Part shown: one piece after another, positions 1-64,000 of the stretch | How the letters are laid out: every line of letters begins with the position of its first letter | Numbering within the stretch: the first letter of the stretch is position 1 | NCBI GenBank assembly: GCA_947568835.1 | Contig: OX387603.1 | Coordinates: 11,392,151 to 11,456,150 of the forward strand | Direction of reading: 5' to 3' | DNA length: 64,000 nt | Source: Protonemura montana | Lineage: Eukaryota; Arthropoda; Insecta; Plecoptera; Nemouridae | The notes under the pieces: generated by a model | The model's input: the letters and a program-made list of their open reading frames with translations, nothing else | What the model was told of the DNA's origin: nothing | The model's database searches: none | Program-made: the position numbers and the translations under genes

Positions 1-2056
1 TATGACTCTGACATAAAAAGGAAAATAAACGGCGACTCGTCTGCTATCAAAGCCTTCGTTAACTGACTGAAAGGGTTCCTCCCATAGAACAGGGTCATTA
101 CTACAATAGAGCAATCAATACTGTCTTCCGTTTCACCCATTTACAATTTGTTCGAAATTTAGCCCGTGCTCGTTCAGTTTTTTTAAACCTTTCCTTTCCA
201 ACAGTCGATAGCAAAAACATACAAAACCCTGTGAGACAAAAATGCGAAAATCGATATTTCAATAAATCGGCATTCACAGTCTAAAACCACAGGCAACCAA
301 CCCTTTTTCCCCTCCACCCACACCCATGGCTCCATCACTACTTCCCCAAAGCAAACCGTATACCGACAAACATTCGAATGTCGATGGTTTGTCAATGGTT
401 TTTGTTTCCATTTCGTAGGCATGGCTGCCATTACTAGAAACCCTAGTCGAAGGGGAACAATATAAACATGGCTCTCAGAAGCACTCGGCGAATATTAAAT
501 CTGAATGCGCGGGGTTTATCATTTCGATGATTGCAAAGATGTCAGGGAGTCGTGATTTCTCTTTTCTCTACGCAATCAGTTCGTCTGTGTCCCCAAGGAA
601 TGAGGACCTCATTCATAATCCCGACGTCCCATTACGTGATGAACCCGGTAGAAAGAGTGTCCCGTAAGTATGTGCGACAGTATGTGCCTGAAAAGAGGAC
701 TAATTGGACACATTTGATTGCTAATGTCTGCAAGTTCGCTTAATCAACGAGGAAGAAAAATAGCAATGAGTATACTCGGCTCCTCCACCGTAAAGCATGA
801 TATGAACATAAATTATATGAAAATAAATGATATGGAGTATCTGCCAACAACCTTAAAATGACCTCTTTAAGCAATCAAATATATTTTTTTTTATTGTCTC
901 CATTAATATCTAAAAATAATAAATAACATTTGACAATGAGGAAACACGTGCCAGTAAAATTTGCATGACTACGATTTATCAGCGAACGGTAATTTACTGT
1001 CACAAACAAAGCTTTATCATTTTAGTTTGCGTTACTCGATGGTTTTAAAACTAATGCCCCAATCACAACAATAATTTGTTTGGAGTTTGCTTTAGTTTCA
1101 TAGTATGGATCGACCAGCTGACAAAAAAGACCACAAACGAAAATTCCGAGCGGTCCCTTCATTTATTTTGCAATGCACCTTTTTTTTTTTTATTCAGTAA
1201 CAAAAATCGTTATATTTCAGAAAAAATTGTGTTCACGTGCCAATAGAATTTAATTATTGTTATGTCGCCCCAAGAATTCTGTATTGATACTTTTGTTACA
1301 GGAAAAAAAATGCATAGAGAGAACAGAAAGCAAGCAACCTGATTAAAAAAAAACCATCTTGCCGCATCATAACACTACTGGAAAAAGCAATTGATTATAA
1401 ATGATATCAAATGAAAATATAGCATTGGTTATATTCTTGTTACAAAACAAGACTAGTTCGAAAATCATTCCTCCAGTGTCGTTTCACGCGTAATTTTCTC
1501 AAAAAAGCAAGTTTTTCTCTATGTCTGAAAATATTGTTCGAGAATTTGTCGACGTCTTATCGCGAAGTTGCGAAACAAGACGAGTAGCCTCAGGTCCACA
1601 AACTCTTCCAGAAAAAAAAAGACAAGAAGAGAGAAATAAGAACAATGTGACTTAGCCGATAACAAATACCAATATGTGGTTCTGTTCATCCAAGATCTTG
1701 TCAAAATCTTTCTAGGATAAGCTGAAGGGAACGAAATCCAATATCACCAAGGTGGCGGAAAGGGAAGCCCCTTGCGACCGAAAAACTTGGACATTGCATT
1801 ATCACTAATCTCGAGGAAAAAGCAAGTCCAGGAAAAATAAAAGGTACCTGTGGAAACTCAAGTTATGAACAGCTTTCGCCCACTAACACACTCTCATGTT
1901 TTGATCAGAGACTTCGATAAATCAAGATATAAAACAAGATTAGTGGTATTTTCTTGGATGACATTTGTCGTTCAGTCAGTGTATTTTGATTGATGTTTGG
2001 AAATATCGCATGCGTAGAAGTCATTTTGAAGTTAAATTCTTGTATCACATAACGTT
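1..2056. other. AT-rich intergenic DNA, no gene seen
   Basis: Only short reading frames on both strands, none with a signal peptide, domain motif or splice-supported continuation. Homopolymer A/T runs are frequent. I see no RNA gene here. Confidence 0.6.
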
Positions 2057-2336
2057 AGGACAACCTCGAAAAATTGGCGTTTTTTCCACACACATAATAG
2101 GTTAGTTAGTAAAAAACGCCAATGTGTTCGGGATTTATTTCAGAAAATACATAATACATTAGTTTTTAAGTTATTGACCCTGATTATTTTATTTAGATGC
2201 ATTTAGGATGCTTAAACTAGGTAATTGTTATAATTGTATGTGGTTCTTTTGTTATTGAAAAATTGTCAGGACTGCTGTAGCCCTTGAATAAGTAACTAGT
2301 ATATGTTACGAAACGTCGGGAAATTTTAGTTGTCCT
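2057..2336. repeat. Fold-back repeat with GAAACGTCG hairpin
   Basis: Outer arms AGGACAAC (2057-2064) and GTTGTCCT (2329-2336) are exact reverse complements. Inside, ATTGGCGTTTTTT (2073-2085) is inverted at 2111-2123. Near the right end a stem GTAAC (2292-2296) / GTTAC (2305-2309) is followed at once by GAAACGTCG (2310-2318). Similar stem-plus-GAAACRTCG units occur at 59.4 and 59.9 kb, so this is probably a diverged member of a non-coding repeat family. The family name is unknown to me. Confidence 0.5.
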
Positions 2337-3264
2337 TTACTTAGCATTCAAAACCCATTTCAAATAATTTTTCTTAAAACTAGTGCTAAGGATAAATCAA
2401 GTAGACATGAGTCTAAAAACCATCATTAAATTCTTCGTTTTCTGAATCACCTGACGCTGCCCGTATATATAATACTGTTGACAAAACTGGTCTGAAATAT
2501 TAACCACGTGAGGGCACCTGAGTTAATTAACAAATTTAGTAAACATTCACCTCCAAAACGCGTGCAAGAGGCAGCTTAAATTTAACAAAACTTTCGCGTA
2601 CACGTTTAGTGTGTTAATTATCAATCCATGCTCTGTGAAATCACAGTTCAATGCGTTTCTAAAGCATAAGTGCGTGGATGGGTAATACCTATTAGATTTT
2701 GGCCCCACAACAGAAATACGTTGAATTGAGTTGGGCTGAGAGTGCTTCACTAAATGACAGCACTCTCTGCGAGACAAAACGCACTACGTTCGCTGAGATT
2801 TCACGCATAAGACGATCTTGATGGATAGACCATCATAGATAATCATTCGTCCAACCAACTGATCCGTATACGATGAACCTAAACGAGAATCCTACGATAC
2901 ATTTTGTGTTATAGGTTATTGTATTTAACATTGTTTTGTTAGAAGTAAATGCTATGCGCTTCGTTATCTTCAGCGTAAGTAATGAAACTCATTTCCATTA
3001 ATAAATAATTCAAATGCAGATGCATAAGACACATTATACCTACAAACTGTTTAAGATTTACATTTCAAATGTGCTGCTCTTGTGGACTAAAACTGCATTT
3101 CCTTATTTGGAATTAAAAAAAGAGAGAACGATCATGCTTAGAATTTTAATCAGAAAAAGGAAATATGGCAGAAATCTATGTATTTTTTAAATTGGAGCTT
3201 TTAATAGTTTAGCCAAACCAATTTAATTTGGTTCAACGCCGTTGCACGTTAATATCATTGAGTT
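2337..3264. other. Intergenic DNA, no gene seen
   Basis: No supportable reading frame or RNA gene. It separates the fold-back unit from the first copy of the 370-bp dispersed repeat. Confidence 0.55.
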
Positions 3265-3636
3265 TATAGGTACAGTCAGAGAGTCAGCGTTAATGTTAAA
3301 ATTTCTGCTGAGCAAACGAGCCGGAGACACGTGGTAACGGTAGGTGTCACCGGACGGTGCTTGCGGTCGTCCTTTTTAACAAACCTCTAATATTTAATAA
3401 CTGCGATTTTAAATATTAAATCATGTACATCCATCTTAAAGTTAAGCATAAATAAAGATTAAATAAGCTTATCCAGTCTAAAATGCGAGTAATATGCGAG
3501 AGACAGCAAAATTAAATTTCTGAAAACTCGAAACGACGGTAACTCCACTTAGTAGCATCCTCAATTCTTTACGGTCATTGGGCGGCCATTTTTCGCGAAG
3601 ACAGTTAAACATTAGATCTATAGTAGTACGAGAGTA
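3265..3636 (+). repeat. Dispersed ~370-bp repeat, copy A
   Basis: The left end reads TATAGGTACAGTCAGAGAGT followed by CAGCGTTAATGTTAA. The interior shares GCTGAGCAAACGAG, an ACCTCTA-type block and a distal AACGACGGT block with the copies at 22.7-23.06 kb (inverted) and 23.57-23.93 kb (direct). The right end (TTAAACATTAG) is a loose inverted match of the left end, so a non-autonomous DNA transposon (MITE-like) origin is plausible. No coding capacity. Confidence 0.6.
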
Positions 3637-6600
3637 CACAACTTGCAGTTATGTCATCGCGAATATTCAACAAGTGAACCCTTAAAAATAAGATGAGATA
3701 CGATCGCAGTCAAGTTATTGGAATCGTGAAGAAATTCGATACGCGTTCGAAAAGCGTACGGCACGAACCTCGAATCAATAAGAAAATGACAAATATGAGT
3801 CCAGTCTTTACCTCGCATATTCAGCAACGAATATTTCTCTCGACGTTTTTCAAGGATACAGTCGTAGCGATCCAGATTTTGTGCCGATCGCCAGTAAATG
3901 CTGGATGGGATCAAAAGCGCACGCTGTCGGCTGGAACGGGAATCCATGTCGGAATGTCTGGAACAATAAGAAACAATGCCAATTAAGTATCCAACCTTTA
4001 AGAAACACAAGACTATCGTATAGCGCGACATCTGGTGGAGACTTTGAGACAAAATGGCCAATCCTTCTTCTTTGACTTGATGAATAGGCGTTGTTCGAAT
4101 TACAAAAGGAGACTTCCAGGCGGGCTTAATTACTGCTTTAATTATTGCTATGTTGTAGGCTTTCTATGTAAAGGGAATTTATTCATGCAAGATTGAATAA
4201 GCTATGGAGACGATGACGACGAAGACGGTACGACTTGTTTGTTCGTGTACAGAGTCTGTCGACGAGGCTCCTTAATATATCACGCACAATAACTTACAAA
4301 TATATTTAATTACAACGTAACTTCGGTTCTTTACGTTATTTTACAACTTCCAGCTCGTGCGCCAATGTTCAGTTGAATGAAAATTAAATTTCCCGGAAAA
4401 TCGCTTGAACCTGCAAAGGTTGCTAAGCAGAGGCGAAAAGTCGCTTCTGGCTTACATGAAAAATGAAACGCGACACAAATGTAAGTTTCAGACCATACAA
4501 GTCATATGCAAGAACGTTGCTCTGCGGGTTGCATTCACCGTCACGACGTTTCAATATTTTGTTTGGACCGTTGCAGCACTCGGCGATTGGGTTTTAAATT
4601 TCAGGATTTAATGTTATACAACCCATGCCCCAGTTGTTTTCACGAGCCATTTACTGACATTTTAATTTTAAATATGAAACCCGGCCGTGCTCGGAATGGT
4701 CATAAATAAATCTATAAATCATTATCGGCATAATGCCGCACATTACTTTTAGTTGATGACTCCGCTGGTTGGCAATCAGAACTATCAGAGAATATTCAAA
4801 TACCTCTATAGCAGGGCATGCATATTTGAACGCGAAACTTGCACGGATGGCTTTGTTTTCGGAGGATTGTTTTTAAAAATGAATCTGGTCTAATTTAACG
4901 AGACGCGAGTGACATGGGTGAAAAGCTGCGTGCGTTCAGCGTAAAAAGAGATGGTAAACCAGATGAGAACCAACAGAAGGCAAGTTGTCGAGCTGTGTTT
5001 ATTGCATATTCATCGGAAACGGGTTTGTTTTCGCGATTATTTTAAGTTAAAACAAATCTTTACCGATGCAATTTTTGCTTTTTGGTAAGGAAAAGTGGAT
5101 ACAAAATAATCTTGAAACTTGTGATTTAACGGTTCAAGTTCGGACAGCACAGAACAGTTTAAAAACGTTTGGTGCATCTTTGCGTTCATACACATCGATT
5201 GGGTTTACCAGTAAAACATGCGATGAATAAAGTAACGGGCGGCTTGCGCGAACACAAATCACCAACGATTTAATCAGAACCACAAGAATACTTCCAATAC
5301 CAACAAAAATATCGTCAATACTCTACGTATTCGTATACCAATATGACTCTAATCAAAGAATGCATCTACGATACCAGACGAAAGAGGAAAACATCTCAAC
5401 ACAACAACAAAATCCAGCCATTCATTTTCGCTCGGCAGACATTTCATCTCGAACAAACATCGACGCGCCAAGTAGCTGGTCACCAGCGCCGACGTAGCGT
5501 CGCGACGCTGTGACAATGACGCATCGACGTCGTCTCTGCGAGTTTGCCTGGTGTAGGCGACGCCCGAGCCGGCTGGCCAACGTCCGATACTGCCAATCTA
5601 GCAATTGCCATGAACATAGCGGAGATTTGATAACGAGATTGTGTTTGAGCGGGTGGACGTTCGAACGCGTGGTGGTTGTGATTGTGGAATGGAGAAAGTA
5701 TGTGTGTGGGATGGAGTGTGATGTTGAGGGTACCATGTTGACAGCATTACAGCTTTTTTTTTATAAAAGAGTATGTAAATTGGTAGTTTAGAACGGGAAC
5801 CCAGCCGGGTCAGAAAGGAATTTTTGTTATAGAATTGCATCATGACTAGTGAATGGATTACATACAGGAGTTGTCTTAATTTACAAATGAAAATATAAAA
5901 TCAGTGTACCTCAGGAAAAAATTGGGGAGATAGGTACCTAAATTTCACTTTATCTTACTTGCCTACTTCCGAAAAAAAAAGAGACTGTAAAGCAGTTATG
6001 GGTCGGTAATTTTCAAGAAGGCTATTTAACATTAGCGTTGACACAACTAAACATGGCGACTGGCCTCTCCACCACAATCATGGCTTTCTAGCATAGAGTC
6101 GGTCGAAACCGTTTGACAAGCTTTGCTTTCCGCCGCCATCCTAATTCAATTATTGGCGACATGTGGAACGGTTTTTTTTTTTAGCTATGTGTTAATGTGA
6201 ATGTGTGTATGTGTGCGCGTGGTGGCGACTGATTAAATAACACGGTGTCATCCACGCTGTTTACATAAATCGAAGTCACACAGATGGTCATGTAATATTG
6301 TTACATTTTCACTTCTATCACAACGATTCGTAAAAAATTTAGTGTTTTGTTAAAAAGGACCGGGGAGGGGCGAGGAGCACGACAAAAAAGAACAGAAATT
6401 CCTCGGATTTTCCTCATAAAGATGATTAAAAACGAAGTAATAACCGAAATTGAAAATTCCACATGTGACATCGTTCAGAAGTATTACAATTAAATCGCAT
6501 ATTTGAGATTATTTTGTGTGCTACGAAGTTTTCAGTTATAAAACATAATGAAATTATCCTCAATTGCTCATGGCTGCTAGCTTGATATCAATTGCGTATG

Positions 6601-9600
6601 TCGCGTTAGCATGCGGTAATAATCTGGAAGTAATGAGCCCGCTCTTTTGGGACGTGGGGAGGCTCAATTTTGAGGTTATTGGTGTCATGAAACGAGAATC
6701 ATAGCATCGGATGCACCGTTGCATCGTGGGTAACCAACAAACTGGAAGGAAGTAACACTGAAAATTAATCTCCGGAGACCCTGGATCGTGAATAATCACC
6801 AAATGAAGTTTATACGATCGATAACGTTTGATTGTTTCCCGTTAGCCGCTTGTAAATTTGATGTGCGGTAATTTAAGAATACTAAACGACCGTTTTGGGG
6901 GGCTTTAAATCCCTAACAATAAGACTCAAAACTAATTGCACGCTCTTTAGTGAATTATGCCTTGATGTTGGCGTTCAAAAACCATTAGTTGGGTAATTAA
7001 ATTTACTGTTTTAGAGCTACAGAGAATGCCTATTACTTGATTAATCTATACCTCGTTTAAAAACAATTAATTCGCAGTTATCGCCAATACGGGTTCAAAT
7101 CACTCGACATCTTTTAACGAATTTTCTGCAAGACAGAACTTCTCGGGTAAAGTGTTAAAAAAAATGCCTTTGCTCGTTTCCTTTCGCGTTATTTTACGAC
7201 AGCCTTTGCACGTGCCCCGACGACGAAGTAATAATTTTTACGACAATGATACAAATTTAGAGCCAAGATAAAAAGGTGTACCCAATATGGATTACAGCCG
7301 CCGGACGCCATTTTGGGAAATTCGTTTTTTTTTTCTTTAATCTTATGTCTAAAAAGAAAAATTGCGGGTGCGGAAGGTAAGAAAGACCCATGTTATTGTA
7401 AGACCAAGTAAATCTTTACAATCTGAAAGGTGTCCTGCGGACTCCTATTTTCCGATTTTCTTGCTTTAAAGGGGACATTTCCATCGTGCCAATAAACCAG
7501 TTGGTTTTATGTCTTATTCCAAGCGAGCTTATCGATGAATGCTGCGTAGTGTGTGCCTTGGAAGGTTAATGGAATGCGCCCCTGAAGCCGTGGAACCGTC
7601 TGCAGGAGGGTTGGGGCCAAGGATGGTCGCGGATCGATAACACAGGGCCAGCTTCTCTCACCTGGCTTAACAACAATTCGAAGTGAGAAGAATAATTTAT
7701 TTGAAAAAAAAAACAGACAGCTGCTTTCTCCGTTATTAAAAGGTTTTCTAGTGATATTAGAACGCGGTAGAAGAGAAGATTGAAGAAATAGATGGGCACT
7801 GACGTAATTTAAATTAGTAATTGTATGGAAGGTTCTAAGTAATATTCAGGATTCATCAAGCGAAAAAATCTGCTATATAGGTAACATCTAAAGCAGATTG
7901 CACGGGAGAGAAGTTTTTTTTTAATAAAAATTCGATTGCCTTCCGAGCTTAAGTAAAATAAAAGTCAAATACAGAAAATATTCAAGAAAAATAAAAGTTA
8001 AAGTTAATTGGAATTAATGGACGCTTTGATTTTTAATTTTCTGTCAACTGGCGTCCATTTTATGTTTATCAGATAGAAATTCTAAAAAAAAGTTAGAAAA
8101 TAAATCACATCCTCTAATGAGAGCGACTTTGCAACGTGACTTTAATTTAAATCAACCACTGAAAGTGCATCGCCGTTGCTATGTGAGAGAGAAAAAAGTG
8201 CATGTACGCAAACTGAAGCGGTCTAAAATTGCTCGTTAGTAAAAAAAAGCGGATTTGGCAATTTTAAATTGGAAATCCATTCACTAAAGGGCGAGTGTAA
8301 AAACCGTGAAAATCGTCATGGCCATATAACCACGCCGGGAAACTCGCTAGAATTTTACTCTCGAAAGCAATTTGAATTGCTGACTAATCTAGAATAAATC
8401 AGCTCGGAAAGCTGACTGTCCTTCCCAAGATCACGCTCGAGTTTAACACGCATTGCCAGCAGCAAAGAAATAACGGGGTTAAATATTACAACTTAGCACG
8501 ATCAAACATGTTATAAGTATGCTTTTAAAAGATTTCTAGTAAAAGCATGAAGCCGATGGACTTTTATTCGTATTGATCTACTGATTGTTTAAGATAAAAT
8601 AGCCAAAAAAGTGTCCACAAATTTTTAACATATATATATTTTTTTTTTGGTTTGCATAAGACTAAACCCGGCATTTCTACCAATAAGTTACGGGTTCGCC
8701 TATGGATAAATTGGTATTGAGGACAGGGGTAAAATTAGACAGATTTTCACGAGAGATTTCTCGTGAAGAGGCATTCAATGGACCTTCGGACGTCAAAGAA
8801 AATGTTGACAGCCGTTGGTACTGAAACGAAAAACCCTCAATATTACATGATGTCTGGAGAAAATTACTCCTTAGCAGTGAACTTCACAGTTTTCTCTGAG
8901 CGGCTTCCCGTCGGAGCTTTTCTAATACTTTAAGCTTTTGGTTTTATAACGCTAACGTTAACCGAGTCAACCGATTGACTGTCTCTATATATATGTTACT
9001 CAGAGGAAAATTAATTTTCAACTTTATGACGTTATTAAATTGACCCTGAGTATGGTCATATTGAGAAACGATGATCATTTCCAGATCCCACATTTTCGCT
9101 AAAATAAATTTTTTAGAATTTGGATCTCTTCAGAATGGAAAAATTGAGATGTGCAATTGAAGAAGTGTAGAGAAAGTATAGACAAATGCTTTTCAAATTG
9201 CAGCATAAAAATCTTACAAAGATACTAATAAAAATAAGATACTAAAAAACATCAATCTCCGAGTCAAGCTCCCACCGTCTTCCAAAGTTGCCTTCGAAAC
9301 GGCGTCTTTAATTTTCACACTGTCATCGGTGGAGTAGTTGCAAGCAACTATAACTTCCTTGGGGAACATACTTTTATTAGTGGATAAACTCCAAGCTTGT
9401 AGCTGTGTCTCCTGATTGGTGACTCTTGGCTCAGCCTCTCAGGGGACCAATAAAAAGGCGAGGCTAGACACCATCGCGATTCAAATGTCATTCGCAAAGT
9501 GGGAGAATTGAACTCGGCAGACAATGGAGATGAGGATATAGACGGGAATTCGTTATACAGAAATAAATAAATATGTTTCTCGGAGTTCCCTGAAATTGAG

Positions 9601-10807
9601 GGAATTTTTAATTCAACTTTCACAAATGTTTGGACCTATATTAGATTGCCTGGATTTAGATAAAAGGTGGAAATATTGCGAAAACCAGAAACATCAGTTG
9701 AAAAATGTCACGACGAACGGTCGAATCCAGGCCGACTAATATTAAATTAAGGTAACGGAAAGAAAATCTGAACGCGTGACCTTGAAAAGCGGTTTGTCAG
9801 CGAAGCAGAGCGATTTCCATAACTGACCATTTAAAAAAGCCATATTAATTATGAATCAGTTGTAATTTGTCATGAATTATGTAAACCAACGCATGTATTG
9901 TACAATGTTGCCAGTTTCCCAGAACTGGAGATGTTTACTCCAGGTTTTCTTATCTTTTAGCCCACAGTCCTCGACGATAACTTACAAATTTTGAGGTTAA
10001 TATTTGAAATAACCTTAAAAATGAACACATTTTATCTTAAGTACTTTTCGGATAATATTTGTTTTAACATTCTGACTTCGTTCAGAAATCCACCTACATA
10101 GGCGGATATTTAATGTAATGACACCTATGCCGAAGCACCCTCCGGCGAGCTGTAAGCACAAGCAGCAGTAATAATTTTTCATTACATTACACGTACTATA
10201 GTGAAATTGGTCTACGGTTAAACTGCTTGCATGGGATCTTGAGTCCACGTATCACCTGTGATGAATGGGAAGACTGCAACAATGCAGATATCCTTATCGC
10301 ATGGCCTTATCATTGGAAGCCGGCCAAATACGAGCACGATCCCCCCCTCTCTCACACGGATCAATAATATAGTTGGTTCTAATGAGACTCTGAAAACTAG
10401 TCTGCTGTCATTATATACGGCTGAATTTGATTCGGTGACAGATTCGCTAACCTGGCAACGAACACGTTTCATCATCGAACCCAAGAATTTGCTTATTTTT
10501 GCGAGTAAAAATATTTTGCAACGAAATGTAAACATGATATGACCGCGGTTAGTATGAACAGTTGGATATATTATGTGAAATAAATAAGAAGTGGCAATGA
10601 ACTACAAAGAAACATTCTATAAAACAAGTACGGTGGATGAATGTCATTTGGGTGATAAATATCATGAAGGCATTCGTCAACAAGAATAAATAATGTAACA
10701 GTCTGTGGAGTAATGTATCGCTTTTCTTCATTTTCATTCTTCCTAATTTGTTTTCAGTGTTCAGTAAAGTCAAATACTTAACTCTTGTAGCCTATATGAA
10801 ACAATTG
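3637..10807. other. Long intergenic region, no convincing gene
   Basis: Reading frames of up to 135 codons occur (e.g. 3654-4061 on the minus strand) but overlap frames on the other strand and show no recognisable motif. A CpG-denser patch at about 5460-5600 contains the palindrome AGCGTCGCGACGCT (5496-5509) and could be a distant promoter or first exon. Bases 6028-6050 carry TTTAACATTAGCGTTGACAC, which resembles the end of the 370-bp dispersed repeat. A bidirectionally open stretch lies at 10.25-10.54 kb without recognisable homology. Confidence 0.5.
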
Positions 10808-13307
10808 TCAACTACGACTATCTTCTTCCTCGCTATCTTCAGTCTCATCGCCCCAACTTGAGTACGAACTATCGTCCGATGACGAGCAACTATCATCTGA
10901 ACATTCTTGAGAGCACGAATGACATTCCTCAGAACTCTCTGTAGAAGAAAATGAAGACTGTCCACTATCACACTCCCCCGAACAAGATTTGGTGCAAGAA
11001 CTTTCATCACTACAAGACGAGTGACGACGCAAGTGAAGAACTCTACCAGAACATTCACTTTCGCTGTCACTTTCTTCCGAAGATGAAGAACACGAGGGCT
11101 TCGACTTTGGCTTGCATTTGCTTCGCGAACGTTCTTCAGACGAAGACTCTTCAGACGTTCCTCTCGATTTGAACCACATTTTCTTAATTAACTGCCCTCT
11201 ACCGGTATCAGTCTCAAAAAGTAGTGGCATAGATGGTCTTAGTGCTGGCCACAAACTCATCAGCGACTCTACAGTAGTTTTATGCAATTTCTTATCTTTA
11301 CGGAACTGTAGCATGGCCGGAATTTCAAAAGGAGTAGTAGTTTCTTCTGAAGAACTACTTGGTTGTATCGGTGGAGTGAACGCTCTCAGAAATTTTGGAT
11401 TGCTCATCGATGGTGTTCCCCCACTGACCGTCGTTGTTTCAGTGCTAGAATCACTCTCGTCCAGACAAGGCCCGCCGGTGCATCTATCGTGCGGAATCAA
11501 ATCTCGTAGCATGTGTCCATGAGGCAAGGTAGTTGTTGAGGTATGTAGCACACCAGGACTACTTAAAGATGGTAGCGTCGATTCGGCAGGCAACACCGTT
11601 GGTGGTATGAATAAAATTTCGTTATCCTCGGGCGAGTCTGTTATATAAGTGATACGGTTGAAATCAAATGTGTGAGGCTTGTCGACGTTTCCACCTGGAT
11701 ACTTGGTGGAGGTGGAAGTCGAGCCTTCTGTGGTTGGGAGGGAATTATGAAGTGACCGTGGTGCCATGGAACAGTCGATGCAAGGTGTGGTTGGGAAATC
11801 ACTCGAATTTGTTGTGGTGCATTTCAAACAGAAAGTAGTTTCAGGCCCATTAGTGCAACCTGGGCAGAGAGTGGTTGAAGATTCAGTCCCATTAGTGCAA
11901 CTTGGACAGACAGTTGTAGGTGACGTGCTAGACGGCATAGGAAATGAAGGAGGTGGTGGGCTGCCTGCAACATTTGATGGTGGTCCCCCCGAGCGTATTG
12001 GTTCGAAACTCGGTGGTAACGTTCCACAAGGACAGTGGCAGACACCGTTTTCTTGAAAAGGAATAGTTGTTGGCACGGAATTTTCTGTCGGTGGAACCCC
12101 TGTTGATGTTTCATAAATAGTGGTTGTGGGCACCGCAGTTTCTGACGGTGGAACCTCTGGTGGTTCGATGCCATGTGTACACTCACACTCGCATTTAGTT
12201 ACCGAATGTGGTGTAACGGTTCCACAAGGGCAGTGGCAGTCGTTACGTGGGTCGACATCCAAAGAAGTGGCAGTGACTATCCGGCTTTCTGTTGGTGGTA
12301 GGGCGGGTGGTATTGTGCCACACGGACATTCGAACCAGTTGTCAGGCGGAGGTGATGACAGATCGATTGGATCAAAGATGAAGGCAAGATTTTTTATAAT
12401 ATTGTTGCCGTGATGGTCGCTTCTGCAATGGTTTTCTAGCGCGAACTTTAACTGTAATGAAGCAACTGCTTTAAGTGCGACCATTGCTTGCTCAATGCGA
12501 TCACTGACGAGCATGTAATCTAACGATGCGAATTCGTTTTCAAATTCTTCGGGCGCTAGAGTTTTATTATTGAGAATGATTTGAGTCAAGTTGGCCGACG
12601 TTATTATCTTCATTGCTTCAGACACTTGGTAATTCAACTCCTCGTTTGTACTGCAGTTAGAAATCGTTTCATTCACATCTTTCGTAAATGTCTCGTCGAA
12701 AACTTTCCATAGCAAGTCTTGAAACGAGTACTTAATAATATAATCGCCCACAGTTTTAACCTCCCGTTTAGCAACTTTTGAATCTGACTTCGCATCTGCC
12801 ACGTGCTTCACAGCATCTTGCAGAATTGTTCGCACTTGGTTATCTATTTTCGTAGCTTTCCCTTCCGCTATGTCCGCCAAAATTAATTGGCCACCCAGCT
12901 GTCGAGTGGCGCTCAAAGCTCTACGTAGCTCCCCTTCGATGCTACGGCCGTTTACACTTAGTCGTATCGGTCCTCCAATGCGTGACTGCAATGGTACGTC
13001 CACTTGCCGGGGCTCGGAAACGGCGTCGTACGAGACTACATTATTACGTTGACCCAGCGCTGGATAGTATGGCAAGACGTTCTGTAGATGGTAGCAGCCT
13101 TTTTTTACGGAATTAGCACGAGCGATATCCTCACTCATCTAAATAAAAACATGAATATAGTAAAAATAAAATCACGATAAAAAAAAAACTTAAATGCAGT
13201 TATATCGAGAATTAAACCCAGTTAGTACAGGTACTTACGGGCTTGCAACACACTAGCGCCATTAACCGAAAAGAGGTAAAAAAGCAAAAAACAGAAAAAT
13301 ACCGCAT
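10808..13307 (-). CDS. Secreted Cys-X-Cys / Pro-Thr-Ser-rich mucin-like protein, two exons
   Basis: Exon 1 is 13307-13239 and exon 2 is 13138-10808; the 100-bp intron has donor GTAAGT right after a CCC codon and acceptor TTTATTTAG, and phase 0 is kept. Exon 1 encodes a hydrophobic 23-residue leader (MRYFSVFCFFTSF...) that fits a signal peptide. Without it, exon 2 alone would start at MSEDIA as a leaderless protein. Numbering from MSEDIA, residues 1-260 look like a folded, partly helical domain with N-glycosylation sequons. Residues 270-460 carry repeated cysteine pairs (CPCGT three times, CECEC, CPSC, CPGC, CLKC, CIDC) in Pro/Thr/Ser-rich spacers. Residues 660-776 are Ser/Glu/Asp/Cys-rich and end in an acidic tail. 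Mature composition suggests an extracellular, glycosylated, metal-binding or disulfide-linked protein. I recognise no family and assign no function. An earlier in-frame ATG at 13403 is possible but would bury the leader. Confidence 0.8.
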
Positions 13308-16300
13308 TGTCGATAATATTTGGCCCGCAACCAATTTAGAAACACATTTGACACGTGCTATCGGCACGATCACATCAAGAATACTGACTCGGATAATTTG
13401 CATAGTAAGTAATACATGCTTTCCGTTCGTTCACAAATATGCCACCTTGATTGGGTGTTTGTAAATAAATAAACGGTTCTGGTGAACACATTTACGTGCT
13501 ATCATCAGCAGCAAACGCGAGGCGTTGTCCGGAGCTCGCGTGCATAGCGTTGTCACGTTTGTAATGGGATCGAGAAACGCGGTTCTAATTTGAGATTTTG
13601 TGGAGGTGTTATTGAACTCAGTGACAGTTGCGTCAAAACATCCCGATCGACTGGCATCTATGCAAGCGCCGATAAGGTGCTTGGTGCCGATTTTTAGCGC
13701 CAATTTGTTACTAGTGAATTTCTGCTAAGCGGTTATCCTAAGTTCTGCAAGTAATTCTTGATCACGGCCTTTGTAATGGTCTTAAGTAATGTGCATATGA
13801 ATATCCTCGTCCTCGTGCCTCAAAAAAGTGTATTTTCACCCTAAAATATCCGTCTCAGATAAGAAGTCTATATCACAGCGATTATGAGAATATATTTTCC
13901 TTCGCCGGTGACGGCTTGGAAGAATTGCACTTTAGCTCGATATTTTACTAGTGTCGCTCCGCTCGAGTAGGGTGCTTGCAAGTAATTCCGAGCTGCAACG
14001 AGCTGAAGTGTCGTTGAAGACTAACGATTTCATCAACTTGCACGGGAAGGTACTGAAGTGCAAGAACCAACCCCTTTTGACCAAGCATTTCGCAAAGAGA
14101 TGCTATGTTGTTGGTGCCGGATAAGTCGATGACAAGGAAGCAAGCGGTTTACACTCAAAATGTATCGCTTGTGTCAGCCTTGATCGATCTAGAGGTGTTT
14201 AGTTTGTAAAAAAAAAAACTGCAATTGTTTCGTAGATGTTCGTAGCCATGGTGATTAAGCAACACAAATGTAACGATTTGTAAATAAATTTATGACATTG
14301 ACATTGTCGTGGATGTTATATTTATTTGCGATGACATGGAAAAATATTCAATTTTTTTATGTGTGATTTCAACAAGTTTTAAGTTTTTTTAAGACGATCG
14401 TCGTCTTTAATTTTCGGCATCAATCAGCGTCTCTCAAACGCAAGACAAATTTTACGGAAGGGAGAAAAAACGAAAGAGAAAAAGTTTGACAAGGACTTCG
14501 AAATAGTTCGGTATACCGATTCGTATAAATTATTTAGCAGTCCCGTAAGTGTACGGATAAGGACCGCGCAATCCTGGGAACTTGGGGAACCGACGGCATC
14601 TGCAGCAAGACGTTCTCAAAATGTTCCATGCGATCGAACGAGAAGACGGCGAAAAAATAACAGCAACATCGTTTGAAAGTTTGCTGGACCCGAAAGAAAA
14701 GTCTAATGGTTAGCAAGAAAATGTTTAAAAATCCAATTACGGAGTAGACTATGGGAAAGAAAATGTTTACTTGTAACACAAGAGGTTATACGCGAAAGGA
14801 GAACAATTTTCGTCTAAAACCTAACGGGGAAAACAGTCGTTTAAAATTTTTAAAAACATCTTGATAGTTTGGTCAGCGCTTGTTATTATGGTTCCTCTTC
14901 GTTGCTTTCTTTTGGTTCTTATTTTAAACTTGCGGTTCAAGATGTAGATCAAAGCAAACCAGCAGTAGCTCATTTTAAGAAATATTTGTTTCATTAGTGT
15001 GTTCTTCACGTGGATCGTATGATTAATTGTAAGTAATCACATTCCAGACTCGTACACGGTGGATTTAATTTATTTTTACTCTTATTGGAGTAGCAAAATT
15101 TAGTCCAAGGTGCAGCAAATCAAACAAAAAGAAAATAAATTTAAACTGCGTATAATTTGTAGCATTTTTTCTCTGTCTCCACCTCGTTCTTTCTGTTCAA
15201 ATACTGCCCCGAAGAGCATAAATCGTAAACAGAATTTAATTACGGCATCGATAGAATTTAAGTGATTAAGGTGAGGTCGATTTTTTTTTTTTTTAATTCA
15301 GCATCCCTACAAATAAATAGCGCACAGCTGCAGTCTATTAGTTGGGAGAACCCCCGCGCGCGGATTCGCCGAGGTTCCAGGCCTGCTCTAATGAAGAACG
15401 CGGTTCAAAGCATTCACTGATGCACGAAATTCCTTTAATTTAACTTTCGCGGAAGTTTGTTCTCATCCATTTCTACTTCTTCGTATACTTTTATAGCTTC
15501 TGTGAAATTAACAACAAATTACTTAGTTCTAAATTTGCAATTTCTTTTCAGTAAATATATATAAATACACTCCAATTTACTCAACGAAAACAAAGCAATA
15601 TTTTAGTAAGGTCTCTTCAAGTTTTCAAAGTTGGTAATCTAGGTTAGTTAGATATAAAGAAAATGTTACAAAGCTGATGTTATTTGGATTGCAGACAATC
15701 GAGAATTTTCGCCGAGATAATCAGATCTTGCAAATTACACAAAAAATTACGAACTCTCTTGATGATTTTTGGAAAAAAAACCTGTGTGCATTATTTGAGT
15801 GCGCTAAATCCCAGATGATTGCCAAATTAACTTCCAGAAAACCTTACATAGGAAGTAATAAGTAACATACGCTCTTCACAGCGTTCAAGAAAATGCACAA
15901 GTGAGTGCCATTAAAACATACTTGAATCGAACGGTTGAAATATGTTCAAACCCTAGAAAGCATCTGCAGCAATGGATGCATCCTACTATGCAGTTCAGTG
16001 CATTTCGTAGCATTTCCTGATTCTACGAAACTTGCGAACACCGTGTAGACTGGCGAGCCAAAACGAAGCTCAAACAACACAACATGCTGCAGCAATTCGC
16101 TAATGTACCTCCATTTTGTAAACTCGAGCGATTTGAAGCTAAGCCCCGACGAGTACAGTGCCTTTTAGAATGTAAAACCTTAGGTAAAACCGAAGACCAA
16201 TAGAACATTCGTTTGCTAGCGGGGATGAAAGTCGTAGTCTGAACGTGATGCAACTTCCGAATCGGTGCCCCCTTGATCCGTTCACATAACTATTGATTCG

Positions 16301-16537
16301 AGTGTCATTACGTCCGTTCTGTCGCCCGAAATTGCAATGATCGAAACTAGAAATGTCTAAAATGTCGCCTCAATATATCATCGCTCCTTCCATGTCTGTG
16401 TAATGTCTTCTACATATTCTCAGTGACGTCTTGTGTTTTAACTTTCAATCATGATAATCGACTGCCTCAAGTCGTTAGTATAATTTATAAAAGCTCATAA
16501 AGCAAGTCTTGAGCTTAGTAACTGTGCGGGAGGTAAG
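13308..16537. other. Intergenic DNA upstream of the mucin-like gene
   Basis: No gene supported. Reading frames are short and lack motifs. The proximal part presumably holds the promoter of the minus-strand secreted-protein gene, but no clear TATA box could be assigned. Confidence 0.5.
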
Positions 16538-16710
16538 TTTGGAAACGTCGAGAGGTTGATAATCAAGGGTAAGTCTTTCTACCTCCAAACCTCTTTCCCG
16601 GATCACACTGGTTATATGAATATGATGGCCACCCATCCAATACATGAACCGGCGCAGTGTTGCTTAACTTCGGTTCTCTCACGTGAGCCGGTGTTACAAC
16701 GCGCCAAACC
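16538..16710 (-). mobile_element. 5S-rRNA-derived SINE, copy 1 (3'-truncated)
   Basis: Read on the minus strand, it begins with a 5S-rRNA-like head: GAACCGAAGTTAAGCAACAC matches the 5S box A region, and TGGATGGGTGGCC matches the box C region. The head is followed by a body with GGGAAAGAGGTTTGGAGG and ATCAACCTCTCGACG, shared with the copies at 20.5, 53.9 and 61.9 kb. The internal 5S promoter is the hallmark of SINE3-class elements. No tail beyond the CAACCTCTCG block. Confidence 0.75.
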
Positions 16711-17871
16711 TTTCGATATAAAACAAACACATAAATAAACAGTGAAAAGCATCTTCCAACCACCTAAACATGCTTCGCTATCGAAACTGTGAATTTTGCC
16801 CCAAATATTATCGAAACTCAATATCAAAAGGTCGCATTCGCTTCTTGATAATTTATCGGCGATGAAATTTCTGATTTGGTATCGTTGTATTTCTCTGCAT
16901 AATATTTCGCCTGCTGGACTTTCTAAACTGCTACATGGGAGATTACCACTGACATTAGCAAAATCAATCGCAGTATTTTAGACAATGTCAGAGAGGCTCC
17001 TTATCCTTGGGACGTAACATATTAACACCTCCTGCCATGAGAAGACGCTAGTGACGCAAGTCTTCCAATTGAGAGCCGCTAACACGGGCTTACTCTGTCG
17101 CGGTTAGTTTATAAATCAATTACCTAAATCGCTGACAACGGGGAGTAGTAAGGAAGTGGGTTAAAAGAGCAATATCCGGTAGATTGTCACCGTAATTTAG
17201 TTCTTCGCTAATTAAGATTAGTCCATTTGTTTAAATTTGAAACTATATGAGTGCCAGCATGAAAAGGGAAGAAGAATAAGAAAATGTCTCAGTCGTTCTT
17301 CAACAGTTTCGTTAAAAACTTGATAGAATGACTTTTATTCGGATGACAACAGCCGTTATTATTTTTTTGTTACATGTATGTTATTTTTAACGCGCCGTTT
17401 CGTAGCAGGCGTTAAGTCGGAGCACGCGATGGCATACTTTGCGCGAAATATAATAAATTTCTATATCAAAAGGCATAACCCAGCCTGAATCATTTATTAT
17501 CAAAAACAAGCGCATGGCATAGCAGCACATTTAACAAAGGAAATTCCATTCGTTGTAATATCAACACACAGTAATGAAATATTTCCATGTGCCAGCGGAG
17601 AAAACCAACGCATCTTTGAGCGTGCGTGGCATATTGAGAGAAAGCAGGAGAAAGTGAAACGAACGCCACCCTCAGTTTCCGAGTGGATGAACAGTGGTGG
17701 CTTGTGTTGAAAACCACTGCAGCCGCCGTCCGGACCTTTTAGGGGGGTGTTGATAGGCTTGAGGGTAGAAGACGTGACTTGCTAACTGTTGGCAGTTAGA
17801 GACGTCTTTCATGGCAGCCATGTTGATTCAAGGTCCTTGTACGTTTGCAGTCATTTGGTTATAAACGGGCA
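16711..17871. other. Intergenic DNA, no gene seen
   Basis: Short frames only, with no motif, repeat or RNA gene that I can support. Confidence 0.5.
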
Positions 17872-17913
17872 TTCAAGATCTGTTCACACTAGACAGTGTG
17901 AACAGATCTTGAA
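17872..17913. repeat. Perfect 19-bp inverted repeat with 4-nt loop
   Basis: TTCAAGATCTGTTCACACT (17872-17890), loop AGAC, then the exact reverse complement (17895-17913). The stem has no mismatch. Part of the arm repeats just after it (GTGAACA at 17914-17920). It could be a recent fold-back event, a small-RNA hairpin or a transposon end; no adjoining gene explains it. Confidence 0.9.
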
Positions 17914-17920
17914 GTGAACA

Positions 17921-18789
17921 TACCGATTGTCATAAAAAAATCACTTTAGACATGAAAATTCAACTTGTTGTAGTGAAATATGTTCTAAACCTCCTGATCA
18001 CATCCTCCTCATTTACTGATCATAAATAAACAAAAACATGTGCCAATATTTACACAAAATCTGTAAAATTCAGGCCTCATAGCGTTTCGAACAACTAAGA
18101 CATGTGGGCACATAACACAAAATTAAATACAAATTTCACAAAAATAAATGGCTTTCGCATACATCGTCAGCCACTCTTTGGTCACCAAAGCTCTCTTTGA
18201 GTTGGTGCACATCTAAAAACTCTCTTCCTTACTGCATAAAATATATGCTTCTCATCGCAGATTATTAGGATTTGTAAGAGCTCTCTGAACATCCAGGCCG
18301 CACGACTGATCGATGGAAAGTGTATACATTGCTGTTTCATCAGCCGACGACCAATGGGTGGTGTTGTGGAGTGGGTAGGTGCGGCAAACGTGAAAGGTCT
18401 TCCGTCTGACAGAGGTGAAGGCAAACATTGAAAAGGGTTCAGCCCCAAATTGTCCAGAAATTCGAGACAACTTTAAGTAGTTCTTTGAGAAAGGAGCGGA
18501 GAAAAAAATTTGGCAAGCAAAAACTTTAGTGGTTGTGTGTAGTTTGGTTGAAGGTATGGTAAAATTTACAAAAAAATGTTGAAAACAAATACGGAATCAC
18601 GGTATCTGTTTATAAAAGAACTTTGCTAAGCTTATGTAAAATCTATTGTGTATCGAAAATCGATACCTTGTTTACTATCCACAAAAACCCATTAAGAACC
18701 AAAAATCCCGTTTAAAACAGAGATTACCAGACAAACAAGAAAATGTGTTTTTTTTTTCTGTAACCACTGATTAAATACCCCCATACCCA
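17921..18789. other. Intergenic DNA, no gene seen
   Basis: No gene supported. A small hairpin GTATCGA-AAA-TCGATAC lies near 18653-18669. Confidence 0.5.
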
Positions 18790-19097
18790 ATTAGCTATAG
18801 GCGCGAAAAGCGATTATCATGGTGGACAACCCGTGGCACGCGCGCGAGATCACGCTCTTGGCTGTGACGTCACGCGTATGCAGTAACGCGAGCACGTTTG
18901 TTTTAGGGGTTTCGGCGTGCGATGCAGGAAAAGCGCTGCCACGAGCGGGTCAATATCTCGTCGTTGCGCCTGCGAGTCCCGCCACCCGCAAAGCAAGCCC
19001 GCCGGCTCACACACTTACACACACACAGACGCACCAACCGGTGAATATCGCTCGACGCGCTAATATGACCGTAAGATCAAAGGAAAACGCGCGTTAA
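18790..19097. promoter_or_regulatory. CpG-dense island with a CRE; possible promoter or 5' exon
   Basis: This stretch is much richer in CpG than its surroundings (runs such as CACGCGCGCGAG and GACGCGC) and contains a full cAMP-response element TGACGTCA at 18865-18872. A 92-codon frame starts at 18819, but its product shows no motif. In insects such islands often mark promoters or first exons. No downstream coding exon is recognisable within 14 kb on the plus strand, so the target gene is unknown. Confidence 0.4.
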
Positions 19098-20461
19098 CGC
19101 ATTGTATCAGGGAAAAGAAAAAAAAGTCATCAAGCGTTATAGGGAAATGGGAATAAATCTTTGATGCGTCACTGGTTTTGGCACTTTCATTGTAAATCTT
19201 CTAGTGTGTTATTGCTTTGGAGGAGGCTATTTATGGGTTCCTATTACAAAAGCGTTAGCAGAGATTTATCCTGGCACATGTGTGCATCACAAAAAAAAGG
19301 GTGAAATGGGGTGAATCTCGCGAGGAAACCGAACGGGTTCAACTCGCGTATTCTAATCTCTGTTGATTTTTGATTCGGCGTTAAAGGGCAGTGCGGTACA
19401 AAGGTTGTTCGAAGGCGGCAAAGGTTATGGAGGTGCCGGGTCTATGCTGGGTGCTTCACTCGTTGCCATAACGGAAAAGGAATCCCAGCTGGATTATAAA
19501 CATTCATTTCGTATTCAGATAATCTCGGCGCCAGATTTCAACCAGAGATGGAAATTTTAGACAAGCATGAGGTGAATAACTTCATTTTTTTTAAGCAAAA
19601 TAAGAAAAATCAATGATGTAAAGGATTGCATTTTGCCATTAGTCAAATGCAATGCATCTTCGCTTATCACGCGAAATGAATTGCAGAACTCTTCTATTTT
19701 TCATTGCTTAACAGTTTTCAGTCAGATTTTCCCGATAAACAATTACTGGAATGCGACGAGCGCGTTTTAGACACGTCGCATGCTTGCGTTGATCTGCGGG
19801 TTAATTTATTGGATCCCGGAATCCGTCCAGAAGTCACCCATTCGGCTTCGGGAGCCAGCTTCGCGAGCCAGCTCCGCTCCAGCGACAGAAAGAAATTAAT
19901 ACCGTTGCAACTCCACATGCATCACAGACGAACTAATTAAAACTAGTAGAGATTCGCGCGACTTTAATTAAATTTTGCCTTCATTTGAAGCATTGTTCCA
20001 AATAACGTCATCCATGGGCTGAAAGATGGCAACATGTTTGTGTGTCTTGCCACTTTTATCAAGGCAATACCGAATCGCTGAAACTGCTGCATTAAAAAAA
20101 AAAGCAAAACACTTGGTGAACAATTTCAGCTTAGTGAACTGTGAACTACTTTGTAATAAATACATTATTTTAATTACCTGAGCGAATAATTAATTATCAA
20201 CAGCGTCCATTCAGAGATAATTGCATGGAATTTAGATCCGGAACAGCGAATTTGTGGCATAACCTAGTGTATCCGGTCTCGATAATTTTACCAACGACAT
20301 AATATACCACGGTTGTAATACCCACCCTATAAAACACAGGCGAGAGCAGTCAATATTTTACCATTTAATGGAACTGATTATAAATGTGATAACGGTCAAG
20401 TGATTCTTCGGGCATATCGCACCAAAGCTAGCATGCCGATGTAGAGATTTGGTTGCTGAAC
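19098..20461. other. Intergenic DNA, no gene seen
   Basis: Short frames only. A partly G+C-richer stretch at 19.35-19.56 kb encodes a 65-codon frame without recognisable features. Confidence 0.5.
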
Positions 20462-20885
20462 GGTTTGGCGTGTTGGAAATACCGGTTCTCATGAGATCAC
20501 CGAAGTTAAGCAACACTGCGCTGAGTCAGGTGTTCGATTGGTGACCATCATACACATGACCAGTTCTATTCGGGAGAGAGGTTAGAGGGATGAAAGTTAG
20601 TACAGCAACACCATTCGCCTTGCTTAAATCAACCTCTCGACAGCATGGATTTGTGGGGGATCCTGCTGTTCGCGTTGTACCGTCCTTCGGCAGGAACGTT
20701 AAGCCGGTGGTCCCATTGGTGCTATTCGACAAGAGTAGGCTATGTGCCGGTACTGGGTGTCCCCTCCTCCATTTTTGGCTAGGTTAGGTTAGGTTCATCA
20801 TCATCATTCACTTAATCACCGACGCCTTTACACCAGTGCCGCATGGTCAGATGTAAAAACAGTGCGTCGTTAAACACCACAAATC
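20462..20885 (+). mobile_element. 5S-rRNA-derived SINE, copy 2 (most complete)
   Basis: The head at about 20476-20555 reads GGTTCTCATGAGATCACCGA then AGTTAAGCAACACTGCG and GATTGGTGACC, closely following the 5S rRNA order (loop, box A, box C). The body has GGGAGAGAGGTTAGAGGGAT, a GCCTTGCTTA block, TCAACCTCTCGACAG and a CCGTCCTTCGGCAGGAACGT block. The tail has TAGGTTAGGTTAGGTTCATC, a CAGTGCCGCATGGTCAGATG block and CAGTGCGTCGTTAAACACCA. All blocks recur in the other copies, which fixes the unit at roughly 420 bp. Confidence 0.8.
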
Positions 20886-21141
20886 GATCAATCTTTCCTC
20901 CAATTCTGCTTAAAAAAAAAAAAAAATCGCAGAAACTCACAGAACCGAATGGTTGTGGCCTAATTGGGATATCTAGAAGTACGAACACCTTCTCTAAATT
21001 GTGGAAAATATCTTGATATTGGAATGCTACTGTTTCCATTTGAAAATTTGAGCATCCATACTCCATAGCAAATTCTGACTCCATACTTTGCCAGGAATTA
21101 TAACCGAGACGGGACACCTCTAGATCGGGATAAGCTCAGTA
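20886..21141. other. Intergenic DNA between the SINE and the C run
   Basis: No gene seen; includes a 14-base A run. Confidence 0.5.
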
Positions 21142-21164
21142 CCCCCCCCCCCCCCCCCCCCCCC
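21142..21164 (+). repeat. Run of 23 cytosines
   Basis: An uninterrupted poly-C tract followed by ACCCTAACCACCCTAACG. Read on the minus strand this is GGTTAGGGTGGTTAGGGTGG next to a G run, similar in layout to the G run at 58651. Confidence 0.95.
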
Positions 21165-21949
21165 ACCCTAACCACCCTAACGTACCCTTAAAGTCCTGAA
21201 GTGAAACTAATATGGAAAACCTACACTAAACACGGTTAAAATTCAAACTCACACAAAGGCCTTGATAAGTGGTATGGAAGGTGTAACAACATAGAAATCT
21301 AGCGACGCTATGACGCAATTGCATGTACCGTCATATATACCTGCGCTAGACGTTCATTAAATGCACAGATCCCAATAATTCTGTGACAGTATAACGACGC
21401 GTCAACGATCCGCCGTTATTAAATTCCTGATCCAACTGATCAGCCATCTGCACTGACACGTCCGTAACGCGATTGACAACGGCGGCGCTCCGTCGCGGCG
21501 CTCCGTGACGACACATTACTATAGGTAATTTCATGTTGAGAATTACAGAAGATTTGCATGTTCTGTGAGCACCTATTGCTGTTAGACAGCAGGTGTGTAA
21601 TTATGGTTCAAAACAAATTTGTGGCATTCGCGCTCGGGGTCGACCTAAAACTGTTTCTTTTTTCTTTTGTTCCAGGAGTAATACCTTTTTAAGAACGCCT
21701 GTCTGTCTGCATCCAACCTCCCCTCTCACCAATTGCCCTTAAGTAAGGTGTCGCCAACTTTCGAAAGACCATGTCACATTCTGGGAGTCAACGAGAAAGT
21801 TTTTCTCAAGCTTCTGTGTAATGCCATGTCCATGTTGATGCAAAATGTTTAAAATGACCAAAAATGTCCATGTTAATGCAAATGATTAGCAGAATCTAAA
21901 CCTTGGTTTAAAATATAAATACAGCTCAAAAACCAATTTTTTTTGTCAC

Positions 21950-22200
21950 AGAACGTCCAAAACGTCTTAGAAATGTTTTAAAATGCCCAAGACAGAGCGG
22001 ACGTTACAGCCTAAGAGAGGGTCCGAAAAGCACTAATACAGGTTCTAAAATGTCATAAGAAAGGGCCCTGAACGCCCTTAAAGAAAGCCCCAAAAAGATT
22101 CCAAACGTCTTATAGACCCAGAACACCATTTTTCAGGACCACAATATCCTAAGAAAAGGCCCGGAATGCCCTAAAAAGGTTCCAAAACGTCCGGACTCTA
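21950..22200 (+). repeat. Degenerate minisatellite of ~45-50-bp units
   Basis: Several diverged units share CCTAAGAAAAGGCCCGGAAT, GCCCTAAAAAGGTTCCAAAA and CGTC cores (for example around 22009-22055, 22056-22111 and 22148-22192). The units differ by point changes and small indels. An earlier related motif (ATGTCCATGTTAATGCAAA) lies at 21.83-21.89 kb. Non-coding. Confidence 0.6.
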
Positions 22201-22682
22201 GCGTGCCTGTGCTGCTGAATCTCCTTAAAGTGAACTGGAGTCAAGTCGGCTACCTCGAGGCGTCAGTCCATAAGATTCGGTGAAACAGGTGTGCATGAGT
22301 TAGAAACCGCGTATTGATCTCCTATTTACCTTTCTCTACAGGGAAAACACAAGTATATCGTAGTGATGTTTAGCAGAGTTAACATGTTGTGTCAGTAGCA
22401 CTCCGTCTTTGGGAGTGATCTCTCTGAAATTTGAATAAAATATGAAGCAGGGTCAGTCAAGCGTATTTGCTGTATGTTCTATGTGTTTATCTCTGGGTAG
22501 CTATCATGAAACCAGATCATATTTACCTCACAAGAAATATGTTCTAGTTCCTTCTCAATATCTGCGCTTTATTATATTTTTTTGGGTGCAACTTAATTTT
22601 GGCCAATTCTAAATAATTTTGTGAAATCGAATTAAAAATTTTAATCATTTAATTGGGTACAATTTTTTGAGAGGGCATTCAG
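22201..22682. other. Intergenic DNA, no gene seen
   Basis: No reading frame or RNA gene supported. Confidence 0.5.
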
Positions 22683-23060
22683 ATATACTATCGTTCAGCA
22701 CTACCATGACGATAATGATACGTCTTTGCGGAAAATGGCCGACAAAAAGCGAGAAAATTGAGGATACTAGGTGGTGTCACCGTCGTTTTAAGTGTTAAGA
22801 TATTTAATACTGTTATTTCTCGTGGATTACTCATGTTTTTGTGACTGGTTTACGCTCAATTTCTTTACATTAATGCTAATATTAACGATTGATTTACATG
22901 CATCGATATCTTTAAGTCGTAATTATTTAATCGCACAAAAAATTTGGCCGCCAGCACGATCGCGTAGTACCTACCATTCTCCGTTGTCACGTGTTACCGG
23001 CTCGATTGCTCAGAAGAAAGCTTAACATTAACGCTGGCCCTCTGACTATACCTACTAACA
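22683..23060 (-). repeat. Dispersed ~370-bp repeat, copy C (inverted)
   Basis: On the minus strand it starts GTAGGTATAGTCAGAGGGCC, continues AGCGTTAATGTTAAGC and TCTGAGCAATCGAGCCGG, and ends with AAACGACGGTGACACCACCT, AGTATCCTCAATTTTC and CGGCCATTTTCCGC. These blocks match copy A (3.3 kb) in order. It faces copy B 0.5 kb away in opposite orientation. Confidence 0.65.
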
Positions 23061-23568
23061 GTTTTAGTGTTCATTTTGATAAAATACCCTGAATAATGTG
23101 TGTTACCCTTGTGGTTAAACATTAAAAAAAATCTGTACACAGAAATACGCTCACCTCAGCTGAGCTGAGCTTACCAACGCTAAAATTGCAACCAAAAATC
23201 TACAAAAGGAAAACTAGAAATTGTCATCGCGTAACTAGGAAATACTTCGAAGTGCTAGGTATATTAAATGGCTTGTCACGGAATATGGTATTGATTGTAA
23301 GGAGATAATATCACTTTGAGGCAAATTGTCGGAAGTCGTATCGGAGATGAATCTCTTGGCAAAATTACCGGTTCTATACCAATCAAGATCAGCAGTTACA
23401 TACAACATCATTCATAGGAAGCTAGATGATATCAGTACTCAATAAATAGGGCATCTTCTGTGATTGCTTGCTACAATCACGTACGCAGTTATTTTGTGAC
23501 GATTTATTTTTCTAGAATTGAGTGTTCATACAATTATGGTAAGTTTTAAAATCATCCATATATTGGAT
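23061..23568. other. Spacer between the inverted repeat copies C and B
   Basis: About 500 bp with no gene. A CTCACCTCAGCTGAGCTGAGC segment near 23152-23172 is locally self-complementary. Confidence 0.45.
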
Positions 23569-23930
23569 GTAAAGTCAGTCAGCGTCCCAGCGCGAATGTT
23601 TAACGTTATGCTGAGCAAACGAGGCTGTAAGACGTAAAGAGCAGCCGCCTTTTTTCACAAACCTCTATAATTCAACATTTAAGACTTAAAATATCGATAC
23701 AAATATATGAATTGTTGAGGTTTTTATTAATAAATTAGTAAATGAGCGTAAACCAGTCTCAATTACTAGTAATATGAAATGAATAACGTTTGAATAATGT
23801 TTAAAGTTTTGCATTTTTACATTAGACGGTGACTCCGTCTTTAGACCACAGCCATTTTTGCCGGTAAAGTGGTTTTCGGTCCGTATCTTTCCAGCACACA
23901 GTTAAAAATTAGCGTTGAGACTCTTGAAAA
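23569..23930 (+). repeat. Dispersed ~370-bp repeat, copy B
   Basis: Shares GTCAGTCAGCG, ATGCTGAGCAAACGAGG, CACAAACCTCTATAATTCAA, GAGCGTAAACCAGTCTCA and GACGGTGACTCCG with copies A and C in the same order. The right end has GTTAAAAATTAGCGTTGAGA. More diverged than copies A and C are from each other in the distal half. Confidence 0.6.
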
Positions 23931-26511
23931 AACCTGTAAACTCTACGGCCCAGGTTTCATGACCAAATTTTTCATCTGAAATCAAATAAGCTAGCAGATT
24001 TTTCCACGAATTTGTGCACGAAACCCGATTATTGCTATCCACAATCAGGAGAGGTTGGTGCACTAGGGCTTAGCTAGGGTTATTTTAGTTGCGCTGTGGA
24101 TAAGTGTAGCTTCTTAAAAATGGTTAATTAAAAGTGAAAGCATGTTTCGACGTAAAGAACAGAGCAAGTCTTTAACAACGAATCTTTAAAGAGTGAGGGA
24201 ATTTAAAAGAAATGAACATGAAATTCTAGTTCACAGCGTAAAAAGTTAAACAGAGGAATTTCACTGAAAACTTCACCAGAAATTAACACAAAAATGCGCA
24301 TAAAAAGTATCGAAAAACCTTACTCAAAAGTTCAGTGGGTTCTAAACTCTAGAAATTTTGGTTAAAGAGCGTTGGAAATTAGGGAAAATGAAACTCATGA
24401 ACATGTTCGCAAATTTTGAATGGTATGAAAACTTTTCGAACTATTTTTTCTGAAAAAAACGCAGGAAATTGTTGAGAACACGGAAAAATACTCTAAAAAT
24501 ATCAAAATCGAAACAGTTATTTGGTATGCAGACCCCGAACAAACACACATCGCAAACAGAAAAAAAAAAAACATAAATATCATATGGTGACATGGTAGAC
24601 TCCGCTCTCTCAGCTCTTTAACAGAAAAAAATTGATACCCTTTCGAGAAAACTGTATACCAACGTTATCTCTGCCATCCTCAGTGCCTCCATATTTCAAC
24701 ATCAAACAAATTATGATAACAGCGACATCCCTGTTCCTGTCACACAAGCCATACGCGCTTCAGTATTCCGCACTACCTTATTCATTCTCTATATCAAACG
24801 TCGAAAATCCAATTAAGCTTGCAGTTTACTTAATTAATTCATTAATCACCTATTACAATTAGAGACGAATTGAGTAATGAACGAGGCCATTGGTGCATTG
24901 CAGAGAGTTCCGATGAGATTACTGATGTAGACGGAAGTGGCTTTATAGAACATGTAACATATAGAAAGGGTTTCAATTATAAATGGTAAGTTTTACATTT
25001 CAAGCGATAAGTGGTGACAATCAAAGTGATAACAGTTCAAAGCACGCTTATTTACTTCGAAAAGGCGCGTAAAATGCTGTTATCTCGCTAAATAAGGTTG
25101 TGTTTTACTTTTAGCGATAATTTTGTAAATTACCATGCACTGAACGATTTGCTATATCTATTGGTCAGTTTCGGTTGCAACAAGTAAAGCAACAGCAAGT
25201 ACTAGCACTCGTTACAAATGATATAGTTTCGGTCGTAAACAACGTTCCAGTTTTGTTTTTGGAAGCATGACAAGCGATAGGAAGTAATGTTGTAATTTGG
25301 TATGGGAGGAATTTTTCCTCACTGTTTTTTTGGCTAACTGGCAAGTGTCGTGGGCAGAAAATGTAAATGCCGACAGATCGCTGTGTCTGACTTCCAACAA
25401 TTCTTCTGCTTTTTTTGGTTGGTGGTTAGATCAAAGAAAATAAAACTGCGAAATGACGAATATCTTTTTATAAATATTGTGATTTATTCATCTGCAGCCC
25501 TGGTGTCTGTAGGTGGTTTCGCGAAGCAATAGACCACTTTATAAATATCTTTGGTGGAGTTTGATCAAAAAAGAAAAACGTTTATTAGTTACAACCCACA
25601 ACAATGTAAGACTTTGGCGCCGTGGTGGTTAGTAACTTAGCAACCAGCTTCATGAAATATCTCGAAAGTTACTAAACAAGTATGAAAATGTCAGTAATAT
25701 TCTCATCCCTCTCTCCCCATTGGAGACGGTTTCTTCTTCCTGATGTAAGTGCTTTAACTAGGTAACATTATCCACGGACCACAGCTCATTTCTTTGTCTT
25801 TCTCTGGGCAATGCAAATGTTCCCTTCCAAAGTAATATAGGTCAACGGAGCAACTGAGAACACAGCGATGATTAAACCAAATACACCCTCGCTTACAACA
25901 AATTACCAGAGCAAAACCACACATTAAAATGTTTTAATGATGATCTACACCGTGAAAGTAGCGCCGTGCTTACAGTGTACCTAACCAAAAAAATGTAAGC
26001 GACATCTTCAACGAAAGCATTATTTTAGTAAAAAATGTCTAAGTGACATTGCCGCTCATAGCGAAAAGACAAAAATAAAAGACAGAGCACCCAGAAAACG
26101 GTGCATAATTCAAGTACAAGCGCGAGAGACGCGAATTGCAAGGATCCTTCGCGTTGGTCCAAGTTTGGTTTACGTCTTGAAACATTGCACAGCTGTTTGG
26201 CCGCAAATTGGACAGTTCAGTGTTATTTATCTTCGTGATGGGAGTTTGTTTTATCCCATAAACTCCCCAGCGCAAGCCAGTCCCCGTCCAGAGAGAGCCT
26301 TAGCCCGGGCGAAACGAGGTGGCAAAATCCGGAGCAGAAGTCATCGAAAGTGTATCAAATCACGCTGGCCCGTGGCGTATGACGTAGGTTAGGTGGAGTG
26401 GTGCATGTGACTTTTCTGTCTACAAAACAATCTCTACAGTACAGAATGATTGATCTGTGTTACCGAAGCATTGTTTAGTCAACGGATCTTGTGGAATTAG
26501 TCTGAACTCAT
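23931..26511. other. Intergenic DNA, no gene seen
   Basis: Only short frames without motifs. No RNA gene recognised. Confidence 0.5.
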
Positions 26512-26585
26512 TAGCCTAGCCTAGGAGGAATGTGCGGAAACCCGGTGTCGGCAACATAGCCTGTATTCTCTTGTCGAAATACAAG
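26512..26585 (-). mobile_element. 5S-type SINE, short 3' fragment
   Basis: TAGCCTAGCCTAGGAGGAAT and GGAAACCCGGTGTCGGCAAC followed by ATAGCCTGTATTCTCTTGTCG align with the tail block of the minus-strand copy at 61.9 kb (GGGGAAACCCGGTGCCGGCA and GTAGCCTACTCCTGTCGAAG). Only about 75 bp survive, without the 5S head. Confidence 0.5.
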
Positions 26586-27320
26586 AAAAGGACCACTGTT
26601 TTTACGTCCTAGAACTCCTTACTCTTGAGTGAGGAGCACACTCCAGCCAACTCAACCGCTCTCTCGAACAGCCACAGTTGCAATATACAGTTTGCAATAC
26701 AGTCTAAGAACATCCATGCTATACAATAGAGCATATGCACATGTGTAATATAAAAAAACGCACATATGCATGCTCACAAGTGCATATCAAATACTCGGTA
26801 TCAAATTGAGTATAGTACCTACTACCAACCAGTTTTGGTCTGTCATGATTGCAAGGATAGTCCCTGTACTGCTAACCAACGATTGACTCAGTAAACAGTT
26901 GGGCCCAACCTCGGATTACCGATGATAGAAACTCTATACTGTCAGACTTTCCTCACCTTTTGGCCTTTTTGGAGTTAAGACCGTTATCATCACCAGTTAA
27001 TAATTACTTTATTTGTGATAATCGCAATACACCTTTTCTTCTACACATCCAACGCAAAATAATACTGGCATTATCTTGTTAGCAAGGTAACCAACTCGTC
27101 TACACTTAGTATACCACATGTATTTGTACATAAATTAATCTCACCCACTCATGGTTTTAAACCGTGCTATCATCAACGCCCAAATGACAAAACAATGCTG
27201 TTTGCTGGGAGACCAACTTGTATGAAGTCTGTTTACATATTATGTAGAAACTGTATTGTCACAGGGGAGATTCGTGAGAAGCCTCGTATATCATAAACTA
27301 AAACATTTTACTGCAACGCC
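26586..27320. other. Intergenic DNA, no gene seen
   Basis: No supportable feature. Confidence 0.5.
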
Positions 27321-27482
27321 ATGCCTCTGGCAAGAAACTTCCCATTTCGCATGGTTTTAGAATTGGGTAAAATGTGGTTGAAGAAATTCAGAGATCGGCA
27401 TCCATTATTGGAAAAGTTCGATAAAGTTCTACTGGCCGGCATGCAAACGGGCACGACGCACATTGTGGTCTTCTGTGTGTGA
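27321..27482 (+). pseudogene. Possible pogo/Tigger-like transposase fragment
   Basis: A 53-codon frame starting MPLARNFPFR contains GKMWLKKFRDRHPLLEK. This pattern resembles the GKDW..F..RHPEL segment of the CENP-B/Tc5-type helix-turn-helix domain in pogo/Tigger transposases. There is no DDE domain before or after it, so at most it is a relic. The match is from memory of the family pattern and is weak; a chance frame is the alternative. Confidence 0.3.
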
Positions 27483-30400
27483 TGAATCAATTTCTGATCA
27501 GCATCGAGCGTTCAATGAGATATGCTATGGGCATGGCCGAATGGGTATGGAAACGATGCGAATTGAGCAGACCGTTCCTTGGTTGGCGATCCTTTGCATA
27601 TATTGCCACGAGTTATAGGTTATGTCAGTATGGTAATCAAACGGGATAAAGGTCAAAACATTTTTGTCAACAATTATTTGACGTCAACAAGAGAAATAAA
27701 TCTGACGGAACGGCAATTTGAGTTCAATCGCTTTTATGCCGGACTTGTCCATTAGCATTTCTGTTCAACAAAATAGGAGTCTGCTGAATTCCAATTCGAA
27801 GATCAGATTTTTTGGTGGTATATTAAGTTCAATTTTCAGCTTGAACTAAACTTTGTACCAATAGCTAAATCCTTTAATGTGAGCCAAAATTCGGGAATAT
27901 TGTAAGCCATGACGCCGAACATAGACCCTTAAAAACCGCCCACGACCTCCCATCAAACAACTACGTTCACCAACACCTAGTCAACTCAAAAAATGACAAC
28001 AAACAAGGAAAAAAAAAACCACCAACATTTCTCTGCGTGATAAAAACAACTCTAGCACCGTACAAGCAAAAAAAAGTTTATCCGCCAAATGGTCTGTCAT
28101 TGTGTCAAATGTAATTGCCACCTACAACATCGACGCGAACAAGAGAGCACTTATTGATTCCCCATAGGTTGTACAATAGGGTACAAGCAGGGTTAACAAT
28201 AGTGACATCCTTCTGTTTATGAGGAGAGCAAAAAGGCACGGCTGGTCATGTCGACTAGAGCTGTGTGATGCGTAATAGGCGAGTTGACAACATCCATTTC
28301 GACTCTAAACACCAGATTCCAATCGAGTCCGCGATATTACGACATGACGTACACTCACTTATTCCTTACACAACACCGTCAGGTTCACCTTCACCTACCT
28401 CTGACGGACGGTCAATTCCGTCAGACCACACTATGAAATGTTATTAAAATCCGAATATGTTTTTTTTTTTGCCTGACAAGATAGCAAGCAGAGCAGAAAG
28501 TATGCACTCTTGAGCTTATTACTTGAGTAGCTAGGCGCATAGACGAGGATTTTTAATTGAGTTCGCTCTTCAAAAGTGTATTTTTTGTATCGAGAAAGAG
28601 TGCTCTCTACAGATTCAAGTTTATTACTACGCTCCCCGAGTTTAATTGCTATGCAGATGCAAATAATTGCATTTGCTGGTTAATTAGTAAATGATTGGTG
28701 AGAACAGGCTTTGAATGAAGGTACAGAAAAACTAAAAACAAAATCAAATTCTAATGAAAATTCCTATTGAACGGAATATCAATTTGTTTGCTTGTGTCAT
28801 TGCCTGGAATTACACAACAAATAGTGAAGCTGCAGAAAATCAGCGAAAAAAAACATGTTGTATTCTTGACAACTATTGCTACATGGCAAGCTCAATAGGA
28901 AACCTGCGTCGAACTGGAGACCCCTTCCCAACGCCAACACTCCCAACAAGCTCTCGGAATAAAAAAAGAAACTCCATGAAATATAGCGCAATGATTGGCA
29001 AGGGTGGTGATTAGTATCGATTCGTCCAACAACGCCCCAGTTAAATAAAACAGTTGCAACCACCCATTGACTTTTGCATGTTCAGAGGTAAACAGGTTCA
29101 TCGGGAGAAAAAAAATCCTGGGAACAAAGCCACTGACGATGTAGCCACAGGGAATCAAACCCAGGTTCGTTTGCCAGAAGACAAGAATATGGAAGACATG
29201 GCCTGGAACCGCGTGGCAGGCAGCGCGCTATGGCAGGGAATGTTCAGGGATCTAGCTATACGGGAACGGGAAGAGTCAGCGCCGCGCGCCATGGCCCCAT
29301 GTGTTCTAACAGTTCCCGTGGGAGAATTGCGGCCAAAATGGCATCCGCGTGAGCGTCTAATGCCAGCGCCGTACAGTTTCATCTGTAGACATATTTCGTG
29401 TGGTCTAGAAAACAAAAGATATTGCGTATATTGTGCGTCACGATCACGAACCGCGTATGGGAACGCACAAAAAAAAATACCGAGCTACGTCCGAAGAAAG
29501 TGTGCTGCCGTAATTCATTTCGGGGTACGCTTTTTAGGGTTTGTTGGACAGGGATGGGTGGAAGCTTTCAGAGCTACTGTAAATAACTGCGCGGGTCTGT
29601 GATGTTGATTTAGATTTGCGAAGTTTCGCAATGTTTATGTTTAATGATTTAACTATCAGATCCTTGTTGATAACGTAGATAAAGAACGGTCGGCTGAAGT
29701 TCTAGGAAGTGAATGTGCGAATTTCATGTGTAATGCCTTTTTTAGGACTTTTTAACACGCGAATAACTAGACAATGTGCAATTATGTCAAATCACATGAT
29801 GTGGCAAAGTGCAAATGAACTGGGGTCAACTAGCTAACAAACTAATAAAGTTTCAGTCTATTGGACACTTGAACTTTAACCTCTCAGAAGCGATAGTGGT
29901 TAACCCATCACGAACTGTGGGTGGGGGGAGGGGGTTCCGTGCCGACTGGGGTCGACCCAGCCAACAGAATGAGTCCTGCTCATCCGTATTATCAGCCATT
30001 TCAACGCGACTCCAGCTCACTCGCAATCTAGTGTTTAATTGCTAGTATGAATCAATTATTACACGAATGATTGAACCAGAGCAGTTTCACACTAGTGCAT
30101 GTAAAGCGAAGCCCTAATCTTGACTATTGACAGGGTGTATAAATAGGTACTTGAACACCGCCTCTGTACAGGGCTGGATCAGTGTTTGAGATATAGGGAT
30201 GAACAGTAAAGCGAATTAAATATGTGCATGGCATAAGGCGATCAGTATTCATATTGCCTGTTTAGTAAAATCTACCGACCGTGGGCTCATCTAATACCGA
30301 GTTTCATAAGAAATAGTAGTGGAATATAGAGCAGGTTTGTGTCTAGGATAGCAAGTACGTTGATGTTAAATCATTACTAGAATATTATCGGTGTTACATG

Positions 30401-33270
30401 ATATGAGGAACGCCATGGGACATAATTGATTGACGTAGAGAGGTCACGATGGTGCTGACCTAAATGTGAAAAGTTCATACAATCGAAGTGAGTAATAACA
30501 TGAATTGAAGTAACTATAGAAAGTACACAAAGGTGCAAGTTGTGCATTGCACTCACGTGTCAAGTTCACATTGTGTAACATATGGTAATTGCAGGTGGAA
30601 AGATTTGTGCGATAATGGAAGAAATTCGTTGCAAACCACCTTTAGGTGCAAACCACTTGTTTTAATTCGTTGACAGAAGGATACGGTTTTTAACATGGAT
30701 GGCATTTCATTTGGGACAGATTATCTAGGTTTGGATAAGGAATACAACGTGTTATAGGCTCATTTTACACCTAGCGGATGTTTATTTACAACTTTTATAA
30801 CTTAATTAAAGAAATGAAATTAGATAAGTGAGTAAATAAAATGTTATAATTCTACTTGAAAAAGACGAGGAAAAAAAGCGAGACTTTTATCCTATTTTAC
30901 GAGCACCCACATGTAATCGTTTTATTCGTTTGGTGAGATTTGATTAATGAGTTATTCGGCACTAGACTTCAAGCGTATCTAACTTTTAATTACACGAGCA
31001 CATAGAATAATAGCCTAGGTTCACATGATATTACATATGTCTACACAGCCAAGATTGATCAAATCAGGCAATCAATTCGTTTACTGTCACATAAAAGGCG
31101 TCAATCAAAATCATAGACCTCCAGCTAGATTGAATTAAATCATCAACGCTCTGATAATGACAAGTTAAAACCGCCCAAGTACGAAACTGAACACTGCCCA
31201 GCAATCTTACAGGTATTCGTGCAGAATGCCTTTTGTTCAAATTTATTTTGGTAGGTACGTGTACCCTCACTATCGCCATTTTCTCATTAATATTTAACGT
31301 GAGTTTGAGCAATTTCGATGAACTTGTCGAAGTACTGACACAGTTTCCTCTGACCGAAACCACTTCCTGATCACATGGTATGTATCGCATGTCTATGGGT
31401 GCAACTCATATGCGTTTCATTTACCCGTGCAATATGTGAACCAGAGATTGCTAGGTAGGCGTCTATTGTGCATGCTTAACAATAAATGCTTCAAATTCAC
31501 TGTCGGCTTGCTGAAATATTGCCCACAAACAATGAGCTAATATGACAGTGCCATGCAAAGGGCGAAATGGATGGATAAGGGATCAATATGGTTGACAAGT
31601 GCGAGTGATACTGCATTCCTGTAACTATTGATAAGTAGTATAAGTTGTTAATAACTAAACTATGTATTGGGATAAATTATGAAATGGTAGATAATTATGT
31701 TTGTACCGACTATTTATTTTAAGTACGCTTGTCAAATGGCAGAGCATATTATCACATGACGTGGTCAGAGACGTGCTGTATGGTTAGTTGTTGGAACTGT
31801 AAAATGGTAGATTTGGATAATATTTCTACTCTGCTATATGGATGTTATGAGTCTGTTGGCTATCAAGCTAGTCAGGTGTCTCGTAGTACGAGAACGTCGC
31901 GAGTTTGTACCTGTTCGCAGATCTAGGCGCCTGTAGGATGCTTGATACGGGCATCTTTGTTACATTACTATAATCGTAATATGGGGTGCAATTTAAACCT
32001 TGAGGAATTGAAAACGGATTGGTGAAATACGGTTATAACGAGGGTGAGAAAATTGTGTAGCATATCGAGGTGGCTATGCGACAAATATGTGGCACGTTCC
32101 TTTTTCTCCAAACGTTACCCGTTGGCGAGGGCTCGAGAACGTCAGATTATATGATTGAGTGTTGACAGCCCGTTTACTCACCACACCGTCGATTAACCTT
32201 GACACTTATAGAGGCAAATGCAAATTCACTTCCAAAACGGGAAAGCGATAGCTGTTGGTGTAGGTAATGTGCATTTAAATCTCCATGACTACTAGACGTC
32301 AAAATACGTTAAGAGGCATCTTTATCGCACCTTTACGTAGAGCGTGGGCCTATTTGTGAAGGTTTAAACATTGGACATATCATCATATCTGTATGGTGTG
32401 TGTACACAGGCTCCCTACAAGATTCGTCATTGCAGATATTCTAATTAAAAATATAAAAAGGCACATTTTTCGGGTGTGGAGTAGCTGCTGCTAGTAAGAC
32501 ACCGAGTATTTTCTGTATGCTTCTAACATAAACTAAAGAGACCGTGCAAAAGGTGTAGTGATATCAAACGATGACAGCGTTCGAGAGATCAACCCGCTGA
32601 CATTTAAATGTACGGAGGGCGATCCCTTTAAATAATAGGCCTTGGACCAGGCCTTTTATAGTAGAAAAACATGGCGCCATAGGATCTCCCTTACCTTTGC
32701 CACCTGAAAGTTGTCAGGTCGAAGAGTTTCCACAATCTCTTGGTCTGGTCTCGTCTGCTGACTCACCGAGGACCTAAACCCGTCTAAAAACTTCCTCATT
32801 TCGTAAACACAAAATCACAGTTCTCCATTTACTTTATCGTAACTTCATAGTCCGCAGCTCACGTCACTTGAACACCGAACACAAACCTCGTCTGCCAGAA
32901 AACGGTTCATTGCAAGGATTTCTGGGTAGCACAGGGATTTGGATAACCGTACTACGCCTGCCTAGAAGCTGATTATATCGATCAGCTTATGAAATGCTTA
33001 AAATTGCTATAATCTGATCTGGAACTTACTTTATGTCTTCTATGAGAGGAATCATATACTGTTAATAATTTTTAATGAAAATTCTGTGTTAATACATGCT
33101 ATTTCGTTGCAACATGTAAATCGATCCACCCTGTTACCTGTGCTAAGCACAGCTGTTGAATGTATCTTTCTGTCAAATCAAGGTGCGTGTGGTTCGGAAT
33201 GTCATTCTGGAGTAATTTGTGTGTGTGAACCAGAAATTTCGTAGTTAAACCCTAAGAGGGGGATTCTAAA
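27483..33270. other. Intergenic DNA upstream of CPOX
   Basis: No gene is supported. The longest frame (29054-29602, 182 codons, plus strand) lies in a G+C-richer patch and overlaps a minus-strand tRNA B-box-like motif (GGGTTTGATTCCC near 29146-29158), so repeat-derived sequence is likelier than a gene. A 108-codon minus-strand frame (31064-31390) shows no motif. The last few hundred bases before 33271 must hold the CPOX promoter, but no TATA box is evident. Confidence 0.5.
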
Positions 33271-35828
33271 ATGTACCGAAGTGTGTGTTTTAGAAGTTTT
33301 CAGGCATTAGGCTCACTGACATTGTACAAAACCGTCGTAAAAAATCACAGAACAAATTTGAGGTTAGGATGGTCCAAACACATTACATATATCTGTTATC
33401 ACTTATCAGAGTGTGATTGACAAACAATGTTTGCTAATGAATCCTTTGCTTTTTAGATGGCTAGGAGCAGTTGCTGTAAGCTCTGGACTAGCAGTATACA
33501 GTGCATTGAACAACCAAGCGGAAATGGCAAAAGCGGCAATCGATGTTACAAACTTCATGGCAGTACCCATAACTAATGTGAAAACACTGACTGAGAGACA
33601 AAATGACATGAAAACTAAAATGGAGTTGATGATAATGAAAATTCAGTATGATTTTTGCAAAGCTTTAGAAGGAGAGGAAGACAAAGAGATTAAGTTTCTT
33701 GTGGATCGGTGGGAGAGAAAGGAGGGTGGCGGTGGAATTACATGTGTACTGCAGGACGGCAGAGTCTTTGAAAAAGCCGGCGTCAATATTTCTGTTGTGT
33801 CAGGAGTGCTACCTCCAGGGGCTGTTGAGCAGATGAGAGCAAGGTGATAAAACAACTTCTAATTTTGCTTTACAATAACCATTAAAGATAAATTTGTTCA
33901 TTATTATTTATTGTAAACATATAAACCATCTTAATTATGCAAAAATAACGATAATGCAAGATGCACATAGAATACTAAATACAGTACTTAATGAACTTAA
34001 TTTTACTTTTCAGGGGGAAAGTTTTGAGTAAAGGAGAGCTTCCTTTTTTTGCTACTGGTGTCAGTGCTGTTATTCATCCTAGAAATCCCATGATACCTAC
34101 AATCCATTTCAACTATCGATATTTTGAAGTTCAAGAACCTAGTGGTGAAACTCAATGGTGGTTCGGTGGCGGAACTGACTTGACTCCATATTACCTTAAT
34201 GAAGATGATGCTAAGCATTTTCATCGTACACTCCAAAGTGCTTGCAATGTACATGACAAAGAGCACTACCCTAAGTTCAAGACTTGGTGCGACAACTACT
34301 TCCACATAAAGCACAGAGAGGAGAGAAGAGGAGTTGGGGGAATATTCTTTGACGATCTTGACACTCCAAATCAAGAATCATGTTTCAAATTTGTGAAGTC
34401 ATGTGCTGAGGCTGTTATTCCTTCATATCTACCACTGGGTAAGTTTGATTCTTATCACGAGTCTAACTGAAGTGAAGTTGTGGAACTAACTTTAATTCCT
34501 CCAACCAATCTCCCAAACCAAACTGGTCGAGGTGAGGGTCTCGAGATATTCTTGTTTTGTTAATCACTCGTTATAGACTGACGTTTCTGTCCTGCAAGAT
34601 ATTTTGCAAAATTGGTATAAACCTAAAATGAACCATCCTACAACAAGGCCGTAGGAACTTTCATGTTGTGGTCGAATCTTTTTGATATTCTCTGCTTGAT
34701 CTGATGTATCACAGAAAGGTTCTTTATTTGCAAACAAGGTATATTGGTCTACCTAAAATGATCTGCTATTGCTAATTTTCCTGTAGTTGAATTGTTGACG
34801 CAATCAATCGGAGTTGCTCGACTCCTAGAGGATGAAGGTAGAAATTTCACAGTGGGTGAACTAACAGATCAGAACCCACCAGCTAGCATCTTGACGTCAA
34901 TAACGGGCTAAATGAATGGGTCACAGTCACAACTCACAGTCAGCACTCTGCAATGTAGCATCACATTGAATTTAGAATGATTTAAGCTAGAGGTATTTTA
35001 AAAATTAGTAAGTAGATACCATTTAAAAATGTTACTTTAATTTAAAAATGACTCGTACTACTTTCAAGGCAGGTTAATTTGTACAAACTTTAATTGCACC
35101 ATAATTCTCATTTCCAAATAGTATTCAAAGAGTCAATTTGGCACTATTTCATTTTCGTTGGAAGCTGCTGTGATGTCCCATCGACATCGCACTGAAAATA
35201 CAAGCTCCGTTGGGCAAATATTTCTTCTTGGAATCGTTTTAAGCATTTGCGTCATTGCTGTCAACTTTAAAAAATATATGGGCTCAGTATTCTAAAGGGT
35301 GGGGAGTTCAATTTCAGCCTATGGGCCCTCAAGGTATAAACTAATCATCACACATGTATTACTCAAATTAATTTACAGTGAAGAAGCACAAAGATGACGC
35401 CTACGGCTACGCTGAAAGGCAGTGGCAGTTGCTACGCAGAGGGCGCTACGTGGAGTTTAACTTGATTTACGACCGAGGCACGAAATTTGGGCTTTACACT
35501 CCAGGCGCAAGATACGAGAGTATTCTTATGTCTCTTCCTCTGCATGCAGTAAGTGTAAATTTACAATTTTGTTTTAAATGGGGTTTGTCATCAACAACAG
35601 CCTTGGTCAATGAAAATAAACAATCTATCGTAAAAGAATATCACCAAATGTCACGTTATTTATATTAACATAATTCACTGTAATTCTCGTAACACACTCA
35701 AAGGTATAACATTTGATTTCCCTTTACAGAAGTGGGAGTACATGCACAATCCGGAGCCAGGGACAAAGGAAGGAGAGCTTATTGAAGTTCTAAAAAACCC
35801 TCGGGATTGGTTGGGGACTCAACAATAA
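33271..35828 (+). CDS. CPOX: Coproporphyrinogen-III oxidase, mitochondrial, five exons
   Basis: Catalyses the oxygen-dependent oxidative decarboxylation of coproporphyrinogen III to protoporphyrinogen IX, the sixth heme-synthesis enzyme, in the mitochondrial intermembrane space. Exons are 33271-33362, 33457-33843, 34014-34438, 35379-35548 and 35730-35828; phases join exactly and give 390 aa. Exon 1 supplies a basic, acid-free start ([10 protein letters not shown]...) fitting a mitochondrial presequence. Residues 32-48 are a hydrophobic segment. The catalytic domain follows, with [14 protein letters not shown] at about 208-221, [17 protein letters not shown] at about 260-276, [10 protein letters not shown] and the C-terminal NPRDW. 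All are family signatures and no key block is missing. Exon 1 rests on the weak donor GTTAGG, chosen because it restores phase and sequence. The gene has an AATAAA at 35851 and is followed in the same direction by the FANCG-like gene. Confidence 0.95.
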
Positions 35829-35850
35829 TTAAGAGCACACACATTTCAAT

Positions 35851-35856
35851 AATAAA
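35851..35856 (+). terminator. Poly(A) signal of CPOX
   Basis: AATAAA 23 bp after the CPOX stop codon, in an otherwise short 3' UTR. Confidence 0.7.
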
Positions 35857-35994
35857 ATCATGACTAGTGTAACTTGACTGCACTTCTAGTTCTATGAAAT
35901 TATTTCTATAATTCAATGATTTTGTAGCAGTATTTTTCACAAAAATACATTGTTTAATTAGCGTTTAGCGTGTAAGGTACAGAATTGACATTTA

Positions 35995-36010
35995 TTATAT
36001 ATATATATAT
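35995..36010. repeat. (AT)n microsatellite
   Basis: Eight or so AT units in the 574-bp interval between CPOX and the FANCG-like gene. Confidence 0.8.
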
Positions 36011-36402
36011 TGGTGATTTGTTAGTAAAAATGGAATTTAAAATTATCCAAGCTTTAGTTTATTTCTCTTAGATATATTGGAAGATGTGTAATCGGTGTAA
36101 TGTCTGTGAAGATGAAAAAGCAGACAAAACGAGCAACAAAAAAGATATGCATACCCTGAAATTTTCTTTCATCGCGCTTGAAATTTAAAGACTTGAATCA
36201 TTATGTTTTAGTCCAGAGCTTCAATGCTTTTTTTTATTGATGCACTTGTGTTATTTTCCATTTATGAATGGGCTCGATTGGCGGTCGACATAATGTTGAA
36301 TTTACCGCTTCGAAACCTAACCTCACATTTTCTCTGGTAGTTGTCGATGGCTAGAAAACGTGGTTATTTATTTGGTTATTTCATTTCCTCCGAAAGTTTG
36401 AA

Positions 36403-38541
36403 ATGGTAGAAGATGGATTGAATTATTACTCTGAAGAAAAGTACACAAGTTATGTTTCGAAATTTAATTCTATTAAAGCAAAAGCTCGTGAAATTGTGCC
36501 TCAGCGTTCCCGATGCAGCATTATACTTCAAAACAACCTGTTGATGTGTAAATGTTTGGTATGTTTGTTGGTGTTAGGTTTGTTGCGTTAATCATTGCCA
36601 ATTTGGGTTTATTTCTTTCATTTCCCATTTTAAAAAAAAATGTATTTACAGACTCAAATCTTTGATTGGGGCCCAGAACTATCTGAGAAGAATTGGGATG
36701 AATTCACCACGCAGTTTGCAACAATTCATCAGAAGACGAAAGTATTTGTAGATGAAGATTCTGTTTATGAAGATTTAGTCCCTAATCTAACATTAGTATT
36801 TAATTGCCTGTACTGGACATGGATTAATCCCAAAGGCATCTCAAGAAATACAAATGCCGTGCTAGAATCATTAGGACTAGTTCGAAAATGCTTACACTAT
36901 GTTTTAGATTTCTTTCAGTGTCCCTGTGTTAATGACAGCTTTAACGACATTTATCTGTCTGTACTACATTTAATGAGTCTGTCTTCTGCTCACATACTCA
37001 AACATCCTGGTGTGCATAACAAATTGTTACTAGAAATATATTTAATTGTCGGGCACATAATTTTAGAATCAACGCAAAACAGACGGGATGAGGAATTTTT
37101 GCAAAATTTCACTAGTTTTGTAAAATCTCTTAGGAAATTTAAACCTTTATTTTTCTTTCACTTGAAGAGGATTAATTGTGAATCTAAATTGAGTATTTTC
37201 AAATTTGGATTAGGCAAATTGAACGCCACAGCTCACACATCTGACATAGACTTCGTGTTGAATGGTCTTGGAATTTTGGAGTGTCTTTGTCTTCTGAGAC
37301 TACACCAATACAAGACAAGCAAAGAAACGTTAGAAAATTTGAACTTAAAATCTGAAATTTCATATCTTTCTGGGTACTTAAAAGCCTACATCTATATGTT
37401 GCTTGGAGACGATGAGCTGAGCTTGCCATTTGTACAAGAGTTACTAAAACATCACATGCCTGAAATTTTACAGTACCACTGTCATCTCTTAATGGGAATT
37501 GTCCTCTCTAAAACCAAAGCTTATGATAAAGCTCATAAAGAGTTTATGAAAGCCAAGGGATTAAATTCAAGAATGCTTCCTTCAATGATTGTGATATTTC
37601 AAATGGCAATTAATTATGAAAGTTGGCTAAAAAATAGCACCAACTTGAATGCAATTTCAAATGCATATTTATGCTCACTAAAGCTTGTTACAAGAGCTGT
37701 TCATCAAGTGATTAGTAAACCAGAATTATCATTATCACCTGATTACTATAGTAAAGTGGTAAAAATTCTGGAACCTAACCCAGGTGCAATTCTAGGAAGA
37801 GCTTTGTACATGTTAGCAAGACATTATGAAATCTGCAGAGAGTTTAAGGATTCGGCGAGAACATTTTTGAAACTTTATGGAATGCCCAACTCGGCTTCAT
37901 TACCACGAGGTACTTTAAAAACTAGTTTTAAACCAAATCCTCAGACTCAAACAGTTTTACAAGAGACAATCACTATGCTGGTGAAAAGTAAACAGCTTGA
38001 AAATGCTAGAATAGTTTGCAATGCAGCACTCAATAATGCTACTTTGCACAGTGCACAGGAAGAATTGATCCCTTTATTGTTTTTAGCCATCATCGAAGGG
38101 AAGTTAGGGAATAAAGCCAAAGAGATGGAATTCCTTCGAAAATGTTCGGCGGTTACCTTGAAAGCTAACTGCACAGAGGATAAAATTAGCGAAGACACAC
38201 CTTCAACGTTCAAAAAACTTGTAGCCAGGGTTTACCTCCAGAAGGCTCTGCATTTTGTTAGCATTCGGAATTTCAATGCAGCAACTATCAACTTTAAAAT
38301 GGCTCTTGGCTCAAACATTCAGGATAAGAGAACACTGTATCAATATCTCAGGTACTTAATTAAAAGTCGTGACATAAACAGGTTTGAACTATGGATCAAA
38401 CACAAGCAAACCTTAAGTATTAAAGATGAGTGTTATTCAAATCTTGCTCTGCAATATTTGTTAGAATCAAATATTACAGACATCAAAGTAGAAACTATAT
38501 CGGCCCATTTTTGGGCTAGTGAAGTTTTTGATGACTTTTGA
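36403..38541 (+). CDS. FANCG: TPR protein resembling Fanconi anemia group G protein, two exons
   Basis: Exon 1 is 36403-36558 (donor GTATGT) and exon 2 is 36652-38541 (acceptor ATTTACAG); phase 0 gives 681 aa, against 622 for human FANCG. The protein is helical throughout. TPR-like pairs lie at about 324-355 (YHCHLLMGIVLSKTKAYDKA), 434-462 (GRALYMLARHYEICREFKDS), 487-512 (LQETITMLVKSKQLENARIV), 526-553 and 575-605 (ALHFVSIRNFNAATINFKMA). Order, spacing and the C-terminal pattern (kMALGS...TLYQYLRYLIKSRDINRFELW) follow human FANCG (…CPGNRDTYFHLLQTLKRLD…). In vertebrates FANCG is a scaffold of the Fanconi core complex that ubiquitinates FANCD2 in DNA crosslink repair. Similarity is low and is judged by eye; another TPR scaffold remains possible. 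Its 3' end faces that of DDX10. Confidence 0.55.
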
Positions 38542-38592
38542 AATAGGGTATTGTATAGTAGGAATAATGAAATTTTTGTTGCACATAGCTGA

Positions 38593-38598
38593 AATAAA
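38593..38598 (+). terminator. Poly(A) signal of the FANCG-like gene
   Basis: AATAAA about 50 bp after the stop codon. It lies only 29 bp from the opposite-strand signal used by DDX10. Confidence 0.65.
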
Positions 38599-38626
38599 GC
38601 AGAAATCTGGTATTTCAGGCAGATAA

Positions 38627-38632
38627 TTTATT
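38627..38632 (-). terminator. Poly(A) signal of DDX10
   Basis: TTTATT on the plus strand, i.e. AATAAA on the minus strand, about 75 bp past the DDX10 stop. A second AATAAA touches the stop codon at 38700-38705, probably too close to be the main signal. Confidence 0.55.
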
Positions 38633-38705
38633 TATACATTTTTTATGAGGATTACTTTGTCCAAATAAAATAAAATTAAAAATGACCAACATCACAAAAT
38701 TTATT

Positions 38706-41304
38706 TTACCCAGCCCCTTTCAAAAACTGTAGAGCTAACTCTTCATCTTCCAGAAGGGAAAGTCCAGTGTCCATAGGTTGTCCTTCCTCGCGAGATCGTT
38801 TATCCCTTATAAGCTCGCCATTGTTCTTTGATTTCCTCTTCAAGGTTGCAGGTCTATGAACTTCTTCCTCCTCTTCATCTTCAGATTGCTTATAGAATTC
38901 CTTAGAATCATTATCTTTCTCTCCGTATACAGCATTTGGATCCGGCAGCCACGACATATCAGGGCCACTGTCGCTCTCTTCACCGCTTTCCTCGTACTCC
39001 TCGTCGGTTTCTCTTATTTCCTCGTCAATGGGTTGAACTTCATCACCTGCAGCCTCTGCCTTCTTGGCTAATTTCGCTTTCTTTTTTTGCTCTCTTCGCT
39101 TCGCTTTGTGTAGCTCACGGAAACGTTCCTTATCGGCTTTGTCTTCTTCAACCATTGCGAGTCTGGCCTTTTCGACATCTATGCCGCCAAAGGTCTCTGC
39201 GTCATATTCCACCCCCACCTTGGACACCTTTTCTTTTTTAGGATTAGCAATAACTGTACCTTCATCGTTAAATAATATTTTAGTATTTACTACAATTTTC
39301 TTCTTTAAAATTTTCTTAGCAGCAGCAACTTTGGTTAGTGCCTTTTTCTTGGCTTGTTTTCGTTCCTCTATTGTTTCCATTTCTGAATCTTCTTCTTCTA
39401 AATTGTGATCAATTCTTTTCACTTTGAATATCTCACCCTCGCTGTCATTGTCACTGTCAGCTGAATCACAATGGAAAGGTTGCTTAGTCTCAAGCTCTTC
39501 TGGATTGTTTGTTTCTGATTCCTCTTTATCATCATCCTCGTCATCTTCGCCATTTCCTTCATTGTAGTCCTGGTCTTCATCAAAATCGTCATCTTCACTG
39601 GATTCTTCACCAACCTCTTTCTTTGTTGATTTTAGTGCTTCAATAAGTTTTTCTCTTTCTTCCCTTTTTGTCATCTTTTTTTCTTTGACCTCATTTTGTT
39701 CTTCTTCTTTCTTGTGGACTTTCTGTAAAAACCTGATCCTTGGTGGGACAACCATGCCCAGTGAAGCAGAATAAGCTTGTGTATTCAAGGCATGCACGTT
39801 AAATATCTTTTTATTCTTCATCAAGAATACAGACTTTACGTATGCTACAAAGGCACGCTGGGCAGCTTCTTTAAGCGCTACATTTTGTGCCAAAAGAGAT
39901 TCTATTCTCCGGATTGGCGTCAGTAATTTTTGGGGGTTGATATTTATCTTAGTTATTGGTACTTTCTTTGCTTGCAACTCTTCTATCATTCCAGCCTCTT
40001 CTGATGGTAAGAGAATCAACAGTGATTCTCCTCCCTTTTTAAATCTTGCGGTGCGACCTGATCTGTGAATATATGTGTTCACATCTTCAGGACAATCATA
40101 GTGAACTACCCAGTCTACAGCTGGGAAGTCCAGCCCCCGAGCAGCTACATCAGTGGCAAACAGGACAGAATTGGACTTAGCACAGAAAGCCTCATAGACA
40201 GCCATTCTTCGCAATTGATGTAAAGATCCCTGAAGCTGTAGAATACTGGGCCCAAGACGTAACCGACAGAATAAATCATTGTGAAATTTTACTTGCTTAC
40301 AGCTCGACATGAAAACAAGGATTTTCTGCCTTAAGTGGCTTTTAATGAATGAAAACAAGGTCTTAAATTTATCCTCAAGTTCACAAACAATATAACTCTG
40401 CTGCAGTGCGTCTGGAGTTGAAGTTTCATGTACAGCAACGTACATAGGGTCTTTCAGACTAAGTCTTGCCAAATCTCGAACCGATTTTGTCTGTGTAGCC
40501 GAAAATAGAAGTGTCTGCCTCTGAGCTGGAAGATTTTCGATGATGGCATTCATTGCATTTTCAAACCCCATGTCCAAACACCTATCTGCTTCGTCCAGCA
40601 CTAGTATTTGTAAGTTGTTACAATCGAACAAGGGATTTTCGTCCATGTGTTGCAACAGACGACCAGGAGTACAAATTATAATGTTACATTTGTCCACACG
40701 TTTTTTCTCGAATTGCAAATCTTTGCCACCAATAATAAGGCCAGCTGAAAGATCATGGTGAACGCCTACCTTGCGAAGCGTTCCAAATATTTGGTACGCT
40801 AGTTCTCGTGTCGGAGTGATTACAAGAGCTCCTAGTCCATCTAGCCGAGACCATTGAAGACAAAACAACTTCTCAATAATTGGGATAAGGAATGCTAATG
40901 TTTTACCACTCCCAGTCCTTGCAGCTCCAAGAACATCCTGCCCTGCAAGGCTCAGAGCAATTGTTTCACGTTGAATTTCTGTTGGCGTCAGGTAACCACA
41001 TTCTTTCAAACCAAGTAGAGTTTTTGGTGACAGCGGTATGTTGTCGAACGTTGCAATTGACGCAACATCAATCTAAGGTAAAAGAGAGTTTGGTTAATGT
41101 TTGTGTTGTTGAGGTTATGTAAGCCCAAAACACTTTTAATATCGCCTAATAATAGCTTACCGTTGAATAATCCTCTTGCAATTTCTTAATTGTGGCTATT
41201 TCAGTAGCATTCGCATTTTTCTTCGGATGGTAATTTAGTTTTTTACCGTACGATTTTTTGTTTTTTGTTTTGCTCGCTCCACGAGGTGCACTTTCGTCCC
41301 CCAT
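38706..41304 (-). CDS. DDX10: ATP-dependent RNA helicase DDX10 (Dbp4), two exons
   Basis: DEAD-box helicase for 18S rRNA maturation and small-subunit assembly in the nucleolus. Exon 1 is 41304-41161 (starting MGDESAPRG, donor GTAAGC) and exon 2 is 41072-38706; the 88-bp intron is phase 0 and the product is 836 aa (human 875). Motifs in order: Q motif LTPTEIQ (76-82), I ARTGSGKT (99-106), Ia PTRELA, GG, Ib TPGR, II DEAD (208-211), III SAT (239-241), V ATDVAARGLD (354-363), VI HRSGRTAR (384-391). A long acidic and lysine-rich tail carries stretches found in DDX10, and the C terminus LSLLEDEELALQFL matches the family's LSLAEDEELVL ending. LGGKDL-type spacing and LLQHMDE after TPGR separate it from DDX27 and DDX18. 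It diverges from WDTC1 across a 400-bp gap. Confidence 0.96.
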
Positions 41305-41704
41305 CACGAATTCCAGCCTACTGAGTGCCAGCTGTTATGTTGGGAACTTGAGCATGGCACGGAGCTGTCACTAGTTTCGTGATATTTGTGACAACTGTCA
41401 TTTCTGGAAGGTGGATTCTGGCATTGGATTTACTGGCAAACACAGGTTACAAATATGTAATTCTGCTATCCGCTCTAATATATCAGTAGCTCTGAGAAGA
41501 CCACTGAAGACCATTTATCAGTCTACTCTTTACTATATTGCTGTACTTCTATGGGCTTATTTCAGCCAATGGTTCAACATTCACATTTGCCTGACTAGGC
41601 TAGCGATTTTTGAGGTTTTGTGGAAGGCCTCAAACATTGCTACAAAACTGAAACGCATAAAACGAATGTTATAAAGTTACCATTTTGCCTTAAAAATTTA
41701 AATA
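41305..41704. promoter_or_regulatory. Likely bidirectional promoter, DDX10 / WDTC1
   Basis: 400 bp separate the start codons of the divergent DDX10 (minus) and WDTC1 (plus) genes, so both promoters must lie here unless there are distant 5' UTR exons. No TATA box stands out, as usual for housekeeping genes. TGTCACTAGTTTCGTG and TGTGACAACTGTCA around 41368-41400 are partly self-complementary. Confidence 0.5.
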
Positions 41705-44700
41705 ATGAATACTAGAAACTTGCCTGTTGGTTATGACCTAATGGGATTGTTGAAGTTAAGAGAAACAAAAGTAAGTACTTGTTCCGTAAAAAGTAGCTCA
41801 CATTCTTTACTTAGTGGTTGCACCTAAGTATATTCAGCTTATGGCTACCATTGCAGCTCCATTTAATTTTGAATTCTCAATGCTGGAATACTGCTACTGC
41901 CCTATATTGTATTACCTACCTGAGATTGCTTTTAGTTACCCGTTAAAAGTCAAATACTTTTTTCTAATCCCATAACCTGTCAGTAGCTACCTTCTGTGTT
42001 CATTTATGTCATTATACTTTTGTTCAGGATGATGTATCTTTGCTGCTGAGACGGAGGCTGCATGTGACGACAAATTTTATAAATCGCCTACGACTGGAAA
42101 AGGAACTGGAAGGACACTCTGGTTGTGTCAACTGCTTGGAATGGAACGAGTCGGGGAGGTACACCTAAACCAAAACGATTTTTTTAAATACAACCTTTTT
42201 GCACTTTAAACTAAACAAATATGTGTGTCTTTTTCCCAGGATTCTTGCTTCAGCGTCAGATGACTTACATGTCATTCTTTGGGATCCATTTACAAGCAAG
42301 AAATTAAATTATATCCACACTGGCCACCAGGGGAACATTTTTAGTGTGAAGGTAATCCATATAAAAATATTTAAAAAAAAATTCTAAATCTCAAAAAAAT
42401 TAACAAATCTTCAAAAAATCTCTGCTAGAAGCTGATTGATTAGGACCCTTACAATTTGTTGTCAAACAGTTGGCTCGAACTTTGTTCACCTCTTATTTTC
42501 TACGTGAAAAATATACGTAATAATAATGTTTACCAATAAAAGCTCTAAGAATAGGTTTTGTAAAGAGTGCATTAGTAGTAACAGAGAAAGTTAGGGTAGT
42601 TAGATGAAATCTGATTTAAATTGCAAACGCTTGCAATGTGCGAGGTATTTTATTCTTATCAACACTATAACCGTCTCAAAAATTGATGTCCAAAAGAGGT
42701 TCGAGTCCCCGTTTGGGCATCAATTTTTGAGACGGTTTTAGTATTGATATTAAAAAAGTTAGGGTAGCTTTCAATTTTCCTTTGGAAGAAAAACATAAAA
42801 AAATTTTGATGCCAAAAATTGATCCTCTATTTCAGAAGTTTCATAGTTATGTATGATTATTTTTTTCCAGAAAAAGAAAGTTAAGCTAATCTTGTTTATT
42901 GTTCTAATCTATGGTAAAAATGTACAATTTGAAGGGTTCGTTTTAGCTAAAGGGAAAAAAAAAAGTTTCTGTCCTCCAAGGTTCAATTTTTTGTCAACAA
43001 CATAGTTAATAATAATTTCCTACTAAAATTCTTCACTAGGCAAAATTTAGACAGATATCAAAATTGTGGCAAAGGGAGCATCTCCTCAAACCTTTGCATC
43101 TGGTTGTCCAACAAAACCTAACAAAATGCACTCAGTGCACCAGTACTGGCACACCAATGCAGTATGGTGCAATTTCACTTTAAGCCTTCATTTGTCACAG
43201 ATTATCAAATACTGTTCCGTCTTATCATTTTAGTTCCTACCGCAATCCGATGGCAAAACTCTTGTTACGGGAGCCGGAGATTGCCTGATCCGTGCCCATC
43301 ACTTGGATCGAAGTGATACATCTTTCACATGCAGCTGCCACTCGGGGCGTGTTAAGCGTCTCACGACAGCGCCAAACGAAGCAAACTTGTTCTGGAGTGC
43401 TGCAGAAGATGGAAATATTATGTAATATTATCTGACCTGTATCTAAAATAGCGCCAGTACAAACTTATTCTTCCGAGTGTTATAATTTGTTTCAATATCA
43501 ATTTTCCAGGCAATTCGATTTGCGTTCATCGCACACATGTTCGAAAGAAAATAGGAGTGTTTTAATAAAACTGGCTGATCATCTGGGCTGCTATGCGGAG
43601 GCCAAATGTCTAGCAATCAACCCCCAACGTCCAGAGCAACTTGCTGTTGGCGCCAACGATCCTTATGTCCGCCTCTACGACCGAAGAATGCTCTATCCAA
43701 GCATGGTACAGAATTTCATACTCATGTGTACTTTGCAGATCATTTTGTTGAATGGTCTGAAAAATAATGATGTGGGTTGTCTGTATTTTAACTCGTTTTT
43801 TAGTATAATACAGCTAAATCTTGTGATTAGAGTAGCCTAGAGCAAAGGCACAGTGTGACATCTGGTAGGAAAAAGATTGAAATCATAGCTTTGTTCCCCA
43901 GTTGTGAAACAGTTAACTGGTGCAGTTTTCATTTCAGTCGTCTGTTTTCCAATATTGACACTAAGTTGCACTTTTTATATCGCCTCCAGAGCCTGTGCAA
44001 GTTACTTTAGAAACTTATGGAACTGGGAAGGCCAAAAAACTCACCGGTGTAGAAAACTAGAACTTGTTTTTGCCAGCGTACACGACACCTTGAACTACTT
44101 TATCAACATGGTGTAAAAATGGAGAAAAGTGCAGAGCTGGCATACAGACCAATTGAAAATAGAAAACAGCAAGAGGACACACAACACAAGCTTAGTTTAA
44201 TGTCAATAATATGTTCACATTTAGGTATTAACTTTTAAACGTGCTTACATTTCAGTGCACCGGCCGCAGCCATTCACCGCAAACCCCTCCGCAAAACGTC
44301 GATGGCAGCGCCAGTTCATTCCAACTACCACCAGGTTGTGTTCAATACTTTGTTGCAGGTAATAAAAATGTAATATTTAAACAAAATAATAATAAATTAA
44401 TAAAAGAACTATATAGTGAAGAAATTAATGGTTTAAATGAGCAAGTGGTTTGGAGTGGCAATATTTTACTTTGTATAAAAGATTTTACATACAAGTTTCC
44501 ACTTGTTCATGGATCACTTGTTCACTTGTTCACTTGTTCTTAGAGAGGAAGTCCTTATCATACTGGTACATAAAATCACCTTAGGACTGCCTTTTTGCAG
44601 TCCTGTATATATTCAATACTAATCATATGAAAAAAAAACAAGCTTTCAAATTTTGTAACCATGCTCAACCACAAAAATCTTCCGCAGAAGAGCACTGCAT

Positions 44701-47700
44701 CTCTCATTACCCTCAAATTAAAATCTGGCCTTATTTCTTTCCCTAAGGTCACCTGCCTCTAAAATATCACAGCACGAAGACTTACCAACGCAGCCTGGCT
44801 TCGACGTACCTCACTTTTGGATCGGACGGTAACGAACTCCTTGTTAACCTGGGGGGCGAGCAGATCTACCTGTTCAACATCAACAACAAACGCAAGGCCA
44901 AGACGTTCACCATAGTCGTTCCGGAACTGTCCGGGATAGACGTTCCTAAGGCTGGCAATGGATACCACGTGGAGTCAGAGCCGTTGATTGAGCTAAAGGT
45001 TGAAGTGGACGGCAAAGGGAAGCGGAACGGGATTAGCATGCCGTCAAACGTCGATGCTATAAGGCTGCAGGTGTGTTTTTAGTTTTGCTTCAAAATTGAA
45101 AAGAATAATAGAGGCTGTGTTTTGTAGATTTTTGTGGCTCTGTTACACTATTGAAGATGAGTTATTGAACGCATTTTGACTGACTATTAACAACGAGAAG
45201 GAGATGGTTCCTCGATAGCATCATAGCGTTATCATAGCGTGCTTCATATCGACCATAAAAATTGTATAAATATTCCTTTACTTAAACATAAGCAGTGTTA
45301 TATTCTATTAAAAATGCCACCAATTTGAACCTTCCCTCAAACATGTCATGAATTTCAGTTGTTAAACAACGTTTTTGCTGCTTACAAGTTTTGCAAGATT
45401 GAAAAGAGATTATTTAGATTTTTAGATTTTTCATGTGAAATTTTCATTTATTTTTTTTGCAGGCCAACGAAGCATTTGAAGGCAGCAAGTACACGTTAGC
45501 CATCAGCCTGTACAACCTTGCAATCGACATGTGTCCGAGCTCTGCTGTACTCTACGGCAACCGTGCGGCAGCGTACATGAAGCGATTGTGGGACGGAGAC
45601 ATGTACGCGGCAATGCGAGACTGTATCGACACCATCAAGCGGGATGGAAACCACTGGAAGGCGCATCTCAGGTGTGCATGGGTTATTATAAGATATCTTT
45701 CATATCGGCATTGGGCTTACATTTAGTCAGAGTCACAACTTTCTATGGACCAAAGCAGCCTCCAACGCAAGGTTACTCTAGTGGCCATCCTATGGTGCTT
45801 GAAGCTGTCTTTTTTAACAAAAATTAAACTCATAATATCAGTACATGCACAACATGTTGTTTATCGCTTTGAAGTTAGTTTTAAGTTAATTAAACATTTG
45901 ACAGTCTCAAATGCAAGGAAACATGCAAAAAAAATGGAATGCATTTTCTTAACACTCGAAATGACTGTGTCTCCACCTCTGGGAAAAACGTCTTCGTCGG
46001 TACAATAGGTATCGGCGTATCGGCTAGTTTTTTTCATGAAGACATTTTTAACATTAATGCTGAAATCTTAGCTGAGATTCTTATTTGTATGAGTGGTGGG
46101 AAAGCATAATTTTTGTTTAAATGAGAAGCAGATGTTCAAGAGTTCTCCCAAATACTCAAAAATCAAATGGAAAAGAGTGCAAATTTCCATTAAAAATCTT
46201 TCAATCCAGATTTATTTGTCTGTAATTGTTGATTCCACCCACATTTTTTTAGAAAATGCATTGATTTTTTATTTCATAGGTTGGCTCGGTGTCTCTTTGA
46301 GCTGCGTTGGATTATCGAATCAGACAAGTGCCTGAAGCTCTTTAAGGCAAAATTCTCACAGTATGCCAAAGACTATGCGTGTCTCATTCTCGACAAAGAC
46401 ATTCAGAAGGCAGTACAAGAGATTCCTGAGGTGGTTGAAAAAGACAGTAAGTGTTTTTGGCTCAATTATTTTCGTTTCCTCAACGGACGAATGATTAAGT
46501 GTGATTAACGATGACAAAGGATTAATTGGAAAGTTGTCTAAATGGGCATTCTTATAGACAGTACCAAAAAAATACTCTTAATTTTAATGCTGGCTTGCTT
46601 GTTAGTGTGAAATCACGCACTTTGTTAGCTAATAGATCACATGGACTTGTTATTCAGACTTTTCAAGTTCACTTTCTACCAATTTGCAGCCTTGATCGAC
46701 CACAACAGCAGCAAACCTGCTTAAATCTGTGGTAATGTGCGACCATTTGGCAAAATGGTTGCCACTGCCATCATATTTCATAAAATTGCAATTAAGTGCA
46801 ATAAAATTAAAATATCATAAAAACAGGACAATTTATTTTTCTTCTTTTTCACATTCCTCAGTGTTTTTGTTGATAATGAATAGTTGACGATACCTGCCTT
46901 TGAAGTAACGGACTGTAATTGATTCAGCTGATGAGGAATCGACTGACGGAGAGTTCGATTGTCCGAACCAGCAGGAAATCTCACCCCAAGAGACAACCTG
47001 GAGGAACAAAGCGTACGATTATGAGGTCAGTTTGGCATACTGGCATACACTTTGTAAAATGCTATCAGTACCACCAAGAATTTTTTTTTTTATTTTTTTT
47101 TTATTATATGTTGATGTAATATGTATGAATTGCAATGCATATTTTTATTAAGTAGGTACAGAATATAAAAGCCAAGTACACCAAATTTTGATTTAAAAAA
47201 AATCAGTTTAAGAGATAGCTGAATAAAGTTCCCCTCATTGGTTAACTAGAGAAAATTCACAAAAATGATTTTCCTATCAAATTATCTCTCGTGGATAACA
47301 AACCAGAAATGATTTTCTGGTGACAAAAATATCACTAAAACTGCTCGCTATTGCTAACCATCCAGGTTCGTTTCTGCGGTCATTGCAACACGACTACAGA
47401 CATCAAGGAGTGCAACTTCTTCGGCAGCCAGAACCAGTTTGTTGTGGCCGGTTCGGACGACGGCTCGTTTTTCGTGTGGGACCGCCAGACGACTAACATC
47501 GTACGGATACTGCGCGGAGACGAGTCGATTGTCAATTGTCTGCAACCACATCCGACTTCCTGTCTGCTAGCGACCAGTGGTATTGATCCTGTCGTCAGGA
47601 TATGGTCGCCAGGGCCAGAGGTAACTTGAAGTGTTAAGTGACTTAACCCCAAAAATATTGTGGGTTTGTCAGAAATGGGCTTTGCAAATAGTGCAAATTT

Positions 47701-48413
47701 GGCATTTCATTTGCAGTACGGTTTTTGTTTGGTTTTGTGAAAGGCTTTAAACAAAGTCTGTAAATGTTATGAAGTTCTTTATGCTTCTTATTGTTGATTG
47801 GATTGTTGATTGGAATTAACTGGAAATAAAAAAATGCGGGGCCTGGGGACTCAAACCGCAAGGGCCTTTGTTGATATTATTTGGTAACTATATTTAATAT
47901 CCGAGATAAAAAGCCAACTGTAAGTTTAACTTATTAAAAGAAAGGATATTATTGGAATATAATCATATCAAACCCATGCTGTTATATGCTTTAATGTAGG
48001 TCCTGCCACGGCTTATGCACAGGTATATCAAAGTATGTCCACGATTGACCCGTTAAGTCTTACACTCCCGCTAATGTATCATTTTCAGAGGGATTTCTGC
48101 GAAGGGCAATGACACCTTTAGAATAAAAGCAAATCAGATATCCTTCTTTAAATTTTGTTGCATTGTGAAAAAAGTTTAATTTTAGTCAAATACCTAGTCC
48201 CGCCTTGTTACAATTGGATCGATTTTAAACTGTGTTCTTACATCTCCCTAGGACGGAAGTAAAAACGAGCGAGAGGTAACAGACTTGCACAAGGCGGCTT
48301 CAGCGAACCAGAAGCGCATGAACGCGGACCCTTTTGAGGCGATGCTGCTCAACATGGGCATTCCGCTGACGACCAACAGTGACGAGACTCCGATGCAATG
48401 TCGCTCGAGTTAG
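41705..48413 (+). CDS. WDTC1: WD and tetratricopeptide repeats protein 1 (WDTC1/DCAF9, adipose), twelve exons
   Basis: Substrate receptor of CUL4-DDB1 ubiquitin ligases; the fly orthologue adipose restrains fat storage. Exons: 41705-41770, 42028-42158, 42240-42351, 43234-43421, 43510-43705, 44256-44358, 44748-45070, 45463-45671, 46280-46446, 46928-47025, 47366-47620, 48252-48413. All junctions are GT-AG and all phases agree, giving 669 aa (human 677). Residues 1-260 form N-terminal WD repeats (GHSGCVNCLEWNESGR, TGHQGNIFSVK, YDRRML); about 290-330 contain YLTFGSDGNELLVNLGGEQI. A TPR block spans about 374-450 (LYGNRAAAYMKRLWDGD). C-terminal WD repeats at 532-616 include FCGHCNTTTDIKE and GDESIVNCLQPHP, and the tail has QKRMNADPFEAMLLNMG. 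No domain is missing. A 39-bp palindrome lies in intron 3. Confidence 0.96.
42656..42750. repeat. 39-bp near-perfect palindrome in WDTC1 intron 3
   Basis: Left arm 42656-42694 and right arm 42712-42750 are reverse complements with 4 mismatches; the core AACCGTCTCAAAAATTGATG is exact. The 17-nt loop contains GGTTCGAGTCCCC, which looks like a tRNA B-box. It resembles a small fold-back element. Transcripts of the WDTC1 intron would form a long RNA hairpin. Confidence 0.85.
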
Positions 48414-48566
48414 TCGCCATCTGCGTCACCGTCGGTAGTGAATGATGCGGAACTGCATAGGTGTGCGCAGCGGATAGGCTAAGACTTGGTAGAAGAAATT
48501 CTTCATTGTTTCTATGATTTAAAATCTTGGCTAACTCAAGAGAGGGTTAAGACACTGCAAAAAGAA

Positions 48567-48572
48567 AATAAA
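48567..48572 (+). terminator. Poly(A) signal of WDTC1
   Basis: AATAAA about 155 bp after the WDTC1 stop codon; the first clear signal downstream. Confidence 0.6.
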
Positions 48573-51500
48573 AATATATAGGGTGCACTAGACTCCCAAG
48601 ATTTTAAGAAAATACAAATTTTCAGTTTATCTTCAAGAATATTTGAAAAGTCTTTCAATGCATTTTTTTATTATTTGAGGTAATCAAATCTATAAAATAG
48701 GTAGTACAAGAATTATTTCCACACCACATTTTTTTAAATGTGTGGAACTTACAAAATTGGGACGGTCTCTGCCATGCCACTAGGCACACCTATGTAGGTG
48801 TCTCGATATTTAACATAAAAAATAAATCCAATTCATATTTTCTTTATAAATCTCACAAATTGGAAAGTCATTACCTAGTATATTAAATAATAATAAAATA
48901 GCTATAATGAAAGTTAAATTTTTTTGGTAGGTTTAAATAATTCTTCTTTTCTTGTTAGTTATAAGTACTTGGGTTCATGGCAGTCATAAGAACTCCTTGG
49001 GTGAACTTCTGCATAAACAAACAAAGCAATAGTGTATATAGGATCAAACATGGGCAGAACGAAAATTTCCTATCAACAACTACCTGAAAGAAAGTAGTTC
49101 CGAGTCAGATTTTGCTCGTAACATTTCATTACTCACAATTTCTGCTGGACATATTTTTCTTTGTTATCTTTGTTAGTGAGAAGGGAGGAGAGTTACTAGT
49201 CCACAGCACAAGTGGCTACTGTCTCTAACCTATTGTGATCTCTCGTTACTTTTTTCTTCAATGTCTAATAATGATAGCTTGTAAATATAGTGCATTCATT
49301 TAAATATTCTCTCTGATGCCATAAAATCATGTCTTTGTTTTTGTGTTATCTTTCTTGAACAGTTTCTGTCTTGTAGTGTTTTTGACTGGCCTTGTAACTT
49401 GCTCGATGACGTTATGTACTCAACCAGATTTGCACCAACTCGAAGAGGGAAAGAGAGTGCTCCTTTCCAAACATGTGATCACTAGCTGTCAGTGCATTAA
49501 TTTGTTTTCCTATTGCACTATCGAAATTCTCGGAGCAAGAAAAGTGCAACCTGAGAGCGAGCAACTCTGCAAGTCGAACACGCAAAAGTTGCACAGTCGA
49601 ACACAAAGATTACTCCTGGTGCACACCGGGGTCGCACTGGGGCAGCCAGTCGAGAACGCTATTAGTCTTTACTCTTTGTATCACAAGATCACTTTTTAAC
49701 TGGTGCTTTGATGGTAATTTTTTGAGATATTTGGAAAAAAAAAACCTTAAGTTCGAATCTTAAAAAAAAAGAGTGTTTTAGATTTAACTATTTGTTATTC
49801 TACTAAACAATCGGAAATCGCTATATTCGTTTGCGATTCAATTTCCTTTCTGTTTTTGATCTGAAAGATTGATCACAAATGAGCTCTTCTAAAAAAGCTC
49901 CTACAAATATTTACCGAAACCTACTTTTTTTTTTAACTGGGGCTTAAAAGATTTATGTAAAGACCCTGTTACTTACTAGGGTTAAGGCTCTTGGAATGAA
50001 CAATCCTTGGGTGTGTGACTGTTAATGAGTTATAATGGAACAATTTCACTTGCTTTATCTAAAGTACCTGTACAGCTGAGATATTCAGTTATAGATGTTT
50101 CAGTAGGACTTCGGTAAGTGATCGGAATTGATAGTTTCTTAATAAAAAATAAAAATAATGTTGCAGCATTGCAAGATGTACCACACCATGCATAATAAAA
50201 AATAAAAATGTCCAATACTAAAATGAGTTGGTTATTATTACAGCTAAGTAATAATATATTTCAGGAACTTCACTTCACTTCAAAACCAAACGATATTTTA
50301 GATATGTGGAAACACTGTCAACAACACTGGGCACATGGCCAACCAGCATGCTCCCTTTTTATTTCCTAAATCATATTGGGGGTCTAACCCTAGAAGCTCT
50401 TCGTGTCCTTCGTTCAAGGGGTTTTAATAGAGGTGGGTCGAATTTTGGTTCCCAGTCTGAAAAAAAAATGTGGGTGCATGCTGTTTGTTGCTTTTTGGTT
50501 TTTTTTTTGTTGGTATGGTACTGTGAGATAAAATTTTTTAACAATGTTTTTCGGCTGGCAATTTTCTAAAACTGCGGATGAGTTTTCGATTTTTCGGGGC
50601 CCTTGTAGGTTGTGACTTACTGTTTATAAGATTGATTTTCTGGTAATTAAGGCCGGTTTGTCCAAGATGCAAAATTTCATTGCTTGTATTAGTGACAATT
50701 TTATATACATCGTATTGTGATTGTTGTGTTGTCATATTTTAGGATTTGTCAATCGTCACCTATCTTGGACCAATTGTTACCATGTTTACTTAAATGTATT
50801 AAACGTTAACATCTCAATTACTTGTATCCAATCAAGTTTCAATGCCTTGATTGGGTTAAAATTAAAAAAAATTGGGGGGTATTAGTTCATACATTTATCA
50901 AAATGCCATGCCCATCAGCAATTCAAATTAGAATGAACTGGCTTGGATACTCATTTCGAATTTATGCAAGTACACTGACCTTGAAAAACCCATGGGCTCA
51001 AACCGGTAACACCTGTTTGTGACCTCATCCCACACTAGAAATAATGACCAATTAATTTAAAAAATTCTGACTGTTGACATTAGCCATGTGCATGTAATGG
51101 CAACATTTTTAGAATTAAAAATTGGCAGCTATTATTATTTATAAAATGGGTAGAGCACAATCCCACATATGGGATACAGAGTATTTCAGGAGTAAGTACC
51201 TATGCCAATCCACCCTGGACCAATGCGACGAAACGCTCGTGACTAACGTTGATTCTGATAAGGAAAACTGACTGGAGTAGACCCCAGTTGGAAATGGAAT
51301 AATTTAAAAAATTGATTAAATTGAGGGGAAAGGATTCCAATTTTAGAACCGGTCTAGCAAATTTAGATGGAGTGTCAGTATAAAGCACTTATTCTCATTT
51401 GGTATGTTTTTTAAAATATTTGTATTTATAGGAACCTCTATAGCAAACCTCTATAGGTATAGCTGGTAACAGATCCCTGGTACGTGTAGGTTTTGTTCCG

Positions 51501-53022
51501 TCCAAGATAACCTGCCACTAGCCGGTTGATCAGAATGACTGTCCTGTCGGCATAATGATGACCATTGTGGATTGCACTCTCTGCAGTAAAGAGTGTGGCT
51601 TGATCTTGTCCTTGAACGCTGCCTGGGGCGAGGGCGGTGATATCGAGAGCAGTTCCCTGACATTGAGACCCTGGGCGTGGTCCTTCGACGGGGGACGAGC
51701 CTCCTCACACCACCCTCAGTTAAAAACAACACATAATTCCGATTAAGTCTCTGAATGCTGATTGCATTTTATTGGTGAAGCTCTCTAGCGTTTTAAAAGA
51801 GGTTTTTCTGACAAAATCGTATTGAATGTAAAGCCTATTTATCGGCTCGGATTCTGAGAGGCTATTATGCAATCCTGAGGAACCCATACAAATATTTGCA
51901 TACGCCATCAGCAAGACACCATCAATAGAGACGAAGTTTCTCTTTCGTTTAGATGCTTTTAAGTATTTCGTAATACTAGATGTCGAAAAATCACTGTTTT
52001 TGCATCCTATTATCGTCAATTTTCTATTCACTAGCTTTGTTCAGAGAATTTGAGTCAGCAACCGATTAAGAAAACGGTTTAATGTACTTTATCACAGATA
52101 ATTAGTAGTAGAGCAGAACGACAAATTAATCTGCATTAATTGGTCGTTCAAATGGTATTATCGGCTGGTACTCATGCACTTTGGAACTGGCTTTTATTAC
52201 TGCTGTTTAACTTCAGTTATAGTTAGAGGCAACAGAGTGTGTACATTTATCAACAACGTTAGCATATTTTTTCCACTCTCATTGTTTTATCCCGACTGCG
52301 TGTATCCTATTGAATATAAAATGGTATTGTTCTATACATTTTGGGCAGAGCACATACAAACTGGTTTAGATCTTGCCCAAAAAATGCTTTGCTTCTCAAC
52401 GGCGCAAAGTCACTTGCGATAAGACGCTGAGTATGATATCAAATCTCTCATTACTTTTTGCACGTTTTATGCTGCCAATTATTAAATAGTATGCTGTTGA
52501 AGTACATTGTGATAGTTATCACGTTTCTAGGTACTAAATTCATAACTGGCACCCATCTGCTACATCAAGCCACGTTCTCTCATGTCTTAAGAAGCGTTTT
52601 TTTTTAATTGCCATACGTCTCTAATTCAACTCTATTATTATCTATTTATCCGGAGATGAAAATATAATTATATGAGTAAATTATCATGTTATATACCAAC
52701 AGTTCACAAGAGATCTAACGACTATTGCACCTAGTAGTTAGCTATATCTGCGACCCGTTTCATATTGAAAAAAATGTTTCAATTGCGTTCTTAGACCAAC
52801 ATCTAACACATTTTGTAAATGGTATTGAACACGACATCCAAACCACACATAAAGACATGAAGTTTGGCAAACTTTGTTCACGGAAGTATTTAAGATTACG
52901 CTTTTAGAATCTCAGAAAAAAAATTGCCAGACTAATTAACTTTTAGGTACAAAAAAGTATCATAACAATCAAGAGATCGACATCTGAGTTCAGGAGGTGT
53001 GCCTTATGGTAACAAGGTCTTG
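48573..53022. other. Intergenic DNA with one coding-like segment
   Basis: No gene is confirmed. Bases 51450-51710 are G+C-richer, and all three minus-strand frames stay open for about 200 bp; one frame reads plausible protein (SQCQGTALDITALAPGS, then ADRTVILINRLVAGYLGRNK). It could be an isolated exon or transposon remnant; I do not recognise it. A 118-codon frame at 49343-49699 begins with a leader-like stretch but at a GTG with no ATG, so it was not called. Confidence 0.45.
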
Positions 53023-53030
53023 TGACGTCA
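53023..53030 (+). promoter_or_regulatory. Consensus cAMP-response element upstream of the secreted-protein gene
   Basis: TGACGTCA, the full palindromic CREB site, lies 115 bp upstream of the ATG at 53145. A second GACGTC core (GGGACGTCGAG) lies near 53092. CREB sites are common in promoters of hormone and neuropeptide genes. Whether it falls upstream or inside the 5' UTR is not known because no transcription start was found. Confidence 0.5.
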
Positions 53031-53144
53031 CATGGTGATCTCTTGGGTCGCTCCAGATCACAACTGTGGCGACTTCACTTTCAAGAGGTGGGACGTCGAG
53101 TTCCGTGCAGAAACCCGTCGCGTCGTGTGGTGCCAAACGCTTGT

Positions 53145-55099
53145 ATGATGATGGTAAGTGGCTGCTCTCGTGCCAAACACGGGGTTCTTTGAGTTTGCAC
53201 GGAATTTAGATTTAATTCGGGAGCGACTTATGACGGTCCATCGAAGATGTTGCTTCGGCACAAGACGTTTGGAAATTAAAGGAGTGATTGTCTATTTATG
53301 TTATTGTCCGGAAGCGTAGGAAGGTAACATCATTTTTATTTCTAAATGTGAAATTCGTACGGAAATTGAACGAGCTTTAAAGTTGACGATAGTTTTTAAT
53401 GGAATTGTTTTCAAATAGATGTAACAGTGCACAAATTTAAAATGTATTAACGCAGTTATTCGTTTCTTACAATTTCATCGCAATTATCCATGTTTGAAAA
53501 GAATACAATTACCTGAAAAGTAAGGTGCAATTTCTACTCAAGCTGCTTGCACCTACCTTACAGTCGGTCGAATTGGAATCGATGTTAATCAAGTTACATA
53601 AGTAAATGGCGTGATGCAAATCTGTTGTTTTAAATTGCTTATTGTGTAATTAGTTGAGCTGTAGCTTTATCACGCGTTGCTGACTGTTACAATACTTTTT
53701 ATTTTGAATCGAGCGTTACGACATTTCAAGTTCTAGATCATTGATATTAGGGTAAGATCAATCTTATCCTACTCGAATCGTTCAGACCACGACTGCCACG
53801 ACTTTCGATAGATGCACGTGTTTAAATGTGAACGAATCTAAGCCCATTTGTAAAATCGTAACCTTTTACAGAACCATGTATTCTTTCTGCAACACTGCTC
53901 TCTATCAGGTATTGGATGTGGGACCATGACCAGTTCTATTGGGAGAGAGGTTGGAGGGATGAAAGTTAGTACAGCAACTTCATTCGCCTTGCTTATCAAC
54001 CTCTCGTCAGCGTGGATTTGTTGTAGTAGTCCTGTCTTGTCGAAAATGAACGTCATTCGGACGTTCTCTTCGCTCTCCACATGTCAGCACCAGGTTTCCT
54101 CACCTCATTCCTCGCCAAGAGACCAGTGCCTCAGGATCCGTTGTCAACAGTGCGTCGCTAAACACCACTAATCAATCACATTCCATGAAACCAACCAACG
54201 GAAGGCCGTAAAAGACATCAATAACAATCATGGCTTACAGTGCCACTGTCATTAGATTTACTTCTTGCAACGAAAAAAACAAAGCGAAAATAAATGTTGC
54301 ATGTCATGGGAAAAGATTTTGTTCTTGTATTCTTGAGTTTTGCTTGAGTTTTGTTTTGCTTGAACAGACAGCCCCGAAATATAAAGATCTGTTCTCGCCA
54401 ATCTCCAAGGACAGTAATTGTAACATTGTCTGCACACACTTCCTAAAATGGCAGCGTATTACCATTTATAGGCGAATATATCCAAGCATCTTGACTCAAG
54501 CGCGAATTAAAAATGCAGTTCACTAATTTCCGGTACTTTTATTTCAGAGTTGCCCTTCTGTGCTTCTTCTTTGCTCGGCGCTAGCATTGATGGTGACATC
54601 GCCGGCGTCGTCGGCGTCGTTACCGACGCATCGCAAAGACGCCAACAAGCAAGGCGACGCATTTTGGTTGAATTCATTTAATGTCTATCAAAAATCACCA
54701 CGGAAATCTGGTTTCTCAAAAACGAATTCATTCACTGAGCTCTCAGAGTCCGTTGATAGATCTCTGTCGGAAGATGAAGAGATTTCCACAAAAACTTACA
54801 TAGACGCCTCTGTTTTTCGTAAACAACCAGACAAAGAAGCCGTTGATGAAACCTACGCGACTGAAACTGAGGTCGAAGCGACGACCTCTTCGGAAATGTC
54901 CGCCATCATGACGGAAGAAGTTCAAATGACTGACGGCATGCATGCATTGCCTGTGATCAATCCGCCGATATGGGTGCAAGAAACTGTACCAGACAACGTA
55001 TTTGATCCGATTCGGAACAACGAGCAGTTTGATACATACGACAGATACTCCCATTCTATCGGACACGGCGGTTTTCGAATGAGAACTCAAATATTTTGA
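53145..55099 (+). CDS. Orphan secreted protein, cysteine-free, two exons
   Basis: Exon 1 coding part is only ATGATGATG (53145-53153), followed by a consensus GTAAGTG donor. Exon 2 is 54548-55099, after the acceptor TTTATTTCAG. Phase 0 joins give 186 aa. The start was chosen because exon 2 alone has a hydrophobic leader (SCPSVLLLCSALALMV) but no ATG at its front; the three Met codons complete a classical signal peptide ending near SPASSA|SLPT. The mature part, about 160 aa, has no cysteine. It is Ser/Glu/Thr-rich in the middle, has basic pairs (HRK, PRKS, FRKQ) that could be processing sites, and ends in an aromatic, Pro/Asn-rich segment (NPPIWVQETVPDNVF ... GHGGFRMRTQIF). No amidation Gly follows a dibasic pair. 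A CRE lies upstream and AATAAA at 55551. It could be a peptide precursor or an extracellular matrix protein; I recognise no family. Confidence 0.7.
53890..54175 (+). mobile_element. 5S-rRNA-derived SINE, copy 3, inside the secreted-protein intron
   Basis: Begins inside the 5S-like head (AACACTGC ... TATTGGATGTGGGACCATGA), continues with CCAGTTCTATTGGGAGAGAG, GTTGGAGGGATGAAAGTTAG, CATTCGCCTTGCTTATCAAC and CTCTCGTCAGCGTGGATTTG, and ends CAGTGCGTCGCTAAACACCA. Same strand as the host gene. The middle part is shorter than in copy 2. Confidence 0.75.
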
Positions 55100-55550
55100 G
55101 TTGCAGAAATCATTCACAGTCAAGATTCAAAATTGCCAATTCACTATTAAGTATAGATTAGAGATTATTTTAATTAATGTCATCTCGGCATGCCAGTCAG
55201 CTTGCATTATTCGTATTCTAGAGTAATAACGTAGTTATCATGCCTTGGCGATTTATCAATGCAGTAGCATTGTAGGAAGTCCGCGGAAAAAATAGAGAAA
55301 CGACATTGCTTTGTCAAGACCACGATACCTTGATTTTAGCAAGAAGTTGTTTCCTCTGCTTTAACTAACGCGGTGCTTTGTGATTTATTTTGTAGTCAAT
55401 CGCCCCTCGGGCATTTCTCCTTTCTGAATACAGGTCCATGTTATGTTCTCCTAGCTGTACGCATTTTATACCACATGTACGCACGGCGCAGACGTCTAAC
55501 TTTTAGGCGCAAGTTTTGTGTAAGATTTCACACATAGCTGTTTGCTTCTC

Positions 55551-55556
55551 AATAAA
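55551..55556 (+). terminator. Poly(A) signal of the secreted-protein gene
   Basis: AATAAA about 450 bp downstream of the stop codon, followed by a TATATATATATA run. Confidence 0.55.
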
Positions 55557-56642
55557 CGTTATCTTATATATATATATATTATGTGCCACTGCCACAAGAA
55601 CTACCACAACATAGTTAACGACTTTCGCGTCCTTGGTTGGGTCGTCTCACCTTCTATAACCAACCTATCCTCTTCCTTTTCACATCGCAGTTCATCTTTG
55701 ACCTGGGCTAGGAAAGACGGGCCGAACGCATCTTCAGAAAACAAGTAAGCACATCGTTCTATTCTTGGCATGCAAACTTGTTTTTAGGTTCATACTAGTG
55801 TAACGGCGTCGTGGGACAACATTTCCAAGTTAAATATACCTTAAGTGACAAAGAAGCCTGCATGCACCGTCTTGTTTTAGTGCAAATACTTATTTTACGT
55901 GCTCATTAAACAAGCCATAAAGATATATGGCTTTTATTGAGTTTATTTGGTTGCACAATTTTGTATTTAGACCTTTAAAAGTGTGTGTTACAAATTCCAA
56001 AGGATGCGGTTTGATACTCGGAAGTACACGTGTGGTTTTTTTTTTGCCTATCAGGTAGATAAGAAATGCAAGATAAACTGGTCATTAATCACAGTTATTA
56101 AAAAATGTGACGATCTGAGTTAACCGCGAAGAGAGTCGTTCACGGACGCTCGAGAGTAAACGAGGAAATGAGCTTGCTATTACAAAGAAGCTGTTCGATT
56201 TACCCAGTGTCTTTGAATTTGCTGAGCAGTGCACACCCAGAGCTGACTCTAATGAAATCTGTAGCAATCATTTGTAAATAAGCCAGTGTCTTGCTAGAAC
56301 GACCATTTGGATTCAGGCATTCTGTAAGTACATAGAGAAGAAAATAAACAGACAATTGGCAATAATTACACACAATATATATGTTTATTGCATTGATAAA
56401 CTCCTCAGCTTTTAGTGTTAATTAAACGATCAAATTAAAAGTGCATCTAGTTTAATATTACATTGCCATCGCAAATATTATACTGTCTGAGACTGCAACG
56501 GCCAATGCACTCGCTTAATGTCTGGCTACTTCTTGCAAGTTTCACAGAGACTCTCGGTCGACTACAACTCCTGATTATGACGTCTGAATGCGAAGTACTT
56601 TCCACCAAAGCGGCTAAGAAATGTCATGAAACCTGTTTCAGG
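55557..56642. other. Intergenic DNA before AANAT copy 1
   Basis: No gene seen. The last bases (CTGTTTCAG directly before the G-ATG of AANAT copy 1) look like a splice acceptor, so a non-coding 5' exon may lie here. Confidence 0.45.
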
Positions 56643-57284
56643 ATGGCTGACTTCAAGATAATTCGAGCCACGATGGCAGACAGACCTCGAGTAGTCAACT
56701 TCTTGCGAAAAGCGTTCTACAAATACGAGCCTCTGAACATTGCGATGGGGCTCACTGACGAACCTAGCGAGGCAGATATCAACCATTCGCTGCAAAGTTT
56801 CCCACAAGGAAACTCGTTGCTGGCAGTAACGAACGAAAACAAGCTCGTAGGCGTCGCCATCAACGGTGAAATCACAGACAATGAAGCAAACGTGAGGCAG
56901 AAGCTATTCGAGGAGTGTGACTGTATAGATTTTGTCGCCTTTTTAAAGTTTTGGGTCCACGTCGAACGTATTGCTAATTTTTGGAAGAATACTGATGAAC
57001 CGAAAGGTTTGGACTTGGAGATTATGGCTGTTGACCCTAATACTAGAGGACAAGGTATTGGAAACGCGTTGATGACAAGGACAAAAGAGTTGGCGAAAGA
57101 GGTTGGTTACAAGGTATTTAGGGTTGATTGTTCCAGCTACTATGCCGGGAAGTTGGCAGAGTCGCAAGGTATGAGATGTGTTTTTGAAATGAATTATGAT
57201 GATTATAAAGATGAAAATGGTGAAATCATATTCAAGATTCCTCCTCCACACAAGTCTTTAAGAATATTTTTGCAAACGTTGTAG
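56643..57284 (+). CDS. Arylalkylamine N-acetyltransferase-like (GNAT), copy 1
   Basis: Transfers acetyl from acetyl-CoA to a small amine; insect relatives acetylate dopamine, octopamine, serotonin and others in cuticle tanning and amine inactivation. Intronless, 213 aa. The insect AANAT fold is visible: FKIIRATMADRPRVV at the start, then the EPLN motif (E29-N32) carrying the usual catalytic Glu. SLLAVTNENKLVGVAINGEI at 58-77 forms the central strands, and acetyl-CoA-binding motif A is VDPNTRGQGIG (130-140, with R135). CSSYYAGKLAESQGM follows at 163-177. In many insect AANATs the last position of CSSYYA is Ser; here it is Ala. The start at 56643 was chosen over upstream in-frame ATGs (56505, 56577) because the family begins here, both paralogues align from this Met, and a TTTCAG acceptor-like site precedes it. 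Substrate unknown. Confidence 0.9.
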   Translation: MADFKIIRATMADRPRVVNFLRKAFYKYEPLNIAMGLTDEPSEADINHSLQSFPQGNSLLAVTNENKLVGVAINGEITDNEANVRQKLFEECDCIDFVAFLKFWVHVERIANFWKNTDEPKGLDLEIMAVDPNTRGQGIGNALMTRTKELAKEVGYKVFRVDCSSYYAGKLAESQGMRCVFEMNYDDYKDENGEIIFKIPPPHKSLRIFLQTL

Positions 57285-57313
57285 CCATACGTGGTTTATT
57301 TACTTGTCATAAA

Positions 57314-57323
57314 AATAAATAAA
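57314..57323 (+). terminator. Poly(A) signals of AANAT copy 1
   Basis: Two overlapping AATAAA motifs (AATAAATAAA) about 30 bp after the stop codon. Confidence 0.65.
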
Positions 57324-58101
57324 AAAAACTCTCAAGCACTTATGAAAATTTTATAGATTTATTTCATCAGTCAACATACGTTGCATTGCTGTGAAGTTTC
57401 AGTTGCATGAAGTTGCATGCTGTGTTAATGAGTGACGGAAAAAATCATAATAACATTGAAGTTCTTACAACTACGATCCATCGAAAAAAAGAAACGATTT
57501 TGTGCTAACTGCACTGGTTAATGGTAAACATACACAGTTCAGATGTTGTCATTGGAAACTCCAGATATAAATCTAACAAACAATGTGTTTTTTTTTTTTG
57601 TAATTTGCAGAATAAAAATAAATTAATGAATGAACTGACCTCTGACAATTAATTATTTTCTAGAACAAAACTGCGTTTGGGATTGTCGAGTTATCAGTGA
57701 GCCGTTCAGTTCGTCAAATTATATGCAGCAAAGACAGTTTCTAGAGACGAAGATACTTGTTGAGCACTCACAAAACATTCCCCTGTATCTGCCATGTATC
57801 TGTATTTCGGCCGCGTATCACAGGTATAAACAATGTGTTAGTTTTTAATAAGAATTTTGAAGATACCTTTTTCTCCTACCTCTGAAACAATAGTTCAGAA
57901 ATTCAGGAGTGTTTTTAAACACCTAGGTTGTATGACCAAAGTTAAGCAGTAATTAGTCAATTACTTGAATGCCCACAATACATTATCAGGTTGATAACAG
58001 TAACCACAAGACAAAAAAAAACTGCACTCAGACTCTCTATCAATGTAGTGAGTTATAATACATCACAAATCAATGATTAAACGAAGGAGGAAGCGGTTCC
58101 G
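57324..58101. other. Spacer between AANAT copy 1 and the antisense ORFs
   Basis: AT-rich, no gene recognised; includes a run of 12 T. Confidence 0.5.
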
Positions 58102-58284
58102 TTACTCGAAGTGGTTCAGGGATGTGTTGCTATCAGGTTGGTACACAATTCTAGAATCATTATTCACGTTGTTATCATATCGCGGGTAAATAAATGTCAA
58201 TGAAGGTGGTAAATCAACAAATAAGCGCTTCAAAGGCAATTGAATATCTTTCAAGTTGCTGACTTGAGAAAGAGATAGTACCAT
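58102..58284 (-). pseudogene. Diverged relative of the secreted ORF at 58.75 kb
   Basis: A 60-codon minus-strand frame whose core (LFVDLPPSLTFIYPRYDNN) parallels MRFIVPPTLIYPNSNP of the neighbouring secreted ORF, with similar S-Q-(V/L)-S-N stretches before it. It has no signal peptide of its own. A CTTCAG acceptor-like site lies just upstream on the minus strand, so it may be the last exon of a gene whose leader exon I cannot place, or a decayed copy. Confidence 0.35.
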
Positions 58285-58650
58285 TTTTAGGGTTGGCTGA
58301 AGTCACATGTTTAAATGATAAACCAGGATTTTAGAAGCATGATGTTCTCTGCGTCAACACATAATAAAGAAGTTGACATTTCAATATAAAAGCGAAGTTT
58401 TTTTTAAACTTGAGTTCTTAGTGTGTAATATGTGTTCAAAATTGAAAGCGGGGTACATGCGGGTGAAAGTGTTTTGTGCGACATGACTGCGTAAGCAAAA
58501 ACTATATTTTTCCACTATTTTCAGCGTCTGAGGCCTGGGCATTCAAGAATTCCGCATGGGACCAGAAATCGCAGGACTACGCCAGGAAAATGGAAGTATT
58601 AACCATATCTGTATAGTTGTGGATCACTGAATTGGTGGGAATGTGGGTTA

Positions 58651-58668
58651 GGGGGGGGGGGGGGGGGG
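58651..58668 (+). repeat. Run of 18 guanines
   Basis: Preceded by GTGGGTTA, so the local sequence is GGGTTA followed by the G run. Quadruplex-prone. The layout resembles the minus strand of the 21142 C run. Confidence 0.95.
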
Positions 58669-58745
58669 AAGGAAGGACGCGTGGACTTTCCCCCATATCT
58701 GAGACTAATTGGAAATGAAAAGGACTTCGCTCGCAATAAAACACA

Positions 58746-59057
58746 CTAGTAAATTTTTTGGGAGTTTTTTTCCGGGTTTATTTCTGGATTTTCTGGGATA
58801 GCACCCAAAAAAGAAAAATTGGCTGGGTTGCTGTTGGGATATATTAAAGTAGGAGGTACTATGAATCTCATTTTCACGTTATTTGAAAGTTGTGATTGGA
58901 TGATGGAGGGCAAGGCATTGGCGTACAGCTTTTCTGGAATGTTGAAAGGAAGCCAAGTACTTCTCGTTACTTCGGGTTTTTTCCTCTGATTATTTGCTTT
59001 ACTATCAAGTGCATGCATGAAAATTAACGCGGTAATTAGCAGGTATAATTGCGGCAT
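58746..59057 (-). CDS. Small orphan secreted protein, antisense within the AANAT array
   Basis: Single frame of 103 aa with a good signal peptide (MPQLYLLITALIFMHALDSK) and predicted cleavage near SKA|NN. The mature part of about 80 aa is cysteine-free, begins basic (NNQRKKPEVTR) and is rich in Pro, Asn and Ile, with VPPTLIYPNSNPANFSF and a C-terminal PENPEINPEKNSQ stretch. The minus strand carries TTTTATAAGC about 80 bp upstream of the ATG, a possible TATA box. A diverged relative lies 460 bp further on the same strand. No family is recognised. It lies between AANAT copies 1 and 2 on the opposite strand. The main doubts are the short length and the lack of a clear poly(A) signal. Confidence 0.5.
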   Translation of the reverse strand: MPQLYLLITALIFMHALDSKANNQRKKPEVTRSTWLPFNIPEKLYANALPSIIQSQLSNNVKMRFIVPPTLIYPNSNPANFSFLGAIPENPEINPEKNSQKIY

Positions 59058-59322
59058 TTAAATGATATAACGAGTCAACCATAGTTATTAGAAATGCATT
59101 TGTATCTAGGTGAGGGTGTTGAGTAATTAAGCAAAGCTTATAAAATCCGACTTCCGTTCAATGTTGACTAGCTACAATAGTCTTCATTTAACATTGAACG
59201 GTCATCGAATTTCTCCCACACGTGTAAGTTTAATTAAAGGAAGGGTGCAAGTTATGATATTTTGCAATGGCGAAGTGGTTTAAAGCCGCGATATAATGTG
59301 TATTTATTTGACGGGTTTGCTT

Positions 59323-59460
59323 TGTTTTGATTTACTTTTGGTCCTAAAAAGTTCTTGGGTCGACTTTTAGTCGACTTAGTCGTCAACTTTAGGACTGGAA
59401 ATCTCGGCGAGGACGCCAACGAAACGTCGACCCAGGTAGAACCAAAAGTAAATCAAAACA
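59323..59460. repeat. 138-bp fold-back element
   Basis: The 20-bp ends (59323-59342 and 59441-59460) are exact reverse complements. Inside, TGGGTCGAC (59356-59364) pairs with GTCGACCCA (59426-59434), and GTCCTAAA (59341-59348) with TTTAGGAC (59389-59396). A small stem GGCG-AGGA-CGCC is followed by AACGAAACGTCG. Non-coding, likely a small non-autonomous element. Confidence 0.8.
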
Positions 59461-59850
59461 GAGAAAAACCGTCAACTATATCACAATAATAACGTTTTGT
59501 TATATTGCATTTAAATTGCAAATTCTTGCTACGAGCAGAGTTTTTAATTATATAAGGACCATTCAACTTCTAATAATTTGATGCCCAATCGGGAACTGAA
59601 AGCCATAGCCATTCCCATATCTACCTCTATATGGCGTGAGTTCAAGAGATCGAACATTAAATACGATTGTTGTGGGTTCGAGTCCCTGGAAAGGCACTGA
59701 TTTTGGATAAGTTATGAGTGCTCTTATATTACTATGTTTTTTTTTTTACTTTATCATCTTCTATTATGAAATACAACTATTAGCATCGAGTATACAATTC
59801 TCATGCTAAAATATTTGTATAGTTTTAATGTTAATGTTTTTTTTTGAGAG

Positions 59851-59979
59851 ATTTTAGTTCTGAAAGAACTTTCCCCCACATTTTGGCAGAGTTCGCTTCG
59901 CCATCTCCAGGCTGAGACTAGGTGATGGCAGAGCAAACTCTTTCGAAACATCGGGCGAAGTCCTTTTTAGGACTAAAAA
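59851..59979. repeat. Related hairpin repeat with CGAAACATCG
   Basis: Ends TTTTAGTTCT and AGGACTAAAA are near inverted. CTTCGCC (59896-59902) pairs with GGCGAAG (59954-59960), and an AGAG-CAAA-CTCT stem (59930-59941) directly precedes TTCGAAACATCG. The architecture matches the units at 2.06-2.34 kb and 59.32-59.46 kb. Confidence 0.55.
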
Positions 59980-60159
59980 CCCCTCCAAAAAGAGTTTGAA
60001 CGGTAAAACTACAAAGAGCATGTACCAATGACTCTCAAAACCTAAATAAAATAAAAATATTTTTGCTTACAAAAAGGGAAATAAACTATTGCCCGGTAAC
60101 CAATGGTTGGTATGATTACGTTTTCAGACAGCAGCTATAATTTATACCATTCAATTAAG

Positions 60160-60801
60160 ATGGCTGGGTTCAGGATCATACGCGCCACTATGGCAGACAG
60201 GCCTCGAGTGGTGGACTTCCTGAAAGAGGCGTTTTTTAAGGACAGGGTCTTGAACATCTCGTTGGGGATGGTTGGCGAGCCAAGCGAAGAAGAGATCAAC
60301 CATTCGTTACAAAGTTTCCCACAAGGAAACTCGTTGCTAGCAGTGACAAACGAAAACAAGCTCGTGGGCGTCGTCATCAACGGTGAAATCACAGAAAATG
60401 AAGTGAACGTGAGACAGAAAATGCTCGATGAATGCAAATGTAAAGATTTTGGCGTGTTATTGAAGTTTTGGGTCGACGTAGAAAGTTTAGCGAATTTCTG
60501 GAAGAATACTGACGAAACAAAAGCTTACGACATTAAGCTTGTGGCTGTCGATTTTCATGCTAGAGGTCAAGGAATTGCAAATTTGTTGTTTTTGAGATCA
60601 AAAGAGTTGGGTAAAGAGGCAGGTTACAAGATTTGCAGGGCTGATTGCTCCAGTTACTACGCCGGGAAGTTGGCACTGTTGCAGGGTATGACCTGTGTGT
60701 ATGAAATGAGGTACGAAGATTACAAAGATAAGAATGGCGATGTTGTTTTCAAAGTACCAACCCCACATGATGCTTTTAGAATATTCAAGGAAAATTTGTG
60801 A
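60160..60801 (+). CDS. AANAT-like acetyltransferase, copy 2, lacking the motif Glu
   Basis: Intronless, 213 aa, aligning with copy 1 without a gap. Acetyl-CoA motif A is intact (VDFHARGQGIA, R135), and CSSYYAGKLALLQGM is kept. At the position of the catalytic EPLN motif, copy 1 has KYEPLN and copy 2 has KDRVLN: Glu29 is Arg and Pro30 is Val. Since that Glu is the general base in characterised insect AANATs (Drosophila Dat Glu47), copy 2 may bind acetyl-CoA but be weakly active, use another base, or act as a binding protein. The frame is fully open and the rest is conserved, so it is not an obvious pseudogene. Residues about 47-87 are almost identical to copy 1, unlike both ends. The start was chosen by alignment with copy 1. 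Confidence 0.88.
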   Translation: MAGFRIIRATMADRPRVVDFLKEAFFKDRVLNISLGMVGEPSEEEINHSLQSFPQGNSLLAVTNENKLVGVVINGEITENEVNVRQKMLDECKCKDFGVLLKFWVDVESLANFWKNTDETKAYDIKLVAVDFHARGQGIANLLFLRSKELGKEAGYKICRADCSSYYAGKLALLQGMTCVYEMRYEDYKDKNGDVVFKVPTPHDAFRIFKENL

Positions 60802-61434
60802 CTGCAATTTAATATTTATGAATGATTTAATTGATTATCTTGAATTGCCATGTGAATAGCAAATTATTCTACTCTGTATCTTTACGTGTGTGGCACTGTA
60901 GTACAATATAATAGAAGAAGACTTTTTTTAGATTTATTTATGACTTTAGCAACCCAACTTAATTTTGATTAATTGGTAACAACTACCCATGCTTTGCTGA
61001 GAGACCTCATCCGTTCCAGTGCTTGCTTATTCAAGACAGTCTTGACCGTCTTGACAGTATGTGGATTAAGCAAGCTGAACGCCAGATACTAACAAAATAA
61101 ATAGAATATCTCAAGGCAAACGTTCTGAGCTGCCAACCACAATCACATTTATTAATTACGTTCGGTAAGTGAGGTAGTTTCAAAGTATCCTCGGATTAAA
61201 CGACGTCGATGGACGCTGAAGGGACAGTGACGTCGATTTCGATCAACGAAATCACGAGCGGTTCCTGCCAAAAGTTTGAAAATTCGTGTAGGTATTGAAG
61301 TATACCTGAAGTATTGATATGTAAGTGTAGGCGTCGATATGTGATATAATTAGACGAGATGACGGGATTGCTGATATGCCGATGACGAACAGAACCTTCC
61401 AGCCGACAGAGGGGAAACTCGGTGCTGACATTTT
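60802..61434. other. Spacer after AANAT copy 2
   Basis: No gene seen. AATAAA at 61096-61101 is a possible poly(A) site for copy 2. Confidence 0.45.
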
Positions 61435-61557
61435 GAGTTCAGGGCAGTAATCTCACTGAGGAGTAATCTCAACGAGGGTCGAAAAATTTTCAATAAACTG
61501 CCTGTTTTTGTTAAAGCTGCGACACAACGTAACGTCTTTAAAGACAATCTCGATTAA
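61435..61557 (+). mobile_element. C-terminal remnant of a non-LTR retrotransposon (LINE) reverse transcriptase
   Basis: The open frame reads SNLNEGRKIFNKLPVFVKAA then TQRNVFKDNLD and a stop. This is the typical C-terminal pattern of LINE ORF2 proteins (FN.LP..VK....FK..L). No RT or endonuclease domain precedes it, so it is a 5'-truncated relic of about 120 bp. Confidence 0.6.
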
Positions 61558-61782
61558 TTTCTTCTTGATAAATTGTTTTATAATGTTAACGAGTATTTAG
61601 GTAATTAATGTATGTTATGAATTGTTTATCATTAATCTAGCTGAATGAATTAAAATTGTGATAAGGTTAATATTATATTATAGAAATGTGCTAACCAATA
61701 ACATAAATAAAAATAAAATAATGAAATAAATTGAATCTTGTAGAAATGGGTTCTTTTACAGTTCATTAAGCTAAAAATTTGG

Positions 61783-61814
61783 TTATTATTATTATTAGTA
61801 TTATTCTTATTATT
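61783..61814. repeat. Imperfect (ATT)n microsatellite
   Basis: TTATTATTATTATTAGTATT and following TATTCTTATTATT, directly adjacent to SINE copy 4, which suggests it grew from the element's 3' tail. Confidence 0.75.
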
Positions 61815-61815
61815 T

Positions 61816-62125
61816 GTGGTGTTTAGCGACGCACTGTTTTGACATCTGGCCATGCGGCACTGGTCTAATGGCGTCGGTGAATAAGTGGATGATGATGAAC
61901 CTAACCTAGTTTAGAAGGGAGCAGGGGAAACCCGGTGCCGGCACGTAGCCTACTCCTGTCGAAGAGCATCAATGGGAACACCGGCTTAACGTCCCTTCCG
62001 AAGGACGGTACAACCCGAACGGCAGGATTCCTCCACAAATCCATACTATCGAGAGGTTGATAAGCAAGGCGAATGAAGTTGCTGTACTAAATTTCATCCC
62101 TCTAACCTCTCTCCCGAACAGAACT
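61816..62125 (-). mobile_element. 5S-type SINE, copy 4 (headless)
   Basis: On the minus strand: GGGAGAGAGGTTAGAGGGAT, CATTCGCCTTGCTTATCAAC, CTCTCGATAGTATGGATTTG, a CCGTCCTTCGGAAGGGACGT block, TAGGTTAGGTTCATCATCAT and CAGTGCGTCGCTAAACACCA. The 5S head is missing. It ends in the (ATT)n tract. Confidence 0.75.
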
Positions 62126-63467
62126 AAGAATTTGGTAGTTGAACCTTTCAATTTAGTTATTATGTAAAATGTCTGCACCATGCACCGTGTTTTTGTGAGC
62201 AATCTTTTACTTAGGTCCAGTATTACAATTTTCCTAACTCCTAGATAACGTAAGAGTAAAATTAATTACCACGGCAACAACCAATCAAATGCGGTGAAAG
62301 TCAGCTGTTTCTGTGAGTTAGAACCGGGTCTTACGGCGATAGATAGGTTGTTTTAACAAACTTCAATTCTGTAGTTATTGAGAATAGAATTCACTACCTG
62401 ACCCTCGTTGGTCTTACAAGCACTCTGGGGATTTTGAATGAGTTGCATTTTAAATTTTAATCTATTTAAAATTACACGATGTATCATGCGATGAAAATTA
62501 GTAAAAATTAAATGATAATGCAATAGCAATGATATGTGATGATTTATTTTAAAGTACCTAACAGGAATTACCGATACTGATGCTAGGAATGCTTAATTCA
62601 TGCGAATCTCATTTATATTCAATAAAGATTTTCGTTTTCTGCTGATCTGTCTCAGTAATTACTTGTTCTTCAGCGTATAAAGTGGTAGGAATTGGGGGCG
62701 ACATGTAAACAGTCCTCTATAAATAATAAAAAGGATAATAAATCGTTCATATTGGCATGACGGTTGATAACCATTACCAATCAGAAGCGAACACGACAAA
62801 GGTTACAAACAGGTTTATAATTATCACTGAAATTGTCAAGTAATATAGCTTTTGTGGTCAATATATGCTAGGTACTGGTGCACCTCTATAAAGCTAATGA
62901 CTTCACTGTTTCAGTCGAATTTACAAATTTATGAGTAATTTTTGAGTTTATCATTTAATTTTTAGTCTCTATGTAAGTACATCTCAGCCACAATATATAT
63001 ATATAAATATAATATGTTAATAGATATTTGCAAAATCGTACCACAATGATACGATTTGAGTAATTTCTGTCTATCCGCTAATAAAGCAATGCGAAAGACT
63101 TGCGTCATTGAGGTGCAACTTTAAGAAAATAACTTTCAAAAACTAAAGTACCGAACGAATGATAAAAGAATTGGCAATAGTGTAAATAATGAAAAGATGT
63201 GTGGTAAATAATGTAAAACAATGTAATTTCACTTCAGTGTTCATTATTTGATTTTAGTTAGGACATAATTTTTGGAAAAAATAAGCAATTTGAATCAAAT
63301 AAATGCAATTGAGTTAACTCTGGGGCACTGAACTCGTCAAAATGACCATGGCTAACCAATTACCAAGTTCGCAAATAAATTATCTGCTTACTATAAAACG
63401 ATTACAATTATAATTACTTTTACGTGTCCCAACTGAGGCTAAGAAACGACATGCAATGAGTTTCAGG
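62126..63467. other. Intergenic DNA before AANAT copy 3
   Basis: No gene seen; a TATATATATATA run lies near 62994. An upstream ATG-CAA-TGA mini-frame at 63451 precedes the AANAT copy 3 start. Confidence 0.45.
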
Positions 63468-64000
63468 ATGGACGCCTTCAGGATAATTCGCGCCACGATA
63501 TCAGACAGACCTCGCGTCGCCTCTTTCTTGAGAGAGGCGTTTTACAAGCATGAACCATTGTACATCGCCTTGGGCTTGACCGAACCTATCGAGGCAGATA
63601 TCAACCAATATCTGGAAAATTTATCGGAAGGAAAATCGTTGATTGCCCTATCAAGGACAAACAAGGTGTTGGGCGTCGCTATCAACAGTGAAGTAACAAA
63701 ACATGTCCAAGAGAAAAGGCAAGAGTTATTAAATAAATGTGAATGCAAACATTTTGCGAAAATTTTAAAATTTGATCTACATGTTGAGCGTACAGGGAGT
63801 TTCTGGAAGTATATTGATGAACCCAAAGCATTCGATTTGGGGTTGCTGGCCGTTGATCCTAGTTTAACGGGCCAGGGTATAGGGAAGACGTTACTAATGA
63901 AGTCTGAGGTGTTGGCCAAGGAGGTTGGCTACAAGGTTTTTAGGATTGTATGTACAAGTTATTATTCCGCCAAGCTGGCTGAAAGGCAAGGTTTGACATG
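63468..64000 (+). CDS. AANAT-like acetyltransferase, copy 3, cut by the window end
   Basis: An open frame runs from the ATG at 63468 to the edge (177 codons seen, about 36 missing). It starts MDAFRIIRATISDRPRV, aligned to copies 1 and 2 with one residue deleted around position 39. The catalytic Glu is present (KHEPLY, E29). The acetyl-CoA motif A reads VDPSLTGQGIG, so the usual Arg of R-x-x-G-x-G is Thr134. The later CTSYYSAKLAERQG keeps the final Ser found in many insect AANATs, where copies 1 and 2 have Ala. It is the most diverged of the three and has lost the conserved QSFPQGNSLL block (here ENLSEGKSLI). TTTCAG precedes the ATG as in copy 1. The C-terminal end cannot be judged. Confidence 0.85.
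   Translation, partial: MDAFRIIRATISDRPRVASFLREAFYKHEPLYIALGLTEPIEADINQYLENLSEGKSLIALSRTNKVLGVAINSEVTKHVQEKRQELLNKCECKHFAKILKFDLHVERTGSFWKYIDEPKAFDLGLLAVDPSLTGQGIGKTLLMKSEVLAKEVGYKVFRIVCTSYYSAKLAERQGLT

What the first reader, a model, noticed from the sequence alone, without database searches (positions are those of the whole stretch)
56643..64000. AANAT array with complementary losses of active-site residues
Three tandem AANAT-like genes align position by position. Copy 1 has both the EPLN Glu (E29) and motif A Arg (R135). Copy 2 keeps R135 but has R29 in place of the Glu. Copy 3 keeps E29 but has Thr in place of the Arg. Reading frames are otherwise intact and conserved, so these look like retained but altered proteins. 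In insect AANATs the Glu is the general base and the motif A Arg binds the CoA pyrophosphate. One idea is that copies act as amine- or CoA-binding proteins, or work together.
Basis: partly seen in the sequence, partly recalled or inferred. Interest (0 to 1): 0.75.

Follow-up and report, generated by a model that had tools for sequence, protein, structure and literature searches.

The report
Three AANAT genes, one lacking catalytic Glu
Three neighbouring copies of an insect-type amine-acetylating enzyme gene are all intact and look conserved; two are probably working enzymes, while the middle one has lost the key catalytic glutamate and the proline beside it and may do something else, a modest variation on a well-known enzyme family.

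Summary
The sequence observation holds. Three intact AANAT-like frames lie at 56643-57284, 60160-60801 and 63468-64112 (the last 112 bases are outside the window). Copy 2 has Arg for the EPLN Glu; copy 3 has Thr for the motif A Arg. The reading of "complementary losses" does not hold. The motif A Arg equals Arg153 of Drosophila Dat, whose side chain pairs with Asp46 as a CoA-sensing switch; the pyrophosphate is held by main-chain atoms, and R153A raises kcat in Dat, though kcat/Km falls. Copy 3 lacks the Asp partner too and has hydroxyls at both catalytic Ser sites, so it is probably still an enzyme. Copy 1, taken as the intact copy, lacks the Asp and has Ala for Ser186. Copy 2 is the real oddity: its FFKDRVLN differs from Drosophila FFKDEPLN only by EP to RV. 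Branch dN/dS is 0.18-0.29. Best reading: a small tandem expansion of ordinary insect-type AANATs, two probably active, plus one retained paralogue whose canonical catalysis is probably crippled. No activity, expression or orthologue evidence was available.

The parts
56643..57284 (+). Copy 1, intact AANAT-like frame, 213 aa; Y28 E29 P30, R135, S164, A168, H203
56727..56732 (+). Copy 1 codons GAG CCT for E29 P30 (EPLN motif)
57045..57047 (+). Copy 1 codon AGA for motif A R135 (aligns with Arg153 of Drosophila Dat)
60160..60801 (+). Copy 2, intact AANAT-like frame, 213 aa; D28 R29 V30, R135, S164, A168, H203
60241..60249 (+). Copy 2 codons GAC AGG GTC (D28 R29 V30): catalytic Glu and following Pro replaced by Arg-Val; switch Asp present
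60562..60564 (+). Copy 2 motif A R135 codon, retained
63468..64000 (+). Copy 3, AANAT-like frame cut by the window end; complete (214 aa) with 112 further bases in the genome
63549..63557 (+). Copy 3 codons CAT GAA CCA (H28 E29 P30)
63867..63869 (+). Copy 3 codon ACG, Thr at the motif A Arg column

Best explanation
This is a three-gene tandem expansion of insect-type arylalkylamine N-acyltransferases in an arthropod, most likely an insect. Copies 1 and 3 are most likely working acetyl-CoA:amine N-acetyltransferases (inferred): acetyl-CoA lies on the P-loop through backbone contacts, Glu29 and the Ser/Thr of the C-(S/T)-S motif deprotonate the amine, and the D46-R153 switch of Drosophila Dat is not formed because the Asp is missing. 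Copy 2 is the sister of copy 1 and lost the general base and its neighbour (EP to RV) while keeping the P-loop, the switch pair D28-R135, S164 and H203. It most likely still folds and binds (acetyl-)CoA but has little or no canonical amine acetylation, and is kept by purifying selection for an altered role. Shown: sequences, residue states, low dN/dS, family and fold match. Inferred: activity of copies 1 and 3, CoA binding and loss of activity in copy 2, any new role.
For: Family: 11 distinct PDB sequences match copy 1 at E 5e-19 or better, all insect AANATs, six of them versions of one enzyme, Drosophila Dat; the other 19 of the 30 listed are at 3e-4 or weaker. Models of copies 1 and 2 have insect AANATs in ranks 1-20 of Foldseek. 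Residues c1/c2/c3 in Dat numbering: D46 = Y/D/H, E47 = E/R/E, P48 = P/V/P, R153 = R/R/T, S182 = S/S/T, S186 = A/A/S, K192 = S/L/R, H220 = H/H/H. Published mutants: AgmNAT E34A keeps 0.05-0.07% and P35A about 2% of kcat (PMC5647378 passages); Dat R153A has about 5-fold higher kcat (PMC6070697). Selection: free-ratio branch dN/dS c1 0.18, c2 0.29, c3 0.27; w=1 rejected for c2 (2dlnL 12.3), c3 (27.0) and c1 (5.5) over 212 codons. Tree: c1+c2 99/96, plus c3 97/96. Copy 2 is below the Pfam Acetyltransf_1 cut-off (15.8 against 20.7 bits), copies 1 and 3 above it.
Against: Dm-AANATL2 loses little kcat when this Glu is mutated (PMC6070697), so copy 2 may still be an enzyme. The same review gives R138A of AANATL2, the motif A Arg, only about 20% of kcat and a possible direct role, and PMC7427786 calls D46 and R153 conserved in insect AANATs and expects low activity when the bridge is lost; Km for tyramine rises 20-fold in R153A. 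So copies 1 and 3 could be weak. Copy 1 has Ala at the site where AgmNAT S171A keeps about 9% of kcat (site matched by alignment). Without codons 41-80, w=1 on the copy 2 branch is only just rejected (2dlnL 3.94), likewise copy 1 (3.94). Recent relaxation is open: 0.1 neutral substitutions per site leaves no stop in 6.6% of simulations, 0.05 in 26%. No expression, orthologue or assay. The copy 2 model has pLDDT under 50 at 26-38 and 92-118.
Confidence: 0.55

Rival explanations
1. Copy 2 is a still-active N-acyltransferase that uses another base (His203, D28 through water, or solvent hydroxide) or a different acceptor, as reported for Dm-AANATL2.
For: E29A of Dm-AANATL2 loses little kcat; its base is unknown, possibly a His (PMC6070697). 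Copy 2 keeps S164, H203, R135 and D28. dN/dS below 1.
Against: Four of the five enzymes in that review lose almost all activity. Copy 2 also lost the Pro whose mutation costs about 98% of kcat in AgmNAT, has Ala for Ser186, and puts a positive charge where a cationic amine should bind.
Confidence: 0.27
2. Copy 2 is a young pseudogene that has only recently stopped being selected.
For: More unique amino acid changes than copy 1, 25 against 14 (Tajima p=0.08); codon positions 1 and 2 differ (p=0.02, 0.009), position 3 does not (p=0.33). Low Pfam score. Weak rejection of w=1 when codons 41-80 are left out.
Against: Intact frame, branch dN/dS 0.27-0.30, w=1 rejected over all codons; long neutral drift would have left stops. 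Copy 3, not suspected, breaks as many of the in-genome invariant columns as copy 2 (10 of 49 each).
Confidence: 0.13
3. The three copies work together: each lacks a part that another provides.
For: Only the pattern E/R, R/R, E/T.
Against: The residues act within one chain; a homologue is described as a monomer; the copy 3 Thr is not shown to be a catalytic loss; copy 1 itself lacks the D46 and S186 equivalents.
Confidence: 0.03

Closest known systems
Drosophila dopamine N-acetyltransferase (Dat, Dm-AANATA; PDB 3TE4)
   Same: Similar over the length, same fold, EPLN position, P-loop, CSS motif, C-terminal PH; copy 2 shares FFKD and the D46-R153 pair
   Different: Copy 2 has RV for EP; copies 1 and 3 lack the Asp; copy 3 lacks the Arg; copies 1 and 2 lack Ser186
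Aedes aegypti aaNAT2 (PDB 4FD5/4FD6) and Tribolium TcAANAT0 (6V3T)
   Same: aaNAT2 is the best PDB sequence hit for copies 1 and 2 and the top Foldseek hit of both models
   Different: Both keep DEPLN and the P-loop Arg
Drosophila AgmNAT (5K9N)
   Same: EPL motif; Thr/Ser in the CTSxYS motif as in copy 3
   Different: Glu at the Asp46 site and a divergent P-loop (RGRNLG)
Dm-AANATL2 (from review PMC6070697 only)
   Same: Insect AANAT reported not to need this Glu as general base
   Different: It still has the Glu; copy 2 has none. Its sequence was not compared here
Ebony C-terminal condensation domain (6DYM)
   Same: Found by Foldseek with both models (rank 23, rank 22); a related fold with another use
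   Different: Remote: 14% and 11% identity

Membership tests
Insect AANAT (iAANAT), GNAT superfamily | Sequence similarity to solved insect AANATs over most of the length | tested here: met
   Copy 1: 11 sequences at 5e-19 or better; copy 2: 11 at 1e-5 or better. Copy 3 was not searched against the PDB; it is 55% identical to copy 1
Insect AANAT (iAANAT), GNAT superfamily | GNAT fold | tested here: met
   Foldseek TM (query) 0.86 and 0.84 to 4FD6 for the models of copies 1 and 2; models of moderate to low confidence; copy 3 not modelled
Insect AANAT (iAANAT), GNAT superfamily | DEPLN-motif Glu (general base in most tested) | tested here: not met
   Met in copies 1 and 3, not met in copy 2 (R29). 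Copy 2 is filed as a homologue, not as a proven AANAT enzyme
Insect AANAT (iAANAT), GNAT superfamily | P-loop Q/R-x-x-G-x-G/A | tested here: inconclusive
   Copies 1 and 2 fit; copy 3 is T-G-Q-G-I-G, glycines kept, first letter not
Insect AANAT (iAANAT), GNAT superfamily | D46-R153 CoA-sensing switch | tested here: not met
   Complete only in copy 2 of the array; copy 1 Y-R, copy 3 H-T, C4 pair F-R and Y-K; the C4 19.89 Mb row has D-R
Insect AANAT (iAANAT), GNAT superfamily | Acetylates arylalkylamines or polyamines | not testable with these tools
   No assay
Pseudogene | Broken frame or dN/dS near 1 | tested here: not met
   Intact frames; w=1 rejected on each branch over 212 codons, weakly for copies 1 and 2 when codons 41-80 are left out
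Pseudoenzyme | Catalytic residue lost while the gene is conserved | tested here: inconclusive
   Residues lost and dN/dS low for copy 2; inactivity not tested

The most novel reading that the evidence does not exclude
Copy 2 is a dedicated AANAT pseudoenzyme: it keeps the CoA-binding P-loop and, alone in the array, the D-R switch that senses the cofactor, but has swapped the catalytic Glu-Pro for Arg-Val, so that it senses or sequesters (acyl-)CoA or binds a non-cationic ligand instead of acetylating amines. The swap may have come in nearly one step, by a 6-base micro-inversion of GAGCCT and one substitution.
Probability: 0.25. Interest if true: 0.55.

Novelty: new variant of a known kind. Interest (0 to 1): 0.3.

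Why it matters
Insect AANATs inactivate biogenic amines, act in cuticle hardening and pigmentation (PMC4394704 passages) and are discussed as insecticide targets (PMC6070697 and PMC5647378 passages). A retained natural copy with Arg in place of the general base, next to sisters that keep the Glu, would be a natural test of how far the Glu is needed and whether the CoA-sensing switch can be kept without the chemistry. The corrected reading also warns against using the motif A Arg alone as a marker of activity.

Tried and rejected
Further copies beyond the window: none seen (lower bounds). Relatives outside this genome: no confirmed match in bacterial and archaeal genome contigs (222 pattern hits), viral contigs (170 pattern hits) or phages; these collections are not of insect genomes, so this says nothing about insects. 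Gene conversion between copies 1 and 2 (codons 41-80 look more alike): not significant, p=0.19; a short shared run of copies 2 and 3 at codons 194-198 had p=0.0025 over all variable sites but not at third positions (p=0.72), and was not followed. Micro-inversion at codons 29-30: the best inversion signal in the copy 1/copy 2 alignment (5 mismatches direct, 1 after inversion), but 18 of 300 randomised controls reach that gain somewhere, so only suggestive. Structure: two AlphaFold jobs on the same 5-row alignment gave mean pLDDT 74.1 and 69.1; the copy 2 motif region is under 50, so no pocket argument is drawn.

Prior reports: a paper search for the Glu not being conserved in insect AANATs gave one paper, on nematode clock proteins (listing only); a GNAT pseudoenzyme search gave none. 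With the listings (20 of 204 papers shown), this is all that 'no report found' rests on, in open-licence papers only.

Mended after the filing check: the statement that copy 2's 2 of 9 broken columns is more than chance is withdrawn, because Dat and one paralogue also break 2 of 9 and AgmNAT 5 of 12; the AANATL2 R138A result and the kcat/Km fall of R153A were added. Confidence in the best explanation went from 0.60 to 0.55 and the rivals up by 0.01-0.02 for these reasons.
Full report
WHAT IS THERE. The window is G000:C2:11392151-11456150 of a 258 Mb genome in 34 contigs. Three forward-strand frames encode AANAT-like proteins: copy 1 at 56643-57284 (213 aa), copy 2 at 60160-60801 (213 aa) and copy 3 from 63468, cut by the window end. 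Adjoining DNA completes copy 3 at 214 aa, stop ending at window-equivalent 64112. Copies 1 and 2 are 68% identical, copies 1 and 3 55%, copies 2 and 3 50%. tblastn over 112,850 contiguous bases finds no fourth copy. A genome search with copy 1 returned 9 matches: the three copies, a tandem pair on C4 near 10.87 Mb (L017, L018; 36-37%), and 4 partial matches on C4 and C5. The tool calls its counts lower bounds and matches genes exon by exon, so members split by introns may be missed. As far as seen, the array has three members.

FAMILY. Copy 1 hits 11 distinct PDB sequences at 5e-19 or better, all insect AANATs (six are versions of Drosophila Dat), Aedes aaNAT2 first at 1.2e-29; the other 19 of the 30 listed are at 3e-4 or weaker. 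Copy 2 hits 11 at 1e-5 or better, again aaNAT2 first. AlphaFold models of copies 1 and 2 (mean pLDDT 74.1 and 69.1) have insect AANATs in ranks 1-20 of the Foldseek list. Copies 1 and 3 pass the Pfam Acetyltransf_1 cut-off; copy 2 does not (15.8 against 20.7 bits). A tree of 10 sequences groups copies 1 and 2 (99/96) with copy 3 next to them (97/96).

THE RESIDUES. The motif A Arg of copy 1 (R135) aligns with Arg153 of Dat and E29 with Glu47 (Dat numbers are PDB chain position plus 15, set by Glu47). For copies 1/2/3: D46 = Y/D/H; E47 = E/R/E; P48 = P/V/P; R153 = R/R/T; S182 = S/S/T; S186 = A/A/S; K192 = S/L/R; H220 = H/H/H. First, copy 2 reads FFKDRVLN against FFKDEPLN in Dat: only EP has changed to RV, and D28 is the normal Asp46, so no acidic residue has moved into the catalytic place. 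In the 10-row alignment copy 2 is the only row without the Glu or the Pro. Counting columns invariant in the other nine rows, copy 2 breaks 2 of 9 (E29, P30), copy 3 1 of 8 (G75S), copy 1 0 of 7; but Dat also breaks 2 of 9, the C4 19.89 Mb row 2 of 9, aaNAT2 1 of 8 and AgmNAT 5 of 12, so the number is ordinary and the choice of sites is what stands out. Second, the Arg/Thr column is not invariant: paralogue C4a has Lys. Third, within the array the switch pair D46-R153 is complete only in copy 2.

WHAT THE LITERATURE SAYS OF THESE RESIDUES. [quoted passage not shown] D26A of bmAANAT3 drops acceptor affinity about 10-fold (PMC5423648, passages). In Dat, Lys192 makes salt bridges to the CoA phosphates; the authors call D46 and R153 conserved in insect AANATs and expect low activity when the bridge is lost (PMC7427786, passages). 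R153A of Dat has about 5-fold higher kcat, higher Km and 2-5 fold lower kcat/Km; R138A of Dm-AANATL2, the same site, keeps about 20% of kcat (PMC6070697, passages and section 6 part 1). The Glu-to-Ala mutants of Dm-AANATA, AANATL7, AgmNAT and Bm-iAANAT3 are nearly dead, but E29A of Dm-AANATL2 is only slightly affected (same review). In AgmNAT, E34A keeps 0.05-0.07%, P35A about 2% and S171A about 9% of kcat (PMC5647378, passages). The primary papers on Dm-AANATA, AANATL2 and AANATL7 were not seen.

READING. Copy 3's Thr is a poor sign of lost activity: its switch partner is His anyway, it has hydroxyl residues at both S182 and S186, and Arg at K192. The AANATL2 R138A result speaks against being sure of this. 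Copy 1's Arg has no Asp partner, and its S186 site is Ala (compare AgmNAT S171A), so it is not a complete reference copy. Copy 2 has lost the base, the Pro and S186, and puts a positive charge where a cationic amine should bind; it is the copy for which a strong defect is predicted. The symmetry of losses dissolves into one likely real loss and one likely tolerated change.

SELECTION. Pairwise dN/dS (NG86) is 0.22 (1-2), 0.24 (1-3) and 0.18 (2-3); YN00 gives 0.28, 0.30 and 0.31; comparisons of the array with the C4 pair could not be computed because synonymous sites are saturated. A codon model with a free ratio per branch gives 0.18, 0.29 and 0.27 for copies 1, 2 and 3; w=1 is rejected for copy 2 (2dlnL 12.3), copy 3 (27.0) and copy 1 (5.5), and copy 2 does not differ from the rest (0.1). 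Leaving out codons 41-80 gives 3.94 for copy 2 and 3.94 for copy 1, and 26.0 for copy 3. Copy 2 has more unique amino acid changes than copy 1, 25 against 14 (p=0.08), and more at codon positions 1 and 2 (p=0.02, 0.009) but not at position 3 (p=0.33). DNA similarity of copies 1 and 2 covers the coding frame and ends with it; copies 1 and 3 share about 30 further bases upstream. Simulation of stops alone leaves room for about 0.1 neutral substitutions per site. So copy 2 looks constrained for most of its history; very recent decay cannot be ruled out.

HOW THE CHANGE MAY HAVE ARISEN. Codons 29-30 are GAG CCT in copy 1 and AGG GTC in copy 2: five mismatches read directly, one if the six bases are inverted. 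It is the best such signal in that alignment and in the copy 3/copy 2 alignment, but 18 of 300 randomised controls reach it somewhere. Suggestive only.

LIMITS. Start codons are by similarity; copy 1 has in-frame ATGs further upstream.

Noticed in passing
L017 1489-2139 and L018 1483-2136 (C4 near 10.87 Mb): A second tandem AANAT pair in the same genome; L018 has Lys at the motif A Arg column and both have Arg for the next Gly.
   Followed up: partly
L019 358-672 and 1408-1872 (C4 19.89 Mb): A split AANAT-like gene with canonical DEPL and RGMGVG motifs but TA in place of the VD before the P-loop.
   Followed up: partly
window 33368-34470: Two open frames matching coproporphyrinogen III oxidase, likely exons.
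   Followed up: no
window 38706-41072, minus strand: Long open frame of a DEAD-box helicase with SPB4-type C-terminal extension.
   Followed up: no
window 10808-13138, minus strand: 776-aa Ser/Thr/Cys-rich open frame without a Pfam match at E 0.001.
   Followed up: no
window 54560-55099: Open frame with a signal-peptide-like start (by eye) and no Pfam match at E 0.001, upstream of the array.
   Followed up: no
about window 59511-59555, and about 64331-64376 just beyond the window: A 46-base inverted repeat, 80% identical, upstream of copy 2 and downstream of copy 3.
   Followed up: no
G000:C34 and G000:C4 5760925-5762262: C34 (15,885 bases) carries COX1 (Pfam) and, by recall, ND2 and COX2, so looks mitochondrial; C4 holds a COX1 match of equal score, perhaps a recent nuclear insertion of mitochondrial DNA.
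   Followed up: no
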